62,722 nucleotides of DNA. It comes from Chlorobiaceae bacterium. GTDB lineage: Bacteria; Bacteroidota; Chlorobiia; Chlorobiales; Chlorobiaceae. A model generated the notes under the pieces. That model saw nothing but the letters and a program-made list of their open reading frames with translations, did no database searches and was not told the DNA's origin. The stretch covers positions 1 to 62,722 of the forward strand of contig JAAXVR010000014.1 in the NCBI GenBank assembly GCA_013335405.1, written 5' to 3'. Positions 1 through 62,722 of the stretch are shown here, piece after piece (positions within the stretch are counted from its first letter, which is position 1; every line of letters begins with the position of its first letter). The translations under genes and the position numbers were made by a program.

Positions 1-148
1 CCAATCAAAAGAAGGGTTTTCGGTCAATGGCAGGAGGGTTACTATTCCGTCCGACCGCATAGCGGATTAGGAAGTCTGACACCGGAAGAATTTCTGGTTC
101 AGCAAACGGATTTTTGCCAAGAAGAAGTGGTCTATTAAGCGGGGGCAC

Positions 149-318
149 GTCCTCCGGCATGAGTGACACTGCCCCTTTATTCACCAGAAGGCACTTCACA
201 GTATGCTCTCCATTGATGCTGGCAATTACGATGTTTTATTGGCAGGTTCAATTGCCCGATCCACAATCAAAATATCCCCCTCCTCGATGTCGGCACCTGT
301 CATGCTGTCGTCGTAACC
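149..318 (-). pseudogene. umuD-like fragment, frameshifted
   Basis: Read on the minus strand, this stretch encodes the serine-protease core typical of UmuD/LexA (S24 family): a DDSMTGADIEEGDILIVDRA segment containing the Ser-Met of the catalytic motif, then, after a one-base frame change in the T run at 234-237, IVIASINGEHTVKCLL. In intact UmuD these two blocks are contiguous. Upstream and downstream translations do not look like UmuD, and no umuC is nearby, so it is a decayed fragment, not an active pol V subunit. A sequencing error could explain the frameshift but not the missing ends. Confidence 0.6.
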
Positions 319-411
319 TGTGACGGCATAGTGTATTGGGTAGGCTATGTTCCATACACGATCCAAGAAATGCTTATGTCTCTCATAAGTGTCTCTGCAA
401 CAGGGTAATAA

Positions 412-1947
412 TTATTCCGGCTTCATGTGCGGAAAGAAAATTACATCCCTGATCGATTCCTCGCCGGTAATGAGCATGACCATGCGGTCGACGCCGATGC
501 CGAGACCTGCGCATGGCGGCATGCCGTATTCCAGGGCACGCAGGAAGTCCTCGTCGACAATCATCGCTTCATCGTCTCCGCGGAGCCTCAGTTTTGCCTG
601 GGCTTCGAGCCTTTCGCGCTGGATGACCGGATCGTTGAGTTCCGAGAACGAGTTGCAGATCTCCTTGCCGCCCGCGATCAGCTCGAACCGTTCCACGATA
701 CCCGGTTTCGAGCGGTGCCCTTTGGCGAGGGGTGACATCTCGGCGGGGTAGTCGGTGATGAAGGTAGGCTGGATGAGCTTAGGCTCGACGAATTCGCCGA
801 AAATCTCGTCGATGATCTTGCCGCTGCCGATTTTCGGGTCAAGCTCGAGCCCGAGATCCTTTGCGATGAAGCGCAGTTCCTCTTCGGTCTTTCCGGTGAT
901 ATCCCTGCCGGTGTACTCAGAGATGGCATCGGTAATGGTGAGGCGGCGGTAAGGGGGCTTCAGGCTGATCTCGCTGCCGAGGAAGTTCGTCACATCGCTC
1001 TTGTTCACTTCGAGCGCGCTCCGGTAGAAGAGTTCTTCGACCAGCTCCATCATCCAGTTGTAATCCTTGTAGGAAACATAAAGCTCGACCTGGGTGAATT
1101 CCGGGTTGTGGAACCGGTCAATGCCCTCGTTGCGGAAATCCTTGGCGAACTCGAAGACACCCTCGAATCCTCCGACGATAAGCCGCTTGAGGTAGAGTTC
1201 GTTGGCGATTCGCAGGTAAAGCTCCATGTCGAGCGCGTTGTGGTGCGTAGTGAACGGGCGTGCGGCGGCGCCTCCGTAGACCGGCTGGAGCACAGGCGTT
1301 TCGACCTCGAGCCATCCTTTTCCGGAGAAGAAGCTCCGGATGGCGGATACGATCGCGGTGCGTTTAACGAACGTTTTACGAACCTCGGGATTTACGATGA
1401 GATCGACATAACGCTGGCGATAGCGCATCTCACGGTCGCTGAAGGCGTCGAAGACAACTTTCTGCCCGTCGACCTCCTTTTCCTTCGCGATGGGGATGGG
1501 GCGGAGTGATTTGCTGAGCAGTTCGAAGGCTTGCGCGTGGATTGAAATCTCCCCGGTCTTCGTCCTGAAGGTGAACCCTTTCACGCCGACGATATCGCCG
1601 ATGTCAAGCAGCTTGAATGTATTGTATGCCGTTTCCCCCACATCATCCTTTTTCAGGTAGATCTGGATCTTTCCCCTGGAGTCCTGAAGGTGGAAAAACG
1701 ATGCCTTGCCCATTTTTCTGATGGTCATGATACGTCCGGCCACCGACACGTTTTCCCGGTTCTCCTCAAGGAAGCCGGCGATGATCTCTTCGGAATAATC
1801 GGTGACGTCGAACGAACAGGGGTAGGGATTGATTCCCGAGTCGACGAGGTGCTGCCGCTCCTCGAAACGGCGTTTCATCTGGTCGTTGAGCGAAAGCTGC
1901 GGCTGATCTGCGTGGTTGTTCCGGTTCTCTTCGTGTTCTCTTGCCAT
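412..1947 (-). CDS. lysS: lysyl-tRNA synthetase, class II
   Basis: Cytoplasmic enzyme charging tRNA-Lys in an ATP-dependent reaction. At 511 residues it is the usual length. An N-terminal OB-fold tRNA anticodon-binding domain (about 70-175) is followed by the class II catalytic core, with motif 2 as [20 protein letters not shown] and motif 3 as [15 protein letters not shown] near the C-terminus. The first 30 residues are a polar extension; a later start near the MKRRF segment is possible. It lies 65 bp downstream of crtB on the same strand, so the two may be cotranscribed. A weak dyad (373-389) sits just past the stop, without a convincing T tract. Confidence 0.97.
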
Positions 1948-2012
1948 GTTTGCTGGTAGCTGTGAATAACGCTGTGATAGAAATTACATAAATTATTTTT
2001 CTGCCGTTCCTT

Positions 2013-2972
2013 TTACGATCCGGTCACGGTTTTGAACCATACTGCCGGGATCGTGCTGATTTTCTGGAAAAAAGAGCGGTATGCGCGTTTTGAAAATACG
2101 TCGTAACCGTTCTCTTCGATCGCGGTAAGGATATTGCCGTAATTGAGGCTGCTCAGGCTTACGGCGAACCGGCTTTCCCTGTGGAGCATCGGGATCCCCT
2201 GTTCAGCGGAGCGGTAGTACCCCCGGGCCCTTTCGACCTGGAATTTCATGAGGTCGACAAACTTTCTGTTCATGGTTTTCTGCAGGAACTCCTCAATCGA
2301 GCAGTCGAAACGGCGGAGATCTTCCATGGGAAGGTATATCCTGCCCCGGTCGATATCTTCACCAATATCCCTCAGGATATTGGTCAGCTGCATGGCGATA
2401 CCGAGTTCGACGGCATGGTCGAGGGCGCGTTTGTCGCTGTAGCCGAAGATTTCCGAAGTCATGAGGCCGACCACCGAGGCGACTTTGTAACAATAACCGT
2501 AGAGTTCGTCGAAAGTTTCGAAGGGTTTGAAACTGATGTCCATCGCTACCCCTTCGATAAGTTCGAAGGGAAGTTCGATGGGAACTGGATAGCGCTTCAG
2601 GGTGTCGTGCCAGGCCATCATGATCGGGTCGTCGCCGGGGTTTCCTGCATAGCAGGCGCGAAGTCTGGCTTTCCAGTCCTCGAGCATTTTCCGGATCTCT
2701 TCGCCGGTAATGAGGCCCTTCGAAAGCTTGACTTCAGCCATATCGACGATATCGTCAACCGTGCGCAGAAGGGCGTAGATTGCAAAAATGGGGCGTCTCT
2801 GCCGTTCCGGAAGGAACATGCTGGCAAGGTAGAACGTCTTGGCGTGGTGCCGGGACATCTGCCGGCAGTATTCGTAAGCTTCGTCGAGCGTTAACCGCAT
2901 CCGGGCATTTTTTTTTTCAGCTGAGCGCTCTTTCATCTGGTCAGGGTGCTTATATTGGCCTGTCATCGTCAC
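2013..2972 (-). CDS. crtB: phytoene synthase (15-cis-phytoene synthase)
   Basis: Condenses two geranylgeranyl diphosphates head to head into phytoene, the first committed carotenoid step; carotenoids in green sulfur bacteria serve the chlorosome and photoprotection. The 319-residue protein has both Asp-rich Mg-diphosphate motifs of the squalene/phytoene synthase family: DDIVDMAE in the first third and DIGEDIDRGRIYLP in the middle. Several in-frame Met codons crowd the N-terminus (2972, 2966 and further in, before the conserved TLDEAYEYCRQM), so the true start is uncertain by up to about 25 residues. Divergent from hflX across 134 bp. Confidence 0.93.
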   Translation of the reverse strand: MTMTGQYKHPDQMKERSAEKKNARMRLTLDEAYEYCRQMSRHHAKTFYLASMFLPERQRRPIFAIYALLRTVDDIVDMAEVKLSKGLITGEEIRKMLEDWKARLRACYAGNPGDDPIMMAWHDTLKRYPVPIELPFELIEGVAMDISFKPFETFDELYGYCYKVASVVGLMTSEIFGYSDKRALDHAVELGIAMQLTNILRDIGEDIDRGRIYLPMEDLRRFDCSIEEFLQKTMNRKFVDLMKFQVERARGYYRSAEQGIPMLHRESRFAVSLSSLNYGNILTAIEENGYDVFSKRAYRSFFQKISTIPAVWFKTVTGS

Positions 2973-3106
2973 AGCATGGTCGCTGCCCGCAAACGGAGGC
3001 GGGGTTGCTGCAGGACATTGTAACTATTTACAGCCCGATTACGTTTACAAGAAGAGTTGTCAAGATAAAACAATGGGCGTAATATAGCAAAAGCACCTCT
3101 TTCCGG

Positions 3107-4447
3107 GTGTTGTCCATTGATAAGCATAATAATTACATAGAGCTATTGAAGTCAAACAATCCTGAAATCAAAAGGGAAAAGGCCGTTCTTGTCGGACTCT
3201 GTTCCCCGCCGGACATACCTCGCCACCTTGTGGAAGAATATCTGGCAGAACTTGCTTTTCTGGCAGATACCGCAGGGGCGGATGTCGCGCTTACCATTAT
3301 CCAGGAACGAAGGCTGCGTGATCCTGCCTTCTGTATAGGCAAAGGCAAGGTCGAAGAGCTTGCGGAATATGTGCTCGAAGAAGGTGTCGATATCGTGATT
3401 TTCGACGACGATCTCACTCCCGGCCAGGCAGGGAACCTGGAACGGGTTCTCAAATGCAAGGTCATCGATCGTACCGGGCTCATCCTGCAGATTTTCGCCA
3501 TCCGCGCGCAGTCCTACCAGGCACGTATGCAGGTTGAACTCGCCCAGCTCGAATATCTGCTGCCGAGGTTGTCGGGCCAGTGGACCCACCTGTCGAAGCA
3601 GAAAGGCGGTATCGGCAGCAAAGGTCCTGGAGAAACCCAGATCGAGACCGACCGCCGGCTTGTGCGAAACCGGATATCGCTTCTGAAAAAAAAGCTGCGC
3701 GAGGTTTCACTGCAGCATGAAACGCAGACGGGCAGCAGGCAGACAGTACCCCGGGTTGCCCTTGTCGGGTATACGAATGCGGGCAAATCGACTCTCATGA
3801 ATATCCTCTGTCCGGATGCGGATGCTTTCGCAGAGAACAGGCTGTTTGCCACGCTCGACACGAAAACCCGAAGGCTCGGACTCAAGATCAACAAACTCGT
3901 CCTGCTGTCCGATACGGTTGGTTTCATCCGGAAGCTTCCACACCATCTGGTCGAAAGTTTCAAATCAACCCTCGACGAAGTGCTGCAGGCCGATTTCCTG
4001 CTCCATGTCATCGATGTCAGCCATTCCGGTTTTGAGGATCAGATGGCCGTGGTAAGGCAGACCCTGAGGGAAATCGGGGTCAGTCATGACCATATCATCG
4101 ATGTTTTCAACAAGATAGATGCGCTTGAAGATCCTTCGCTCATTCGGGAGTTGAGAGCCAAATACCCCGATGCGGTGTTCATCTCCGCGGCGAGGGGATT
4201 GAATATATCAACCCTGAAGGATATCATCGCGCGCCATGTCGCACTCGATTACACCCGGAGGAAGCTCGTGACGCATGTTTCGAATTACAAGCTGATCGGC
4301 TATCTCTACAGGGAGGCTGAGGTTACGGAAAAACGCCTTCTCGGCGAAGATGTCGAACTCACGTTCATGGTTCACCGGAACCGGGCGAAACATATCGATG
4401 CACTTATCGCATCACATCAGATACACCATGACACTGCAGCTTTATAA
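3107..4447 (+). CDS. hflX: ribosome-associated GTPase HflX
   Basis: Ribosome-binding GTPase that splits or rescues stalled ribosomes under stress. The 446-residue protein has the HflX N-terminal domain, including GKGKVEEL, the linker with SGQWTHLSKQKGGIGSKGPGE, and a Ras-like G domain with G1 GYTNAGKST, G3 DTVGF and G4 NKID. Translation probably starts at GTG 3107; a TTG follows directly at 3110. Its 3' end overlaps ybeY by 20 bp, which suggests translational coupling of two ribosome-linked functions. Confidence 0.95.
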   Translation: MLSIDKHNNYIELLKSNNPEIKREKAVLVGLCSPPDIPRHLVEEYLAELAFLADTAGADVALTIIQERRLRDPAFCIGKGKVEELAEYVLEEGVDIVIFDDDLTPGQAGNLERVLKCKVIDRTGLILQIFAIRAQSYQARMQVELAQLEYLLPRLSGQWTHLSKQKGGIGSKGPGETQIETDRRLVRNRISLLKKKLREVSLQHETQTGSRQTVPRVALVGYTNAGKSTLMNILCPDADAFAENRLFATLDTKTRRLGLKINKLVLLSDTVGFIRKLPHHLVESFKSTLDEVLQADFLLHVIDVSHSGFEDQMAVVRQTLREIGVSHDHIIDVFNKIDALEDPSLIRELRAKYPDAVFISAARGLNISTLKDIIARHVALDYTRRKLVTHVSNYKLIGYLYREAEVTEKRLLGEDVELTFMVHRNRAKHIDALIASHQIHHDTAAL

Positions 4448-4847
4448 TACGACAAGGCAGGCAATTCCGGAGGAACAGCTCAGTCGCGCAGTGCTCCTCG
4501 TCCTCGGGAAGGAAGGCTTTTCTGTCGAATCTGTTTCCGGAATCTACTGCGGCAACAGGATGATCCGGAAGATAAACCGCGAGTTCCTGCAGCACGATTA
4601 TCCGACCGATACCATTACCTTCAGGTACAATAAAGGCCCGGAAATCGATGGAGAATTTTATATTTCAATAGATGTGGTACGGGAAAATGCCGCGAGATTC
4701 AATGTCGATTTTCAGCAGGAACTCCTGCGCGTGACCCTGCATTCAGCCCTTCACCTTGCAGGCATCGACGACCGTACTGATCGGGAACGCCATGATATGC
4801 AGGAAAAGGAGGCGTTTTACCTTGACCTGCTGCAGCAGTCAACCTGA
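4428..4847 (+). CDS. ybeY: endoribonuclease YbeY (rRNA maturation factor)
   Basis: Metal-dependent single-strand endoribonuclease acting in 16S rRNA maturation and ribosome quality control. The ATG at 4428 gives a 139-residue protein of normal length; an upstream in-frame ATG lies inside hflX. The UPF0054 signature is readable as HSALHLAGIDDRT: the first two metal His residues are present, but the third (usually GYDH) is an Asp. From memory this variant occurs across the Bacteroidetes/Chlorobi lineage, so it is probably functional. Confidence 0.92.
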   Translation: MTLQLYNTTRQAIPEEQLSRAVLLVLGKEGFSVESVSGIYCGNRMIRKINREFLQHDYPTDTITFRYNKGPEIDGEFYISIDVVRENAARFNVDFQQELLRVTLHSALHLAGIDDRTDRERHDMQEKEAFYLDLLQQST

Positions 4848-4871
4848 GGCAACACCTTAACCTTCAGACCG

Positions 4872-5456
4872 ATGAACGGCAGCGCCGAGACCTCTTCAAC
4901 CGGGAAAACCCCGTTCTGGAAGCGTTCTCTCCAGATTGGCATACCTCTTGTCATTCTTCTCCTGGGCGGCGGCATTGTTCTCGAGCGGTGGCTGGGAGAG
5001 AGGAATCTGCGGAAAGAACAAGAACGTTCAAAGAATGAACTGACGGCACTCGAGGCGAAAGCTTCAAAAAACTGCATCGATGTCCAGCGCAGGGATATCG
5101 GACTATTTGCCCTTCCTCTGGCATGGTCGGTGCGCAAGGAACTGATGCACGGCAACTACGACCAGATCGACGAATATTTCAGCGAGCTTATAAAGATCAG
5201 GGATTTTCGCGTCTTCATCCTTGTCGAGCCGGACGGGATGATCAGGGTCTCGACCGACAGGAAACTTCAGGGCACCGCGTTTTCAGTACTTTATCCCGGA
5301 ATGGAAATCGGGGTTCAGCGACCGGTTTCCTACGGCCTGCGAGATGGGAGCAGCCTTTTCGTGCTGCCTGTCATGGGGCTCAGCGGCAGGCTGGGTACTG
5401 TTGCCTTTGTCTACAGTTATCAGCAAAACCCTCTTTCCGGGAAGGCATCGCCATGA
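4872..5456 (+). CDS. membrane-anchored protein with extracytoplasmic sensor-like domain
   Basis: I do not recognise a named family. The 194-residue protein has a short cytoplasmic tail, one transmembrane helix at about 21-40 (IGIPLVILLLGGGIVLERWL), a charged helical stretch, and an extracytoplasmic domain of about 130 residues. The segment DYFRVFILVEP-like (around residues 115-125, VFILVEPDGMIRVSTD) followed by a Gly-rich repeat of strands resembles a PDC/Cache sensor fold, but no kinase or methyl-accepting output domain follows. It starts 24 bp after ybeY and ends 76 bp before a lipoprotein gene, so all may share a transcript. Function unknown. Confidence 0.7.
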   Translation: MNGSAETSSTGKTPFWKRSLQIGIPLVILLLGGGIVLERWLGERNLRKEQERSKNELTALEAKASKNCIDVQRRDIGLFALPLAWSVRKELMHGNYDQIDEYFSELIKIRDFRVFILVEPDGMIRVSTDRKLQGTAFSVLYPGMEIGVQRPVSYGLRDGSSLFVLPVMGLSGRLGTVAFVYSYQQNPLSGKASP

Positions 5457-5532
5457 TATCATTCCCAGATGTCGCGCTTCAGGAAATACCGTTGCAACCT
5501 GCTATTTTTATGAACAAAAAAACCTGCTTCCC

Positions 5533-6381
5533 ATGCGAAAAATACTCCCTGTTTTCCTGCTTCTCCTTGCAAGCCTCCTGTCGCTCGGGGCTTGCGGAAA
5601 CAAGAACAATGAGAATGCCGGATCCGGCGGCTCACCGTTAAGCTCGCTTCTCCCGATAAACAAGCCGTTCGAAGGCGTGCTGACCATGCAGACCACCATT
5701 CCGGGCGCTGCCAATGCCGAAACGAAAATGTTCATCTCGAAAGAGGGTTTGCGCTATGAGACTTCCACAACGATGAAAGAGCTGCCTTCCCCCATCAGGA
5801 TGGTCATGATTTCACCTGCAGGGACACCGAACCTCATCTATCTGCTCAACGACGATTCGAAATCCTACACAATCATCGATACCGAAGAGCTGAAGAAGGA
5901 ACTCGAAAAAGCCGGCAGGAAGGATTTCTATGAAGATGCCAAAATCGAGAATCTCGGAAAGGAGAAGGTCAACGGGTTCGATTGTACGCACATTCGCATC
6001 ACGAGCAGTCAGAACGTGATGGAAATGTGGGTTTCCAGGGATATCATCGATTATCTCACCTATGCGAAGATGCAGGGTGCAAGGGACAAGAACATGCCCA
6101 CCCTTGCAAAAAAACTCAAGGATGCAGGACTTGACGGTTTTCCTGTCAGGACCAGCATGAGCGTTTCCCGGCCTTCGGCAGACGGTCGCGAATCCGCTGT
6201 GGTTACCGAACTTGTCAAGGTTGAAAGGCAGGGGCTCGACGCTTCGCTTTTCAGGGTGCCTGACGGTTATGTGAAGGCTGAAATCCCTTCCATGATGAAC
6301 TATGGAGCATCGCCGAATAACAAGCAGATGGAGGCGATGATGAAAAAAATGCAGGAAAGGATGAAAAATCGCGGAGAGTAA
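5533..6381 (+). CDS. DUF4412-type lipoprotein
   Basis: Predicted 282-residue outer-envelope lipoprotein. The N-terminus MRKILPVFLLLLASLLS is a signal peptide ending in a lipobox (LGAC), so Cys is the predicted lipidated residue. The body (FEGVLTMQTTIPG, then paired strands and VNGFDCTHIRI, then MEMWVSRDI) matches the general pattern of DUF4412 proteins, a LolA/LolB-like beta fold. The start at 5533 is chosen because it opens the signal peptide; an open frame continues upstream across the previous gene. Met/Lys-rich C-terminal tail. Followed by a good terminator, so it closes the hflX-led gene run. Confidence 0.8.
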   Translation: MRKILPVFLLLLASLLSLGACGNKNNENAGSGGSPLSSLLPINKPFEGVLTMQTTIPGAANAETKMFISKEGLRYETSTTMKELPSPIRMVMISPAGTPNLIYLLNDDSKSYTIIDTEELKKELEKAGRKDFYEDAKIENLGKEKVNGFDCTHIRITSSQNVMEMWVSRDIIDYLTYAKMQGARDKNMPTLAKKLKDAGLDGFPVRTSMSVSRPSADGRESAVVTELVKVERQGLDASLFRVPDGYVKAEIPSMMNYGASPNNKQMEAMMKKMQERMKNRGE

Positions 6382-6400
6382 TCGCTCCCGGCTTCATGCA

Positions 6401-6449
6401 GACGCCATGCGCTGCTTTCCGGAAAGCCCCGCATGGCGTCCCCGGTTTT
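6401..6449 (+). terminator. rho-independent terminator after the DUF4412 lipoprotein
   Basis: GACGCCATGCG (6401-6411) pairs perfectly with CGCATGGCGTC (6430-6440), an 11-bp stem with an 18-base loop, followed by CCCCGG and five T residues. It sits 20 bp after the lipoprotein stop codon. Confidence 0.8.
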
Positions 6450-6503
6450 TCCTGCCCTGAAGCTCGATGCTAACCTTTCTTAACACGCTAACATGATAGA
6501 GCC

Positions 6504-7631
6504 ATGAATCTCTCCATCAATGATCAGGCTTGTGCGGCGTCGACCGGCCAGACACTCGGCAAGGCCGCTCGGCTCAACCACAGCCATGTGGGGTATGTAT
6601 GCGGCGGGCACGGCGTTTGTCAGGCCTGCTATGTGACTGTCCTGGAGGGTGCGGATTGTCTGTCGCCCTTATCCGACGTCGAGAAAGCGTTCCTTTCCGA
6701 TCGCCAGCAGAAGAGCGGGGGCAGGCTCGCATGCCAGGCCACCATCGAGAAGGACGGGACGGTGAAGGTTCTTTCACGACCGGAAGAGGTCAGGCGCCTG
6801 CTTTTCAGCAACCCTCCAGGACTTTTCGCCTATGGCGCGACAATGGGCCAGGATGCCGTTTCGAGGATCGTTCCCGGCATATCCAACCTCGCAGGGAGGA
6901 TCGTGAAAAGGGAGGTCGGCACCCCGGGTTCCCTGGGCGACCTGCTCGAATCAGCAGGAGCGGCCGTGCAGTGCGCCGTTTCCATGCTGCCGCAGATGAT
7001 CCCCTTCAGGGAGCAGGCGATGGGGCTGCTTTCCATGCTTCCTTCGATTCCTCTGCCATCGCTGCCTTTGCCGTTCAACCTTCCGTTATTCGGTTCCCGG
7101 GTTCCGACCGAGCAGATCGAGCGCGTCCAGCTTACGGTTGGAGGCAGAATGAACCCTGTCGCCACACCGTCACCTTCGTCTGCTCCGGCCAAGGTTTCAG
7201 TCTCTGTCAGGCAGACTTCTCCTGCAGCTTCCGATGTCGAGGTGTTCGAAGGTATCGGGGAAGAGCATGCCGCGAAGCTTGTCAGGGCAGGGGTGAAAAG
7301 TTTCGATAACCTTCTCGACAGAGGAAAGGACCGCAGCGGACGCAAGGAATTGGCGGGTTCGACCGGTATTGCGGAGGAAGAGGTGCTGACGCTCGTGAAT
7401 CGTGCGGACCTCGCCAGGGTAAAAGGCATAGGATCGGCTTATTCCGGTCTGCTCGAAACTGCCGGGGTAGATACGGTACCCGAGCTTGCACAGCGCAACC
7501 CCGCAAACCTCCACGCGAAGATGCAGGAAGTCAATGGCGAGAAACATCTGGTGAATCAGCTTCCTTCGCTCGAACAGGTGAACTCCTGGGTCGAACAGGC
7601 AAAGCAGCTTCCGCGGGTTATCAATTATTGA
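6504..7631 (+). CDS. chlorosome envelope-type 2Fe-2S protein with C-terminal DUF4332 domain
   Basis: The 375-residue protein opens with an adrenodoxin/ferredoxin-like fold: CGGHGVCQAC (C-x5-C-x2-C, residues about 34-43) and a fourth ligand in RLACQ (about residue 77). This arrangement and the following SRPEEVRRLLFSNP and weakly hydrophobic middle (about 105-195, with PSIPLPSLPLPFNLPLF) resemble chlorosome envelope proteins CsmI/J/X, which are thought to hold Fe-S clusters for redox control of energy transfer. The C-terminal ~135 residues (FEGIGEEHAAKLVRAGVKSF, then VKGIGSAYSGLLETAGVDTV) are a DUF4332 pair of helix-hairpin-helix motifs. I do not remember this domain on the classical Csm proteins, so the exact csm letter is left blank. 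Confidence 0.78.
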   Translation: MNLSINDQACAASTGQTLGKAARLNHSHVGYVCGGHGVCQACYVTVLEGADCLSPLSDVEKAFLSDRQQKSGGRLACQATIEKDGTVKVLSRPEEVRRLLFSNPPGLFAYGATMGQDAVSRIVPGISNLAGRIVKREVGTPGSLGDLLESAGAAVQCAVSMLPQMIPFREQAMGLLSMLPSIPLPSLPLPFNLPLFGSRVPTEQIERVQLTVGGRMNPVATPSPSSAPAKVSVSVRQTSPAASDVEVFEGIGEEHAAKLVRAGVKSFDNLLDRGKDRSGRKELAGSTGIAEEEVLTLVNRADLARVKGIGSAYSGLLETAGVDTVPELAQRNPANLHAKMQEVNGEKHLVNQLPSLEQVNSWVEQAKQLPRVINY

Positions 7632-7680
7632 CCGCTTGTCAGGGTATACATCGCCCTTGTCGGAACATCGGGGAATGTAT

Positions 7681-7720
7681 CAGTGCCGGGAATGCCATTG
7701 CTCAATGGTTCCCGGTGCTG
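7681..7720. repeat. long imperfect inverted repeat / hairpin
   Basis: The 40 bases form an almost complete hairpin: CAGTGCCGGGAA-tg-CCATTG pairs with CAATGG-TTCCCGGTGCTG across a 2-base turn, with a 2-base bulge and one C-A type mismatch pair near the base. There is no T tract on either side, so it is not a standard terminator. It lies between the Fe-S protein gene and the next lipoprotein gene and could be an mRNA processing or stability element. Confidence 0.7.
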
Positions 7721-7755
7721 AACATAGCCTGAAAACACCAAAGGAGGTACGCTGG

Positions 7756-8688
7756 ATGAACATGCGAAAAAAGAAAAGCCGATATACGCCATATCCGTGT
7801 GTATTCATGGCATTATTTTTCGCAGGATGCGCGGCGCCTCTTGCATACCAGCAGCCTGTTGCGAATTTCCAGAAAGCATCGGTCATCGTCATAGAAAATG
7901 CAAGGGCCGAGTACAAGAATGCCAATAAATCCGAGAGGGATCTCGAAATCGACTCCCGTGCGGACAATCGGCAGAAAATCGACGCTGCAACCCTTGACAG
8001 CGATGATCTGGTGCTTTACAGCAGCGATGCGCTCTCCATACGGATGGCTGCACTGGATGCCATAAGCAAACACGGTCAGCTGCTGCTTGTCCTCGCCGGC
8101 AGCGATGCACCAGAACATGCCCGTAATGCTGCGGTGTCGCTTGAATCGTCTCTTGAAGGACTCGGCAAGACACTCGGCATGAGCACTTCGAAAGGGTTCA
8201 ACAGCAAAGCTGAAGGGTTTGCCGCCATCGAGGGAGAAATCATCAGGCTCATCTTGAACCAGAGGATCACCGAAGCTCTCGATAAAGCGATTCTTTCATC
8301 CGACGCTCATCTCAAGCCGCTCATCTCACTGTTGAAGGACGAATATGAGATCAACGCCGAGAGGCGCAGGATACGCCTGAGCAAATCGCGGATCATGGCC
8401 ATCGACAGGTATAACGATAAACTTTCGCATAAGCATGTTTCCGCGGAAAAACTGAAAAATGCGGCCGAAGAGATAAAAAAAGCCCAGGATGCATGGGAAA
8501 ATTTCGCACTGGTCAACAGAGCGGAAATCGAAGGTTTTTCCGCGATGCTCAAAGCGCACCAGGAACTGGTCGATTACGCGAAAAGTGCGAAAGGACCCGG
8601 AGATTTTTCAGCACTGGTTGAATCTACCGAAACGTTCGCTGCCGATGCCCGCGCTGTAGCCGAAGCCATCAGGAAATTCAGCAAGTAA
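7756..8688 (+). CDS. predicted lipoprotein, unknown function
   Basis: The 310-residue protein has a basic N-terminus, a hydrophobic core and a lipobox (FFAGC), so it is probably an envelope lipoprotein. The remainder is mostly helical and charged, with a long Lys/Glu/Ala-rich C-terminal half suggestive of coiled coil. The start is fixed by a strong Shine-Dalgarno (AAGGAGGT, 7741-7748) eight bases upstream of the ATG; the open frame extends further upstream through the hairpin region but without a ribosome site. It precedes a small helical protein gene by 23 bp. No family recognised. Confidence 0.75.
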   Translation: MNMRKKKSRYTPYPCVFMALFFAGCAAPLAYQQPVANFQKASVIVIENARAEYKNANKSERDLEIDSRADNRQKIDAATLDSDDLVLYSSDALSIRMAALDAISKHGQLLLVLAGSDAPEHARNAAVSLESSLEGLGKTLGMSTSKGFNSKAEGFAAIEGEIIRLILNQRITEALDKAILSSDAHLKPLISLLKDEYEINAERRRIRLSKSRIMAIDRYNDKLSHKHVSAEKLKNAAEEIKKAQDAWENFALVNRAEIEGFSAMLKAHQELVDYAKSAKGPGDFSALVESTETFAADARAVAEAIRKFSK

Positions 8689-8711
8689 AACCGGACAGGG
8701 AGGATCGAGGC

Positions 8712-9032
8712 ATGAGGGCCAATGATCTTATAAAAACAATCGGAAATGTCATCGTCGAAGTGGATGTCATTCGTTCATCCCTCGGCCGAAACACTTCCGA
8801 TCGGGTTCATCTGGACAATGTTCGGGATGAACTCGATACCTGTCAGAGGAAGATAGTGCGGAGCTTCATCGATGAGAATACTGAAGACTTCAAAAAACAT
8901 GCCGCAGCTCTTAAAGAGGTCGATAAAGAGCTGTGCAGGACCATCGATGATATGAAGAAGCTGACGGAAACACTGGCGAATCTTGACAGGTTTGTTTCAG
9001 CAGTCGGTAAAATCGTCGCATTGATTGTCTGA
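8712..9032 (+). CDS. small helical protein, unknown function
   Basis: A 106-residue protein, predicted almost all alpha-helical (heptad-like Leu/Ile/Val spacing) with a hydrophobic C-terminal stretch (RFVSAVGKIVALIV). A GGGAGGA ribosome site lies about 10 bases before the ATG. It follows the lipoprotein gene by 23 bp and probably forms a two-gene operon with it; both look like structural or scaffold-like helical proteins. No family recognised. Confidence 0.65.
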   Translation: MRANDLIKTIGNVIVEVDVIRSSLGRNTSDRVHLDNVRDELDTCQRKIVRSFIDENTEDFKKHAAALKEVDKELCRTIDDMKKLTETLANLDRFVSAVGKIVALIV

Positions 9033-9144
9033 ATTTTCACGAGATCGGTGAACTGTTCCGCATGAATTGGCAGGAGACCCGGTTTTCCGGATGGCTTCCA
9101 TCAGATATTGGCGCAGGATAAGCGGTTTCGCTCCTGCCGCACAT

Positions 9145-9840
9145 TCAATGCAGAATGTTTTCCCGGTAGTAGCGGACGAGTGTTTCCTGGTCCGCTCCGA
9201 GCGTATAGAGCAGATGGATGGTCCCGAAAATCATCTGGAGCCTGATGATGCCGTTCGTGCGGTATTTGCGTGCCGAAGTTACCACAACCCGGTCAAGTAT
9301 GCGGAAAGTGGTCTCCTTTTCTATGCGCGAGATGATCTCGATATCCTCCATCACCTGCATGGATTCGTCGAAACCCCCGATTTTCCTGAAGAGCTTCCGC
9401 GTAATGAAAAGCGACTGGTCGCCCCCGCGGCACACCGGTAACGGGAAACGGGTAAACCAGCCGTAAAGCCCCATGATCAGGTCCGGATCGTCGAAACGCA
9501 TCTGGAAACATCCCGCCTCGCTTCCGTTTTCCAGAGCTTCGAAGAGATCATCCACGAAACTTTCAGGAGGAATCGTGTCGGCATGAAGGAAATAGAGGAG
9601 AGGGTGTTTCGCTGCGCGTGCACCTCTGTTCATCTGTTTTGCACGGCCTTTTTCTGTCCGGAGGAGAACAACCGGGTAGCGGGAAACGATTTCTGCGGTG
9701 CGGTCCGTACTCGAATCGCAAATGATGATTTCGATGTTCGGGTACCGTTTCGCAATGGAGAGCAGGTGATCGAGAGTGGCGGCCATACCTTCTTCTTCGT
9801 TGAAGGCAGGGATGATGATGCTGATTCCGGGTAAGGACAT
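9145..9840 (-). CDS. TIGR04283-type glycosyltransferase (arsenosugar / rSAM-associated transferase 2)
   Basis: A GT-A family 2 glycosyltransferase of 231 residues, opening with GISIIIPAFNEEEGMAATLD, followed by the nucleotide-binding ICDSSTDRTAEI, LLYFLHADTIPP (the DxD-like HAD), and GGDQSLFITRKLF. These are the hallmarks of the family known first as transferase 2, rSAM/selenodomain-associated, and later annotated in arsenosugar biosynthesis. Predicted to transfer a sugar to a small or lipid acceptor. It is the last gene of the minus-strand run crtP, arsS-like, TIGR04282-like, this gene. Confidence 0.85.
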   Translation of the reverse strand: MSLPGISIIIPAFNEEEGMAATLDHLLSIAKRYPNIEIIICDSSTDRTAEIVSRYPVVLLRTEKGRAKQMNRGARAAKHPLLYFLHADTIPPESFVDDLFEALENGSEAGCFQMRFDDPDLIMGLYGWFTRFPLPVCRGGDQSLFITRKLFRKIGGFDESMQVMEDIEIISRIEKETTFRILDRVVVTSARKYRTNGIIRLQMIFGTIHLLYTLGADQETLVRYYRENILH

Positions 9841-9908
9841 ATGCGGAACGGTTGCAAGGAGTTTCAGTTCAGTAAGGGTTATTTGTTATGACAGAGCCAG
9901 CAGGATGG

Positions 9909-10541
9909 TCAGCCTGGCGGCGAGTGATCGATGCCATCCAGCCGGAAACGGCTCTGCTGCAGATCTTCGAAGGTGTCGATGTCCTGCAGTTCGGACAGCA
10001 GGCTGAACGATGCCCTGCAGGATTCGAGACGATCGATGGTTTCTCCGAGCACGGCACCGTTGCTCCATGTCCTTTCGAGGAAGAGTTCGGGGAAGCATCG
10101 TTTCAGCCCGATAAGGTAAAAACCGCCATCTTTTGCCGGTCCGAGGACCGCGTCATGATTTTCAAGCAGCTCGAAGGCCTGTTCGATGACGGTTGCGCTG
10201 ATGTCGGGACAATCCGTTCCGATCAGTACGATATTTCGGGCCCCGGAGGAGAGACCTTCACAGAATGCGGTATGCATGCGTTCACCGAGGTCTTTGCCCT
10301 GCTGCTGCCGGGCTTCCGCATCCCCGACAAGCAGGATATCGGATTCCGGGATGAAATCAGCATAAAAGATCATACACGTTGCGTGTACACCCGAAATGGC
10401 TTCTGCCGTATGTCTGCGGAGCATTTCGTAGACTTCCAGTGCTTTTTCGTTGCCGATGGAGCTGGCGAGCCTTGTTTTAACGTTGCCCGCCGCAGGGTTT
10501 TTTGAAAAGACCGCGAGCAGCCTGTTTTCGTGCATACACAT
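9909..10541 (-). CDS. TIGR04282-type transferase (arsenosugar / rSAM-associated transferase 1)
   Basis: About 210 residues. The N-terminal block LLAVFSKNPAAGNVKTRLA and the central IVLIGTDCPDI, then DAVLGPAKDGGFYLIGL, are characteristic of the GT-A-like transferase family called transferase 1, rSAM/selenodomain-associated, found next to ArsS-type radical SAM genes. Start taken as ATG 10541 (a second ATG at 10535); the frame is open far upstream but the extension is unlike the family. It lies 62 bp downstream of the radical SAM gene and 68 bp before the partner transferase, consistent with one operon. Confidence 0.83.
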   Translation of the reverse strand: MCMHENRLLAVFSKNPAAGNVKTRLASSIGNEKALEVYEMLRRHTAEAISGVHATCMIFYADFIPESDILLVGDAEARQQQGKDLGERMHTAFCEGLSSGARNIVLIGTDCPDISATVIEQAFELLENHDAVLGPAKDGGFYLIGLKRCFPELFLERTWSNGAVLGETIDRLESCRASFSLLSELQDIDTFEDLQQSRFRLDGIDHSPPG

Positions 10542-10603
10542 GGCAGGCCGGGGATGACTCTCGAAGCGGTTATCCGGTGGTGTAACCGGGAAGCGACCGT
10601 TAT

Positions 10604-11659
10604 TCAAAGGAGGCTTCCCTGGCAGCTCGAGCCAGCACCTGCCGTACAACCGAAGCAGTGCTGACCTGTCGTGATCCGGCGCGACCCGAGAAGGTTTTTG
10701 TCGAAATCGCGGATATGGCGAGGCGCAGGCGCGGAGAGGGGCAGTTGGAGCATCTGGTTGAAATCGCAGTCGTAGAGCGTACCGTCCCATCCCACCGAGA
10801 GGGTAGTCCGGCACATGAGGTTCTTCGTGGCGCATGGATTGAAGTGGTCCGCAAGGAGTTTCATATACTCGCAGAACCGTCCCTCCTCGACAAGCGAAGA
10901 GAGGAACCTGCTGACAGGCATGTTGGTGATGGTGTACAGGCCGTTGAACGCGATCCCGTATTGTTCCGACAGCTGTTTTCTGTAGTCCGCTTCGAGTGCC
11001 TGCTGCTGGCCGGGGAGCGCGGGGCCTCCCGGATTGTAGACAAGGTTGAGCTTCAGTCCGCTGCCTTCGGTGCCATACCCGATGGAGTTCAGGAGTTTGA
11101 GGGCCTCGATGGAGCGGTCGAATATTCCTTCGCCTCGCTGTGCGTCAACATTATCGCGGGTATAGCAGGGGAGGGAGGCGATAATGGTCACCCCGGTTTC
11201 TCTGTAGAGTTCAGGGAACATCCCGTACTGTTTTCCGGAAAGCAGGATTACGAGGTTGGTCCTGACGAGGATCTCACCTTCGGGCACTGTTTTTCGCGCT
11301 TCCCGTATAAACCAGGGCAGATCAGGGTTCATTTCCGGTGCTCCGCCTGTGATATCGAGCGTTCCGAAGCTTCCCTCATGAAGCGCGTCGAGGCAGTGGC
11401 GCATGGTTTCGCGGCTCATCGATTCCGTTCTGTCCGGTCCTCCGTCGACGTGGCAGTGCCTGCAGACGAGATTGCACCGGTAGCCGGTGTTGACCTGCAG
11501 GATTTCCGGAGTTTCTGCAAGAAGCGGCGAACAGTTGCATTCTGCAAGTTTTGTTCCGAAAGAAGGTATGCTGCAGTCGGTTTTTTCAAGTATTCTGATC
11601 TGTTCCCGGGCGTCGGCAAGCGGATTCTGCCTGTTATGGAGCGATTGTTCCGTCTTCAT
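10604..11659 (-). CDS. arsS: ArsS-type radical SAM protein with Cys-rich C-terminus
   Basis: The 351-residue protein carries the radical SAM motif CNLVCRHC (about residues 62-69), GGAPEMNP as the SAM-binding GGE-like motif, and a DUF3641-type C-terminal domain ending in CFGCTAGAGSSCQG. This is the rSAM_SeCys/ArsS architecture; in other bacteria the C-terminal Cys is sometimes selenocysteine, here it is an ordinary Cys codon. ArsS is linked to attaching the 5'-deoxyadenosyl group to dimethylarsenite in arsenosugar synthesis. No arsM methyltransferase is in the window, so the pathway assignment rests on family membership and the two neighbouring transferases. Confidence 0.87.
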   Translation of the reverse strand: MKTEQSLHNRQNPLADAREQIRILEKTDCSIPSFGTKLAECNCSPLLAETPEILQVNTGYRCNLVCRHCHVDGGPDRTESMSRETMRHCLDALHEGSFGTLDITGGAPEMNPDLPWFIREARKTVPEGEILVRTNLVILLSGKQYGMFPELYRETGVTIIASLPCYTRDNVDAQRGEGIFDRSIEALKLLNSIGYGTEGSGLKLNLVYNPGGPALPGQQQALEADYRKQLSEQYGIAFNGLYTITNMPVSRFLSSLVEEGRFCEYMKLLADHFNPCATKNLMCRTTLSVGWDGTLYDCDFNQMLQLPLSAPAPRHIRDFDKNLLGSRRITTGQHCFGCTAGAGSSCQGSLL

Positions 11660-11796
11660 GGGCCTGCTGGTTTTTCGTTTTTTCGTTTACTCTGCAACCT
11701 GTCAAATTCCGGAACTCATTCATCCGGAGCTTGAGAGAGTACAAGTCTCAGGGACGATGAGGAACGAATTTCCGCATGGCTTCATCCCGGCGGTGG

Positions 11797-13158
11797 TCAG
11801 TTGCAGAGCTTCGAAACGAGCTTTTCGGCGGCGAGTTTTCCACTGAGCGCAGCACCCTCCATGGATGCGAGGTAGTGCTGGTCGGTATAGTCACCGGCAA
11901 GGAAAAAGTTGCCGATCGGGCTTGTCTGGTCCGGGCGGTATTTATCGACGTCAGGAACTGCCTTGTACACCGACTGAGGAATTTTCACGATGGTCGATTT
12001 CAGGAGTTTCGCATCACGGGAAAGAGGGAACCTGTCATGGATATCCTTCATGACGAGCCGTATGATAACATCGTTCGGCAGGTCCAACAGCTGATGGGCA
12101 GGTGCAAGCACGAGGCTCATGACGCTGCCGCCGTTTGCCGTGCCGTCACCTTTCTGGAAATCGTCCGGGCAGGTTATTGAGACATCGGCGAAGGTGGCGA
12201 AAACGGTTCCCTGCGAGAACATGAGGTTATCGGTGTCCGTTATTTTCCTGTCGAACCAGAGCTGACAGTTTGCCACGGGGCTGCCCGTGAACTGATGGAG
12301 GTTCAGGAAATAATCGTGCGAAAGCCATGAAGCGGGAAGCACTTTTTTCAGGCTGTGGACAGGCAGTGCGGAAATATAGGCATCTGCCTCGATTTTCTGG
12401 CCGTCGCTGAACATTGCCGACTTGACGGAGCCGTCGCTTTCGAGTTCGAGTCTCGAGAGCCTGGCGTCCACGAAGATCCTGCCACCATGGCTCTGGATGT
12501 AGTGGCGCATGGGCTCGATCATTGACTCACCGGGATTTTTACGGAAGAAGCCGAATTTCGTGGCCGCGTAATCGGTGCCGAAATACTTGAAGATGGTGAT
12601 CATCGGGCGGGCGCTGATGACATTCGGTTCGATGAAGTTCATGGCAAGCGCGATTGCCCTCCACAGTTTTTCGAGCGAATGTTCCGATGCGCCCATCAAT
12701 CTGTGCCATTCGGCATAGGTCATGTTGTCCTGGCTGCGGAAATACTCTTCGTTACCCGCGAGGGCCGGGTAGAGGCCTTTGATGAGGGATATCTTGTCCC
12801 ACATGGTGAGGAAATCGGCCTGCAGCCCGCCGACCACTTCGGCCCACGGACTCGGCAGGTTGGCTTTCCTGAAAAACGACTGTTTTCCATCAGGTTCTGC
12901 ATAGATGAGCGCATGGTCTTTCCACAGGTAGTTGTTTTCCGCTCCGATTTTCGTGAGGTATTTCTGCAGTTGCGCATAACCTCCGAACACAATATGCAGG
13001 CCCGATTCAATGGAATCGCCGTCACTGTCCTTCCAGACGGAGACCTTTCCGCCGAGGATCTTCCTTTTTTCGTATATCTCCACCGAGTGTCCCCGGTCCA
13101 CAAGTTCTATCGCTGCGCTGAGCCCGGCAACACCGGCGCCGAAAATCGCTACTTTCAT
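11797..13158 (-). CDS. crtP: phytoene desaturase, plant/cyanobacterial type
   Basis: FAD-dependent desaturase of the PDS/ZDS family (453 residues): dinucleotide-binding VAIFGAGVAGLSAAIEL at the N-terminus, then KILGGKVSVWKDSDGD and a C-terminal FLAGDYTDQHYLASMEGA that closes the FAD site. Wording of the motifs (KDxDGD, GLHIVFGGY, WFDRKI, PQSVYKAVPD, DYTxQxYLASMEGA) matches plant-type phytoene desaturase (CrtP) better than zeta-carotene desaturase (CrtQ), so I call crtP, but the two are hard to separate by eye. Introduces double bonds into the phytoene made by CrtB, about 9 kb away on the same strand. First gene of its minus-strand run. Confidence 0.82.
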   Translation of the reverse strand: MKVAIFGAGVAGLSAAIELVDRGHSVEIYEKRKILGGKVSVWKDSDGDSIESGLHIVFGGYAQLQKYLTKIGAENNYLWKDHALIYAEPDGKQSFFRKANLPSPWAEVVGGLQADFLTMWDKISLIKGLYPALAGNEEYFRSQDNMTYAEWHRLMGASEHSLEKLWRAIALAMNFIEPNVISARPMITIFKYFGTDYAATKFGFFRKNPGESMIEPMRHYIQSHGGRIFVDARLSRLELESDGSVKSAMFSDGQKIEADAYISALPVHSLKKVLPASWLSHDYFLNLHQFTGSPVANCQLWFDRKITDTDNLMFSQGTVFATFADVSITCPDDFQKGDGTANGGSVMSLVLAPAHQLLDLPNDVIIRLVMKDIHDRFPLSRDAKLLKSTIVKIPQSVYKAVPDVDKYRPDQTSPIGNFFLAGDYTDQHYLASMEGAALSGKLAAEKLVSKLCN

Positions 13159-13513
13159 ATATACGTGGGGCTTATGGTATCTGTAAAGAGTTTGAAAAAA
13201 TATCGATAAAAGATTTTAGCGTTTAAAGATACCTGTTAACTTCACAAAATATTTACAAAACAGAACTTTGGCGTTTTTTTCACTCAACCAGGCTGAAGAG
13301 CCGGAAACACAAGATATTGAAATATTTTCATTTTTGAGATCTCACCAGATACACTGTTGTCCATGCAAGCAGCAGAATTTCTCACAATCCGTTTTTCCAG
13401 TCCATCATACCCGGCGTAATGGATGGAATACGGGACTGCACAACCCTGCAGCCCCAGGTTTGAATAGAGGCTTCTTCCGGAACTCATTCCCGTTCTATGC
13501 TTTCAAAATTCGA
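13159..13513. other. intergenic, no gene recognised
   Basis: This 355-bp stretch holds the promoter side of crtP (AT-rich at about 13175-13265) and the 3' side of the small membrane protein gene. Short open frames on both strands have no ribosome site or recognisable protein character. Nothing else seen. Confidence 0.5.
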
Positions 13514-13786
13514 TCAACTCTCCGTTTTACGGCTTTCACCGGCATAAGATAATGACCACACCAGAGTGATTATCCAGCCGATGACTGTCCAGCCCAGCAT
13601 GAAATTGAGAACGAATATACCCCATTTACTTCGATGCTTTCTTGCAAAAGCGACTATGGACGGGATAAGGTTGATCAGGCAGAAAAGCAGAAAAATAAGA
13701 GTGACGGTTACTGGTGATTGATCGTGGTACGACCAGGTGCGGATCCATTCGTGCATCATGTTGTGTGAAATTATGTAAGCGTTCAA
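13514..13786 (-). CDS. superinfection-immunity-like small membrane protein
   Basis: A 90-residue protein with two transmembrane helices (about 29-47 and 57-80) joined by a short basic loop (RKHRSK). The pattern FLLFCLINLIPSIVAF then WGIFVLNFMLGWTVIGWIITLVW matches the T4 Imm/superinfection immunity protein family, small inner-membrane proteins common as chromosomal genes in bacteria. No phage genes surround it, so a role in phage exclusion is not implied. The start may be the first ATG (13786) or a Met pair ten residues in. Confidence 0.78.
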   Translation of the reverse strand: MNAYIISHNMMHEWIRTWSYHDQSPVTVTLIFLLFCLINLIPSIVAFARKHRSKWGIFVLNFMLGWTVIGWIITLVWSLSYAGESRKTES

Positions 13787-14465
13787 TGGGTAAAAAGAGC
13801 AGCCTCCTGAAAATGGAAGAGTGAAGCGGATAGTCTGACTCGGCTACCGCTGTGCCGAACCGTATTCCATGTTATTGACGCTGTTCTGCCGTTAATTCTT
13901 TCACGTAAATTTCATGCAATCATGCCGGACTGTCTTGATCCCTGCAGTGAATGACGGGTTTCTCATAACCAGTTCACTGCAGCAATTCCCTGTGTGTCAG
14001 GAGCAAACCGGGAATCATCGGACACCGGAGAGTGAACTCCCGTAACACCCGTAACAGAGAAGTGTGGCTGTCAGTGCAGTTTCTGCCGGTATTCCCCTGC
14101 ATTGCCAGAAGTCCGGTGCAGGTCGTTTCGAAGGAACCCGGACCCGGCGGAATGAGGCTCAGCATCAGGCCAAACCGAAACACGGAAAAGTTTTCTCCAG
14201 GTGCTTGCAGCATTGCCCGGAGAGGAGCTGTATCGAGGAAGAAACTAAGTGCCTGGAATAATGTGGCGTGAAAGAGAAGACCCGGATTTCTGGTCATGTT
14301 TTTCGGCGTCTGCAGATAGAACTCAAGCATATCGGGAATCAGCGGCAGTCGTTTCAGTCAGCAGGGAAATTCTTTTTCCGATGATCTGCTATGCCTGAAG
14401 AGTTATTAAGGGTCTAAGCGTTTACTATTTATAGAGTTGTAAGATTTTTTCACTGATTGAATCAG
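13787..14465. other. intergenic, no gene supported
   Basis: A 679-bp stretch. Overlapping open frames on both strands around 13974-14330 are of similar length, lack ribosome sites and show no domain-like character, so none is called. The segment 14400-14460 is AT-rich, but as the flanking gene reads away it is a downstream region, not an obvious promoter. Could be a decayed gene. Confidence 0.4.
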
Positions 14466-15020
14466 TTATTGACAGGAACTTTTCGGTTCTGTGATAATTT
14501 TATGATGCATATCACTGGTAAGCATCTCAATACGTGTCGTCAGATCCCTGACAAGTTCAGTCAACTGCGTATTCTGTTCCAACAACTGTATCAGTTTTTC
14601 ATTTTGCTTTGCCGCAAACATTTCGCGCTGTTCGCTGGCCATTGCAAGGGCTTCGCGATGTTGCGCATCAGCTTCGGAATGTGCTTTGTCCCTGTCGGCC
14701 TGACGCGTCTGTGCCAGCAGGATCAGTGGAGCCGCATATGCTGCCTGAAGGCTGAACGCAAGATTGAGAAGAATAAAAGGATATGCATCAAACCCTGTCC
14801 ACCCGATCACATTGAGGACAATCCATATTGCAACGACAATTGTCTGTGAGAACAGAAAAAGAGGTGTCCCGAAAAAACGGGCAAACGTTTCTGCTTTCAA
14901 TGCAAGCCAATCGTTGCCAAAGACCGGTCCAAGGTGTTGGTGTTGCTCATGAAATCGAAAATAATTACTTGGAATATTCGAATTCGGTTTGGAATTCATA
15001 TCCCCGGATTGAGTAGTCAT
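14466..15020 (-). CDS. DUF1003 membrane protein
   Basis: A 184-residue inner-membrane protein. After a polar N-terminus it has two transmembrane helices (about 60-80, FLFSQTIVVAIWIVLNVIGW, and 85-107, FILLNLAFSLQAAYAAPLIL) joined by a short loop, then a long hydrophilic helix rich in Arg, Gln and Glu that probably forms a coiled coil. This is the DUF1003 layout; such proteins are widespread and uncharacterised, sometimes described as cyclic-nucleotide-binding-like or magnesium-related without firm evidence. Stands alone on the minus strand. Confidence 0.85.
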   Translation of the reverse strand: MTTQSGDMNSKPNSNIPSNYFRFHEQHQHLGPVFGNDWLALKAETFARFFGTPLFLFSQTIVVAIWIVLNVIGWTGFDAYPFILLNLAFSLQAAYAAPLILLAQTRQADRDKAHSEADAQHREALAMASEQREMFAAKQNEKLIQLLEQNTQLTELVRDLTTRIEMLTSDMHHKIITEPKSSCQ

Positions 15021-15580
15021 TACGGTTCCTTCTGTAAAATTATCGGATAAAGCCTGTGGGTGTATATCCAGCCAACAGATTTCTAATGATCTGTTCGCTT
15101 ATTTCCAAAACATTTTGACATACAAGCATGATTTCCATTTCCGTTTGAGTATTCCGGAGCATGCAAGGTCGAGGTCCGGTTTGTTAAAGTCCCTTCCTCA
15201 CATTTCTTCACAGATTTTTCAGGGGAGAAGCGGATCCGGGAGACAGGTGCGGAGAGCGGATTGGCAGTGAAAACAGAAAACAACCGGTCGAGATGAACCT
15301 GCGTTGAAAATGTTACGCACCGGTGAATTTTTGTTCCTGCGTATTAAATCAGGATAAATGACGGAAATTATCCTTTCAACTGAATAGTTTATTTGATACA
15401 TTATGCCGCTTAACTATACCCCCTAATTAACGTTACACTTGTTATCACCGTGAAGACCCCGTGGGTATCCTGTCAGGTTCAGGTTGACGAGGGCATCTAT
15501 CTCTGCAGGGCAGGAAAGGCCTTTATTGAGCCTGCCCGGGGAGGCGATTTCCGAACGTGTAACTTCAAACAATTGTAAAC
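15021..15580. other. intergenic, no gene supported
   Basis: A 560-bp region between divergent genes. It is AT-rich at 15300-15425. A possible RNA-like dyad, GGGCAGG (about 15508-15514) with CCTGCCC (about 15531-15537), lies some 45 bp before the next gene, but has no T tract. No coding potential recognised. Confidence 0.4.
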
Positions 15581-15832
15581 ATGGGCAAATGTATCGGCAC
15601 CGTCTATCACCCTTATGGTAAAAGCCCGGAAAAACAGCTGTATTCAGGTTTCTCCTGGCCATGCCTGTTTTTCGGCTTTTTCTGGTTTGCCATCAAGGAA
15701 ATGTGGATATGGTGCCTCGTCTCGGCAGTGTTGACCTATTTCACGATGGGCCTGAGCTGGCTTGTTTTTCCATTTTTTGCAAATTCACTCTACCTGAAGC
15801 ACCTGATGAACAGAGGCTTCAGATTTATGTAA
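15581..15832 (+). CDS. small integral membrane protein
   Basis: An 83-residue protein with two adjacent hydrophobic helices (WPCLFFGFFWFAIKEMWIW and LVSAVLTYFTMGLSWLVFPF) and a basic C-terminus (YLKHLMNRGFRFM). The pattern 'PCLFFGFFWFAIKEMW' resembles the DUF2628-type small membrane proteins in which a Pro and aromatic residues are strongly conserved. No ribosome site is obvious. Function unknown; monocistronic. Confidence 0.65.
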   Translation: MGKCIGTVYHPYGKSPEKQLYSGFSWPCLFFGFFWFAIKEMWIWCLVSAVLTYFTMGLSWLVFPFFANSLYLKHLMNRGFRFM

Positions 15833-15992
15833 ATTTCTGCAGTCAGGTTTTCAGGAGCGACTGCAGATCTTCCCCATCTGCTTCCTGCGCTTTTCCCGTA
15901 CCTTTCCATCCGTGTTTTATCTCTGTGCTGCGGCAGTCAGGCATGCCTTGCAATGCCGGAGGTGCCAGGTGTTCCGAAGGACGAAGGAGCTA

Positions 15993-16199
15993 TCAGCCAT
16001 CCCTGAACTTTTTCAACATGTTTTCGATCTCGGTAAGGATGTTCATGCTGAGCCGAAGTGATTCCCGGTAAATGAAACGCAGTTCTTCGACAGCCGGACG
16101 GATGCCGGGCAGAGGAAACCCGGTTTTCTCGACGGGTTTATCGGGATTCAGCCGAGGCTCTGTGTCCTTGTTCGTTCCTTCTGGCATGGCGGCAGGCAA
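15993..16199 (-). CDS. small hypothetical protein
   Basis: A 68-residue reading frame: a polar, Pro-rich first half followed by an amphipathic helix (AVEELRFIYRESLRLSMNIL). I do not recognise a family. It ends about 160 bp after the neighbouring plus-strand gene and starts upstream of the AsnC-regulator promoter region. It could be a genuine small protein or a chance frame; only the helical C-terminus argues for the former. Confidence 0.4.
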   Translation of the reverse strand: MPAAMPEGTNKDTEPRLNPDKPVEKTGFPLPGIRPAVEELRFIYRESLRLSMNILTEIENMLKKFRDG

Positions 16200-16361
16200 G
16201 AATTGAGTGAATGAAGTGCGGTTTGTTCTCTATACCTCTCTACAGGGAAATAAAAAAAAACCGTAACAACCGGCAAATCCTGTCAATAGTGCACGTAATG
16301 CGGTTAATAGTGTGGTTATTCCTAAAATATTTAAGAAAAACTCAATTTACTTTTTGATTAT

Positions 16362-16386
16362 TAAGAAAATAAATGTTTATTTCTTA
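16362..16386. promoter_or_regulatory. AT-rich dyad, candidate AsnC/Lrp operator
   Basis: TAAGAAAATAAA / TTTATTTCTTA form a nearly perfect dyad around a TG centre, about 46 bp before the regulator ATG, in a strikingly AT-rich 150-bp stretch with further TTAAGAAA-like repeats (16331-16336 vicinity). Lrp/AsnC proteins bind such AT-rich dyads and usually autoregulate, so this is a plausible operator for the regulator and perhaps for the downstream glutamine synthetase. Confidence 0.5.
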
Positions 16387-16432
16387 CAATTAAGTAATAA
16401 TCAATAAAAATCGAATCAAAAACAAGCCCGAT

Positions 16433-16957
16433 ATGTCCGGACATCTTGACCTGATCGATCTTAAAATCATCGAATCTCTCGGAGAAAACGGAAGGATCCG
16501 TCTCAGCGAGCTTGCAGAGATCGTCGGTCTTTCCATTCCGTCAGTCAGCGAACGCCTCGACAAGCTCCAGAAGAGCGGAATCATCAAGGGGTTTACCATG
16601 GAGGTGGACGAGCGGCAGCTTGGTTTTGATATACAGGCGTTTATCAGGGTCAGGGTAGATTCCTCGAAGCATTACAAATCTTTCATGGAACATGTCATGA
16701 AGGAGGACGAGATCATGGAGTGTTATTCCGTTACGGGAGAAGGTTCCCATATACTCAAGGTCATGACCCACAATACCTCTTCACTTGAAAGTTTCCTTTC
16801 CAGGATACAGAGCTGGCCGGGTGTTCTCGGGACCAACACCAGTTTCGTGCTCTCGCAGCTGAAAAAGAAAAACAAGATCAGTGCAGAAATCGTCCGGAGC
16901 AATCTCCAGGACCGTCAGGTACTGTTGACCTTCGATGAGAAGCGATCAAGGAAATAA
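16433..16957 (+). CDS. Lrp/AsnC family transcriptional regulator
   Basis: The 174-residue protein has an N-terminal winged helix-turn-helix (LDLIDLKIIESLGENGRIRL, then SIPSVSERLDKLQKSGII) and a C-terminal RAM effector domain (IQAFIRVRVD... ECYSVTGEGSHILKV), the standard two-domain layout that binds amino acids. It lies 71 bp before the glutamine synthetase gene on the same strand, which suggests it responds to a nitrogen or amino acid signal and controls glnN. A C-terminal extension of about 25 residues beyond the usual end is Lys/Arg-rich. Confidence 0.9.
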   Translation: MSGHLDLIDLKIIESLGENGRIRLSELAEIVGLSIPSVSERLDKLQKSGIIKGFTMEVDERQLGFDIQAFIRVRVDSSKHYKSFMEHVMKEDEIMECYSVTGEGSHILKVMTHNTSSLESFLSRIQSWPGVLGTNTSFVLSQLKKKNKISAEIVRSNLQDRQVLLTFDEKRSRK

Positions 16958-17016
16958 AAAATACCAGGTATTCAGAACATTTTTCGTTGTCATAACACCA
17001 CATCATGCATAAAAAC

Positions 17017-17024
17017 AAGGAGGT
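17017..17024 (+). promoter_or_regulatory. Shine-Dalgarno that sets the glnN start at TTG
   Basis: AAGGAGGT at 17017-17024 is a full-strength ribosome site placed four bases before an in-frame TTG (17029). The ATG at 17005 lies upstream of this site and has no ribosome site of its own, so TTG is the likely initiator. Confidence 0.75.
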
Positions 17025-17028
17025 TCAC

Positions 17029-19173
17029 TTGAGCAGTGAAAGTAAAGTTCCGGTTTCCGCCTACTACGGGTCATTGACCTTTGACCATAAGGCCATGCGC
17101 GCCAGGCTTCCGAAAGAAGTTTTCGCGGCATTGCAGGATACTATCAAAGCCGGGAAGAAGATTCCTGAATCGATCGCCGGCGTTGTAGCCCACGGTATGA
17201 AAGAATGGGCCATGGAAAAAGGCGCGACCCACTACACCCACTGGTTCCAGCCGATGACCGGTTCAACGGCAGAGAAACACGATGCGTTCCTTTCAATCGA
17301 CCGCGACGGTACGCCGATCGAGCGTTTTTCAGGCGAGCAGCTCATCCAGGGTGAGCCGGACGCATCGAGCTTTCCGTCAGGCGGCATGCGCACCACTTTC
17401 GAAGCCCGCGGATATACCGCGTGGGACCCGTCCAGCCCGGCGTTTCTCATGAAAGGCGGCAACAACCTTACGCTTTGTATCCCTACGGTCTTCATCTCCT
17501 ATCACGGTGAAGCCCTCGACTCAAAGACCCCGCTTCTTCGTTCGATGGACGCAGTCAGCAAGTCGGCCATCAGGCTTCTCGAAATTCTCGGCGTCAACGG
17601 CGTTACCCGCGTCAAGACTTTCGCCGGTTGCGAGCAGGAATATTTCCTTATCGACAAGAAATTCTATATCCAGCGCCCTGATCTCGTGATGACCGGCCGT
17701 ACCCTTCTCGGAGCTCTTCCGCCGAAAGGCCAGCAGCTTGAAGACCACTATTTCGGTTCAATTCCGGACCGCGTGCTCGAGTTCATGCAGGATGTGGAGC
17801 AGGAGCTTTACCTTCTCGGTATTCCAGCCAAGACTCGTCACAACGAAGTCGCCCCTCACCAGTTCGAAATCGCCCCGATCTTCGAAGAGGCCAACGTTGC
17901 GGCCGATCACAACCTGCTGACCATGGAGGTCATGCGCAAGGTTGCCGACAAGAAAGGTTTCGCCCTGCTTCTCTTTGAAAAACCATTCGCGGGCATCAAC
18001 GGCTCGGGCAAGCACAACAACTGGTCGATCGGCACCAACACCGGGATCAACCTTCTCGATCCGGGCGATACTCCGGAAGAGAACATCCAGTTTCTCGTTT
18101 TCCTCGTCGCTGTCCTCAAGGGTGTCCTGAAGAGGTCTGACGTTCTGAGGATGTCCATCGCCAGCATCGGCAACGACCACCGACTCGGAGCCAACGAAGC
18201 TCCACCGGCTGTCGTGACCGTATTCCTTGGCGAGCTGCTTGAAAACGTTCTCGATGCCATCGAAAGCGGCAAGACCGATCTGAAAACCGAAAAGCAGTTC
18301 CTCGACCTCGGGCTTTCTCAGGTTCCATCGCTCAACAAGGATTACACCGACCGCAACAGGACATCGCCGTTCGCATTCACCGGCAACAAGTTCGAGTTCC
18401 GCGCCGTCGGCTCATCACAGTCGCCTTCCGTCCCGAACATGGTGCTCAATACCCTTATGGCTGAAGCGATTGACGATGTCGCCGATGCGATCGAAGCGAA
18501 AATCGCTGCCGGCAAGGACAGGAGCTCGGCGATTCTCGAAGCCATCCGCGAAGGCATCACGGCAACCAAAGCTATCCGCTATCCTGGCGACAACTACAGC
18601 GAAGCATTGCAGATCGCCGCGAAGGAGAGGGGTCTGCCGAACATGAAAAATACGCCCCAGGCTCTCCGTACCCTGGAGAAAGCCGATGTGAGGGCCATGT
18701 TCGTCAAATATGGCGTACTCAGCGAAGAGGAGATCCATTCACGCCTTCATATCCGTCTTGAGCGTTACATCAAGGGTATCGACATCGAAGCACGCACCCT
18801 GCAGCTCATGCTGAAAACCATCGTTATTCCTGACGTGTCCGAGTATCAGGGCGATATCGGCAGTTCGTTCAACAACCTGCTTGCGGCAGCCGAATCCATC
18901 GGCTTGTCCGATGCGGCCATAGGCAGCCAGGCAAAGTACCTGAAGGATCTTGCCGAGGGACTTTCCGAGCTTATCGATCTTGCTGCCGAGCTTGATGAAC
19001 TTGTCGAGAAAATCGAAAGTTTCGCTACCGAGTTCGAGAAGGCCGACTTCTGCGTCGAGACTCTGCTTCCTCACATGGTCAAGGTCCGTGAGGTTGCCGA
19101 CAAGCTCGAACTGCTCGTCGACCGCAGCCGCTGGCAGCTTCCCACCTATCTGGAAATGCTGTTCGAGCACTGA
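17029..19173 (+). CDS. glnN: glutamine synthetase type III
   Basis: Makes glutamine from glutamate, ammonia and ATP in the cytoplasm. With the TTG start the protein is 714 residues, the long GSIII form rather than the ~470-residue GSI. Visible catalytic-core blocks are CEQEYFLID, the APHQFEIAPIFE metal/ATP region, GSGKHNNWSIGTNTG (ammonia/glutamate site), and NRTSPFAFTGNKFEFRAVGS. The C-terminal ~150 residues (LHIRLERYIKGIDIEARTLQ onwards) form the GSIII-specific helical extension. Regulated presumably by the AsnC-family neighbour; a terminator follows. Confidence 0.95.
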   Translation: MSSESKVPVSAYYGSLTFDHKAMRARLPKEVFAALQDTIKAGKKIPESIAGVVAHGMKEWAMEKGATHYTHWFQPMTGSTAEKHDAFLSIDRDGTPIERFSGEQLIQGEPDASSFPSGGMRTTFEARGYTAWDPSSPAFLMKGGNNLTLCIPTVFISYHGEALDSKTPLLRSMDAVSKSAIRLLEILGVNGVTRVKTFAGCEQEYFLIDKKFYIQRPDLVMTGRTLLGALPPKGQQLEDHYFGSIPDRVLEFMQDVEQELYLLGIPAKTRHNEVAPHQFEIAPIFEEANVAADHNLLTMEVMRKVADKKGFALLLFEKPFAGINGSGKHNNWSIGTNTGINLLDPGDTPEENIQFLVFLVAVLKGVLKRSDVLRMSIASIGNDHRLGANEAPPAVVTVFLGELLENVLDAIESGKTDLKTEKQFLDLGLSQVPSLNKDYTDRNRTSPFAFTGNKFEFRAVGSSQSPSVPNMVLNTLMAEAIDDVADAIEAKIAAGKDRSSAILEAIREGITATKAIRYPGDNYSEALQIAAKERGLPNMKNTPQALRTLEKADVRAMFVKYGVLSEEEIHSRLHIRLERYIKGIDIEARTLQLMLKTIVIPDVSEYQGDIGSSFNNLLAAAESIGLSDAAIGSQAKYLKDLAEGLSELIDLAAELDELVEKIESFATEFEKADFCVETLLPHMVKVREVADKLELLVDRSRWQLPTYLEMLFEH

Positions 19174-19188
19174 TCTGTTGGAGAGAGA

Positions 19189-19225
19189 GCGAAAAGGCCT
19201 GCAATTGCGGGCCTTTTCGCTTTTA
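19189..19225 (+). terminator. rho-independent terminator after glnN
   Basis: GCGAAAAGGCC (19189-19199) pairs with GGCCTTTTCGC (19210-19220), an 11-bp stem followed by TTTT. Because the arms carry A and T tracts at the base, it could also act for the convergent yjbQ gene, whose stop lies at 19237. Confidence 0.85.
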
Positions 19226-19236
19226 AGGAAGCGGTT

Positions 19237-19656
19237 TCACTCGCCGATTATCTTGACAAGCACCCTTTTTTTTCGGTTTCCATCGAATTCGCCGTAGAAA
19301 ATCTGTTCCCAGGTGCCGAAATGCAGTTTGCCTTTCGTTACGGCGATGACAACCTCCCGTCCCATGATCTGCCGTTTTTGGTGCGCGTCGCCGTTATCCT
19401 CACCGGTCCTGTTGTGGAGGTAACGGCTGACAGGTGCATGTGGGGCGAGTTCCTCGAGCCAGCGTTTGTAGTCCTGGTGAAGCCCGGATTCGTCATCGTT
19501 GATGAATACCGATGCGGTGATATGCATGGCGTTCACAAGACAGAGTCCTTCCTGTATTCCGCTTTCGGCGAGCGCTTCTTCCACGTCGCGGGTGATGTTG
19601 ACAAACCCCATTCTCGAAGGCACATGCATCCAGAGTTCCCTGCTGTACGATTTCAT
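19237..19656 (-). CDS. YjbQ/UPF0047 family protein
   Basis: A 139-residue cytoplasmic protein of the UPF0047 fold. Family blocks seen: [23 protein letters not shown], followed by [19 protein letters not shown] (with the conserved His residues of the putative metal site) and [22 protein letters not shown]. coli YjbQ shows secondary thiamine-phosphate synthase activity; the physiological role is unresolved. Single gene, convergent with glnN; no TPP riboswitch was seen upstream of the start. Confidence 0.9.
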
Positions 19657-20010
19657 TGTTTTTTGTTGGTGTTGATTCTTGTTTTTTCGAAGATGAAACG
19701 GAAATAAATAGAGAAATCGGATTAATCGTCAATCGGTTGGTTACGATTCTACAAAAATGGTGTTTTGCATTCAGTCAAGTTTTTTCCCGACAAGCAGGAT
19801 TATAGTATTTTATCATTGCATTGATCCGATTGTCGCTGAAGAAATGCATTACGGGCAGTTTTGTTTATTTTCTTACGAAGTCCGATTTGCTCGGGTTGCA
19901 CCTGACGAGTCGGGATCGAACTCCTCAAGTACTCCGTGTACGCTCAGGTTTTTCAGGCTCCGTTCGCCTTGAACCAGAGACTTCTGACGACAATGCGCAG
20001 GGGTGCCCTT

Positions 20011-20418
20011 ATGAAACTTCCTCAAATCAGCCTTATGCGATGTTCTCCCCGTTCGTTTCTTCTGAATGCTTCGAGGATATTGCTTCCTGTGGCTGTCGCC
20101 GTCTCGCTCTATCAGGCCACGAGTCGTTCGCCGCTCGGCATTACGGCTGATAACGGCGATAAAGCCGTTCATGTCCTCGCTTTTTTCATCCTTGCGGTTC
20201 TCGACGATTTCGCGTTTCCCGGAAAGGGATTCGGAGTGAGCAAGATTCTTCCTCTTGTTTTATTCGGAATCCTTATCGAGTACATACAGTCTTTTCTTCC
20301 TTACAGGAGCACTGATATATATGATCTCCTTGCCGATTGTGCAGGTCTTGCCCTTTATGTCCTTCTTGTTCCCCTGCTGAAACGTATTCCCCTGGTCCGT
20401 GAACGGTGGAAGGCTTGA
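20011..20418 (+). CDS. VanZ-like membrane protein
   Basis: A 135-residue protein with about four transmembrane segments. The VanZ hallmark DKAVHVLAFFILAVLDDFAF and IEYIQSFLPYRSTDIYDLLADCAG is clear (His and Glu/Gln/Ser pairs in the second and third helices). VanZ-like proteins often sit in exopolysaccharide and PEP-CTERM loci. The start at 20011 has an AGGGG site seven bases upstream; other Met codons lie at 19993 and 20035. It leads into the regulatory genes of the EPS locus, 155 bp before the histidine kinase. Confidence 0.85.
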   Translation: MKLPQISLMRCSPRSFLLNASRILLPVAVAVSLYQATSRSPLGITADNGDKAVHVLAFFILAVLDDFAFPGKGFGVSKILPLVLFGILIEYIQSFLPYRSTDIYDLLADCAGLALYVLLVPLLKRIPLVRERWKA

Positions 20419-20573
20419 CGGACCATCGGGACCACTCGCAGAAACCCTGGCGTACAGCATGAATTTTGTATAAACAGGCAAATATGATATAGCTGAAAAT
20501 ATATCTATATTATCAATTGTAGTCATGGATTCCCCTCCCTGCAAAAAACATGGCAACCAATCATTCGTGAAAC

Positions 20574-22625
20574 ATGTCTTCCTCAGAAGAGAAAGCTACA
20601 GTACTTGTCGTTGACGATAGTGACATTATCCGGCTTTCTACTTCCAGGATAGTAGAGAAACTGGGATATCATTCCATTGTTGCCCCCGACGGGGAGAGCT
20701 GTCTGGAAATTCTCGATTCCCGGCATGTGGATATCCTGCTTCTCGATATTCACATGCCGAAAAAAAACGGGCTGGAAGTTCTTGCCTATCTCCGTGAACA
20801 TCAGTTCACTCTTCCGGTGATCATGATTTCCGGTTCGAGCGATATCGAACAGGCTCTGGAATCGCTGAAAAAGGGAGCTTATGAATTTCTGCTGAAACCG
20901 GTCGAGCCCGACCGGCTTGCCATCACCATAAAAAACGCGCTCAGCGAACAGGGTCTCAGGGAGCAGGTGAAGCTGCTTTCCGCCGCAATGACCCAGAGCC
21001 TCTTTTCCGTTATCATCACCGATCCCGATGGCATAATAGAATATGTAAACCCTGCCTTCATCGCTGTTTCCGGTTACAGCGAAACGGAAGTGAAGGGCAA
21101 GAAAACCAATATCATCTCTTCCGGACAGCATTCGCGGAAATTTTACAGCAAGCTGTGGAAGACCATTGCATCGGGAAGGATCTGGGAGGGAGAGTTTGTC
21201 AACAGGCGAAAAAACGGTGAGCTTTTCTGGGAGTATGCCACGATCAGCCCGGTTGCCGACCAGGCAGGCAAGATTTCCCATTACGTGTCGATACGACAGG
21301 ACATTACCGAGCGCAAAAGGGAAAAGGAGGCGCTCGCCGAAAGCGAGAGGCGTTTCCAGGAGCTTGCGGACCTGCTTCCGCAGCCGGTTTTCGAATGCGA
21401 TACCACGGGATTGATCACCTATACCAACCGTCTCGGGTTCGAATTGTTCGGTTATACGAAAGAGGAACTCGAAAACGGGGTTTCCACACTCTTACTCTAT
21501 GCGCCTGAAGACAGGGAAAGAATCCGGAGGAATATCGAATGCCGTCTGAAAGGGGTGCCTTTTGAAAACCATGAATATACCGGACTGAAAAAAGACGGTA
21601 CCAGATTTCCGATACTTGTCTATTCCGCAAACATTTTCAGGGAAGGAAAACCGGTAGGTATCCGGGGTATCGTTCTCGATATCACTGCTCGGCGGCAGAT
21701 CGAGGAAAAATTGCAGCAGTTGAACCAGACGCTCGAACAGAGGGTCGAAGAACGGACGAGTGAGCTCGAGAAAACACACCGGCAGATGATCCTTCAGGAG
21801 AAGCTCGCTTCGATCGGTCAGCTTGCCGCCGGGTTGGCCCATGAGCTGAACAATCCGATCAACTTCGTGCGGATGAATTTCGCTTCGCTGAAAGATGATA
21901 TCGACGACCTGCAGGATATCCTCGCGAGTTACCGCGAATTTATCGGGAAAATGAGTGAAAGAATGGAACCGAGCGACGAGTTGCTCGCTCTCCGGCAGAA
22001 AGAGGATGATCTTGCTGTCGATTCGCTGCTTGCAGATATTCCGGAAATCTTTTCCGAGTCCAAGAACGGGTTCGACAGGATTACGACCATTATTGAAAGC
22101 ATGCGGAACTTTTCGTTCAGGCATGCTGAAAACAGAAAAGTTTCGTTCGATGTCAACAAAGGAATCCGTGACACGATGGTCATCGCAAGGAACGAATACC
22201 GATACGTGGCGGAAATCGAGACCAGCCTCGAGGCATTGCCTCCTGTACCCTGTAACCCCGAGCAGCTCAACCAGGTGTTCCTGAATCTTATCATCAACAG
22301 CGCTCATGCCATCGCATCGCAGAAGAGAAGTACTAAAGGAAAAATCGTTATTCATACCTGGTATGATGAGAGGGAGGTATTCTGTTCGATTGCGGATGAT
22401 GGGCCGGGTATTTCCCCGGAGGTGATGCGACATGTTTTCGAGCCTTTTTTCACGACCAAGGACCCGGGGAAGGGCACCGGGCTCGGGCTCAGCATTTCGT
22501 ACGATATCATTGTCCAGAAACACCAGGGTTCGCTCGATGTGCACTCTCCCCCTGAAGGTGGCACGGTCTTCACGATCGGGCTTCCGCTGAACAAACCCAG
22601 GAAAACAGATGAAAGAGCGCAGTGA
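20574..22625 (+). CDS. REC-PAS-PAS-HisKA-HATPase sensor histidine kinase
   Basis: The 683-residue soluble kinase has an N-terminal receiver (phosphoacceptor D58 in LLLDIHMPK, K108 in KPV), two PAS domains (about 135-255 and 262-385), a coiled-coil, a DHp helix with phospho-His near 422 (LAHELNNPINFV) and a HATPase with N-box, DDGPGI and GTGLGLSI. Receiver at the N-terminus and no transmembrane helix suggest intracellular signals. Its 3' end overlaps the next gene by 17 bp. It is expected to signal to the phosphatase receiver encoded there. Confidence 0.92.
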   Translation: MSSSEEKATVLVVDDSDIIRLSTSRIVEKLGYHSIVAPDGESCLEILDSRHVDILLLDIHMPKKNGLEVLAYLREHQFTLPVIMISGSSDIEQALESLKKGAYEFLLKPVEPDRLAITIKNALSEQGLREQVKLLSAAMTQSLFSVIITDPDGIIEYVNPAFIAVSGYSETEVKGKKTNIISSGQHSRKFYSKLWKTIASGRIWEGEFVNRRKNGELFWEYATISPVADQAGKISHYVSIRQDITERKREKEALAESERRFQELADLLPQPVFECDTTGLITYTNRLGFELFGYTKEELENGVSTLLLYAPEDRERIRRNIECRLKGVPFENHEYTGLKKDGTRFPILVYSANIFREGKPVGIRGIVLDITARRQIEEKLQQLNQTLEQRVEERTSELEKTHRQMILQEKLASIGQLAAGLAHELNNPINFVRMNFASLKDDIDDLQDILASYREFIGKMSERMEPSDELLALRQKEDDLAVDSLLADIPEIFSESKNGFDRITTIIESMRNFSFRHAENRKVSFDVNKGIRDTMVIARNEYRYVAEIETSLEALPPVPCNPEQLNQVFLNLIINSAHAIASQKRSTKGKIVIHTWYDEREVFCSIADDGPGISPEVMRHVFEPFFTTKDPGKGTGLGLSISYDIIVQKHQGSLDVHSPPEGGTVFTIGLPLNKPRKTDERAQ

Positions 22626-24288
22626 ACTCACCATCCTGTTCGTTGATGACGAGCAGGATATTCTCAATTCCATGAAACGTTTCCTTCGCAGGGAGCCATA
22701 TCGGAAACTCTTTGCTGAAAATGGCATGAAAGCCCTGGAATTGTTTGCTGGAAACGATATTTCGGCCATTGTGTCCGATCTTCGCATGCCCGAAATGAAC
22801 GGGCTCGCATTGATCAGCGAAGTCAAAAAACGAAATCCGGATGCAATGCGCCTTATCCTGAGCGGAACACAGGATTTCGATCAGATCATCGATTCGATCA
22901 ACAAGGGCGAGGTATTCCGGTTTATTCCGAAACCGGTTGACCCGGAGTCGTTCAGGACGATCCTGAATGACGCACTGGACTATCACTGTCTGAAAACAGA
23001 ACGGGAAGAGCTGTTCAACGAGCTTTCGATAAAGAACACTGAGCTTACGCATGCAAATGAAGCGCTCAACCTGATGGCTCAGGAGCTGCAGCGAAGCGAG
23101 GAGAAATTCCGTTCCATGACAGATGCCGCCCAGGATGCCGTTTTCATGATCAACCACGAGGGAAGAATCGTCTACAGGAACAACGCGGCTGAACTGGTTT
23201 TCGGCTTCAACCGTCATGAAAATCACGACCAGCGGTTCCTCGACATCGTTTCTCCGGAATTTCAGGATTTGCAATTCCTCGATCTCGGCGGGTACCGGTC
23301 AGAACGGGTAAATGGCGAAGAGAGTGTGATGCAGGTCCGGGGTCTGAGAAAAGACGGCTCCAGCGTGCCGATCGAGATATCGAAAGGGTGTGTCTCCATC
23401 GATTCTGTACCCCACATGGTACTTGTTGCCCGTGATATCACCGCCCGGGTAGAAGCTGAACGCAGCAGGCTGCGATATGAAGGCATGCAGCGCGAACTCG
23501 AGGCCGATATCGAGAAAAAACTCCTGCAGAGCCCTTTTCCTTCGCTGTTGCACGGGGTTTCGACAAGCCGCATGATGATGCCATCAGGACATCTTGATGG
23601 TGATTTTACTGAGTTTGTTGTCTATAACGATCATCAGGTCGATATCCTTATCGGTGATGTTATGGGACACGGCATTCAGTCTGCACTGATCGGTGCAGGG
23701 ATCAAATCGCTTTTCCTGAAAGTGCTCGCACAAAAAAAATATGCCCAGGAAGAACCGCCCCTGTTGCAGGACATTGTTACCGGTGTCCATGAACTCTGTA
23801 TCTCTGAACTCATGGATATCGGTTCTTTTGTGACCTTGCTTTTTCTGCGCCTCGATCTCGAATCGGGAGTGTGCTCGATGGTTGACTGCGGTCATCCTCC
23901 CCTGATTCATTACAAGGTATCGACAGGCAGATGTTCGATGATAAAGGGAGAGAACCTGCCCATGGGCATGACGGGGGAGAAGGATTACCGGGATGTTCCG
24001 CTGTCTATTGGGAAAGGCGATATCCTTGTCCTCTATTCGGACGGCATAACCGAAAGCGGCGCCGACGAGATGTTCGGGGACCGGCGTCTTGCCGGGCTGA
24101 TCGAGCATCATTACGACCGTTCTCCCGACGAACTCATTGAAATCCTTACATCGGCACTGGTATCATTTTCCGGAAAGGCTGATTTCAATGACGATGCCAC
24201 CTGTATCATCATTCGTATCGATACACTTGCCGAACGTCTGGAACATGCATCGAACACGGTGCCGAAAGGAAAAAAGAAAGAGCAGTAG
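22609..24288 (+). CDS. REC-PAS-PP2C (RsbU/SpoIIE-like) serine phosphatase
   Basis: The 559-residue protein has an intact receiver (FVDDEQDIL, D57 in IVSDLRMP, K108), a PAS domain (about 165-290) and a C-terminal PP2C-type SpoIIE phosphatase domain (GDFTEFVVYND, DILIGDVMGHGIQSAL, DCGHPPLIHYK, DILVLYSDGITES). Such proteins dephosphorylate STAS anti-sigma-factor antagonists in partner-switching systems. Two STAS genes and an RsbW-like gene lie in the downstream EPS locus, which makes them the likely substrates. Activity should be set by phosphorylation of D57, probably by the overlapping upstream kinase. Confidence 0.92.
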   Translation: MKERSELTILFVDDEQDILNSMKRFLRREPYRKLFAENGMKALELFAGNDISAIVSDLRMPEMNGLALISEVKKRNPDAMRLILSGTQDFDQIIDSINKGEVFRFIPKPVDPESFRTILNDALDYHCLKTEREELFNELSIKNTELTHANEALNLMAQELQRSEEKFRSMTDAAQDAVFMINHEGRIVYRNNAAELVFGFNRHENHDQRFLDIVSPEFQDLQFLDLGGYRSERVNGEESVMQVRGLRKDGSSVPIEISKGCVSIDSVPHMVLVARDITARVEAERSRLRYEGMQRELEADIEKKLLQSPFPSLLHGVSTSRMMMPSGHLDGDFTEFVVYNDHQVDILIGDVMGHGIQSALIGAGIKSLFLKVLAQKKYAQEEPPLLQDIVTGVHELCISELMDIGSFVTLLFLRLDLESGVCSMVDCGHPPLIHYKVSTGRCSMIKGENLPMGMTGEKDYRDVPLSIGKGDILVLYSDGITESGADEMFGDRRLAGLIEHHYDRSPDELIEILTSALVSFSGKADFNDDATCIIIRIDTLAERLEHASNTVPKGKKKEQ

Positions 24289-24333
24289 ATACAATGCCGG
24301 ATACCTTGTTCACCCCCAGAAACAATCAGGATC

Positions 24334-25635
24334 ATGTGTTTTACTCTGTTAATTGAAAGCGCCGGAAAGCAGACCCCTGCAAGGAAAGTGACCGGGTGCG
24401 GTCACCGGGATGTCAGGACTTTGTTTGCCTCCAGCCGGACAGAAGCGGAACAGATGCTGCGGAACGAAAAAGTCGATCTTTTGCTCTATTCCCTTGATTC
24501 CGGGGACCCTGGAGTGCTCGGGCAGATTGCCGGTTCCGCAAAAAATATGCGGGGAACAAAAATTGTCGTATTCAGCACCCGGGATGAATTGACAGATACC
24601 CTCCGCTCATTTGAAAACCATTCCACCGAAGAACTGAAGCGGCTTTTTTCATCCGATTCTCAACAAACAGCACTTCCTGCAAGCCTGAACAGCAGCATCG
24701 AAGATTTCACCTTTCAGGGCCTTATCGGAAGTTCCAGCGAAACGCAGAAGGTAAAAGATCTGGTCGTAAAGATAGCGCCAACGGGGACGACGGTTTTAAT
24801 CCAGGGTGAAAGCGGTACCGGGAAGGAAGTTATCGCGAGGGCCATCCATTATCACAGTGCGCGGCGGAAGCAGGTTTTCATGCCTGTCGATTGCGCGGCG
24901 ATAAATGAGAGCGTCATCGAAAGTGAATTGTTCGGTCATACCAAAGGTGCCTTCACGGGAGCGGACTGGAACACTCTCGGCCTGATCCGTTCAGCGGACG
25001 GAGGAACGCTTTTCCTGGACGAAATTGCCGAGCTGCCTCTGCATCTTCAGGCAAAACTCCTCAGGACGCTGCAGGAGAAGGTCGTGAAACCTGTCGGCTC
25101 TTCGAAGATTCACCCGGTCGATATCAGAATTGTTTCCGCCACGAACCGGAACCTTGCTGAAGCGGTAAAACAGGGGTTATTCCGGCAGGACCTTTACTAT
25201 CGTCTCAGTACGGTCACCATTTATTCGCCGCCGTTACGGGAAAGGATTTCCGATCTGCCTCTGCTGTGCGATCATTTTCTGAAACAGCTCGGAAGGGAAG
25301 GTTTTCCGGAAAAACAGCTGAGCGGAAGCGCACTTGCCGCTCTCTGCGCATACGAATGGCCGGGAAACATCAGGGAACTTGAAAATGTGATCCGCAGTGC
25401 CGTAGCATTCTCGGCGGGGGACACCATACGGTCAGGTGAGCTTTCCATACCGGTAACCAGTTCGGCCGGTACCCTTTGTGCCGGTCCTGCCGCGACATCG
25501 ACCATAGCATTCCATGAAAAGGAAGCGATTCGAAAAGCCCTCGAAAAAACCATCGGCAACAGGAGGGCGGCTGCAAAGCTTCTCGGGATCAGCGAAGCGA
25601 CATTGTACAGGCGTCTCAAGCTGTATTGCATCTGA
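24334..25635 (+). CDS. sigma-54-dependent activator with pseudo-receiver
   Basis: The 433-residue protein has a 110-residue receiver-like N-terminal domain, AAA+ domain (Walker A GESGTGKE at 158-165, sigma-54-contacting GAFTGA at 205-210, Walker B GGTLFLDE) and a Fis-type HTH (RRAAAKLLGISEATLYRRL). In the receiver the phosphoacceptor position is Ser53 (VDLLLYSLDS) and the acidic pair at the N-terminus is missing, so it cannot use ordinary phosphotransfer; control may come from a protein partner. Two sigma-54 promoters with similar dyads follow in the same locus, the natural targets. Confidence 0.93.
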   Translation: MCFTLLIESAGKQTPARKVTGCGHRDVRTLFASSRTEAEQMLRNEKVDLLLYSLDSGDPGVLGQIAGSAKNMRGTKIVVFSTRDELTDTLRSFENHSTEELKRLFSSDSQQTALPASLNSSIEDFTFQGLIGSSSETQKVKDLVVKIAPTGTTVLIQGESGTGKEVIARAIHYHSARRKQVFMPVDCAAINESVIESELFGHTKGAFTGADWNTLGLIRSADGGTLFLDEIAELPLHLQAKLLRTLQEKVVKPVGSSKIHPVDIRIVSATNRNLAEAVKQGLFRQDLYYRLSTVTIYSPPLRERISDLPLLCDHFLKQLGREGFPEKQLSGSALAALCAYEWPGNIRELENVIRSAVAFSAGDTIRSGELSIPVTSSAGTLCAGPAATSTIAFHEKEAIRKALEKTIGNRRAAAKLLGISEATLYRRLKLYCI

Positions 25636-25680
25636 GTCTCACGGTGCATTATCAGGTTTGAGAGTCAATGTGTCGAACGT

Positions 25681-25695
25681 CTTTCAGAATGAGAG
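25681..25695. promoter_or_regulatory. candidate activator-binding dyad (UAS)
   Basis: CTTTCA-GAA-TGAGAG, an inverted repeat with one mismatch, ends 79 bp before the sigma-54 promoter at 25774. It matches in 11 of 15 positions the dyad at 32523-32537 (CTCTCA-ACT-TGAGAG), which sits at a similar distance from the second sigma-54 promoter. A further TTGAGAG half-site is at 25658-25664. Likely binding sites for the upstream activator's Fis-type HTH. Confidence 0.6.
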
Positions 25696-25773
25696 ACAAA
25701 GCAGGGGGAACATCTGTTGGCCGGATTGAATGCATGCCTTCAAATCATGGTATGCGGGGACTTATGCTGTTTC

Positions 25774-25789
25774 TGGCACTGTTTTTGCT
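25774..25789 (+). promoter_or_regulatory. sigma-54 (-24/-12) promoter 1 of the EPS locus
   Basis: TGGCACTGTTTTTGCT matches the sigma-54 consensus TGGCAC-N5-TTGCW at every conserved base, with the correct GG-to-GC spacing of 10 bp. It lies immediately downstream of the sigma-54 activator gene and about 190 bp before the GTG start of the first biosynthetic gene, leaving a long leader of unknown role. Confidence 0.85.
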
Positions 25790-25978
25790 TAAAAATGAGA
25801 TGAAGGAAAACACAGGCTGATAACAGGCCTCTCTGTTGCGGCGGTTTCTGTCCATTGCATGCGGTTGGCAGCTCTGGTTTTTCTCAACGCAGGTTTCTTT
25901 GCCGAACGGCTGATACGGGGATAGAACCGGTTTTTTCAACAGTGTCAGCCTGAATAACAAGCCGAAGGAGTTGCAAAG

Positions 25979-27691
25979 GTGTCAACAGCGGTCATACTGG
26001 GAAGAAAAGAAGAGACCGGCCGTCTTTTTCGCTTGCTTGAGAAAACGTATCAGCAGGTCACGCTTGCTGAAACAGTTTCAGAACTCGACAAGCTGCGACG
26101 GCAGAAACAGTCACCGGGGCTTGCGGTCATAACGGACAGTTTTCCTGAAAACCTCAGTATCGAACTGGTAAATCGCGTCAGACAGAATCTCAACCCTGAA
26201 AACCTGATCTGCCTGTCGAATGATGAAAACCAGGAAAAAGAGAGGGTGCTCAGGTCTGCGGGGTTGATATTTTTCGGCAGTTACAGAAATTTTTTCGCAT
26301 TTGCAGAAAAAATAATCAAACAGACACTGAAGGGTCGAAACGGTAATCCGGCAAAGTCCATGGATGAAAGAAAAGAAAGGGCGAATGCTCTCGAAAAACG
26401 TCTTTCGGGCAATTCTCGGGGATTGACAAGGTTTATCAGGGTGATGCTTGTCACTTCGACCTCATTTGTATCCGAAGCGATCGCAAGGGTCATTGAACTG
26501 GCTGTATCGTTCTTCATCCTGCTGTTTCTGGCTTTTCCCGTCTCTTTTGCGCTGATCTTCAGAAAACTATTCACAGGGACGCCTGTATTCACCTCCGAGG
26601 TCATTACCGGTGCATCTTCAAAACCCGTTACGATTCATCGTTTCAATGATATCGGCGGTCCGCTGCGTAATATTCCCCTCTTTTTCGACCTGCTCTCCGG
26701 GCGCATCGCCCTGGCAGGAGTCGCTATGAAACCATGGGGGGAAAGTATCCCCGCTCCTGAAAACTCCTATATCGGCATGATGAAACCGGGTATCGTTTCC
26801 TTGTGGGATATAAGGAAAACGAGCAAGACGGCGCACGAAGGCCTGCAGGCGACCGAATGGGAATACACGTTCAGGAAAGGGTTCATCTATGATCTGCTGC
26901 TTGTGCTTCGTGCATTGCCGGTGCTGCTCTATTCCGAAACATCCGGAGAAGTGCCCGGATTATTTTCCATCATGGGTCTCCAGCTCGATAACCTGACCAT
27001 GGAGGAAGCGATCTCGGTAATCGAAACACAGCTCGAGGAAAAAAAACAGACAAGCATATTTTTCGTCAATCCGGACTGCCTGAACAAAACGGTCTCCGAC
27101 AGAGAGTATTTCGATATTCTCACATCCGGCGATTTCATTTTCCCGGACGGCATCGGGCTGATCATTGCCGGAAAAATGCTGAAAACCCCACTCAGGGAAA
27201 ATATCAATGGTACGGATATGCTGCCCTATCTTTGCAGAATGGCTGCTGCAAAGGGAGAGAGGCTTTTTCTTCTTGGCGGAAAACCCGGTGTTGCGGAAAC
27301 GGCTGGCCGGAAAATAAGCGAACAGTATGGTGTTGCCGTTGCCGGGACCAGCCATGGATATTTCGACCACCAGTCCGAAAGTGCCGGTGTCGTTGAAAAA
27401 ATAAACAAATCCGGGGCTTCGATTCTTCTTGTGGCCTTCGGGGCTCCTCTCCAGGAAAAATGGATATACGACAACCGTTATGCCCTCAAGCCTTCAGTAC
27501 TGATGGGCGTCGGCGGCCTGTTCGATTTTTTTTCCGGCAATATAAGGAGGGCGCCCAGGTGGATGCGTGAAATCGGCATCGAATGGGTTTACCGGATCCT
27601 CCAGGAGCCGGGACGGATGTGGAAAAGGTATGTCATAGGTAATCCTCTTTTCCTGTACAGGGTGATGAAATGGAAAATCTTCAATCAATGA
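25979..27691 (+). CDS. fusion: receiver-like domain, degenerate phosphoglycosyl transferase, WecG/TagA/CpsF glycosyltransferase
   Basis: The 570-residue protein starts at GTG with a GAAGGAG site eight bases upstream. Three parts are seen: a receiver-like domain without phosphoacceptor (about 1-120); a hydrophobic helix (about 165-195) and a sugar-transferase-like segment that keeps PLFFDLLSGRIALAGV and MKPGIVSLWDI but lacks KFRSM and the Asp-Glu catalytic pair (about 196-325); and a full WecG/TagA/CpsF domain (about 330-570; LPDG-like FPDGIGLI, FGAPLQEKW, GVGGLFDFFSG). The last domain probably adds the second sugar, a ManNAc- or Glc-type residue, to the lipid carrier. Confidence 0.85.
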   Translation: MSTAVILGRKEETGRLFRLLEKTYQQVTLAETVSELDKLRRQKQSPGLAVITDSFPENLSIELVNRVRQNLNPENLICLSNDENQEKERVLRSAGLIFFGSYRNFFAFAEKIIKQTLKGRNGNPAKSMDERKERANALEKRLSGNSRGLTRFIRVMLVTSTSFVSEAIARVIELAVSFFILLFLAFPVSFALIFRKLFTGTPVFTSEVITGASSKPVTIHRFNDIGGPLRNIPLFFDLLSGRIALAGVAMKPWGESIPAPENSYIGMMKPGIVSLWDIRKTSKTAHEGLQATEWEYTFRKGFIYDLLLVLRALPVLLYSETSGEVPGLFSIMGLQLDNLTMEEAISVIETQLEEKKQTSIFFVNPDCLNKTVSDREYFDILTSGDFIFPDGIGLIIAGKMLKTPLRENINGTDMLPYLCRMAAAKGERLFLLGGKPGVAETAGRKISEQYGVAVAGTSHGYFDHQSESAGVVEKINKSGASILLVAFGAPLQEKWIYDNRYALKPSVLMGVGGLFDFFSGNIRRAPRWMREIGIEWVYRILQEPGRMWKRYVIGNPLFLYRVMKWKIFNQ

Positions 27692-27707
27692 AAAAGCCGG
27701 CACTGCC

Positions 27708-28427
27708 ATGGAGCTCGATCCGACGGTACGCAAAGAGCTGATCCGCAAAGTCAGCAGTTCGATAAACCCCAGGGCTCGGTTCGGGCGCACTTTGAAGGTT
27801 ATGTCGTGGGAGGGTACGGTAGCCGTCTCTTACTTCATGAAAAGGGCGCTCGACATAGCAGCATCTCTTGCGGCGATTGCGGCACTGTCGCCGGTATTCA
27901 TCCTGACAGCCCTTGCGATCTGGCTGGAAGATCCCGGCCCGGTGTTTTATGTGTCGATACGCGTCGGACGCAACGGGAGGCATTTCAGGTTCTATAAATT
28001 CCGTTCAATGGTCGTCAATGCAGAAAAGATCAAAAAACAGCTCGAAAAGCAGAACGAGTCGTCCGCCGGCGTGATTTTCAAGATGAAGAAAGACCCGAGG
28101 ATCACGAAAGTCGGAAGCATCATCAGGAGGTTCAGCATCGATGAGCTTCCCCAGCTGCTGAACGTCCTCAAGGGCGATATGAGCCTGGTGGGCCCCAGGC
28201 CTCCGGTTCCTCCTGAAGTTGCCCAGTATACCCTCGAACAGCGCAAAAGACTGCATGTCATACCCGGGATCACCTGCCTCTGGCAGGTCAGCGGCAGAAG
28301 CGATATTCCGTTTACCGACCAGGTGCGGCTCGATCTGGAATACATCAGGAGCGCCAGTTTCCTGAACGATATCCGCCTCTTACTAAAAACCATACCAGCA
28401 GTGCTTTCCGGAAGGGGAGCCTATTAA
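27708..28427 (+). CDS. initiating phosphoglycosyl transferase (bacterial sugar transferase)
   Basis: A monotopic phosphoglycosyl transferase of 239 residues that starts EPS repeat-unit assembly by moving a sugar-1-phosphate from a UDP-sugar to undecaprenyl phosphate in the inner membrane. A re-entrant hydrophobic helix (ALDIAASLAAIAALSPVFIL) is followed by DPGPVFYVSIRVGRNGRHF, the substrate motif KFRSM, the catalytic Asp-Glu in SIDELPQLLNVLKGDMSLVGPRP, and PGITCLWQVSGRS. All catalytic motifs are intact, unlike the related domains of its neighbours. It begins 16 bp after the WecG fusion. Confidence 0.95.
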   Translation: MELDPTVRKELIRKVSSSINPRARFGRTLKVMSWEGTVAVSYFMKRALDIAASLAAIAALSPVFILTALAIWLEDPGPVFYVSIRVGRNGRHFRFYKFRSMVVNAEKIKKQLEKQNESSAGVIFKMKKDPRITKVGSIIRRFSIDELPQLLNVLKGDMSLVGPRPPVPPEVAQYTLEQRKRLHVIPGITCLWQVSGRSDIPFTDQVRLDLEYIRSASFLNDIRLLLKTIPAVLSGRGAY

Positions 28428-28439
28428 AAGGAGCGTAAC

Positions 28440-28793
28440 ATGAAATTTCAAATCGATTCATCTTCCGGTCCTCATATCGGCATCGTTACGCTGACGGGCC
28501 GAGTCGATGCCAGAAACTGCACTGAATTGCAGAATTCGTTCATGTCATGGCTTATGGATACCTCACGCTTTGTTTTTGACTGTTCCGGACTGGAGTTTAT
28601 CGACAGCAGCGGTCTTGGGACGATCGTATCATGCCTGCGCAAAGCGCTCGATCATAATGGTGACCTCAAGCTTGCGGCACTGAGTCCCAAAGTGAGCATG
28701 GTGTTGGAGCTGACGAAGGCCAGCAAGCTTTTTTCCATTTTTCCCGATGCATCCGAAGCCGTGAACTCTTATGTGACTGGCACAAAGGAATAA
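28440..28793 (+). CDS. STAS anti-sigma factor antagonist (first)
   Basis: A 117-residue single STAS-domain protein of the SpoIIAA/RsbV type. VTLTGRVDARNCTELQ and FDCSGLEFIDSSGLGTIVS, with the phosphorylatable Ser in DSSGLG, are intact. Phosphorylation by an RsbW-like kinase and dephosphorylation by a PP2C phosphatase would switch partners. Starts 12 bp after the phosphoglycosyl transferase gene, so it is expressed with the biosynthetic genes; the phosphatase gene is about 4 kb upstream and the candidate kinase 1.8 kb downstream. Confidence 0.93.
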   Translation: MKFQIDSSSGPHIGIVTLTGRVDARNCTELQNSFMSWLMDTSRFVFDCSGLEFIDSSGLGTIVSCLRKALDHNGDLKLAALSPKVSMVLELTKASKLFSIFPDASEAVNSYVTGTKE

Positions 28794-28805
28794 ATAGCGT
28801 CTCCC

Positions 28806-30206
28806 ATGAAAACACTCATCGTTATCAGAGAGAAGGATTACGGCTGGATGTCCTCGTTTTTTCCCGGCGTCCATCCCCTTGTCGTTCCGATATGCAACAA
28901 ACCATTCATCGAGTTTCTCCTCGATTTTGCGATTCTTGCCGGCAGCACGGCCGTAAGGATTGTGAGCGACGGCTCTCTGAACAGCGTCGAAGCGTATTGT
29001 GAAACAGGTGACAGGTGGGGTATCGAACTTGGTTACGGGAGCATCAGGCAGAACGACAGCGATGAAACTGTCATGGAAAAGAACCGCCTGTTTTGTTCGG
29101 AAGACAGGGTTCTGGTCATAAACGGTTTCATTTTCATACGCTATGCGGACAAGGCCGGATTGAAGTCTTTTTTTGCCGAGACCTCTTCCGGCTCTCTGTC
29201 TCGGTGCTCTTCAGGGAGCATTGAACTCACCGGCATTCCGGAGGATGTTTCTGCCGCTCCGGGAACCCTTCCGTTCTCTTTGACCGATCTTCACTCGATT
29301 GACAGCTATTACCGGCTCAATGCGGAAATACTGACAGACTATCCGTCACCCTATGTCCTTCCCGGATACAGCAATGAACCGGACTGCCATATGGGCAGGA
29401 ATGTGGTGATAAGCAAAGGCGCGGAAGTCATCAAACCCGTTGTCATCGGCAACAACGTCCAGATAATGAAAGGGGCCATAGTCGGGCCGTCTGCGGTCAT
29501 CGGAAGCAATGTTATCGTCGACAGGGAGAGCACCGTATCCCGGAGCATCGTTCTCGATAACACCTACATCGGCGAACAGCTTGATATCGTCGGCAGGATC
29601 GCTTCCGGCAATACCCTTGTCGATCCTGAAACCGCTTTCCTGGTTTCCATGGAAGATCCGCATCTTCTGGCGGGTATGAATAAAGCTGCCCGCCGCCAGG
29701 GACTCGTGCTTATCCGTTACCTCGCCCATGCGGCCATTGCCTTGTTGCTTATACTTCTCCTGATCCTCCCGTATCTCTTTTTCCGGATTTTGCTGAGCGT
29801 TACGGCGAAGTGGCAAACCCGCGCCGTTACCTTTTACGGCGCAAACGAGGGTAAAAGCTTTACCAGCGCTCTTCCATCGATATCCTGCGGCGGGACGACG
29901 TGTTCCCTGTTTACCAGGCTCTCCCTGGACCGGTTTCCGATGTTTTTCCACGTCCTTGCGGGGAAAATAGGAGTCATAGGCAGTTTTCCGCTTGAAGTGA
30001 AGGAATCCGGACACGGAGAAACGGAAATTTTTTCCGGTTACCGCCCTGCCGTTTTCAGCTATGCCGAAGCTGAGGACTGGCCTGCGGATGCAGGGGAGAG
30101 CGCGATCGTTGAACGCTATTATGCCGTTCACGGCACACCGGCACAGGATATTGTTCTAACCGTAAAAGCATTCCTGAACAGAATGCATCCAGGGGAGCAG
30201 GAATGA
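28806..30206 (+). CDS. fusion: nucleotidyltransferase-like, left-handed beta-helix, membrane helix, sugar-transferase remnant
   Basis: The 466-residue protein has an N-terminal GT-A/nucleotidyltransferase-like part (VPICNKPFIEFLLDF resembles sugar-nucleotide pyrophosphorylases, although the GGxGTR loop is absent), hexapeptide repeats of a left-handed beta-helix (about 195-270; VISKGAEVIKPVVIGNNVQI), a transmembrane helix (LIRYLAHAAIALLLILLLIL, about 300-325) and a C-terminal segment with DRFPMFFHVLAGKIGVIGSFPL, which recalls the ELPQLLNVLKGDMSLVGPRP core of phosphoglycosyl transferases with its Asp-Glu pair altered. Function unclear; probably an EPS scaffold or modified transferase. It overlaps the next STAS gene by 4 bp (ATGA). 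Confidence 0.75.
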   Translation: MKTLIVIREKDYGWMSSFFPGVHPLVVPICNKPFIEFLLDFAILAGSTAVRIVSDGSLNSVEAYCETGDRWGIELGYGSIRQNDSDETVMEKNRLFCSEDRVLVINGFIFIRYADKAGLKSFFAETSSGSLSRCSSGSIELTGIPEDVSAAPGTLPFSLTDLHSIDSYYRLNAEILTDYPSPYVLPGYSNEPDCHMGRNVVISKGAEVIKPVVIGNNVQIMKGAIVGPSAVIGSNVIVDRESTVSRSIVLDNTYIGEQLDIVGRIASGNTLVDPETAFLVSMEDPHLLAGMNKAARRQGLVLIRYLAHAAIALLLILLLILPYLFFRILLSVTAKWQTRAVTFYGANEGKSFTSALPSISCGGTTCSLFTRLSLDRFPMFFHVLAGKIGVIGSFPLEVKESGHGETEIFSGYRPAVFSYAEAEDWPADAGESAIVERYYAVHGTPAQDIVLTVKAFLNRMHPGEQE

Positions 30207-30532
30207 TGATCAGGGAAAGAAATCACAACGGCGTAACAATAGTTATGCCGGTCGGCAGGCTCGATTCTTCGTCTGCCTCACAGTTCATGAGCGGTTCTCC
30301 GTCATTCAGCGGCAACGGGAAGATCGTGATCGACCTGTCGGAAGTCGATTTTATCGACAGCACAGGGCTCGGCTCACTGGTTGGAATTGCAAGGAAAAAA
30401 AGAGAGCAGGGAGGCGATGTCAGGCTTGCCTGCCTGAACGAAAAGTTGCGCAAGGTATTCGAGATTACACAGGCCTTCAGACTTTTCGATATTTATGACG
30501 ATGCGGAAACCGCGGCAGGACGGCAAGGTTAA
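30203..30532 (+). CDS. STAS anti-sigma factor antagonist (second)
   Basis: A 109-residue STAS protein. VIVMPVGRLDSS-like opening (VTIVMPVGRLDSSSA) and VIDLSEVDFIDSTGLGSLVG, with DSTGLG as phosphorylation site, then the paired LNEKLRKVFEITQAFRLF. It is distinct from the first STAS protein and starts within the stop codon of the preceding gene. Ends 17 bp before the RsbW-like kinase gene, the classic antagonist-kinase pairing of SpoIIAA-SpoIIAB, so this one is the more likely direct partner of that kinase. Confidence 0.93.
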   Translation: MMIRERNHNGVTIVMPVGRLDSSSASQFMSGSPSFSGNGKIVIDLSEVDFIDSTGLGSLVGIARKKREQGGDVRLACLNEKLRKVFEITQAFRLFDIYDDAETAAGRQG

Positions 30533-30548
30533 AAAAAATAATTATCCG

Positions 30549-30989
30549 ATGAGTGCATCCATCACCATGAATCTGCCTTCAGATATCCGTTATGTCCGTA
30601 TTGCATCGAATACGGCGCGGAGTGTTGCCGAATTGTTTTCAGGAGAGAATGGAGGCGAAGAGGGAAAATATGAGGAATTCCGCAATGCTTTCGAGCTTGC
30701 AGTTACGGAAGCTTTTTCAAATTCGGTCCGTCATGGGAACTCTCCGGACAAGGGCAGGCAGATCTTCATTACCTTCAGCCCCGAAAATGAGGGGCTGACG
30801 GCCAGTGTAGCCGATACGAATCCCGCATTCAACCCCGAAATTCCGCCACCGGACATCTTCAGTTATCCCGAAAGTGGCTACGGGCTTTTAATGATCCGCC
30901 AACTCATGGACGAAATCAGGTATTCGAGAAAAGACGGAAACAATACGCTGACCATGCATAAAAAGCTGAAAAATCCCCATAACCAATAA
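30549..30989 (+). CDS. RsbW/SpoIIAB-like anti-sigma factor kinase (HATPase_c_2)
   Basis: About 146 residues with a GHKL ATPase fold: N-box ELAVTEAFSNSVRHG and a G2-like YGLLMIRQLMDEI. The G1 box is DTNPAFNP where most RsbW proteins have DxGxGF, so ATP binding may be weakened. Start at ATG 30549 matches the family's length; an alternative ATG at 30495 overlaps the STAS gene. It would phosphorylate the STAS protein(s) and bind a sigma factor or another target. No ECF or sigma-B-like sigma gene is adjacent, so its output partner is unknown. Confidence 0.85.
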   Translation: MSASITMNLPSDIRYVRIASNTARSVAELFSGENGGEEGKYEEFRNAFELAVTEAFSNSVRHGNSPDKGRQIFITFSPENEGLTASVADTNPAFNPEIPPPDIFSYPESGYGLLMIRQLMDEIRYSRKDGNNTLTMHKKLKNPHNQ

Positions 30990-31000
30990 TCCCGAAGTCC

Positions 31001-31975
31001 ATGGTATCAGTTGTTATTGTCAGCTACAACACAAGGGATATCCTCAGACGCTGCCTTGAATTGCTTTACGAAAACAGCGGAGGTCTCGATATGGAAGTTT
31101 TTGTCGTCGACAACGATTCGCACGACGGCTCCGCTTCGATGGTGAAGGATGAATTCCCGCAGGTGCAGCTTGTCGCAAACCATGAAAACCTGGGATTTGC
31201 CGCGGCAAACAACCAGGCGTTCAAGCTTGCCGGAGGAAACTACCTCGTACTGCTCAACCCTGATGCCTATGTGGAGCCGGCGTCTCTCGGGAATGCCGTT
31301 TCTTTCATGGAGAGAACCCCTGATTGCGGGCTTTGCGGAGGAAAGGTGCTGTCGCCGGAAGGAAGGCTCGAACCCTCGGCAAGACGCTTTCCGTCGCCGC
31401 TTTCCAAGCTCTTCACCTTGACCGGCCTCGGCGCGAAATTTCCCGGGCCGACGATTTTCAACCGGCACGAATTCGGCGGTTTTGCTCACGACACCCCACT
31501 TGAAGTCGACTGGGTGCCAGGAACGTTCAGTATCATACGCAAAGAGATGCTCGATGCCATTGGCGTTTTCGATGAACGGTTTTACATCTATTACGAGGAA
31601 ACCGATCTCTGCCTGAGGGCGAAAAAGGCCGGCTGGAAAATATATTTCATTCCCGATGCGGGGGTTGTCCATATCGGAGGTGCCTGCAGCAAAACGAGAA
31701 AAGACAGGACGTTCGACAATAAAGCCTCCCAGGTGCTCGCTTTCAGGATGCGCAGCGAATGGCTCTATTACCGCAAGAACAGCGGTTTGGCAGGAGTGTT
31801 TGCCAGCGCCGGCGTTGAATTGCTGTGGTACTCGCTCCGTTTTTTGAAAAACCTGGTGTTCAGGTCCGTCGATGCGTCGGCAAAACGATCTGCGGCCGGC
31901 TCGACCATGAAGCAGATCCTCCAGTCCCTGCGCGACACGAAGTTTGGGCTTGTTTCACCCGCAATTCCATGGTAA
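31001..31975 (+). CDS. family 2 glycosyltransferase
   Basis: A 324-residue GT-A glycosyltransferase of the rhamnosyl-/galactofuranosyl-transferase type. VSVVIVSYNTRDILRRCLEL opens the nucleotide-binding fold, VVDNDSHDGS, then LLNPDAYVEP (DxD-like) and IYYEETDLCLRAKKAGWKI (the conserved EEDxxxR region). Cytoplasmic or peripheral membrane; adds a sugar to the EPS repeat unit. It begins 12 bp after the kinase gene and ends 6 bp before an acetyltransferase gene. Confidence 0.92.
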   Translation: MVSVVIVSYNTRDILRRCLELLYENSGGLDMEVFVVDNDSHDGSASMVKDEFPQVQLVANHENLGFAAANNQAFKLAGGNYLVLLNPDAYVEPASLGNAVSFMERTPDCGLCGGKVLSPEGRLEPSARRFPSPLSKLFTLTGLGAKFPGPTIFNRHEFGGFAHDTPLEVDWVPGTFSIIRKEMLDAIGVFDERFYIYYEETDLCLRAKKAGWKIYFIPDAGVVHIGGACSKTRKDRTFDNKASQVLAFRMRSEWLYYRKNSGLAGVFASAGVELLWYSLRFLKNLVFRSVDASAKRSAAGSTMKQILQSLRDTKFGLVSPAIPW

Positions 31976-31981
31976 CTGCCC

Positions 31982-32512
31982 ATGAAACCATTTCGAAATA
32001 TCAGGGCGGATCTCGCGACCTATGAAGGCAAGTGGAGCAGCCAGGGGTTCTGGGTCATGGTCGTCTACCGTTTCGGTCGCTGGAGGTATACCATTCGTAG
32101 CGGTCTGCTCCGTAAACCGTTTTCGCTTCTGTATAAAACATTCTATAAAATCGTCCAGATTCTCACCGGCATAGAGCTTCCCTGCGAAGTTCCGCTCGGC
32201 GAGAACTTCCGTATCGAACATTTCGGGGATATCATTGTCAGCGGTTATGCGAGTTTCGGTGATAACTGCATTATCCGGAACGGTGTTACTGTCGGCCTGA
32301 AGAACATCGAAGAGAAAACGGCCCCCAGGATTGGAGACCGAGTCAATATCGGTGCAGGTGCAAAAATTCTCGGGAATATCACCATCGGCAGCGATGTCGA
32401 TATCGGAGCCAATGCCGTTGTCATATCGTCTGTGCCTGACCACAGCATCGCGGTGGGTGTCCCAGCGAAAATCATCCCGAAAAGAGATAAACGTGACGGG
32501 ATTCCCAGGTAA
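31982..32512 (+). CDS. serine acetyltransferase-like hexapeptide acetyltransferase
   Basis: The 176-residue protein has a helical N-terminus and a left-handed beta-helix with hexapeptide repeats (VSGYASFGDNCIIRNGVTVG through VNIGAGAKILGNITIGSDVD), ending in VPAKIIPKR. It resembles CysE/WcaB-type acetyltransferases; in this context it more likely O-acetylates a polysaccharide sugar than serine. Start ATG is six bases after the upstream gene. It closes the first EPS gene block: 120 bp later a sigma-54 promoter opens the second. Confidence 0.85.
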   Translation: MKPFRNIRADLATYEGKWSSQGFWVMVVYRFGRWRYTIRSGLLRKPFSLLYKTFYKIVQILTGIELPCEVPLGENFRIEHFGDIIVSGYASFGDNCIIRNGVTVGLKNIEEKTAPRIGDRVNIGAGAKILGNITIGSDVDIGANAVVISSVPDHSIAVGVPAKIIPKRDKRDGIPR

Positions 32513-32522
32513 ACCCCGATCA

Positions 32523-32537
32523 CTCTCAACTTGAGAG
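32523..32537. promoter_or_regulatory. candidate activator-binding dyad (UAS), perfect palindrome
   Basis: CTCTCAA-C-TTGAGAG is a perfect 7-bp inverted repeat around one base, 11 bp past the acetyltransferase stop and ending 96 bp before the second sigma-54 promoter. It shares the CTYTCA-N3-TGAGAG pattern with the dyad at 25681-25695, the expected layout for enhancer binding by one sigma-54 activator. Confidence 0.65.
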
Positions 32538-32632
32538 ATTTCGGGAAGGGGACTTTCTTTATGACAGCAGACGACCGTTGTCTTGAGTTATAAAGTCAGG
32601 TGATAAAATGAGTTACTTGTAGTTTTCCGGGT

Positions 32633-32648
32633 TGGCATATTTATTGCT
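32633..32648 (+). promoter_or_regulatory. sigma-54 (-24/-12) promoter 2, before wza
   Basis: TGGCATATTTATTGCT has the sigma-54 invariant GG and GC with 10-bp spacing and a TTGCT -12 element. Transcription would begin about 12 bp later (around 32660), giving a short leader to the wza ATG at 32691. Confidence 0.88.
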
Positions 32649-32690
32649 GATCTTGTTTGCGGGAATAGTTCAACAATTTGAAGGAAAGAA

Positions 32691-33794
32691 ATGACGGAAA
32701 GCGGTTTCTCCATGCATCCGCATGAGTTATCAAGGGGCGGAAAAAGGTTGCCGGAGTGGCTGATGCTGCTCATTATTTCCATATGCCTTTTCATGCTTCT
32801 CTGTTCCTGTTCAAGTATCGAACCGAAGGAAAGCAGGACAATGGCGGCAAGCCCTGACAAGGAATTCAAAACGGAGATACCGAAGAAAGTCCAGGAATAT
32901 GCCACACCCGGGAAAATCGACGCATTGACTCCCCATGAAAGCTTTCAGTACAGGATTGGTCCCGGAGATATTGTCGGTGTTAATGTCTGGCACAGACCTG
33001 AACTGACACAGGACAACATCGTTGTATCTCCGGACGGTTTCATCGCCGTTCCGAGGCTGGGAAGCATCAATGTCATGAACCGGACCCAGATAGAAGTCCA
33101 GGACATGATAACGAAAAAACTGGAAGTGCTTTACATTAAACCGGAGGTTTCCGTAAAGGTCCAGGAATTTCACAACAACAAGGCATTTATCCTTGGAAGG
33201 GTCAGCAAGCCGGGGGTTATCAATTTTCCGGGGAAAGGAACACTTCTCGAAGCGCTTGCACTTGCTGGCGGAATTCCCGACAACTCAAAAGAGACTTCAC
33301 TGACGAAATGTTCTATCATCAGAGGTAATGATACCGTTATCTGGATCAACCTCCAGGACCTGCTGAATAATGGAAATATGGCCCTCAATGCAAGGATCGT
33401 CAATAATGATATCATTTATATTCCTGAAGCGGCGGACGAACTGGTTTATGTGATGGGAGAAGTCGCTTCACCCGGAGCTATTCAGCTGAAAAGCGGGATG
33501 AACGTAGTCAAAGCTATCATGCTTGCAGGAGGAATGAACAAGTTTGCCAATCCGGAAAAAGTTTTCGTTATCAGACAGCAGAATCTCAAGGGCGATGTCA
33601 TAAAAATCGATATGAAGAATCTTATAGAGCGGGGTGATTTTACCCGGAACTTTGCTCTGATGTCTAATGATATTGTTTTTGTGAGCTCATCCGGTCTGGC
33701 AAAATTCAATTATACCCTTGAAAAGCTGTTGCCCTCATTGCAGATTTTCAGCACGGCAACGACGACGACCCTTCTTTATAAGAACATCAAATAA
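32691..33794 (+). CDS. polysaccharide export outer-membrane lipoprotein (Wza/OPX)
   Basis: The 367-residue protein is a predicted outer-membrane lipoprotein: the N-terminal hydrophobic stretch ends in LLCSCSS, a lipobox. A Poly_export domain (FQYRIGPGDIVGVNVWHRPEL) is followed by two SLBB domains (about 155-230 and 240-320; FILGRVSKPGVINFPGKGTL and VYVMGEVASPGAIQLKSGMN). OPX proteins form the channel through which polymer leaves the cell. First gene downstream of the second sigma-54 promoter. Confidence 0.93.
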   Translation: MTESGFSMHPHELSRGGKRLPEWLMLLIISICLFMLLCSCSSIEPKESRTMAASPDKEFKTEIPKKVQEYATPGKIDALTPHESFQYRIGPGDIVGVNVWHRPELTQDNIVVSPDGFIAVPRLGSINVMNRTQIEVQDMITKKLEVLYIKPEVSVKVQEFHNNKAFILGRVSKPGVINFPGKGTLLEALALAGGIPDNSKETSLTKCSIIRGNDTVIWINLQDLLNNGNMALNARIVNNDIIYIPEAADELVYVMGEVASPGAIQLKSGMNVVKAIMLAGGMNKFANPEKVFVIRQQNLKGDVIKIDMKNLIERGDFTRNFALMSNDIVFVSSSGLAKFNYTLEKLLPSLQIFSTATTTTLLYKNIK

Positions 33795-33906
33795 GTTCAA
33801 TAAACCGGCATCGAAGTAGTTAAATAATAATAAAAGAAGTTTCAAAAAGATGGATTCATAATAATAAAGTGTATAACTCTTATAAATAACGTCAGAAAAC
33901 GAATGA

Positions 33907-35088
33907 ATGGTCAATAAAACTCAAAATTATCATTTGATTATTATACCATCAGTTCCAGTATGGAAAAATCGGGATTTTCTGGTTTTTGATCGAAAGTTTT
34001 ATGACGGTATAATGCAGTATATCCAAAAATGGCCTGGTAAAATAACCTGTGTTTTCAATGTAAGCAGTTCTTCACTTTCGGATTTCGGTTTTATTCAGGT
34101 TGCTGAAAATGATCTTCCATTCCAATGCATTCTTTTGGGAGGAGGTGAGCAGATTACCGCTGAACATTTACGTAATGCATCGATTGTTCTTGCATCTGCT
34201 GATGCTCACGACCAGCTTCATCTCAGCTTGCTGTGCCGGGAAGCGGGAATACAATGTGTCTATGTGATCGAATACATCCCTGAAACCAGGTATCAGATAG
34301 CGGCTCTTGAAACAAAAAATCCGCTCCTGCGACTTCGCCGCTTACTCTATCTCCGGCAGCAGGAAAAAAAGAGGCTTGCGGCATTCGATATTTCCGAAGG
34401 ACTTCAGTCAAACGGTACACCTGCATATTATCATTACAGAAAATACAGGAACCACCTGCTTTATTTCGATACCCGTGTTTTCCGTAAACACATGATTTCC
34501 GAAACTGATCTTGTCGGCAGGCTTGATGAACTTTCTCGGGGCAATCCGATCCGCCTTGCTTTTTCCGGCAGACTGATTCGAATGAAAGGAGCCGATCACC
34601 TTGTAAAGCTTGCCTTGAAGCTTAAAAAAAGGAGCGTGCTTTTTTCGCTTGTCATCTATGGGGCAGGAGAACAGGAAAAGGAGATGAAGCGTTTTATCGC
34701 CCAGCATGGCCTTGGCAGTGAAGTCAGTATGCCCGGCGCAGTGGATTTTTACGGGAAACTCTTGCCTGAAATTCAGAAAAACGTGGATCTTTTTGTCTGC
34801 CTGCACCGCCAGAGCGATCCTTCATGCACCTATCTGGAAACGTTATCCTGTGGAGTACCCATCGTCGGTTACAAAAACAGGGCTTTTGCCGGAATACTTG
34901 ATCTTGCGGATATTGGCTGGGGTGCAGAGATGAATGATATAGATGGTATTGTCTGTATCATAGAACGTTTGAGCATGAATCGGGCAGAAATAGCTGAAAA
35001 ATCGAGAAAAAGTATTGATTTCGCATGTAAGCATGATTTTGAAACGACATTTCAAAAAAGGATTGATCATCTGCGTTCACTTGTCTGA
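33907..35088 (+). CDS. family 4-type glycosyltransferase
   Basis: A 393-residue GT-B protein. The N-terminal half is poorly conserved; the C-terminal domain is clear: RLAFSGRLIRMKGADHLVKL, LVIYGAGEQEKEMKRF, and SDPSCTYLETLSCGVPIVGY (the nucleotide-sugar E-x7-E-like site). It is one of two genes in a visibly AT-richer patch (33800-36070), with many AAA/TTT codons unlike its neighbours, so it probably arrived by horizontal transfer. No ribosome site is apparent before the ATG; 112 bp separate it from wza. Confidence 0.8.
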   Translation: MVNKTQNYHLIIIPSVPVWKNRDFLVFDRKFYDGIMQYIQKWPGKITCVFNVSSSSLSDFGFIQVAENDLPFQCILLGGGEQITAEHLRNASIVLASADAHDQLHLSLLCREAGIQCVYVIEYIPETRYQIAALETKNPLLRLRRLLYLRQQEKKRLAAFDISEGLQSNGTPAYYHYRKYRNHLLYFDTRVFRKHMISETDLVGRLDELSRGNPIRLAFSGRLIRMKGADHLVKLALKLKKRSVLFSLVIYGAGEQEKEMKRFIAQHGLGSEVSMPGAVDFYGKLLPEIQKNVDLFVCLHRQSDPSCTYLETLSCGVPIVGYKNRAFAGILDLADIGWGAEMNDIDGIVCIIERLSMNRAEIAEKSRKSIDFACKHDFETTFQKRIDHLRSLV

Positions 35089-35140
35089 TGAACGTGGTCA
35101 GCTATTACTGTAAATTTTTTCAAATTATCCCCCTTTCAAG

Positions 35141-36043
35141 ATGAATGAAAAAGTGAATATCGTTTTTGCAATAGACAACAACTATGTGCAGCATTTATCT
35201 GTTGCATTGGTATCGTTACTGGATAATAACAAGGATTTGTTGTTCAGGATATATGTTATCAGTAGTGGTTTATCGAAAAAAAATATAGATAAAATACATG
35301 AAATTTCAGGAAGATATGATTGTGAGGTGAAAAATATAACGGTTTCAGATGATCTTTTTGTCGCTTTGGCAACAGCGCATCCATTTTATCCCAAAGGAAC
35401 CTATTATCGTTTGCTTATCCCCGAACTGATAGATGAAGAAAAGGTTTTGTACCTTGATTCCGATATTGTTGTAAATGGTTCGATAAAGGGACTGTATTAT
35501 CAGAATATCGGAGAAAATTACGTTTGCGCCATCGAGGATCCCGGCTTTGATCGTCATCAGCAGCTGAAGATGGATCCGGAGTCAGTCTATTTCAACTCTG
35601 GAATGATGCTGATAAACCTGAAAAAATGGAAAAGTGACGGAATCCAGAAAAAAGTCATAGATTTTATTGAAAACAATCAGGATGTCATTTATTTTCCGGA
35701 TCAATGCGGTTTGAATGCAATAATCAATGGTCGATGGAAAAAAGTTCCGTTGAAATACAATCAGCAGTCCTCGATATTCAGTAAAGATTTTGAAAAGAAA
35801 TTTAACTGTTTCAGCCCCGAGGAACTCGCTGAAGCGAAAGAAAATCCGATCATAATCCATTATACCTCAGGTTCGAAACCCTGGCATTATAAAAACAGTC
35901 ATCCCTTTAAAAGAAGATATTGGGATTATATAAAAATGACACCGTACAGACATGCTGTCTATTCTGACCTTATGCCCCTGTATCTGTTGAAATCGATGAT
36001 ACCTGCTGATATCAGGAAAACGATCAAGAAGTTCCTTAAATAA
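35141..36043 (+). CDS. family 8 glycosyltransferase
   Basis: A 300-residue GT8 protein similar to the LPS galactosyl/glucosyltransferases. VNIVFAIDNNYVQHLSVALV opens the fold; VLYLDSDIVV holds the DxD metal site; SVYFNSGMMLINLKKW and PDQCGLNAII are typical, and IIHYTSGSKPWHY carries the conserved His-x2-G/S-KPW signature. Base composition matches the preceding glycosyltransferase and differs from the rest of the locus. Retaining transfer of a hexose to the repeat unit is predicted. Confidence 0.92.
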   Translation: MNEKVNIVFAIDNNYVQHLSVALVSLLDNNKDLLFRIYVISSGLSKKNIDKIHEISGRYDCEVKNITVSDDLFVALATAHPFYPKGTYYRLLIPELIDEEKVLYLDSDIVVNGSIKGLYYQNIGENYVCAIEDPGFDRHQQLKMDPESVYFNSGMMLINLKKWKSDGIQKKVIDFIENNQDVIYFPDQCGLNAIINGRWKKVPLKYNQQSSIFSKDFEKKFNCFSPEELAEAKENPIIIHYTSGSKPWHYKNSHPFKRRYWDYIKMTPYRHAVYSDLMPLYLLKSMIPADIRKTIKKFLK

Positions 36044-36098
36044 ACGGATGAAACCGGAAGAGAGCTTCATGCATGATTGCCGAAACTTGTAAACATTG

Positions 36099-37859
36099 AT
36101 GGATCAGACAGCGAAAGCACAAAAAAAACTTGCCGGCAATGCGCTCTCGGGCATGATTGCAACCATAATCTACATGGTCAGCCGGCTGCTGCTCACACCA
36201 TTCATTCTTCATTACATCTCTCTTGCAGAGTTCGGTCTCTGGTCTCTCTGTTTCATTATTCTCTCCTATGCGGGCATGGGAGGGTTCGGCGTCAACAGCA
36301 CCTATATCCGCTATGCAGCAAGATACCTCGCTGAAGGCCGGGAAAAGGATATCAGCAAACTGTTGTCCACCGGTATAGCCTATATGCTCTCGTTCAGTAT
36401 CCTGTTTTGTACCGGACTTTACCTGATCATGCCATTCATTCTTGAACGATTTCATATCGACAAAACACAGCAGGAGCTCGCCACAACAATATTTCTTGGC
36501 ACAGCGGCTGTCTTCGGTCTCGAACTCACTCTGGGCGGGCTTCGGTTCATCATCAACGGGATGCATGAATTCGCAAGGGAAAAAATCGTCACAACTGCTG
36601 CCGGACTGGCTGAAATCGTTGCCATGATCGCTTTTCTTTATTTTGGCGCAGGTATCAAAGGTCTGTTGTATGCCTTTGCGTTCAAACTTGTTCTTGAAAC
36701 TGCGAGCTGCTGGACTATTGCGCGATCGCTTCTTCCGTCACTCCGAATTTCCTGGAAGCTGGTCAGCAGGGAGCATTTCCGCCTCTTTTTGGGTTTTGGC
36801 GGCAAGGTGCAGGTTCTCGGCATTCTCGGTATTTTTCTTACCGTACTCGACAGGATGTTTATAACTGCGATATCAGGCCTTGCCGCCGGCGGCATGTTTG
36901 AAATCGGACGAAAGTTTCCCTCTTCAGCCGGAGGTATCTCCACATCGGCTTTCGGACCTTTTCTCTCTACAGCTGCGCATCTTGAGGGGAACTGGACCGG
37001 TAACAGAACCAATCCGGTTTCCGAGAGGATTACAACCTATCTTCATATTGCGTTAACTGCAGCAGCCCTTGCAATTGTTCCGATCGTTTTTCTTCCACAG
37101 GTACAGCATTGGCTTCCGATCTCAACGATACCGTTGGCCGTAGTGGTTTCAGTCGCCGCGATCTTTCTTTTTTTCCTCCTGCATCAAAAAATCAGGAATG
37201 ATAACCAGCTTGACAGCAAGGAGTTGAAAGAACTCTATCTCAACGGCATACGCTTTACCAACATGATCAGCTCCACGCTGTTCTTTTTCCTGATTGCCAT
37301 TGCCCACCCGCTTATTGATGCCTGGGTAGGCAAAGACTATGCGGCAGCGGCGGATGTCATGATTTTTCTTTCCATCGCTTATCCGATACAGCTCGGAACA
37401 GGACCGGTGACAATGATTTTCAGGGGTATAAATCGTAATGGCCGGGAATTGGAGTACATGCTCATACAGCTCATTCTCATGGTGATCTGGATTCCTTCAG
37501 CAACCATGGAGTGGGGTTTGACAGGAGCAGCCGCATCAATTGCCCTGAGCTCCATTGTCAGCACGTCATATTTTTACTGGCGGAGCAATGCTACTTTTCT
37601 CATTCGTTTCAGGGAGTTTATTCCCCACACCATTTTTCCGGTATTTGTTCCTGTGGTGCCAGCTCTTTTGGTTTTTGCCGTAACATGCCTCTTCCCCGTT
37701 TCAGGCCGGGTTCCGCTTATTCTCGAGGTTCTCCTGTGCGGTTGCGGTTATGTCCTGCTCGCCCTGGCACTGTTCTGGGCCATGGTGCTCGACACGGAGG
37801 AAAAGAAAAAAGCGCTCGAACTGCTGCCTTTTGCGAAGCAACGTAATCCGTTATGCTGA
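36099..37859 (+). CDS. Wzx-type polysaccharide flippase
   Basis: An inner-membrane protein of 586 residues with about 12-14 predicted transmembrane helices in the MOP/Wzx pattern; GNALSGMIATIIYMVSRLLL at the N-terminus is typical for O-antigen translocases. It is longer than the usual ~450-500 residues, due to a polar insertion around residues 340-385 and a C-terminal hydrophobic extension. Start at ATG 36099 (a TTG precedes it directly). It overlaps the chain-length gene by 7 bp. Would flip lipid-linked repeat units to the periplasm. Confidence 0.87.
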   Translation: MDQTAKAQKKLAGNALSGMIATIIYMVSRLLLTPFILHYISLAEFGLWSLCFIILSYAGMGGFGVNSTYIRYAARYLAEGREKDISKLLSTGIAYMLSFSILFCTGLYLIMPFILERFHIDKTQQELATTIFLGTAAVFGLELTLGGLRFIINGMHEFAREKIVTTAAGLAEIVAMIAFLYFGAGIKGLLYAFAFKLVLETASCWTIARSLLPSLRISWKLVSREHFRLFLGFGGKVQVLGILGIFLTVLDRMFITAISGLAAGGMFEIGRKFPSSAGGISTSAFGPFLSTAAHLEGNWTGNRTNPVSERITTYLHIALTAAALAIVPIVFLPQVQHWLPISTIPLAVVVSVAAIFLFFLLHQKIRNDNQLDSKELKELYLNGIRFTNMISSTLFFFLIAIAHPLIDAWVGKDYAAAADVMIFLSIAYPIQLGTGPVTMIFRGINRNGRELEYMLIQLILMVIWIPSATMEWGLTGAAASIALSSIVSTSYFYWRSNATFLIRFREFIPHTIFPVFVPVVPALLVFAVTCLFPVSGRVPLILEVLLCGCGYVLLALALFWAMVLDTEEKKKALELLPFAKQRNPLC

Positions 37860-40165
37860 AAGAGAACGCCCCAAGAGAAGCTCTTCCATTCGGAAAGCCT
37901 TCAAAACCATTCGATGTCGCCGGCTTCGCAAGGCGCTACGGGCTGATTGTCGTCGTTATAGCGTCGTTCATTTTCACGATGCTGGTTCCGGTTGTGCTTT
38001 TCATCAGCAAACCGAATTATGAGGTCCACGCCCTCATGAGAATAGACCCGGTTATTCCTTCCCTGATCACGAAATCGGACGATCCTTCGATTATCAATTA
38101 TTATGGGGACTATGCCAATACCCAGGCCCGGCGCATGATGGGTTTCGAGATTCTGAAAAAAACCGTTGAAAAGCTCACACCCGATGAGAAAGCCTCCATT
38201 CTACCGGCTGCTCTGCCGGCAGACAAATGTGCCGGCATTCTTCCGTTTATCATCAAAGTCACTCCCGTTCCCGGCACGCACCTGATAGACGTGACAGCAT
38301 CGAGTCCCCGCAAGGAAGGCCTTGCACCGCTGATCAACAATTTCATGCAGGTTTTTCTCGACAAGGTGCGGCAGGGGAATGAAATGCAGGACAGGGAACG
38401 TCTGGCATACCTCTATCACGAGAAACAATCACTGGATAACGATATCGCGCTCATAGAGGACAAGCTGAACATCCTCACAAAAGATATTTCCACATCCGAT
38501 TTTTCTGAAACCTACAATCTTGCCGGTAAAAAGGCGGAAACACTCCAGACGGTTTATGTCACTGCTTTCGCTGAAAAAATAGCTTCGGAAAACAATTTTC
38601 TGCAGACAGAAAAAGCAGGTCGTGAACTGAAATCCCTTTCATTGACTCCGGTGGTCGAAGAGCGAGTCATGAACGATCTGTCGCTTAATTCCACAACATC
38701 CTGGACCTACCAGCAGCAGCAGCAGATGAGGAGTACGACGGACGGACTCACGGCACAGAATCCCGACCGAATCTATGTGGAACAGCGCATGAAAGCCATG
38801 CAGAGCTATGAAAAAAAGCTGGAGAATCAGATCAGAAGTTCGGCCAAACAGATCATTTACGGAAAGAGGGATTACGAACTGAAAAAAGAGCTCATTGAAG
38901 TCAGGAACAAGACGGAAAAAGCAAGGAAAATAGAGGAAGAATTACTTAAGCAGCTCCAGTCAAGCAAAGAAGAGGCAGTCAGGATTTCCCTCGGGATTCG
39001 TATCGGCGAATCGCTCACTGCCCGGCTGAAACACAACCGTGACCTGCTCGATCGAATCGATACAAGAGTTCACGAGCTTGAGGTCGAGGCGAAGGCTCCT
39101 CTCAGGATATCCATAGAGTCGGCGGCCAGGCGGCCTGACAAGCCGAAAGGTTCGAACACGCAGAAGCTTCTGATGGCTGTTTTCGCTTTCGCGTTCGGAG
39201 GAATAGGGTTTGTCTTTTTAGCGTTCGAGTTTTTTGACAACCGCATCCGCCGGCCGGAAGAAATCCGCAGTGCCCTTGGTTATCCGCCGCTCGAACCGGT
39301 ACTTGCGGCACCGCCCGAAATCCCGTTCCATCAGGTGCTTCATCTTGCGCCTCAAAGTCCCTCGTCGAAGTCAATAAACAGTCTTGCGGTAAAACTGGGT
39401 CTCGAAAAAAAGAAAAACGATGCAAGGGTTATTCTGTTTACCGGTGTCGACAGGGAAAACGGCACCACCATGGTCGCTTTCAACTGTGCCGGGGCACTTT
39501 CCGGAATTGCCCCGAAGGTACTTTTTATCGAGGCCAATCTCGTTACTCCGTCGATGGGTATGCTTCAGGGTGAGCATGCCGGCAGGAGTGGTCTGGGGGA
39601 GTGTCTCGAGGGAACGGGAGCGTTCGCTGATTATGTCGTTCATTCACCGGAATTCGGTTTCGATCTTATCGCTGCCGGGCAAAAAACCGATGGGCAGGTA
39701 TCAAAACTTCGCATTCCGGACCTGATCGCATGGGCCAGGAACGGCTATGACTTTGTCTGTATCGATACATTTCCGCTGCTTGAAAGCGACCTGACGGAGT
39801 TTTTTTCGCTCTCTGCCGATATCGCGGTTCTGTTGTGCCAGGAAGAAAGCACCATGTACAAAGATCTCAGGCGTGCTGCCGAGCGGCTGGTGAGGCTCGA
39901 AGTGCCTGCAATTGCACCGCTTCTGAACAAGGGAGGGGTCAAACGCATTCTGTCGATCGACCGGTTTCTGGCGAACCAGCCCGGTTTTCTCGGCAAAATC
40001 AATACGAAAAATCTCGAGGAGTTCATCCGTGATCTGCCTCCGGCCGCAGAAGTACTGCAGAAGGTCCAGAAAATCATAACAGGCTTCGGTGAACGGGTGA
40101 ACAAAAGGGCAGAAAGCGTCAGGGAGAAACGTCGGAAGAAAACAAGTAAAACGAAAGGGAAATGA
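37853..40165 (+). CDS. Wzz/Wzc-like co-polymerase with degenerate BY-kinase domain
   Basis: The 770-residue protein has a cytoplasmic start, TM1 (about 26-52), a long periplasmic helical region, TM2 (about 435-460) and a C-terminal P-loop domain (about 520-730). The P-loop reads GVDRENGTTMVAF, lacking the Lys of GK[ST], and the Walker A' reads VLFIEANL where active BY-kinases have a DxD. The C-terminus is Lys/Arg-rich (KRRKKTSKTKGK) with no Tyr cluster. It probably controls chain length and secretion through Wza but is unlikely to be an active tyrosine kinase. Confidence 0.88.
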   Translation: MLKENAPREALPFGKPSKPFDVAGFARRYGLIVVVIASFIFTMLVPVVLFISKPNYEVHALMRIDPVIPSLITKSDDPSIINYYGDYANTQARRMMGFEILKKTVEKLTPDEKASILPAALPADKCAGILPFIIKVTPVPGTHLIDVTASSPRKEGLAPLINNFMQVFLDKVRQGNEMQDRERLAYLYHEKQSLDNDIALIEDKLNILTKDISTSDFSETYNLAGKKAETLQTVYVTAFAEKIASENNFLQTEKAGRELKSLSLTPVVEERVMNDLSLNSTTSWTYQQQQQMRSTTDGLTAQNPDRIYVEQRMKAMQSYEKKLENQIRSSAKQIIYGKRDYELKKELIEVRNKTEKARKIEEELLKQLQSSKEEAVRISLGIRIGESLTARLKHNRDLLDRIDTRVHELEVEAKAPLRISIESAARRPDKPKGSNTQKLLMAVFAFAFGGIGFVFLAFEFFDNRIRRPEEIRSALGYPPLEPVLAAPPEIPFHQVLHLAPQSPSSKSINSLAVKLGLEKKKNDARVILFTGVDRENGTTMVAFNCAGALSGIAPKVLFIEANLVTPSMGMLQGEHAGRSGLGECLEGTGAFADYVVHSPEFGFDLIAAGQKTDGQVSKLRIPDLIAWARNGYDFVCIDTFPLLESDLTEFFSLSADIAVLLCQEESTMYKDLRRAAERLVRLEVPAIAPLLNKGGVKRILSIDRFLANQPGFLGKINTKNLEEFIRDLPPAAEVLQKVQKIITGFGERVNKRAESVREKRRKKTSKTKGK

Positions 40166-40536
40166 TCCGGTTATTGTTACCGTTCGGCTCTCACGAATCA
40201 AATCCGGGCAAACGCCATGTCCCGCTTTCGCTCTGCCGCTTCCGGAATGAAAGCGGCAGAGCTTCCAGGCTTTTCGTGCCGGTCGTGGATGATGCCATGG
40301 CATACCCATGGCTTGAAATGGCAATGACAGAAACTGAGAAATCGCCCGTATGCAGGACGGGAAACCGTGAAAAACCGAGACGCCTTCTCAAACAGTTCTT
40401 TATCAGGAAAGAGCGTTCAGCATCGCCGGTCGGTCTGTGGGTGGGGCGTTCCCTTGCACTATTGCAGCGTTTCGGACAAAATGGAGCTTCGATCATTATC
40501 GAAAGAAGAGACTTCGCTGTCGAACTCTTGAATTAA
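40162..40536 (+). CDS. small hypothetical protein of the EPS locus
   Basis: A 124-residue basic protein without recognised family. It starts at the ATGA overlapping the stop of the co-polymerase gene (4 bp) and ends 6 bp before an acetyltransferase, so position argues that it is real and cotranscribed. No transmembrane helix or signal peptide seen; Arg-rich middle. Confidence 0.5.
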   Translation: MIRLLLPFGSHESNPGKRHVPLSLCRFRNESGRASRLFVPVVDDAMAYPWLEMAMTETEKSPVCRTGNREKPRRLLKQFFIRKERSASPVGLWVGRSLALLQRFGQNGASIIIERRDFAVELLN

Positions 40537-40542
40537 CCGGCC

Positions 40543-41055
40543 ATGAATACAATATCGGCGACACAGCCCGACTGGGCCAGGGAAAAAGTCATCAGAGGTC
40601 GGTATGAACCTGCCAAATATCTTCTTGCCTCGATCCGCAGGTATCAGCAGCTGAAAACACGGGGAGGCATCACATCAAAACTGATGCTTCCCCTGACCGT
40701 CCTTTTCCACCGCTTCTGGAGCGCTGTAAGCGGGGCCGACATCCCGCTCGATTCAAAAATAGGCGGAGGGATGATGATGCCACACCCGAATGGCATCGTG
40801 ATCCACCCGGATGCCGAGATCGGTCCGAACTGCCTCTTTTTTCAGCAGGTGACCATCGGGACCGGGCCAATTCCGGGTACACCGGTTATCCATGGGCACG
40901 TCGATATCGGGGCAGGAGCGAGAGTGCTCGGGGGTGTGAAGATCGGGGCACATGCCAAAGTCGGAGCCAATGCCGTCGTCATCGGAGACATCCCTGAACA
41001 CGCTACGGCTGTAGGGATCCCTGCCAGGGTAATACGTCAAGGGCAGGAAGCGTGA
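40543..41055 (+). CDS. serine acetyltransferase-like hexapeptide acetyltransferase
   Basis: The 170-residue protein is CysE-like: a helical N-terminus, then MPHPNGIVIHPDAEIGPNCL and VDIGAGARVLGGVKIGAHAK hexapeptide repeats ending in VGIPARVIRQ. Resembles the acetyltransferase at 31982 in size and fold. In a polysaccharide locus it most likely O-acetylates a sugar, but I cannot exclude serine acetyltransferase activity. Confidence 0.85.
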   Translation: MNTISATQPDWAREKVIRGRYEPAKYLLASIRRYQQLKTRGGITSKLMLPLTVLFHRFWSAVSGADIPLDSKIGGGMMMPHPNGIVIHPDAEIGPNCLFFQQVTIGTGPIPGTPVIHGHVDIGAGARVLGGVKIGAHAKVGANAVVIGDIPEHATAVGIPARVIRQGQEA

Positions 41056-41126
41056 GAAACGGGCGAAGAGGGGAAGAAAACAAATTTCGTCATAAAAGGA
41101 AGCATTTCAATGGAGAACCCTGAACG

Positions 41127-42569
41127 ATGACCATCCCGGGAAATTTCATGGTCCCCATAGCCATGTTCGGCTGGATCCCGGCGGTAATCTTTCTTTTCAA
41201 GAAGCTCGAACCGCGTCTTGCAGCTGTGGTGGCATTCGTCGCCGGCTGGATGTTCCTGCCCATTGCCGCGATCAACCTGCCCGGTCTGCCGGATTATACG
41301 AAAACCACGGCTGTCTGTGTCGGGATCCTTGCCGGAGCATATTTTTTCGACAGGGAGCGTTTTTCGAAATACACCTTCAATTTGGCCGATCTGCCTATGC
41401 TTCTCTGGTGCACCGCCCCGTTTTTCTCGTCGGTCTCCAACGGGCTCGGGCCATACGACGGTCTGTCGCAAACCATGTACCAGAGTATTACCTGGGGCAT
41501 GCCTTATTACATTGCGCGGATCTATTTCAGCGATTTCAGTTCGATGAAGCTGCTCGCCACGGCAATATTCATCGGTACGCTGGTCTATATTCCTTTCTGC
41601 TGGTTCGAACTGATCATGAGTCCCCAGCTTCACCGGCTGACATACGGGTACCATCAGTGCAATATCCTGCAGACATTCAGGGACGGTGGCGGTTTCAGGC
41701 CTATGGTATATATGGATCACGGTCTCATGACCTCCATGTGGATGGTTCTCGGAATTTTTTTCGCCGTATGGCTTCTCCACTGTGGTGAATTTCCCAGAAA
41801 AATCCTTTTCGTACCAAGCAGCTGGCTTCTCCTGCTGCTGATCATTACCACCGTCATGATGAAATCGGTAGGCGCTCTCATTCTGCTCATCATCGGTCTT
41901 GCGGTTCTCTATCTCTCCCGGAAAATGAAGTCGTCCGTGCTTGTCTTCATCATCCTTCTTGTTCCTTTGCTCTATATCTATACAAGAACAACAGGTATCT
42001 GGGACGGGAGAAACCTCTCCGGTTACGTTGCCGAAAAATTCAGTGCGACCCGGGCGCAATCCCTGCAGTTTCGTTTTGACAACGAAACGATTCTTATCGA
42101 CAGGGCGCTCGAGGGTACGTTCTTCGGATGGGGAGGTTACGGGCGGTCAAGGGTGCATACCGAAAAAGGCAAGGATATAAGCGTGACCGACGGTCTGTGG
42201 ATCATCACGCTCGGGCAGAACGGTATTTACGGACTTGCGATGATGTTCGTCGCCATCCAGTTGCCGCTTTTCCTTTTCATCACGCGCATCAGTCCGGACC
42301 GCTGGGGCAGCGGGGGATTGGCCGCACCAGCGGTCATGGCACTTTTCATGGGCATCTATATGATCGACAATCTTCTGAATGGCATGATCAATCCAATTTA
42401 TATGCTTTTCAACGGAGGCCTTATCGGCATGCTCCTCGAACCCGGATCTCTCGAAGCCAGGTCTCCGGTTCCCAACAGTACTATCCAGGAGGACGAAAGG
42501 ATGGCCTTGTTGCCTGTTTCCCGTTTCATTACTGCATCGGGAGAATATCAATCGCGTTTCATAAGCTGA
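41127..42569 (+). CDS. O-antigen ligase/polymerase-type membrane protein (Wzy-like)
   Basis: A 480-residue polytopic inner-membrane protein with about 11-12 hydrophobic segments and a large periplasmic loop around residues 285-355 (FSATRAQSLQFRFDNETILI, FFGWGGYGRSRV), the signature of the Wzy_C/RfaL ligase superfamily. Together with Wzx, Wzz and Wza here, polymerisation of EPS repeat units is the likely job. Start ATG is 71 bp after the acetyltransferase. Ends 6 bp before a small membrane protein gene. Confidence 0.83.
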   Translation: MTIPGNFMVPIAMFGWIPAVIFLFKKLEPRLAAVVAFVAGWMFLPIAAINLPGLPDYTKTTAVCVGILAGAYFFDRERFSKYTFNLADLPMLLWCTAPFFSSVSNGLGPYDGLSQTMYQSITWGMPYYIARIYFSDFSSMKLLATAIFIGTLVYIPFCWFELIMSPQLHRLTYGYHQCNILQTFRDGGGFRPMVYMDHGLMTSMWMVLGIFFAVWLLHCGEFPRKILFVPSSWLLLLLIITTVMMKSVGALILLIIGLAVLYLSRKMKSSVLVFIILLVPLLYIYTRTTGIWDGRNLSGYVAEKFSATRAQSLQFRFDNETILIDRALEGTFFGWGGYGRSRVHTEKGKDISVTDGLWIITLGQNGIYGLAMMFVAIQLPLFLFITRISPDRWGSGGLAAPAVMALFMGIYMIDNLLNGMINPIYMLFNGGLIGMLLEPGSLEARSPVPNSTIQEDERMALLPVSRFITASGEYQSRFIS

Positions 42570-42575
42570 TCGGCC

Positions 42576-42995
42576 ATGTCGACCCTTATACCGGAAAGGA
42601 TGCTTCTTGCATCGGAATGGATGAACACAAGGACACTGCTGAGCTACTGGCTCATCTGTCTCGGTTTGCTGACAGTGGGGAGTTTCGTGCCCTTTTCCGG
42701 AATTATCCACAACTTTTTCATGATCGATACGATAATGCATTTTTTTCTCAGCGGTTCTGTTTCCCTTATTTCAATGATTCTGTTTAAAAGCAGGAAAACG
42801 TCGTTTCTGATTTCTTTTGCCATAACGCCCTTCGGCTATCTGCTCGAGATAGTGCATTCGTCACTGAGCGGCGAAGGGTTCAGTGCGCTCAATGCCATGG
42901 CCAACAACGCCGGAGTTCTGGCCGGAATTGCATCCGGCTTCGTGCTCAGGCTGAAAAACCATTATATCCGGTCTCAGAACACTCAGCAGGAATGA
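42576..42995 (+). CDS. VanZ-like membrane protein
   Basis: A 139-residue protein with four hydrophobic segments. VanZ-like features: IDTIMHFFLSGSVSLISMIL (His in helix 2) and FGYLLEIVHSSL, AMANNAGVLAG (Asn-rich third block in place of the usual D-x2-N). A second member of the family lies at 20011, at the other end of the locus. The role of VanZ proteins in EPS loci is not known. Confidence 0.7.
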   Translation: MSTLIPERMLLASEWMNTRTLLSYWLICLGLLTVGSFVPFSGIIHNFFMIDTIMHFFLSGSVSLISMILFKSRKTSFLISFAITPFGYLLEIVHSSLSGEGFSALNAMANNAGVLAGIASGFVLRLKNHYIRSQNTQQE

Positions 42996-43215
42996 CATGA
43001 AAACAGGTGAAAAACATGCATGACGTGCGGTCAGGTGCAGAGGAACAGATGCCTGATCAGGCTGATTGTTTTTCTTCCGGAGTATCAATCGCATGGGCAG
43101 GGCGGCCGTTTATGAAAAGGGAGATTAATGCAATAATGTTCGGGTCAGATTCAGGCAGGTCCAGGAACGATGCATTTGCCTGGAGATGCTTCCCCAAAAA
43201 CTCAAGGAAAACAAT

Positions 43216-44307
43216 ATGAAACTCGGTGAACTTGCTGTCGTAGGACTGAAGCATACGCGCAATGCGGTTGCGGAAACATTGTATCTGAAATCCGGTATCG
43301 ACATTACCAGGCCGGTAACATTTCATGCTCTTGTCAACGAGCGATGCAACTGCAAATGCCGTCACTGTGAATACTGGCGCCAGGAAGAGTACATACCCGA
43401 GATGACGGTGGAAGAGTGGAAGAAGACTCTGCTCAGCATCAGGGAATTCACCGGTCCCTTCGCCATCAACTTCAGCGGAGGGGAACCGTTCATCAAGAAG
43501 GGGTTTATCGAGCTGCTGCAGTTCTGCAGGGCAGAGAACATCCATGCAGGCGTCACCACGAACGGCGCATTGCTCAATGAAAGGAACGTTTCCGCCATTG
43601 TCGCCGCGAAACCTTTCAATCTCAACATTTCCTGCGATTCGCATGAAGCCGCGGTTCATGATTACATCAGGGGGATGAACGGTCTTTTTTCGAAAATAAC
43701 CCGGGGCATGGCACTTCTGCAGGAAGAGCAGGCAAAACAGGGAGTTGTCTTTCCTGTCATCATCAAGCCAACCGTCATGTCGCTCAATTTCAGGTCGCTT
43801 CCCGACATCATCGACTGGGCTGTCAAAACTGGTGCCACGGCAGTGAATTTCCAGCCGCTCGGCAGATGGACGCCCGAAACATACGATGAGCTCTGGATCG
43901 AGGAAAAAGACATACCGGAACTCGACAGCGTCATGGAAACAGTGATTGCCATGAAACGCAATGGAGCTCCTGTCATGAACAGCGAAGAGGTGCTTCGCCT
44001 CATGTCGGCAAGTTTTCGCGAGGAGAAAGCCTCTCCGGAAAACCTGCCCTGCAGGATTGCCCTGCAGGAACTCTACATCCGGCCGGACGGCGAGGCCAAG
44101 CTCTGTTTTCACTTTCCGTCAGTCGGCAACACCCAAAAGCAATCTGCAAAAGAGATCTGGACCGGGGAACAAGCGCAGAAAATCCGGAAAGCGACCCTGA
44201 CCTGCGATAAACTGTGCCTTCTGACATGTCTTTCCCATAAATCATTGATTCATAAAGTAAATCAGGCAGTAACCATTCTGCGCCGCCAGAGAAAAAAGAA
44301 ATCGTAA
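43216..44307 (+). CDS. radical SAM protein of the EPS locus
   Basis: A 363-residue radical SAM enzyme. The 4Fe-4S motif CNCKCRHC (about residues 44-51), NFSGGEPF (SAM binding) and VTTNGALL mark the core; a Cys-rich C-terminal part (CRIALQELYIRPDGEAKLCF, then CDKLCLLTC) resembles SPASM auxiliary-cluster domains. Start at ATG 43216 with an AAGGA site; an upstream ATG at 43186 has none. It lies between the polymerase block and three glycosyltransferases after a 220-bp gap. Substrate unknown; sugar or peptide modification linked to EPS is possible. Confidence 0.82.
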   Translation: MKLGELAVVGLKHTRNAVAETLYLKSGIDITRPVTFHALVNERCNCKCRHCEYWRQEEYIPEMTVEEWKKTLLSIREFTGPFAINFSGGEPFIKKGFIELLQFCRAENIHAGVTTNGALLNERNVSAIVAAKPFNLNISCDSHEAAVHDYIRGMNGLFSKITRGMALLQEEQAKQGVVFPVIIKPTVMSLNFRSLPDIIDWAVKTGATAVNFQPLGRWTPETYDELWIEEKDIPELDSVMETVIAMKRNGAPVMNSEEVLRLMSASFREEKASPENLPCRIALQELYIRPDGEAKLCFHFPSVGNTQKQSAKEIWTGEQAQKIRKATLTCDKLCLLTCLSHKSLIHKVNQAVTILRRQRKKKS

Positions 44308-44322
44308 CACTTGAACCTTGCC

Positions 44323-45405
44323 ATGCAAGCTTTTGATAACCGAAACGGAATCGTTTTTCCTGATATCGACTGTGTGCTTATCGGGGTAAACTGCGCCAGG
44401 ACACTCGGCAGGTGCATCGAATCTGTTTTTTCGAGCTTCTATCCCCGTGAAAAACTCCATCTGTACTATGTCGATGGCGGTTCGGGAGACAACAGCATCG
44501 AAATTGCGGAAAACCTGGAAGGTGTGAAGGTCATTGGTCTCGACCCGGAATTTCCCGCGCCGGGATTGCAGAGGAACCATGGATGGAAAGCCGGCAGTTC
44601 TTCGTTCGTCCAGTTTCTCGATTCCGATACGATTCTCGATCCTCGCTGGTTGCAGCAAGCCGTCGATACCATGCAGGACGGCACCATCGGGGCCGTAAAC
44701 GGTTTCCGCAGGGAGCTGCACCCCGACCGTTCGGTGTACAACTGGATCGGGGATCTCGAATGGAACGGCCTTCCCGGCGAAAGCGACTGCTTTGGAGGGG
44801 ATGTCCTTGTCAGACGCTCAGCCCTCGAAAAAACGGGAGGATACGATGAAGTCCTTGTCGGCGGCGAGGACCCGGAACTCAGCCGGAGGATCATCAGGGC
44901 CGGATGGAAAATCATGAGGCTCGATGCGCTCATGACAAGCCACGATCTTGCCATGACGACAGTGAGACAGTATCTGAAGAGGGCATACCGTTCCGGTTAC
45001 GGTTTTGCTGCGGTAAGGGCACGGGAGGCGAAAGCCGGAAGCCCCTTCTGGAAATACGACAGCGATAAAATAACGATAAAGGCGGGTGGCTTTTTTCTGC
45101 TGCAGGTTTCCGCAATCCTGCTTGTAACGCTTGGGAATTTGCCTGTACTGAAATTTGCCGCTGCGCTCTGTTCTCTTTCCGCACTGGGATTGCTTTTTTC
45201 ACCGAGACTGTTCAGGATAGAGAAATTCATGCGGGCATACCATCTCGAGAAAGCTGAAGCCATCACGTATTCCTGGCATTGTTCGCTGGTCGTTGTCCCC
45301 CAGTTTGCGGGAATGAGCAGATTTTATGCAGGCAGGATTTTCAACATGCCCCTGAGAAACAGGCGCAGAACACTTAAAACAGCCCTATCAATCCCCCATT
45401 CATGA
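44323..45405 (+). CDS. family 2 glycosyltransferase, membrane-anchored
   Basis: About 360 residues. GT-A core: DCVLIGVNCARTLGRCIESV, VQFLDSDTILDPRW (DxD), GGDVLVRRSALEKTGGYDEV and VGGEDPELSRRI. A C-terminal hydrophobic helix pair (about 265-305) anchors it. Start uncertain: ATG 44323 or TTG 44311, neither with a strong ribosome site. Overlaps the next glycosyltransferase by 4 bp. Confidence 0.88.
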   Translation: MQAFDNRNGIVFPDIDCVLIGVNCARTLGRCIESVFSSFYPREKLHLYYVDGGSGDNSIEIAENLEGVKVIGLDPEFPAPGLQRNHGWKAGSSSFVQFLDSDTILDPRWLQQAVDTMQDGTIGAVNGFRRELHPDRSVYNWIGDLEWNGLPGESDCFGGDVLVRRSALEKTGGYDEVLVGGEDPELSRRIIRAGWKIMRLDALMTSHDLAMTTVRQYLKRAYRSGYGFAAVRAREAKAGSPFWKYDSDKITIKAGGFFLLQVSAILLVTLGNLPVLKFAAALCSLSALGLLFSPRLFRIEKFMRAYHLEKAEAITYSWHCSLVVVPQFAGMSRFYAGRIFNMPLRNRRRTLKTALSIPHS

Positions 45406-46622
45406 AACAGAATACGATCGCATATCTCTGCAGCGAATACCCGGCGATCTCCCACACGTTTATTTTCAGGGAGATCGAATCGCTCAGGAAGGCCGGAGTG
45501 AAGGTACATACGGCATCCATCAGAAGACCTTCCAACGTCCAGGTTATGACGGCAGCCGAACAGGAGGAGGCGCGAAACACCCTGATGGTGCTGTCCACTC
45601 CTTTTCCTTCCATTGTCGGAGCACATCTCGGCTGTATCGCGAAAAACCCGGCAGGATACCTGAAGATGATCGGGGCGGCAGTCAGACTCTGCGTGACTGG
45701 ACCGAAAAACCCGGTCAAGGCGCTGGCCTATTTCCTGGAATCAGGTATCCTGATCCAGTGGTTGCAGCGTCATGGAATTACCCATGTGCACGAGCATTTC
45801 GGAAACCCGACAGCCATTGTCGCGATGCTCATGAAAACCTATGGAGGGTTTACCTACAGCATATCCGTACATGGGCCGGATATCTTTTACACGGTCGATT
45901 CGGCAATGCTTCCGGAAAAAATCAGGGAAGCGGCTTTCGTCCGCTGCATCAGCCATTACTGCAGGAGCCAGATCATGCGAATAAGCGATCCTTCGACCTG
46001 GCACAAGCACCACATTGTCCGTTGCGGGGTCGATCCCGATCTCTATGCCGTCAGGAAGGAGCCGGAAAACGAGACCGTAAACCTGCTTTGCGTCGGGAGG
46101 CTCGTTCCGGCAAAAGGCCAGCATATTCTCATTGAAGCCTGTGTCCGGCTGAAAAAGGAAGGTTTCCGTTTCATGCTCACTGTCGTCGGCGAGGGACCCG
46201 ACCGGGAATCCCTTGAGCAGAGCGCCGCGGCCGGCGACCTGGACGGCTTCGTGACCTTTACCGGAGTGCTCGGGCAGGACAAGGTGCGCGAATATTATGA
46301 CAAGGCGGACCTGTTTGTTCTCGCCAGTTTTGCCGAGGGGGTTCCTGTTGTGCTGATGGAAGCCATGGCCAAGGAAATTCCGGTCATATCAACCAGAATA
46401 ACCGGCATTCCGGAACTTATCGAGCACGAAAAGGATGGTTTGCTCGCCACTCCCGGAGATATTGAAGATCTGGCTGCCCAGATAAAAAAATTGATCCTCG
46501 AGCCCGACTTGCGCAGCGAATTTGGTAAAGCAGGACGAAGGAAAGTGCTTTCGCTTTACAACCAGCATGTCAACAACCTCGGAATGGCTGCTCTTTTCAA
46601 TTCAGAAGGGATTGCGATATGA
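45402..46622 (+). CDS. family 4 glycosyltransferase (WcaL/EpsD-like)
   Basis: The 406-residue GT-B protein opens with IAYLCSEYPAISHTFIFREI, typical of colanic acid WcaL-like and EpsD-like transferases. The C-terminal domain has LLCVGRLVPAKGQHILIEA, TVVGEGPDRESLEQ and FAEGVPVVLMEAMAKEIPVI (E-x7-E). Starts at the ATGA overlapping the preceding gene and overlaps the next by 4 bp, so three transferases are tightly coupled. Confidence 0.93.
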   Translation: MKQNTIAYLCSEYPAISHTFIFREIESLRKAGVKVHTASIRRPSNVQVMTAAEQEEARNTLMVLSTPFPSIVGAHLGCIAKNPAGYLKMIGAAVRLCVTGPKNPVKALAYFLESGILIQWLQRHGITHVHEHFGNPTAIVAMLMKTYGGFTYSISVHGPDIFYTVDSAMLPEKIREAAFVRCISHYCRSQIMRISDPSTWHKHHIVRCGVDPDLYAVRKEPENETVNLLCVGRLVPAKGQHILIEACVRLKKEGFRFMLTVVGEGPDRESLEQSAAAGDLDGFVTFTGVLGQDKVREYYDKADLFVLASFAEGVPVVLMEAMAKEIPVISTRITGIPELIEHEKDGLLATPGDIEDLAAQIKKLILEPDLRSEFGKAGRRKVLSLYNQHVNNLGMAALFNSEGIAI

Positions 46623-47836
46623 TGCTGATCGAATTCATATCCAGGGCGTTTATCGTCCTGCTTTCGCTGCCGGCTGCCTATCTGTTCCTGAGCACCGTCG
46701 CTGCATATTTTTTCAGAAAGGAATGTGCGTCGGAAAACCGGTTTCTCAATATCGGGGTGCTCATATCGGCACACAATGAGGAAGACGGCATCGGCGGGAC
46801 CATCGGACATGTGCTTGCCAGCGATTATCCTGCCAACAGGTTCGAGGTGTTCGTCATCGCCGACAACTGCACGGACCATACCGCCCGGAACGCTTCAGCT
46901 GCCGGAGCGAAGGTTTTCGAGCGCTCCGATCCCGTCCACCGGGGAAAAGGACAGGCTTTGGACTGGTTCCTGAAAAACCGTCAGGATCACTACAGGCATA
47001 TGGACGCCATTGCCATTATCGACGCCGATGTCGTTCCTGACAAGAATTTTCTCAGGGAAACGAGCCTTTCCCTGAGTCAGCCCCGGATTGATGTTGTGCA
47101 GGCCTACAACGGCGTCAGCAATTTCGAGGCCGGATGGCGCCCCGCACTCATCGATGCGGCTTTCAATGTCTTCAATCACCTGCGGATGGCCGGTTCAGCC
47201 GTACTTTCAGGCACATGCGTCCTGAAAGGCAACGGCATGGCATTCCGCACAAGCCTTCTTCAGTCGCATGGGTGGCCATGCCATTCCATAGTCGAAGATA
47301 TGGAATTCACCCTGCAGCTGCTCGATGAGGGAATTGACGTCCACTACAATCCGGATGCTTCGGTTCGCAGCGAAATGGTCACTTCAGGGAAAAACGCCTC
47401 GAGCCAGAGAAGCCGCTGGGAGAGTGGCCGGTTCATGCTTGTCGGCAGCATGGGCGGTATCCTGTTAAAAAAATTCATTGCTTCGGGTAAACCCAGATAC
47501 CTCTATGCTTTCGCGGAACTTGCGGTCCCGCCGCTCTCGCTTCTGGTCCTGTTATTTTCCATCGCGACAGCAGGATCCTTCGTACTTCCTGATAACGTTT
47601 GGCTGTTTCCTGTCATCGGCTTCTGGGTGATCCTCGTATTTTATGTCTTTTCCGGGCAGGTTCTGCGTCGCGCACCGCTTTCAACCTGGCTTTACCTGTT
47701 GACAGCCCCGTTTTATGTCGCCTGGAAAATCCCGCTCTATGCGGGAATGATGGTGAAGAAACGAAGTACGGCCTGGGTCAGAACGACGAGAGAATCAGAA
47801 AAAAACGATAAAAACAACACATTACACAGGCATTGA
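46619..47836 (+). CDS. processive-type family 2 glycosyltransferase, membrane
   Basis: The 405-residue protein has an N-terminal TM helix, a GT2 core (LISAHNEEDGIGGTIGHVLA, ADNCTDHTARNA, IIDADVVPDKNF with the DxD, and the Q-x2-RW motif SQRSRWESGRF) and two to three C-terminal TM helices. The QxxRW motif is shared with cellulose/hyaluronan synthase-type enzymes, though most members of this shorter subgroup add single sugars. Follows the GT4 by a 4-bp overlap. Confidence 0.9.
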   Translation: MMLIEFISRAFIVLLSLPAAYLFLSTVAAYFFRKECASENRFLNIGVLISAHNEEDGIGGTIGHVLASDYPANRFEVFVIADNCTDHTARNASAAGAKVFERSDPVHRGKGQALDWFLKNRQDHYRHMDAIAIIDADVVPDKNFLRETSLSLSQPRIDVVQAYNGVSNFEAGWRPALIDAAFNVFNHLRMAGSAVLSGTCVLKGNGMAFRTSLLQSHGWPCHSIVEDMEFTLQLLDEGIDVHYNPDASVRSEMVTSGKNASSQRSRWESGRFMLVGSMGGILLKKFIASGKPRYLYAFAELAVPPLSLLVLLFSIATAGSFVLPDNVWLFPVIGFWVILVFYVFSGQVLRRAPLSTWLYLLTAPFYVAWKIPLYAGMMVKKRSTAWVRTTRESEKNDKNNTLHRH

Positions 47837-47884
47837 TAATCCCGGGTCAGCCCTGTCTCAATTTCCTTTTATCCCTTGCGAGAT

Positions 47885-48934
47885 ATGAAAACATCCATAC
47901 TGTATGCCGGACTTGCGTCACCTCATGTAGGCTGGTTGCCTATTGATGAACTGGCCGAACTGCTTGCGCGGTATTTTCAGGCTGAAATCCTCTCGCCCAG
48001 ACCATTTCAGGGTAAATTTCCGGGCAGTTTCCTTCGTTTCCGACAACAGGGATTTGAACCTCTGCCGAAAACTTCCGGAGGTGATGTTCTGATCGTTGTA
48101 GCAAGAGGACCAAACGATTTGAGTATGATAAATGCCATACCGGACTGTCGAAAGAAATTCGGTAAAATTTACGGGTTTGTTACCGATTCATATTTCCAGC
48201 TGGGGTTTGTCAGGGAAACATTTCTTTTTGATGCTATAACGGTTACCGCCCATGAAGACGTGGATTATCCGAAAACCCGTTTTGGCATTCCCGTTCACCA
48301 ATTGTACCAGGGTGCCGACTGCCTGACCTGGGCACCACGTGAACCCAGGAAACGGGAGATAGATCTGATCAGCTTCGGGCGAACACCGCCAAGCTATCAG
48401 AACTGTTTTTCGGAACGTTTCCATCCGCCAGGTTCACCATATCTCTATCTTCACTCTCCCCTTGGCAACATAACAGGGCCCGGTGTGCATCTGGAACGCG
48501 GCATGTTGATGAAATTGCTGCACCGTACCCGCATTTCGCTTGCTTTCCATCTTTTTGTGGAGCCGCAAGGTGACAGGCCGCGTTCGATGATGGTGACAAG
48601 CAGGTGGCTGGAGTCCCTGCTGTCGGGCTGTATTGTCGCCGGCAGGCGTCCCGTTTCGCGCATGGCGGACGATATGCTTTTCTGGCCCGGATCAACACTC
48701 GAGCTGTCCGAGGATCCGGAGACAGCAGCTGACGAACTCGTTGCCCTTCTCAGAGACAATGATAACCTTGAGCAACAGCGATACACCAATATTTTCCAGA
48801 CAATCAGCCACCATGATTGGCGTTACCGGATAGATGACTTCTGTCGAATAATGAATTTGCCGGTTCCCGGGGCAATTCCCGAAGACCTGCAGCGCTTGCG
48901 GGAGCTTGGGGCATTGTTCAGGCAACCTGTTTGA
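47885..48934 (+). CDS. glycosyltransferase-like protein (GT-B), tentative
   Basis: A 349-residue protein. I recognise no exact family; the C-terminal segment SRWLESLLSGCIVAGRRPVSRM resembles the nucleotide-sugar region of glycosyltransferases that carry a Glyco_trans_1_2/CgeB-type domain, and the middle region (LISFGRTPPSYQN) fits a GT-B linker. Start at ATG 47885; a TTG at 47876 is in frame. Lies 48 bp after the preceding transferase. Most likely another EPS transferase. Confidence 0.65.
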   Translation: MKTSILYAGLASPHVGWLPIDELAELLARYFQAEILSPRPFQGKFPGSFLRFRQQGFEPLPKTSGGDVLIVVARGPNDLSMINAIPDCRKKFGKIYGFVTDSYFQLGFVRETFLFDAITVTAHEDVDYPKTRFGIPVHQLYQGADCLTWAPREPRKREIDLISFGRTPPSYQNCFSERFHPPGSPYLYLHSPLGNITGPGVHLERGMLMKLLHRTRISLAFHLFVEPQGDRPRSMMVTSRWLESLLSGCIVAGRRPVSRMADDMLFWPGSTLELSEDPETAADELVALLRDNDNLEQQRYTNIFQTISHHDWRYRIDDFCRIMNLPVPGAIPEDLQRLRELGALFRQPV

Positions 48935-49043
48935 TTCGAAAAATTCCGGATGACAACTGCCGAAGGTCACGCTTTCTGACCGATTGGCCAGCAGCTTTCA
49001 TGTGCTTTACGAATAACCGTTCGAACAGGAGGATAATCAGACG

Positions 49044-50048
49044 ATGAAAATAGTCCATGCGAACAGGAATATACCGGTTGACACGCTCCGCGGCATTGCC
49101 TGCATTTTTCTTGTCGCTTACCATGTCATCGGTACCTCTCCTGAAAACGGTCTCCGGCTCCATGAAGGATTCCTCAAGGATGCCAACCAGCTTCTCGCAT
49201 ATGTCCGCATGCCCCTGTTCACCTTTCTTTCAGGTTATGTCTATGCGTGGCGGCCATACAAATCCGACTGGAAAAAATTCATGCAGGGCAAAATCCGCCG
49301 CCTCATCGTTCCCATGCTGTTTGTCGGGACTGTTTTCGCTCTCTTCCAGGCACTGACTCCGGGAACGAACGCTTCGGTTACGGACTGGCGTTTTCTGCAT
49401 CTTCTGCCTGTCGCCCATTACTGGTTCATCGAATCCCTTTTCCTGATTTTCATCATCCTGCTGCCACTCGAACATTTCAGGCTTCTGGACAGCAGAGCCG
49501 GACTTGGCATTGCTTTTCTCATTGCAGCCATCCTGAATGTATCCAATATCGGGACTCCGTGGTTTTCCATTGCAGGTGCTTTTTACCTGCTTCCGTATTT
49601 TCTCTTCGGCCTCTTCTGCTTCCGCTTTCCTCTGAATGTTAAATACAGCAGGTATGCCGGGTATTTCATTCTTGTGCTGGTCATTCTCTTCCTCGTGTTT
49701 TACGGCCAGCAGTACGGAGGGGGAAGGCGCTCCTTCAACTCGCTCGTGATCGGGATCTTGTCCTGCGGATCGCTGCTTTTTATCGGTTTTGAATCGAGGT
49801 CTCTTGCCGCTGTCGGTTTTTACTCCTATACGATTTACCTCTTTCATGTTTTTTTCACCGCAGCTTCGAGGATATTTTTCAGGGCAGCGGGAGTGTCGGA
49901 TATCTGGGTGCTTTTCCTGCTTGGAACCGTTATCGGCCTTGCAGGACCCATCCTTGTCGATATTGTCGCTTCGAAGTATGATGTTTCCAGGCTTCTCATG
50001 CTTGGAAAAGGCCCCCGGAAAAAACGGACAATTCCTCCGAACAAGTAA
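49044..50048 (+). CDS. acyltransferase 3 family membrane protein
   Basis: The 334-residue protein has ten or so hydrophobic segments. The opening NIPVDTLRGIACIFLVAYHV (with the catalytic His and the R-x10-H spacing of AT3) and RMPLFTFLSGYVYAW are the acyltransferase 3 signature. It resembles OafA/fucose acetylase-type proteins that O-acetylate exopolysaccharides. Last gene of the locus; a 335-bp gap follows. Confidence 0.9.
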   Translation: MKIVHANRNIPVDTLRGIACIFLVAYHVIGTSPENGLRLHEGFLKDANQLLAYVRMPLFTFLSGYVYAWRPYKSDWKKFMQGKIRRLIVPMLFVGTVFALFQALTPGTNASVTDWRFLHLLPVAHYWFIESLFLIFIILLPLEHFRLLDSRAGLGIAFLIAAILNVSNIGTPWFSIAGAFYLLPYFLFGLFCFRFPLNVKYSRYAGYFILVLVILFLVFYGQQYGGGRRSFNSLVIGILSCGSLLFIGFESRSLAAVGFYSYTIYLFHVFFTAASRIFFRAAGVSDIWVLFLLGTVIGLAGPILVDIVASKYDVSRLLMLGKGPRKKRTIPPNK

Positions 50049-50383
50049 TTCCGCCTGAATCCATTGCAAGTAAACAGGGAGGCGTTATGGCTCCTCGTGA
50101 TGCAATTGCAATCAGGTTCTTGTGTACGCCCGGAATCAACCAGGGGCAGTTGCTCTGCTTTCCTGCCCGACGAAGTTATGAGCCGAAGCTATGAATTCCA
50201 ATCTGTTACGGGGGCTTGAAAAAATCAATTTGTGTGGCAGCCGGGAAATTTCAGGAAATCCATTTTTCTGAAATGAACTTATCGTCTTCCTGCTTTGTTT
50301 TATAAAGTATATGGTAATAAGAGATAAAGCCGAAAGGCGGTTGACAAAACCGTAATTCTCTTCAAAACAAATGGAGAAAGGTC
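50049..50383. other. intergenic, end of the EPS locus
   Basis: A 335-bp gap between the acyltransferase and the first micro-membrane gene. It contains no gene I can support, and no strong terminator. The block at 50292-50312, shared with 52070-52090, lies in its last third. Confidence 0.5.
50292..50312 (+). promoter_or_regulatory. conserved upstream block, copy 1
   Basis: A 21-base AT-rich block (GCTTTGTTTTATAAAG then TATAT) is identical to 52070-52090 and sits 71 bases before the ATG of the lmo0937-like gene (74 in the other copy). The identity and constant distance suggest a promoter, possibly for an alternative sigma factor, retained after cassette duplication. Flanking bases diverge. Confidence 0.55.
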
Positions 50384-50530
50384 ATGCTGGAAACCATCGC
50401 AATCATTCTTCTGATCCTCTGGCTTCTCGGCCTTGTGAGTTCATACACTTTAGGAGGATTGATTCATATTCTTCTGGTCATCGCTCTTGTTGTCATTGTC
50501 ATCCGGGTCATTCAGGGGCGGCGGATTTAA
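50384..50530 (+). CDS. lmo0937-family micro-membrane protein, copy 1
   Basis: A 48-residue protein made of two hydrophobic helices: MLETIAIILLILWLLGLVSS and GLIHILLVIALVVIVIRVIQ, ending in GRRI. This is the layout of the lmo0937 family, small membrane proteins induced by stress in several phyla. A GGAGAAAGG site precedes the ATG. Nearly the same protein is encoded at 52165 (two conservative differences). Probably acts in the cytoplasmic membrane; function unknown. Confidence 0.85.
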   Translation: MLETIAIILLILWLLGLVSSYTLGGLIHILLVIALVVIVIRVIQGRRI

Positions 50531-50673
50531 GATTGGCAGAGGGATACAATTGACAGAACTATGGAAAAGAAACGGATAACTCCGGAATAAAAAGTGCGAG
50601 ACTGGTGAGCTTTTGAAGTTCGACAGCCCCAATGTGATCTCAACACGATGAATAACATGTTAACAGGAGAATT

Positions 50674-51447
50674 ATGAAAAAAAAACAAATCTGGCTGGCA
50701 GCCGGAATTGCAGGTTTGCTTCTTGGAAATCCACTTGCCGATGCCGGGGCTGAAGTAAACGTGCAGATAAGCACATCGAGCAGTCCGTCTTTTATGATCG
50801 ATACGGTACCGAGTTTCATCTATCTTCGAGCCCAGGGGTTTTCGATTTCGATCGGCAGTCCCTATGACATTGTCTACTACGGTAACTACTACTACATCTA
50901 CTATAACGGCCGCTGGTACCGCGCTTCCAACTATCATGGACCGTGGTTCGTCATTGTGAACAACAGGCTTCCTTACCATATAAGAAGGCATCGCTGGGAG
51001 GATATACGCAGGTACCGCGACATCGAGTTCCGCAGGCCGGACAGCAGGAACAACCGTTATCAGCGTAATGACGACAACAGGAGAAGAATTCTGGATGAAC
51101 GTAATGAAGCAAAAAGCAGAAAGCTCCGGGATTTGCAGAACAAGACCTTCAACGACAGGAAGATCCGGGAGCAGCATAAGAGTGAGGTAAAACGTATAAA
51201 GATGCAGGAGCATAAGAAGACGGAAGTCAGGGATATCAAGCGTCAGACTCCGCAGAACAGGGAGATCCGGAGCATAAATGTCCAGGATCGGAATAAGACG
51301 GAGGTCAAAAGCTTCAAGGTTCAGGAAGGGCTGAAGCAGGGTCCCAAAACCATGAAGCATGAGGAGCTGCAGAACATGGAGACCAAAGGCAATGACAGAA
51401 ACAACAATAAAGACAATCGTCATGATAATGGCGACAAGAGAAACTGA
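50674..51447 (+). CDS. exported Tyr/Trp-rich protein with basic repeat tail, copy 1
   Basis: The 257-residue protein has a signal peptide (about 1-27, ending ADAGA), a domain with GSPYDIVYYGNYYYIYYNGRWY, typical of small WY-rich exported proteins, and a long Arg/Lys/Glu-rich tail (about 100-257) with imperfect repeats of the form NKTEVKSFKVQE. The tail should be extended and highly charged. The paralogue at 52560 has the same signal and WY domain but a short tail. AGGAG site four bases before the ATG; 143 bp after the micro-membrane gene. Confidence 0.75.
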   Translation: MKKKQIWLAAGIAGLLLGNPLADAGAEVNVQISTSSSPSFMIDTVPSFIYLRAQGFSISIGSPYDIVYYGNYYYIYYNGRWYRASNYHGPWFVIVNNRLPYHIRRHRWEDIRRYRDIEFRRPDSRNNRYQRNDDNRRRILDERNEAKSRKLRDLQNKTFNDRKIREQHKSEVKRIKMQEHKKTEVRDIKRQTPQNREIRSINVQDRNKTEVKSFKVQEGLKQGPKTMKHEELQNMETKGNDRNNNKDNRHDNGDKRN

Positions 51448-51547
51448 CTGATTTATTTTTCATGACAAGGCAAGCGGAGACCAAGTCTTATTTCTTCTCT
51501 TTTTGCCAATTGATTTATTCCATCAACAACAAGAACAGGAGCCGATT

Positions 51548-51715
51548 ATGAAGAACTATGCGTTAGTATTTCTGATGCTGGCAGCAATGGCAGGTTGTTC
51601 GTCATCCTACAAAGGTAGTATCAGCGGATCCAACACGCCGGATCCATCGAAAAACGGTAATAATCCGGTGAGTTATTCCGTTGCAAGTCACTCCCATGCG
51701 CTCATTAATAAATGA
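51548..51715 (+). CDS. tiny lipoprotein
   Basis: A 55-residue protein: MKNYALVFLMLAAMAGCSSS has a lipobox (MAGC) and is followed by a short Ser/Asn/Gly-rich chain without fold. Start at ATG 51548. A perfect terminator follows 18 bp after the stop. Similar in character to the 56-residue lipoprotein at 55318. Function unknown. Confidence 0.75.
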   Translation: MKNYALVFLMLAAMAGCSSSYKGSISGSNTPDPSKNGNNPVSYSVASHSHALINK

Positions 51716-51733
51716 TGAATGCCCTGGATCTGC

Positions 51734-51768
51734 AACAAGCCCCGAGAAACTGTCGGGGCTTGTTTTTT
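51734..51768 (+). terminator. rho-independent terminator after tiny lipoprotein
   Basis: AACAAGCCCCGA (51734-51745) pairs fully with TCGGGGCTTGTT (51753-51764), with a 7-base loop and a run of T after. Strong 12-bp stem. Confidence 0.9.
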
Positions 51769-52069
51769 GCAACAGTCCAATCAAACACGCTTTTGTGTCT
51801 TTCAGGATGAGTTCCTGCCTCTGAGAGCCGGATTCCCGGCAACAGCACCTGAATACTGCAGTCGCAACGGATAACAATCTGCCGGAAAAAAAGAGGCGGA
51901 GGGAACAAGCGGAAAGTGAGGAACGGTTCCGCGTTCTGAACAACAGGGATTGTCTTCCTTCGCGTAATCCGTCGCTGTTGATCTTTACGGCCGGACCAAT
52001 GATTCTCGGATACCGGTCGGAGTGAAGTTTTTCCTGAACTTCATCGGGAATGAAACTTCTTGATCTTTG
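51769..52069. other. intergenic, possible PAS-kinase remnant
   Basis: No intact gene. On the plus strand, around 51849-51960, one frame reads EKKRREQAESEERFRVLNN, which looks like the coiled coil that leads into a PAS domain; the frame is short and without start or continuation. It may be a decayed fragment or chance. Confidence 0.3.
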
Positions 52070-52090
52070 GCTTTGTTTTATAAAGTATAT
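52070..52090 (+). promoter_or_regulatory. conserved upstream block, copy 2
   Basis: Identical in 21 bases to 50292-50312, 74 bases before the ATG of the second lmo0937-like gene. See copy 1. Confidence 0.55.
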
Positions 52091-52164
52091 AAGGGATAAA
52101 GTACAGGGAAAAATAAGATCAGTTTCTCTGAATGAGAGTTTCGTAAATCAAATGGAGATAGGAG

Positions 52165-52311
52165 ATGCTTGAAACCATCGCGATCATTCTGCTGATTCTC
52201 TGGCTGCTTGGACTTGTAAGTTCATATTCCATGGGAGGGCTTATTCATATTCTTCTGGTTATTGCCCTCGTTGTTATCGTCATTCGTGTCATTCAGGGAC
52301 GACGCATTTAA
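52165..52311 (+). CDS. lmo0937-family micro-membrane protein, copy 2
   Basis: A 48-residue protein almost identical to the one at 50384: the difference in the central turn is YSMGG for YTLGG. Two hydrophobic helices separated by a Gly-Gly turn, and RRI at the end. GGAG site before the ATG. The codons differ more than the protein does, so the duplication is old and the protein is under selection. Confidence 0.85.
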   Translation: MLETIAIILLILWLLGLVSSYSMGGLIHILLVIALVVIVIRVIQGRRI

Positions 52312-52559
52312 CTCCACGCAATCAGGTTGGTCAGATACGATATTGCGGCTTGAACCGTTTTTCGGGTGGGAATCACCGGGGCGTGTATAAAGAGCCGTCA
52401 CCAGGGTTCTGGAGATTGAATTCAGGATCGGGCTGAAAAGATTTTTTTACTGAACCCGGATACACCGGAAAAAACGGTATGAGACTGTTGTGCTCTCGTA
52501 ACTCGGCAGCCGAACAGGGATCTCATCGCTCAGAACAACATGTTAACAGGAGAATGACG

Positions 52560-53003
52560 ATGAAAAAATCCATCTGGCTTGCTGCAGGTGTTGCGTGTAT
52601 GCTACTCGGTAATCCCGCTATTGAAGCTCAGGGAGCTGTCCGCATACAAATCGGGCACTCGTTTACAATGGAGTCGCGCCCGAGTTTTATCATGCTGCCT
52701 GAACAAGGGTTTTCAGTGGCAGTTGGAAGTCCTTACGATATCGTTTTCTACGATAACCGTTACTACATCTTCCAGGACGGATCATGGTACCGATCTTCAA
52801 AATACCAAGGTCCCTGGAACTACATCCGTACAAAAAATCTTCCGTCCAGGATCAGGAGACATCGTTTGAATGATATCAGAAGGTATCGTGACACCGAGTA
52901 TAACAGGCGCAACTATGGTAATAGTATGATGGATCAGCAGCGCAGTGACGAAAACAACAGGAGACTTCTCGACCAGCAGCATCGTGACGATAATCGGAAA
53001 TAA
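52560..53003 (+). CDS. exported Tyr/Trp-rich protein, copy 2 (short tail)
   Basis: The 147-residue protein parallels the one at 50674: MKKSIWLAAGVACMLLGNP signal peptide, then GSPYDIVFYDNRYYIFQDGSWY and RIRRHRLNDIRRYRDTEY, but only about 40 residues of charged tail (QQRSDENNRRLLDQQHRDDN). Start at ATG 52560 by alignment with the paralogue; an ATG at 52554 is also near the AGGAG site. Leader sequence TTAACAGGAGAAT is shared with the first copy. Confidence 0.75.
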   Translation: MKKSIWLAAGVACMLLGNPAIEAQGAVRIQIGHSFTMESRPSFIMLPEQGFSVAVGSPYDIVFYDNRYYIFQDGSWYRSSKYQGPWNYIRTKNLPSRIRRHRLNDIRRYRDTEYNRRNYGNSMMDQQRSDENNRRLLDQQHRDDNRK

Positions 53004-53198
53004 CAACGAAAAGTCAAGGGAAGGCTGTTTTAATGCAGGCCGGTTGAATCACAGGATTTGATTGCAACTGAGGGGGCTGGAGATTTTCAGCTCCTTTTTC
53101 CCCGATGATACAGGAGAAAGAGAGGGCTCATTCAAGGTTGGGAAGTTGGGAGCTCTTGTTACCCCAGGGACAATAACGCAACGAAACATTGGAAATTC

Positions 53199-53489
53199 AT
53201 GATGAGCATCAGAGACGCATACAAAAAGAAAGCAGAGGCCGAGTTGGAGCTTGCCCAGGCAAGATTGGCTGAATTCAAGGCAAAAGGAAAAACAATGGCG
53301 GAGGAATTGCATGTCAAATATACTGAACAGATACATACCCTGGAGCGCGGGATAGAATCGGCAAGGGTGAACCTGAAAGAGATCGGCGAGGCCGGCGAGG
53401 ATGCATGGGAGCACCTCAAGGACGGAATAGAGAACGCATTGCGTTCATTGAGCTCGGGAATTCATGATCTTGCTGACAGGATGAAATAA
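53199..53489 (+). CDS. small coiled-coil protein
   Basis: A 96-residue, almost entirely helical protein (MSIRDAYKKKAEAELELAQA and further heptad-like Ala/Leu/Glu/Lys repeats), with no signal or TM helix. It resembles the Sll1863-type stress-response coiled-coil family, but this is by character, not by a motif. ATG 53199 or 53202. Stand-alone gene in the small-gene patch. Confidence 0.65.
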   Translation: MMSIRDAYKKKAEAELELAQARLAEFKAKGKTMAEELHVKYTEQIHTLERGIESARVNLKEIGEAGEDAWEHLKDGIENALRSLSSGIHDLADRMK

Positions 53490-53755
53490 CATTTCCCCTG
53501 TTTGTGCGGGTACGAGGGAGAGAACAGAATCGTATCCGCAAGATTTTTTCAGCAAAAGATACGGAAAAAACTAACAGGATGGATGTTTGATCACTGGTCT
53601 GATTGGGACCGCAGCTGCAAAGATGAAGGATATTCTGAAACTATCCTGCTGCAGGACAAGAGATTCCTGAACATGTTCAAAGCGAGAGACACTGCTTCGA
53701 TATTTACTTGCCAACCGGGGTTGTTGTGACCTTCAACCCGATACGAGGAGCTGAA

Positions 53756-54199
53756 ATGATCAGGATTAAAAGAACACCGATTGCTATGATGGATGATATC
53801 TACAGCCTTGCATTATGGATGACCGGTTCTGAAAAGTCAGCCAATGAGCTTGTTCGCAGCACCTATCTGAAAGTTCAGAGAAATGCTCCTGAACGAGAGG
53901 TATTCAAAACATTCAGGGAGTGCTTTTTCCGGAGTATTGACGAGAATATTTCAGGTCGAGAGCCGGAATCATCGGTTACAGGGGAAGACAGTAAGGTGGT
54001 GTCGTTACGTCAGCGGTTTGCGGATATAAAACTCTCTGTTCTGCTCTCGGAGATTCCCGGACTGAAACACCGTGATATCTCGAAAATAATCGGCAAGCCT
54101 CTTGAAACCATAAGGTTATGGCTGTCCTCAGGACGTCAGTCACTTGCCCACAGCGTGATTTCGCTTGACGGCACTCTGTCTGCCGGTCATTTCAATTGA
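53756..54199 (+). CDS. divergent ECF sigma factor-like protein
   Basis: The 147-residue protein shows a region-2-like start (DDIYSLALWMTGSEKSANEL, VRSTYLKV) and a region-4-like end (SVLLSEIPGLKHRDISKIIG, ETIRLWLSSGRQSLA) with a shorter, degenerate linker; typical ECF sigmas are 170-200 residues. A CGAGGAG site precedes the ATG at 53756; an upstream in-frame start is less likely. It could read the conserved block in front of the lmo0937-like genes, or be an inactive relative. No anti-sigma gene adjoins it. Confidence 0.6.
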   Translation: MIRIKRTPIAMMDDIYSLALWMTGSEKSANELVRSTYLKVQRNAPEREVFKTFRECFFRSIDENISGREPESSVTGEDSKVVSLRQRFADIKLSVLLSEIPGLKHRDISKIIGKPLETIRLWLSSGRQSLAHSVISLDGTLSAGHFN

Positions 54200-54214
54200 A
54201 AGCCGCAGCGCACC

Positions 54215-54394
54215 ATGAAAAAACCGGGAATTGCACGGATCGCACCACAGGGAGAGCTTGTCATGCCGAAAAAATACGGAAGGACGGAACGGGTTGTCTC
54301 CTGTTTGACTGAAGGGCTCATTGCGAAAGGACATGAAGTCACCCTGTGTGCTCCGGGAGATTCCATTACCAGTGCAACCCATGAACGCAAATAC
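54215..54394 (+). pseudogene. N-terminal glycosyltransferase family 4 fragment
   Basis: The first about 60 codons translate as IARIAPQGELVMPKKYGRTE, RVVSCLTEGLIAKGHEVTLC, APGDSITSAT, the recognisable N-terminus of a GT4 glycosyltransferase (usual form: IAxIAPLxExVPPKLYGGTERVV). After that the frame runs into unrelated Pro/Arg-rich sequence to 54691 and no C-terminal domain is present, so the gene is truncated. The last part overlaps Pro-rich frames similar in style to the lipoprotein at 55318. Confidence 0.65.
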
Positions 54395-54795
54395 CGGGAT
54401 AACCAGTTCCGGCTGGATCGTCAACGCTTTGTCGGCCCGGGAAGAAACGATTCCGGCCAGGGTCCGAATGGACCATCGTCACCACTGAGCCATGCAGGGC
54501 CTTCCGCTCAACCGCCTCTGCAGATATACGAAGACCCGGGACCGAACACGTCAACCCTCCGGCTCCTCCGCCGAGCGGGAATGGCACATCCCCGCCGCCG
54601 GGAAGAAAAGGGAATGGCGGGAACCAGCAGAACTCCGCCAGCCCATGAAAATCGGAATGATGATAATCATCCGGGAAATGGCCGAAGATAAACAGGTAAA
54701 CAATCAGGATTGAGCTGAAGATCATGCATTCGGGAACCTGACCTTGCAGGGGCTCCCGGATGACCGCTGCTGACGAAACAAATATGGATGGTTGT

Positions 54796-54927
54796 ATGAA
54801 AAAAGATATGAAGATTCTTATCGGAGTGACTGTATTGGTTTCGGGCTCTTATTTTGCCCTCGCCTTATTTTTTCGGAGGAAAAAGACAAATACCTTCAGC
54901 AATGGGTTCAGATCACCTGCCTATTAA
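54796..54927 (+). CDS. small single-span membrane protein
   Basis: A 43-residue protein with one hydrophobic helix (LIGVTVLVSGSYFALALFF) and a basic, polar C-terminus (RRKKTNTFSNGFRSPAY). It has a Lys start (MKKDMK) but no lipobox. Probably a micro-membrane protein; coding status rests only on this layout. Confidence 0.4.
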   Translation: MKKDMKILIGVTVLVSGSYFALALFFRRKKTNTFSNGFRSPAY

Positions 54928-55317
54928 GAAAATGTAATGAGCGGAATAACGATGTCTACGAGAACATACTATTGCGACGGATCTGATTAAAGGCGTATGA
55001 ATGGGTCCACTGATAACACATGACACTGACCTGGTGACCGGAAGGATTGCTTTTATCGGCTGTTTATAGGCTTTTTGTGTAATGAAAGAGCGCCGGGCTG
55101 ACAACAAAGAGAAGCCGGGAGATCTTCAGGATCGGTAATGGGCACCAGGCAGTATGCCTCTATCGGTAAAATTGAATGTTACGATGATTTGCCCTGTGCC
55201 GAATCGTTTTGTTTTCCTGGTGTTTTTCCTTTTTGGTTGATAAGAAATTTTTTATCAGGACGGTACAGTTTCACGGAGCGGTATCTATCGCTCAGAACGT
55301 AATAAACGGGGATTTTT
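54928..55317. other. intergenic, leader of the tiny lipoprotein
   Basis: A 390-bp stretch. AT-rich around 55205-55260. ATCGCTCAGAAC (about 55288-55299) in front of the lipoprotein gene is also present before the second WY-rich gene (about 52524-52535), a possible shared leader element. No other gene supported. Confidence 0.4.
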
Positions 55318-55488
55318 ATGAAAAAAATATTTGCGTTGATGATGCTGATTTCAATGATCAGTTGTGCTCCCTACGACAGGAATCACGATGACCACAGAGG
55401 CCCGGGATATCATGACGGAAGAACCGGCAATCCGCCACCACCTCATTCAGGGGAACATGGTGGGCCTCCTCCTCCGCCAGCTCATTAG
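55318..55488 (+). CDS. tiny Pro/His/Gly-rich lipoprotein
   Basis: A 56-residue protein: MKKIFALMMLISMISCAPYD has a lipobox (ISC, then A) and the remainder is His/Gly/Pro-rich (GPPPPPAH at the end). A T-run terminator follows 18 bp after the stop. Function unknown; His-rich tail might bind metal, which is only a guess. Confidence 0.7.
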   Translation: MKKIFALMMLISMISCAPYDRNHDDHRGPGYHDGRTGNPPPPHSGEHGGPPPPPAH

Positions 55489-55506
55489 AGTTTACCAGAC
55501 CAGAGA

Positions 55507-55530
55507 GCCCGGCAGACAGCCGGGTTTTTT
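55507..55530 (+). terminator. rho-independent terminator after the 55318 lipoprotein
   Basis: CCCGGC (55508-55513) pairs with GCCGGG (55519-55524), loop AGACA, followed by six T. Short but clear. Confidence 0.8.
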
Positions 55531-55728
55531 ATTCAATACCCGGCTTGAAGATGCATGCTTATTCACCCTGATACGCTATCAGGTCTAAATCGGCGAGGGT
55601 GGTCATCATGCATTCAAGATTCCACTGAGAAACGCAATGGAGCAATTGCGTGAAGCAAACTTTCGGTAAAAAAGTATCGATATGAACAACCATTCTGCCA
55701 ATCAAACCATGCAAAGGATCGTTATAAA

Positions 55729-56205
55729 ATGAAAAAAATGTTCACGTGGAGAATTTTTATAAGCTTCGGGCTTTTCATCTCTTTTTTCATGCTCCTGATA
55801 TCAGGAGTGATCCTCTATCTCGGACCTTCCGGCAGAGGCCCCGGCGCAATTGTCTGGCTCATAATAGGACTGACGAAACCGGAGTGGCAAAACCAGCACA
55901 TTATTTTCGGGTTTATTTTTTCCCTGTTTGCTCTGTTCCATCTTTTTGCCATCAACTGGAAAGCGTTCTTTTCGTACCTGCAATCAAAAACAAAAGAAGG
56001 ACTTAAAAGCCCCGTGGAGCTTCTTTGCATCATCGTTTTTTCTCTGATCTTCGGTATAGGCACCTACTACAAACTTCAACCGTTTTCAGGGATACTGGAT
56101 TTCGGCAAAAACATATCAAAATTATGGGATGGCAAAAAACAGCAACAGCCGGGAGGTCCGGAGAGGCCGGGAGTTATCCTGAAAGAGCCCGGAAACCCGC
56201 GCTGA
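55729..56205 (+). CDS. DUF4405-like membrane protein
   Basis: The 158-residue protein has three predicted TM helices (about 8-30, 58-77 and 95-117), with His in and near helices 1-2 (QHIIFGFIF, ALFHLFAINW), the pattern of DUF4405/cytochrome b561-like membrane proteins, and a Pro/Gln-rich tail. The His pair could hold haem, which is inferred from the family. Single gene; 264 bp follow without a gene. Confidence 0.75.
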   Translation: MKKMFTWRIFISFGLFISFFMLLISGVILYLGPSGRGPGAIVWLIIGLTKPEWQNQHIIFGFIFSLFALFHLFAINWKAFFSYLQSKTKEGLKSPVELLCIIVFSLIFGIGTYYKLQPFSGILDFGKNISKLWDGKKQQQPGGPERPGVILKEPGNPR

Positions 56206-56469
56206 ACTCAAGGTAGTCCGGAAGGTCAGGAGCTGACAGGAAAGTCAACTCATCGATAAAGCAACATCCTTACAGTCTCGACACCGTAAGGGCGGGTCAT
56301 TGATAAAACAAGCTCCCGGAAAAAGTTATTAGCTCAATAAATTTGACAGGCTTTTTTATCTTGAATGATTGTTTTTTAGCTTTCCTGCTGCGTTGTTGAA
56401 AATAGCGGGAGGGGAAGAGTATGATTTTGATCATCCCTGTCAACGATTCTGAAAACAAACCATATCGAT

Positions 56470-56976
56470 ATGCCCGAGGTTTTTCATTACCCGATGCCCT
56501 ATCCCTCCTGGTGGCTCGATTACTATTACCTGGTTACGTGGAGCCTCGGCATGCTGCTTCTCGGGCTGGGCTGGGCCGTATTTTTCCGGTACGGGAAGTT
56601 TTCCTACGGTATCGATCTCGGCTGTTTCTGGAAAACTGCGGTGCTCATACTGCTCACGACCGCTTCGCTTGGCGGGCCTCAGTATTACAATACCCGTTTC
56701 GTGGGCGAGCACGGGCAGGACGGCGACTCGGTGAAAATTTCGGGAGACAGCTTCCTGTACCTCGACCGCAAGGGGAACCAGAAACAATTCGCGCTCAAGG
56801 ATATCAGAGCGATCTACCAGGAGGAGATCACCTACAACCCACCTCCGAAAATCTATATCGTGGCGGGAAAAGCAGCCGCGAAGGATTCAATGTTCGTAAC
56901 CAGAAACCTGCAGGATTTCAGGCGTTTTATCGATGAGCTCTCGAAAGCGGCCGGCGTAGAGGCAAAACTGAAATGA
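56470..56976 (+). CDS. membrane protein, unknown function
   Basis: A 168-residue protein with an aromatic-rich start (PSWWLDYYYL), two hydrophobic segments (about 20-40 and 53-70) and a soluble C-terminal domain with a PH-like ring of strands (SFLYLDRKGNQKQFALKDI). No family recognised. Ends 48 bp before coaX. Confidence 0.6.
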   Translation: MPEVFHYPMPYPSWWLDYYYLVTWSLGMLLLGLGWAVFFRYGKFSYGIDLGCFWKTAVLILLTTASLGGPQYYNTRFVGEHGQDGDSVKISGDSFLYLDRKGNQKQFALKDIRAIYQEEITYNPPPKIYIVAGKAAAKDSMFVTRNLQDFRRFIDELSKAAGVEAKLK

Positions 56977-57024
56977 CAGGACTGTGGTTCACAAACGAAA
57001 TGTTCAGAGCGAGGGCGGCCGGCA

Positions 57025-57798
57025 TTGCTTCTTGTCGTTGAAATAGGCAATACCACGACGGCCTTTGCGCTCTTCGGCAACGGGGAGTGCCACAAGGTTT
57101 TCAAGGTGCCGACTTCATCGCTGTCAGCGGCTGGGGCGATCGACAGCCTGCTCGAACCTCTTCTTTCAGCATACCCCGATATCAGGAACGCAGCGTTCTG
57201 CAGTGTTGTTCCCGGACTGGACAGCATTGTGCTCGAAGCGCTCGGCAGGCTCGCCGGGTTGAGAGCCATGCAGGTTTCCGAATCCCTGAAACTTCCGTTT
57301 GCACTTCACTACAACGCTCCCGAATCGTTCGGTCCGGACAGGATCGCGCTCTGCGCCTACAGCCGTAGTCGCTATCCCGGGGAGGCAGTTATCGCTCTCG
57401 ATATAGGAACGGCTATAACGTTCGATGTCCTGGGCTCCGGAGGTGATTACCTTGGCGGGCTTATCGTGCCCGGCCTCGACATCATGGCGAAAGCCCTGCA
57501 TGAATATACCGCCAGGCTCCCTCTTGTCCTTGTCGCAGACCCGGCTCCCGTCACGGGATTTTCCACGGAAGAGTGCATCAGGAACGGAATCGCATGGAGC
57601 TGTGCAGCCGGAATCGAAGGTATTGTCGGAACTATCGGGCAGAAGCTGCGCCGGGAAAATCTCCAGGAGCGGGTAAGGGTTATCGCAACGGGAGGGAATG
57701 CCGCACTTCTTTGCGGAATGACCGGTTTGTCTCCAGATCTCGATGAACTTGCCGTACTCAGGGGCACACAAAGCCTGTTCGAGCTCAATTGCCTTTGA
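57025..57798 (+). CDS. coaX: type III pantothenate kinase
   Basis: Phosphorylates pantothenate, the first step of coenzyme A synthesis. The 257-residue protein has N-terminal phosphate-binding LLVVEIGNTTTAFALFG, the catalytic-region ALDIGTAITFDVL, GGLIVPGLDIM and IATGGNAALL. Translation starts at TTG 57025. Its last 14 bases overlap the 3' end of aroB on the other strand. Confidence 0.93.
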   Translation: MLLVVEIGNTTTAFALFGNGECHKVFKVPTSSLSAAGAIDSLLEPLLSAYPDIRNAAFCSVVPGLDSIVLEALGRLAGLRAMQVSESLKLPFALHYNAPESFGPDRIALCAYSRSRYPGEAVIALDIGTAITFDVLGSGGDYLGGLIVPGLDIMAKALHEYTARLPLVLVADPAPVTGFSTEECIRNGIAWSCAAGIEGIVGTIGQKLRRENLQERVRVIATGGNAALLCGMTGLSPDLDELAVLRGTQSLFELNCL

Positions 57799-58882
57799 GC
57801 TTTCTGAAGAATTCCTTTCCATTCGCGATTGACTCGAGTACTGTCGCATCATCGACGTCCTTCGTGAAAAGAAAAGCCTCCCCGAGATTTTTCAAAAGGA
57901 CGAAGCGAAGTTTTCTGTCGAACTTTTTCTTGTCGACGAGCATGCTCTCAAGCAGGGCAGTGTCCCCTGTATCGAGGAAACGGCGTTTGACGATACCCCT
58001 CGGGAAACGGAATTTGCCGAGTATCGCAAGGCCTTTCTGCAAGGAGTTTTCGTCGAGGAACCCGAGGTTGCGGGAAAGGAAAAGGGCGCAAACCATGCCG
58101 ATAGTCACAGCTTCACCGTGCCTGAGGAACCGGTAATCCGCGAGTTTTTCCAGCCCGTGGGCAAAAGTATGCCCGAAATTCAGGGTTGCCCGCAGGCCTG
58201 TGGTTTCCCTGAAATCCTTTTTTACGACGTCGGCTTTTATACCTGCGCTCTTCCGGATCGCTTCGCTCAGCCAGGGTTCCCTCAGTGCGACGATATCGTC
58301 GAAATGCCGTTCGAGGAAGAACAGGAAGCCCTCATCGGAGATAAAACCGTATTTGACGACTTCTGCCATGCCGGCGAAGATTTCCCGTTCGGGCAGGGTC
58401 CTCAGGAAAGCGGGATCGATGAGGACAAGTTCGGGCATATGGAAAAACCCGATAAGATTCTTGCCGAGAGGGTGGTTTATGGCGACTTTGCCCCCGATGG
58501 CGCTGTCGGTCATTGCAAGGAGTGTGGTAGGGAGCTGGATGATCGGAATACCCCTGAAATAGCTTGCCGCCATGAAACCGCCAAGGTCTCCCACGACCCC
58601 GCCTCCGCAGGCAAGCAGGTTCCATGTCCTGTCCACATCCTCCTCGATCATGCTGCCGTAGAGCCTGTAAGCCACCGAGAAACTTTTTGAGGCCTCTCTG
58701 GCCGGTATGACGAGCACACGGTACTGGAACCCTTCTTTGCGAAGCGTATCGAGGAGGAGGTCGCCGAAAAGATCGTGCGTATGTTCGTCGAACAGCACGA
58801 CGGTTTTCAGTGAAAGCCCATGCTTGCTGAAGAGTTTTCCAAGTCCCGCGGTGACCGGGGTATCTACAATGATCGTGCTCAC
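57785..58882 (-). CDS. aroB: 3-dehydroquinate synthase
   Basis: Second step of the shikimate pathway, DAHP to 3-dehydroquinate, NAD- and metal-dependent. The 365-residue protein shows LLACGGGVVGDLGGFMAASY (NAD site), IQLPTTLLAMTDSAIGGKVA (metal/substrate) and LNFGHTFAHGLEK. Follows aroK by 12 bp on the same strand, forming an aroK-aroB operon. 3' end overlaps coaX by 14 bp in convergent orientation. Confidence 0.95.
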   Translation of the reverse strand: MSTIIVDTPVTAGLGKLFSKHGLSLKTVVLFDEHTHDLFGDLLLDTLRKEGFQYRVLVIPAREASKSFSVAYRLYGSMIEEDVDRTWNLLACGGGVVGDLGGFMAASYFRGIPIIQLPTTLLAMTDSAIGGKVAINHPLGKNLIGFFHMPELVLIDPAFLRTLPEREIFAGMAEVVKYGFISDEGFLFFLERHFDDIVALREPWLSEAIRKSAGIKADVVKKDFRETTGLRATLNFGHTFAHGLEKLADYRFLRHGEAVTIGMVCALFLSRNLGFLDENSLQKGLAILGKFRFPRGIVKRRFLDTGDTALLESMLVDKKKFDRKLRFVLLKNLGEAFLFTKDVDDATVLESIANGKEFFRKLKGN

Positions 58883-58894
58883 AATCCTGATGGT

Positions 58895-59470
58895 TTATTG
58901 TTGATTTCCACCTTCGGCCGCTTTCCTTACATGCCGTTCGATTTTTCTGGTAAGTTCCTCGACGGTGGAGCCAATACGCTTCGAGTCTGTCTGTACGCAT
59001 ATTTCTGCACTTTCGTACCTGGGGGCCCTTTTTGAGATAATCGTCTCGATTTTATTTTCAAGCTCTTCCCTCCCGAGCTTATTGCCTTTTTCACCCTTCA
59101 GCAGGGGTCGATCGGTTTTGTTGCAGAGTCTCCTGGCAAGGATGGCGGGTGAAGAGTGCAGGTACACAAGCGTTCCGTTTTCGCTGATGACCGCAAAAGA
59201 ACTGTCATTTTCGAGAACGCCTCCGCCGAGCGAAACCACCAGTTTGTCCCTGTCCGCAAGGTTTTTCAGTACGCTGCATTCCAGCTCCCTGAAGCTCGGT
59301 TCACCATCTTCTGCAAAGATCCTCGTGATCGGTTTTCCTGCGAGCTTTTCAATGAGATGGTCGAGATCGATGAATTCGTAACCGAGCGAATTGGCAAGCA
59401 GAGGCCCAATCGTGGATTTTCCCGATCCGCTGAAACCTGTAAGAAAGATAAGCGAAGGATGTTTTTTCAC
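58895..59470 (-). CDS. aroK: shikimate kinase
   Basis: Phosphorylates shikimate at the 3-OH. The 191-residue protein has P-loop GFSGSGKSTIGPLLA, the shikimate-binding DLDHLIE, the conserved GGG (SLGGGVLE) and an adenine-loop Arg region (RPLLKG). Upstream of aroB in the same operon; divergent from the glutamine amidotransferase gene. Confidence 0.94.
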   Translation of the reverse strand: MKKHPSLIFLTGFSGSGKSTIGPLLANSLGYEFIDLDHLIEKLAGKPITRIFAEDGEPSFRELECSVLKNLADRDKLVVSLGGGVLENDSSFAVISENGTLVYLHSSPAILARRLCNKTDRPLLKGEKGNKLGREELENKIETIISKRAPRYESAEICVQTDSKRIGSTVEELTRKIERHVRKAAEGGNQQ

Positions 59471-59721
59471 GGTGTTTCCCCAAACCCTGCAGATTCAGAT
59501 AAGTCGGACAGTTAATGGCAGTATTCCGTACCCCGGTTGCTGTTGTTCAGTGCCGCCAATATATGAAAAAAGCCGAAAAAAGCCCCGATCACCGCTCTTC
59601 ATACCCGGTAATGGTGCCCGGAGAGAGCTTCGGGAGCAGAAGGTGTTGCCGGATTGCCGGGAAAACCATAGTTTCAGGCTTTGATCAATGCAAGTTCCCG
59701 GATGAATTGAAGTTACCAGCC

Positions 59722-60444
59722 ATGAAAAAGCTACGGATCATAAAAGCCGGAACGACGTTTTCATCAACCCTTGCAGCATTCGGCGATTTCGAGGACTGGA
59801 TACTGGCAGGGCTCGGTAAAGCTGCGTTGCCGATTGAGGTATTCGATGTAACGAAGGGAGTTTCACTTCCCCGCACAGCCGACTGTCTGGGCATCATCGT
59901 GACGGGCTCGCACGCCATGGTTACCGAGGAACTGCCATGGAGCCTCGGGATCGAACGGTGGATACCTGACCTTGTCGGATCGGAAACGCCTTTTCTCGGT
60001 ATCTGCTACGGACACCAGCTTCTCGGGCGCGCCATGGGCGGACAGGTCGGTTACCATCCCCTCGGCAGGGAGCTCGGAACGGTGGAAATCCGGCTTGAGC
60101 CGGACGCTGACGGAGATCCGCTCTTCGCCGGCATTCCCGAACGATTCCTCGGCCACTCCGCACATTCGCAAAGCGTTCTTCTCCTGCCTCCGGGAGCGAA
60201 ACTTCTCGCCTCGGGCGTCCATGAGCCGCACATGTCGTTCCGCATCGGCAAAGCAGCCTGGGGAGTCCAGTTCCATCCGGAATATACCGCCGCGGTCATG
60301 AACGCGGATGTCAGCGAAGATGCGAATAATGCAGGGTGCAGGAATGAGGGCTGTAACGGCAGTGTTGAAACGCCGTTTGCCGCGATGGTACTTTCCAATT
60401 TTGCGGGTATCGTTTCCCGGCGGTTGGCTGACTCAGCCGGGTGA
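59722..60444 (+). CDS. class I glutamine amidotransferase-like protein
   Basis: A 240-residue protein with the GATase1 fold. The nucleophile elbow GICYGHQLLG holds the catalytic Cys; QFHPEYT gives the His and Glu. It starts at ATG 59722 (MKKLRIIKAG), the open frame continues upstream without homology. Stand-alone GATases of this shape (GuaA N-terminal like) are found in many bacteria and may hydrolyse glutamine or gamma-glutamyl compounds; no synthetase domain is fused. Confidence 0.88.
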   Translation: MKKLRIIKAGTTFSSTLAAFGDFEDWILAGLGKAALPIEVFDVTKGVSLPRTADCLGIIVTGSHAMVTEELPWSLGIERWIPDLVGSETPFLGICYGHQLLGRAMGGQVGYHPLGRELGTVEIRLEPDADGDPLFAGIPERFLGHSAHSQSVLLLPPGAKLLASGVHEPHMSFRIGKAAWGVQFHPEYTAAVMNADVSEDANNAGCRNEGCNGSVETPFAAMVLSNFAGIVSRRLADSAG

Positions 60445-60600
60445 TTGTGTTTCCGTTGAGCCGGAGCTTCGTCCGAAGTTCCTGTAACACCCGATAGTTA
60501 CCCCTTCGGTTTTTATTATTGACTTCCGATATGGTATTTTCCCAGGACAGTACCGTCTGCGAATTTTTCCCGGATATTTAACAAAAGGAGCTGTCAGCCC

Positions 60601-61230
60601 TTGTCGTACATCGCGCTTCCCAGGAATACCCCAGTCATGATTGCAGACAAGGCAATCAGCATCCTTGCGATTCTTTCCCTCAATTTCAGCTTCATCCGGG
60701 CTGATTTCATGATCATCAGCGTCTATCTTTTCCTGTTTCCCTATCTCTTTTTTACCGGGCGCAGCCAGGCGATCTTCCATCTGCTGATTGCTTCGGCAAT
60801 TGCCTGCGGTTACCTGTGCATAGCTCACGCACACTACGGGTACAACCGTGAACTTCTCGTCATTTCCGGTTACAACATCTATCCCCTTTTTGCCTGGGCT
60901 GTCGGCCTTTTCGGGGTTTACCTCATGTATGCGCACTGGGTGCCTTCGTTCCGTACCATGGCCCCGTTCAAGAAAATGGTCTTTTTTTCGGTACTCTACT
61001 GGTCCCTCCTTTTTGTATCCGAGATTCTCGCATACCACTATTTCAATTTCCGCAATACAGCCACTTCGGCCTATTCCGGATTGCCCATGCTCGACTGTAT
61101 CCATGTTCCCGACTGGATGAAAGCATTCTACCTTCTCAATGGCCCGACCTATTTCCTTGTCTGCGAATTGCTCCGGCTGCCTGACCCGAATACCGGGAGC
61201 AGGTTATTCTGGCGGACTGTCGAAGCCTGA
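60601..61230 (+). CDS. integral membrane protein, unknown function
   Basis: The 209-residue protein has about five or six hydrophobic segments. A plausible TTG start (60601) has an AAAAGGAG site ten bases upstream; ATG 60637 is the next choice. No family recognised. It ends 51 bp before a lipoprotein gene. Confidence 0.6.
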   Translation: MSYIALPRNTPVMIADKAISILAILSLNFSFIRADFMIISVYLFLFPYLFFTGRSQAIFHLLIASAIACGYLCIAHAHYGYNRELLVISGYNIYPLFAWAVGLFGVYLMYAHWVPSFRTMAPFKKMVFFSVLYWSLLFVSEILAYHYFNFRNTATSAYSGLPMLDCIHVPDWMKAFYLLNGPTYFLVCELLRLPDPNTGSRLFWRTVEA

Positions 61231-61281
61231 CGATCAGGAATGAACGTATAAAAAAATATCACTGCAAAGAGTTCACTTCCT

Positions 61282-61572
61282 GTGCGAATCCGCACGTTTC
61301 TTCCTGTAGCTGCCTGCATCATGTTCTTTACCCTTTTTGCGTCGGCCTGCAGCGGCGGCAATCCGGATACGCCGGAGGGAAATAAACGGTCTTCAGCAGT
61401 TCCGGCAACTGCTCCGTTTTCGTATGTCATGAAAAGCTTTGAAAAACGCTATAACGGAGGCAGGAATCCCGGTGAGGGGCACTCTTGCTGCAAATGCCGT
61501 TTCCCTGTGTTTTCAGGAGGCGCGCATGCGGAATTCGTAACCCGTGGCCTTCCGGAACGCAAGCCTTCCTGA
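61282..61572 (+). CDS. small lipoprotein, possibly truncated
   Basis: A 96-residue frame starting at GTG: MRIRTFLPVAACIMFFTLFA leads to a lipobox (SAC). The mature part is short (about 70 residues) with a Cys-rich segment (GEGHSCCKC). It may be the start of a longer lipoprotein broken by a frameshift: another frame continues the same style of sequence after 61475. No family recognised. Confidence 0.45.
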   Translation: MRIRTFLPVAACIMFFTLFASACSGGNPDTPEGNKRSSAVPATAPFSYVMKSFEKRYNGGRNPGEGHSCCKCRFPVFSGGAHAEFVTRGLPERKPS

Positions 61573-61601
61573 AGGTTTTTCACGCTCGAAAGGGAGTCGC
61601 G

Positions 61602-62618
61602 TCAGCATGGCGCAATCCATGTCCCGATTTTTCTTGCGGCGGTGAAGCTGCTCCAGGCAAGGGCCGAAAGGAGGTTCTCATTGCCGGGAAAGCGTGACGA
61701 GTAGGAAGAGACAAGCTCATCGTTTACCCTGTAAGGTGCGAGTGCGGCCAGAAGCGAGAGCTTTCCTGCGGCTTTGTCCGGCTCGTTCAGCTTCTTCAAT
61801 GTTGCATCCATCCATGCGCTCCCTGTTCCGGGATCGCTTCCGTCCCATGCATCAATGGCTTCCTTTATGGCGGCCCTCACTTTTTCCGGAATCGCAGTTT
61901 CTCCGGCCTTTTCGATTTCCCGGGAGAATGCGGCGAATGCGCCTGCTACCTCAGCGGATGGTTTTGCCCATGCGAGGTCTTCGGGGAGCGGTGCTTCCGG
62001 GAGCATTCCCAGCGATGTGCCGGCCTTTTTTTCGAGGCGGATTGCCCCGCCGAAAAACCATGCGGCCATCTGCATCGACACCTTTTTCGGGAAGCCTTCG
62101 GTGAAGGGAAGCGGGGAAGCTCCCAAAAGAATGGTGACCATGCGGTTGATGTAGTGGAAAAAGACTGCTGTCCCGATGAATGCCGGCGCTTCGCCTGCAG
62201 AGAATGGCGGGGCAGCAAGCAGCGGGGAGACCGGAGAGAGGGTGGCGGCCGCCCATTGTGAAACGGCGCTCAGATAAGAATCCTTTATCAGTTCAGGTTT
62301 TCCGTCTGAAATGGCCTTCGAGTGATCGACGCCGGAAGCTTCCAGCAGCATGATGCTGTGCGCGTCGACGCAGTAGGGGCAGCGGTTGATGAAGGAAACC
62401 GTTGCTGCTACAGCTTCCTTCGCATCCCTGCGGCCTTTGCCCGCAAGCAGGGTTTCGCGGCAGACCATCCACGCCCCCGCAAGCAGTTCAGGAACCGGCA
62501 GGTGGAGGGTGAACGGTTCGACTTCGGCACCGAACTCCCGGCGAACCGCGGTGAGAACCTTTCCGGAAAGGCTTTCAGCCGGTACAGAAGGAGGGGGTTT
62601 AAAATATCGTATGCTCAT
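61602..62618 (-). CDS. AhpD-like / carboxymuconolactone decarboxylase family protein
   Basis: A 338-residue all-helical protein. The AhpD core is seen at about 45-110 with CPYCVDAH, the CxxC-x3-H active site of alkylhydroperoxidase D-type proteins; a second helical repeat follows without the Cys pair. The first Met (MSIRYF) is used. Likely a thiol peroxidase or oxidative-defence protein; longer than single-domain AhpD (about 175). Confidence 0.85.
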   Translation of the reverse strand: MSIRYFKPPPSVPAESLSGKVLTAVRREFGAEVEPFTLHLPVPELLAGAWMVCRETLLAGKGRRDAKEAVAATVSFINRCPYCVDAHSIMLLEASGVDHSKAISDGKPELIKDSYLSAVSQWAAATLSPVSPLLAAPPFSAGEAPAFIGTAVFFHYINRMVTILLGASPLPFTEGFPKKVSMQMAAWFFGGAIRLEKKAGTSLGMLPEAPLPEDLAWAKPSAEVAGAFAAFSREIEKAGETAIPEKVRAAIKEAIDAWDGSDPGTGSAWMDATLKKLNEPDKAAGKLSLLAALAPYRVNDELVSSYSSRFPGNENLLSALAWSSFTAARKIGTWIAPC

Positions 62619-62722
62619 GATGATAGTTTATCGGGTTTGATACCATCGGCGACAATGATGTGGCGTCAAAAGTTTTAATATGAATTTTCGATGCATAGAG
62701 GACAAATTAATATGATCTGGCC

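Follow-up and report, generated by a model that had tools for sequence, protein, structure and literature searches.

A predicted non-catalytic phosphoglycosyl transferase domain fused to a WecG/TagA glycosyltransferase in Chlorobiaceae

Bi-PGTs join a phosphoglycosyl transferase (PGT) domain to another glycoconjugate enzyme (O'Toole et al. 2021, as cited in PMC10942596). TagA, of the WecG/TagA/CpsF (GT26) family, needs its C-terminal appendage to associate with the membrane, and docking in TagA puts Arg83 beside the acceptor diphosphate (PMC6493773). According to a study of WbaP, understanding of how initiating PGTs are regulated remains limited (PMC10942596). The protein described here carries what appears to be a dead PGT domain on a GT26 enzyme, and it bears on two questions: how PGTs are regulated, and how the lipid-linked intermediate is delivered to the enzyme that follows.

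The fusion protein and the adjacent PGT

The window analyzed is positions 1 to 62,722 of contig JAAXVR010000014.1 (assembly GCA_013335405.1), from a green sulphur bacterium of the family Chlorobiaceae. The fusion gene lies at 25979-27691 on the plus strand, starts with GTG and encodes 570 residues, as the first-pass annotation had it. The protein consists of a degenerate receiver (residues 1-117), a degenerate monotopic PGT domain (pseudo-PGT or pPGT, residues ~148-322) and a WecG/TagA GT26 domain (residues ~328-570). This three-domain architecture, proposed in the first-pass annotation, is well supported by Pfam, by profile-profile comparison and by Foldseek matches of the single-chain AlphaFold model (mean pLDDT 83, pTM 0.62) to CheY-like, PglC/WbaP and TagA folds. 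The domain search and structure prediction called for earlier give a clear GT26 domain and a middle region that is sub-threshold in Pfam and matches PGTs in fold. The three-part reading had been made to depend on the middle region being a PGT relative, and with these fold matches it stands.

The GT26 domain (26960..27688, plus strand) matches Pfam PF03808 at residues 385-551 (E 4e-62), and its model superimposes on TagA with a TM score of 0.94. It is the only GT26 match in the host genome. The domain was first described as intact, which holds for the equivalents of TagA Asp65 (the catalytic base), Gln167/Glu168 (Asp in some members) and the appendage residues Arg214, Arg221 and Arg224. It does not hold for two other positions: in the fused subfamily Thr37 is replaced by Phe and Arg83 by Asn, while Asn39 is conserved. 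A residue survey found Phe or Tyr in place of Thr37, and Asn in place of Arg83, in all 45 distinct pPGT-fused GT26 domains. Of 53 unfused GT26 proteins, 29 have Arg83 and 16 have Asn at that position. Because both positions vary among unfused members, they do not decide GT26 membership. This enzyme probably transfers the second sugar to undecaprenyl-PP-sugar.

Directly downstream, at 27708..28427 (plus strand), is the intact small monotopic PGT that had been reported there, with KFRSM at residues 97-101, the Asp-Glu (DE) dyad at 145-146 and GPRP. No other PGT match reaches E<=1e-5 in the genome, which is 99.99% complete. With a single GT26 and a single PGT match in the genome, both probably serve the same initiation pathway.

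The pPGT domain (26420..26944, plus strand) is harder to recognize. Its Pfam Bac_transf match at residues 231-316 scores 25.7 bits against a threshold of 27. Comparison by hhalign of a profile of 32 fusion relatives with one of 27 cassette PGTs, the family of the downstream enzyme, gives E 1.7e-19 over 190 columns; residues 130-321 cover an almost complete PGT, with a single large gap that spans KFRSM to SIDEL. The domain thus lacks a stretch of about 39 columns running from KFRSM to the Asp-Glu pair. The model matches PglC (8g1n) and WbaP (8t53) with Foldseek E values of about 1e-5. The PGT fold, including the re-entrant helix and its helix-breaking proline (Pro187, present in at least 90% of the alignment), is retained, as are PGT-like PG and LW motifs. 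The KFRSM-type basic motif is absent from the pPGT, its segment being deleted, and so is the Asp-Glu dyad, whose columns align to Arg230-Asn231. GPRP is absent from the window's pPGT, which has GVAM in its place; GPR is retained in the pPGTs of the Acidobacteriota relatives and in L060/L061. KFRSM and the DE pair are missing in every aligned member. The pPGTs of Chlorobiota, Desulfobacterota and Lentisphaeria have lost the catalytic segment, and the nucleophile position is gone in all aligned members. The globular part has a conserved motif of its own, PGI-SLW--R--S--AHEG-EWEY. Because of the hhalign alignment, the KFRSM-to-SIDEL gap and the fold matches, the middle region is a PGT relative and, judged by what catalysis is known to require, a dead one, much as the first-pass annotation had read it.

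The pPGT is not decaying, because its dN/dS values are low: 0.15-0.27 in 12 of 13 pairs, and 0.45 in the remaining pair, L013/L015. These are generally higher than for the GT26 domain or the active PGT, and far from neutral. The pPGT is under purifying selection. A phylogenetic tree places the fusion pPGTs from every phylum in one group (support 97/97), together with 10 of the 12 pPGTs from the third cassette gene (see below). A separate clade of 18 rows (support 90/94) comprises the cassette PGTs, among them the non-adjacent PGTs of two exceptional genomes. The deep branching order is unsure because the branches are long. Judged from alignments and models, the pPGT is a genuine, old and catalytically dead paralogue of the small monotopic PGTs. 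That it is a remnant of a bifunctional PGT-WecG enzyme now in decay is very improbable: its sub-threshold Pfam score and its faster evolution than the active PGT would fit, but conservation in four phyla contradicts it, and it is rejected on dN/dS far below 1.

Relatives and regulation

The search of related genomes for the same fusion, also called for earlier, finds 28 pPGT-WecG loci in the genome collection, and the fusion recurs in Chlorobiota, Desulfobacterota, Verrucomicrobiota/Lentisphaeria and Acidobacteriota. Counting only matches that span both domains, and including the central genome of each draw, the fusion is present in 3 of 345 genomes from Desulfobacterota (the phylum of L019), 8 of 297 from Acidobacteriota (L028) and about 11 of 289 from Verrucomicrobiota/Lentisphaeria (L022). 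In the draw from the window's own phylum it is restricted to Chlorobiaceae, and stand-alone WecG is common elsewhere. Chlorobiaceae that have a TagA-like WecG do without a pPGT.

The neighbours of the fusion are also conserved. An active PGT is encoded no more than 2.5 kb from the fusion in 38 of 41 loci with flanks. A third cassette gene, encoding a nucleotidyltransferase-like domain, a beta-helix and a dead PGT end, is found within 3.5 kb in 39. As for the exceptions, G168 has its cassette-type PGT on the same contig at a distance of about 30 kb, and G789 has one elsewhere in the genome; only another type of PGT was found in G856. Since the pPGT-WecG pairing recurs beside a working PGT in at least four phyla, the dead copy is under selection.

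Most relatives have pPGT and WecG without a receiver. The receiver-pPGT-WecG order of the window is shared by L001, L002, L004, L013, L015 and L024. A receiver joined to a TagA-like WecG is found in L043, and one with a partial pPGT in L058; TagA-like WecG (L036-L039, L042, L045), receiver (L046, L057) and pPGT (L054) also occur alone. The Verrucomicrobiota/Lentisphaeria draw includes triple fusions of GT4, pPGT and WecG (L098, L099, L101). Many GT4-WecG fusions without a pPGT occur alongside these (e.g. L103, L104, L106, L107, L111). L112 (G240:C21) encodes pPGT, WecG and active PGT in one ORF of 663 aa, with an ATG start and uniform GC3. This arrangement is seen in one genome and is absent from six other genomes of the same family. 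As a Rosetta-stone fusion, it hints more strongly than any other observation that the parts associate physically, albeit from a single case. L035 was considered as an active PGT-WecG fusion and rejected, as a stop divides the two adjacent ORFs. L013 lies on a 4.3-kb contig labelled "Rhodospirillaceae" that is nearly identical to the Desulfobacterales locus L015, and may be a binning error.

The receiver (25979..26329, plus strand) has the receiver fold in residues 1-117, with matches of the AlphaFold model to CheY and KdpE. Alignment to receivers encoded in the window shows that it lacks the acidic pair and the conserved Lys and retains a conserved TDS aspartate, so the designation as a pseudo-receiver was apt. 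Its place in a three-part fusion is confirmed for this protein and does not extend to the family: the many receiver-less relatives rule it out as an obligate part.

The receiver appears to belong to a regulatory module. A sigma-54-dependent activator is encoded at 24334..25635 on the plus strand (Sigma54_activat, E 5e-68), with GAFTGA and a receiver-like N-terminus. It is followed by a plus-strand -24/-12 promoter, TGGCACTGTTTTTGCT, at 25774..25789, which agrees with the consensus at 11 of 11 positions and lies 189 bases upstream of the fusion gene. The host genome has rpoN. A second sigma-54-type promoter (10/11) is located at 32633-32648, upstream of a Wza-like gene. A site with 10-11 of 11 positions is present in every receiver-bearing pPGT-WecG locus, and was found in none of 13 receiver-less Chlorobiaceae loci. 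The link between receiver and site is strong and not absolute, because L019 has the site but no receiver, and L043 lacks the site despite having both the receiver and the activator. In pPGT-WecG loci the receiver is a detachable module, gained or lost together with the activator gene and the promoter, and therefore seems to be a regulatory element outside the enzyme core. In L054/L124 (G012:C74) the activator is split over two frames, the receiver, promoter and WecG are gone, and the pPGT persists as a free 180-aa ORF beside the PGT.

The third cassette protein and its operon

The operon contains a second dead PGT domain, absent from the earlier annotation. The gene at 28806..30206 (plus strand) encodes a nucleotidyltransferase-like domain, a left-handed beta-helix and, at residues ~298-462 (29697-30191, plus strand), a second pseudo-PGT. 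This C-terminus aligns to PGTs by hhalign (E 4e-9) and is sub-threshold for Pfam Bac_transf. By Foldseek, the product resembles GDP-mannose pyrophosphorylase, GMPPA and eIF2B. Its nucleotidyltransferase-like domain looks degenerate, and the nucleotide-binding motif normally present at the N-terminus seems to be missing.

A STAS-domain protein is encoded between the PGT and this hexapeptide protein (28440..28793), and a second one (30203..30532) and a HATPase_c_2 anti-sigma-factor-like kinase (30495..30989) follow, all on the plus strand and assigned by Pfam. Downstream of 28806-30206, the genes encode STAS, HATPase, GT2, hexapeptide acetyltransferase and Wza-like proteins, with further glycosyltransferases after them. 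Between 20574 and 30989, a hybrid sensor kinase, a receiver-PAS-SpoIIE-like protein, the two STAS proteins and the one HATPase are interspersed among polysaccharide genes; this mix suggests a partner-switching circuit linked to the polysaccharide pathway. A Radical SAM/SPASM protein (43186-44304) is also encoded within the polysaccharide gene cluster.

Role of the pPGT and comparison with known systems

A somewhat better than even case can be made that the pPGT serves as a subunit for membrane attachment and docking, without catalytic activity of its own, and couples the GT26 enzyme to the active PGT. The domain would no longer transfer phosphosugar. Its re-entrant helix would anchor the GT26 domain at the cytoplasmic face of the membrane, and it would pair with the active PGT encoded by the adjacent gene, letting undecaprenyl-PP-sugar pass straight from the PGT to the GT26 enzyme for addition of the second sugar. 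The third cassette protein would probably belong to this complex at the membrane, where it would sense or regulate the supply of sugar nucleotides. In the receiver-bearing variant, transcription would be switched by the adjacent sigma-54 activator, with the pseudo-receiver belonging to that module. We infer the membrane pairing, the substrate hand-off and the regulatory role of the third protein. The earlier suggestion that the dead domain may dock the active one gains from the 38/41 co-occurrence, the distinct PGT clade and the single chain of L112, from which we infer the contact itself. Adjacency of PGT and WecG alone is weak support, because WecG adjoins a PGT without any pPGT too (e.g. 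L035-L039).

It is possible, though unlikely, that the pPGT is a plain membrane anchor whose re-entrant helix positions the GT26 domain without a specific partner. The helix and its proline are conserved although catalysis is lost, TagA itself needs membrane association through its appendage (PMC6493773), and related GT26 enzymes in Lentisphaeria-type genomes lack a pPGT, sometimes with an N-terminal GT4 instead. However, the globular part is conserved as well, with its own motif and low dN/dS, the fused GT26 already has the TagA-type appendage Arg residues, and a dead PGT domain is also carried by the third cassette protein. A little less probable still is that the pPGT presents the acceptor, binding undecaprenyl-PP-sugar for the GT26 domain and replacing lost acceptor contacts. 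The PG and LW motifs are consistent with this, as is the uniform loss in fused domains, against partial loss in unfused ones, of the Arg that sits by the acceptor diphosphate in TagA docking (PMC6493773). The Arg83 change invites, without proving, the view that the pPGT assists in handling the acceptor; Asn also occurs there in 16 of the 53 proteins without a pPGT, so the correlation with fusion may just reflect one clade. That the pPGT is still an enzyme with a different chemistry, as its new motif might hint, is hardly credible given the deleted catalytic segment and the lost nucleophile position. Docking and membrane coupling is thus the reading that we modestly favour over a plain anchor or acceptor presentation.

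More tentatively, one active monotopic PGT and two dead PGT subunits, one bearing GT26 and the other a nucleotidyltransferase-like sensor, may constitute an undescribed class of initiating-enzyme assembly conserved in at least four phyla, working as a regulated metabolon at the membrane that carries out steps one and two of polysaccharide synthesis. If this is true, dead PGT domains on the next enzyme and on a sensor-like protein offer a natural, testable handle on how steps one and two are coupled. An earlier description of a pseudo-PGT or of a dead-PGT-WecG fusion was not found in the searchable literature, of which few subscription papers were covered.

In the GMPPA-GMPPB, VTC1-KJC2 and eIF2B systems, the subunit that regulates the active one is itself a poor catalyst. 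The third cassette protein is like these in its nucleotidyltransferase-like fold and left-handed beta-helix, and differs in being bacterial and in having a dead PGT domain at its end. The fused GT26 shares with TagA/WecG/CpsF the fold and the catalytic and appendage residues described above; it differs from TagA at positions 37 and 83, in its fused pseudo-PGT and sometimes in a receiver too. The pPGT shares with PglC-type small monotopic PGTs and the PGT domain of WbaP the fold, the re-entrant helix proline and the PG and LW motifs, but has neither KFRSM, the Asp-Glu dyad nor the segment between them, and from its sequence should be incapable of catalysis by the known PGT mechanism. As with the Bi-PGTs, insofar as PMC10942596 describes them, a PGT domain is joined to another glycoconjugate enzyme; here, in contrast, the fused domain is a dead one and a separate gene encodes the active PGT, L112 excepted among the relatives. 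The fusion is a variant of monoPGT biology, akin to the Bi-PGTs.
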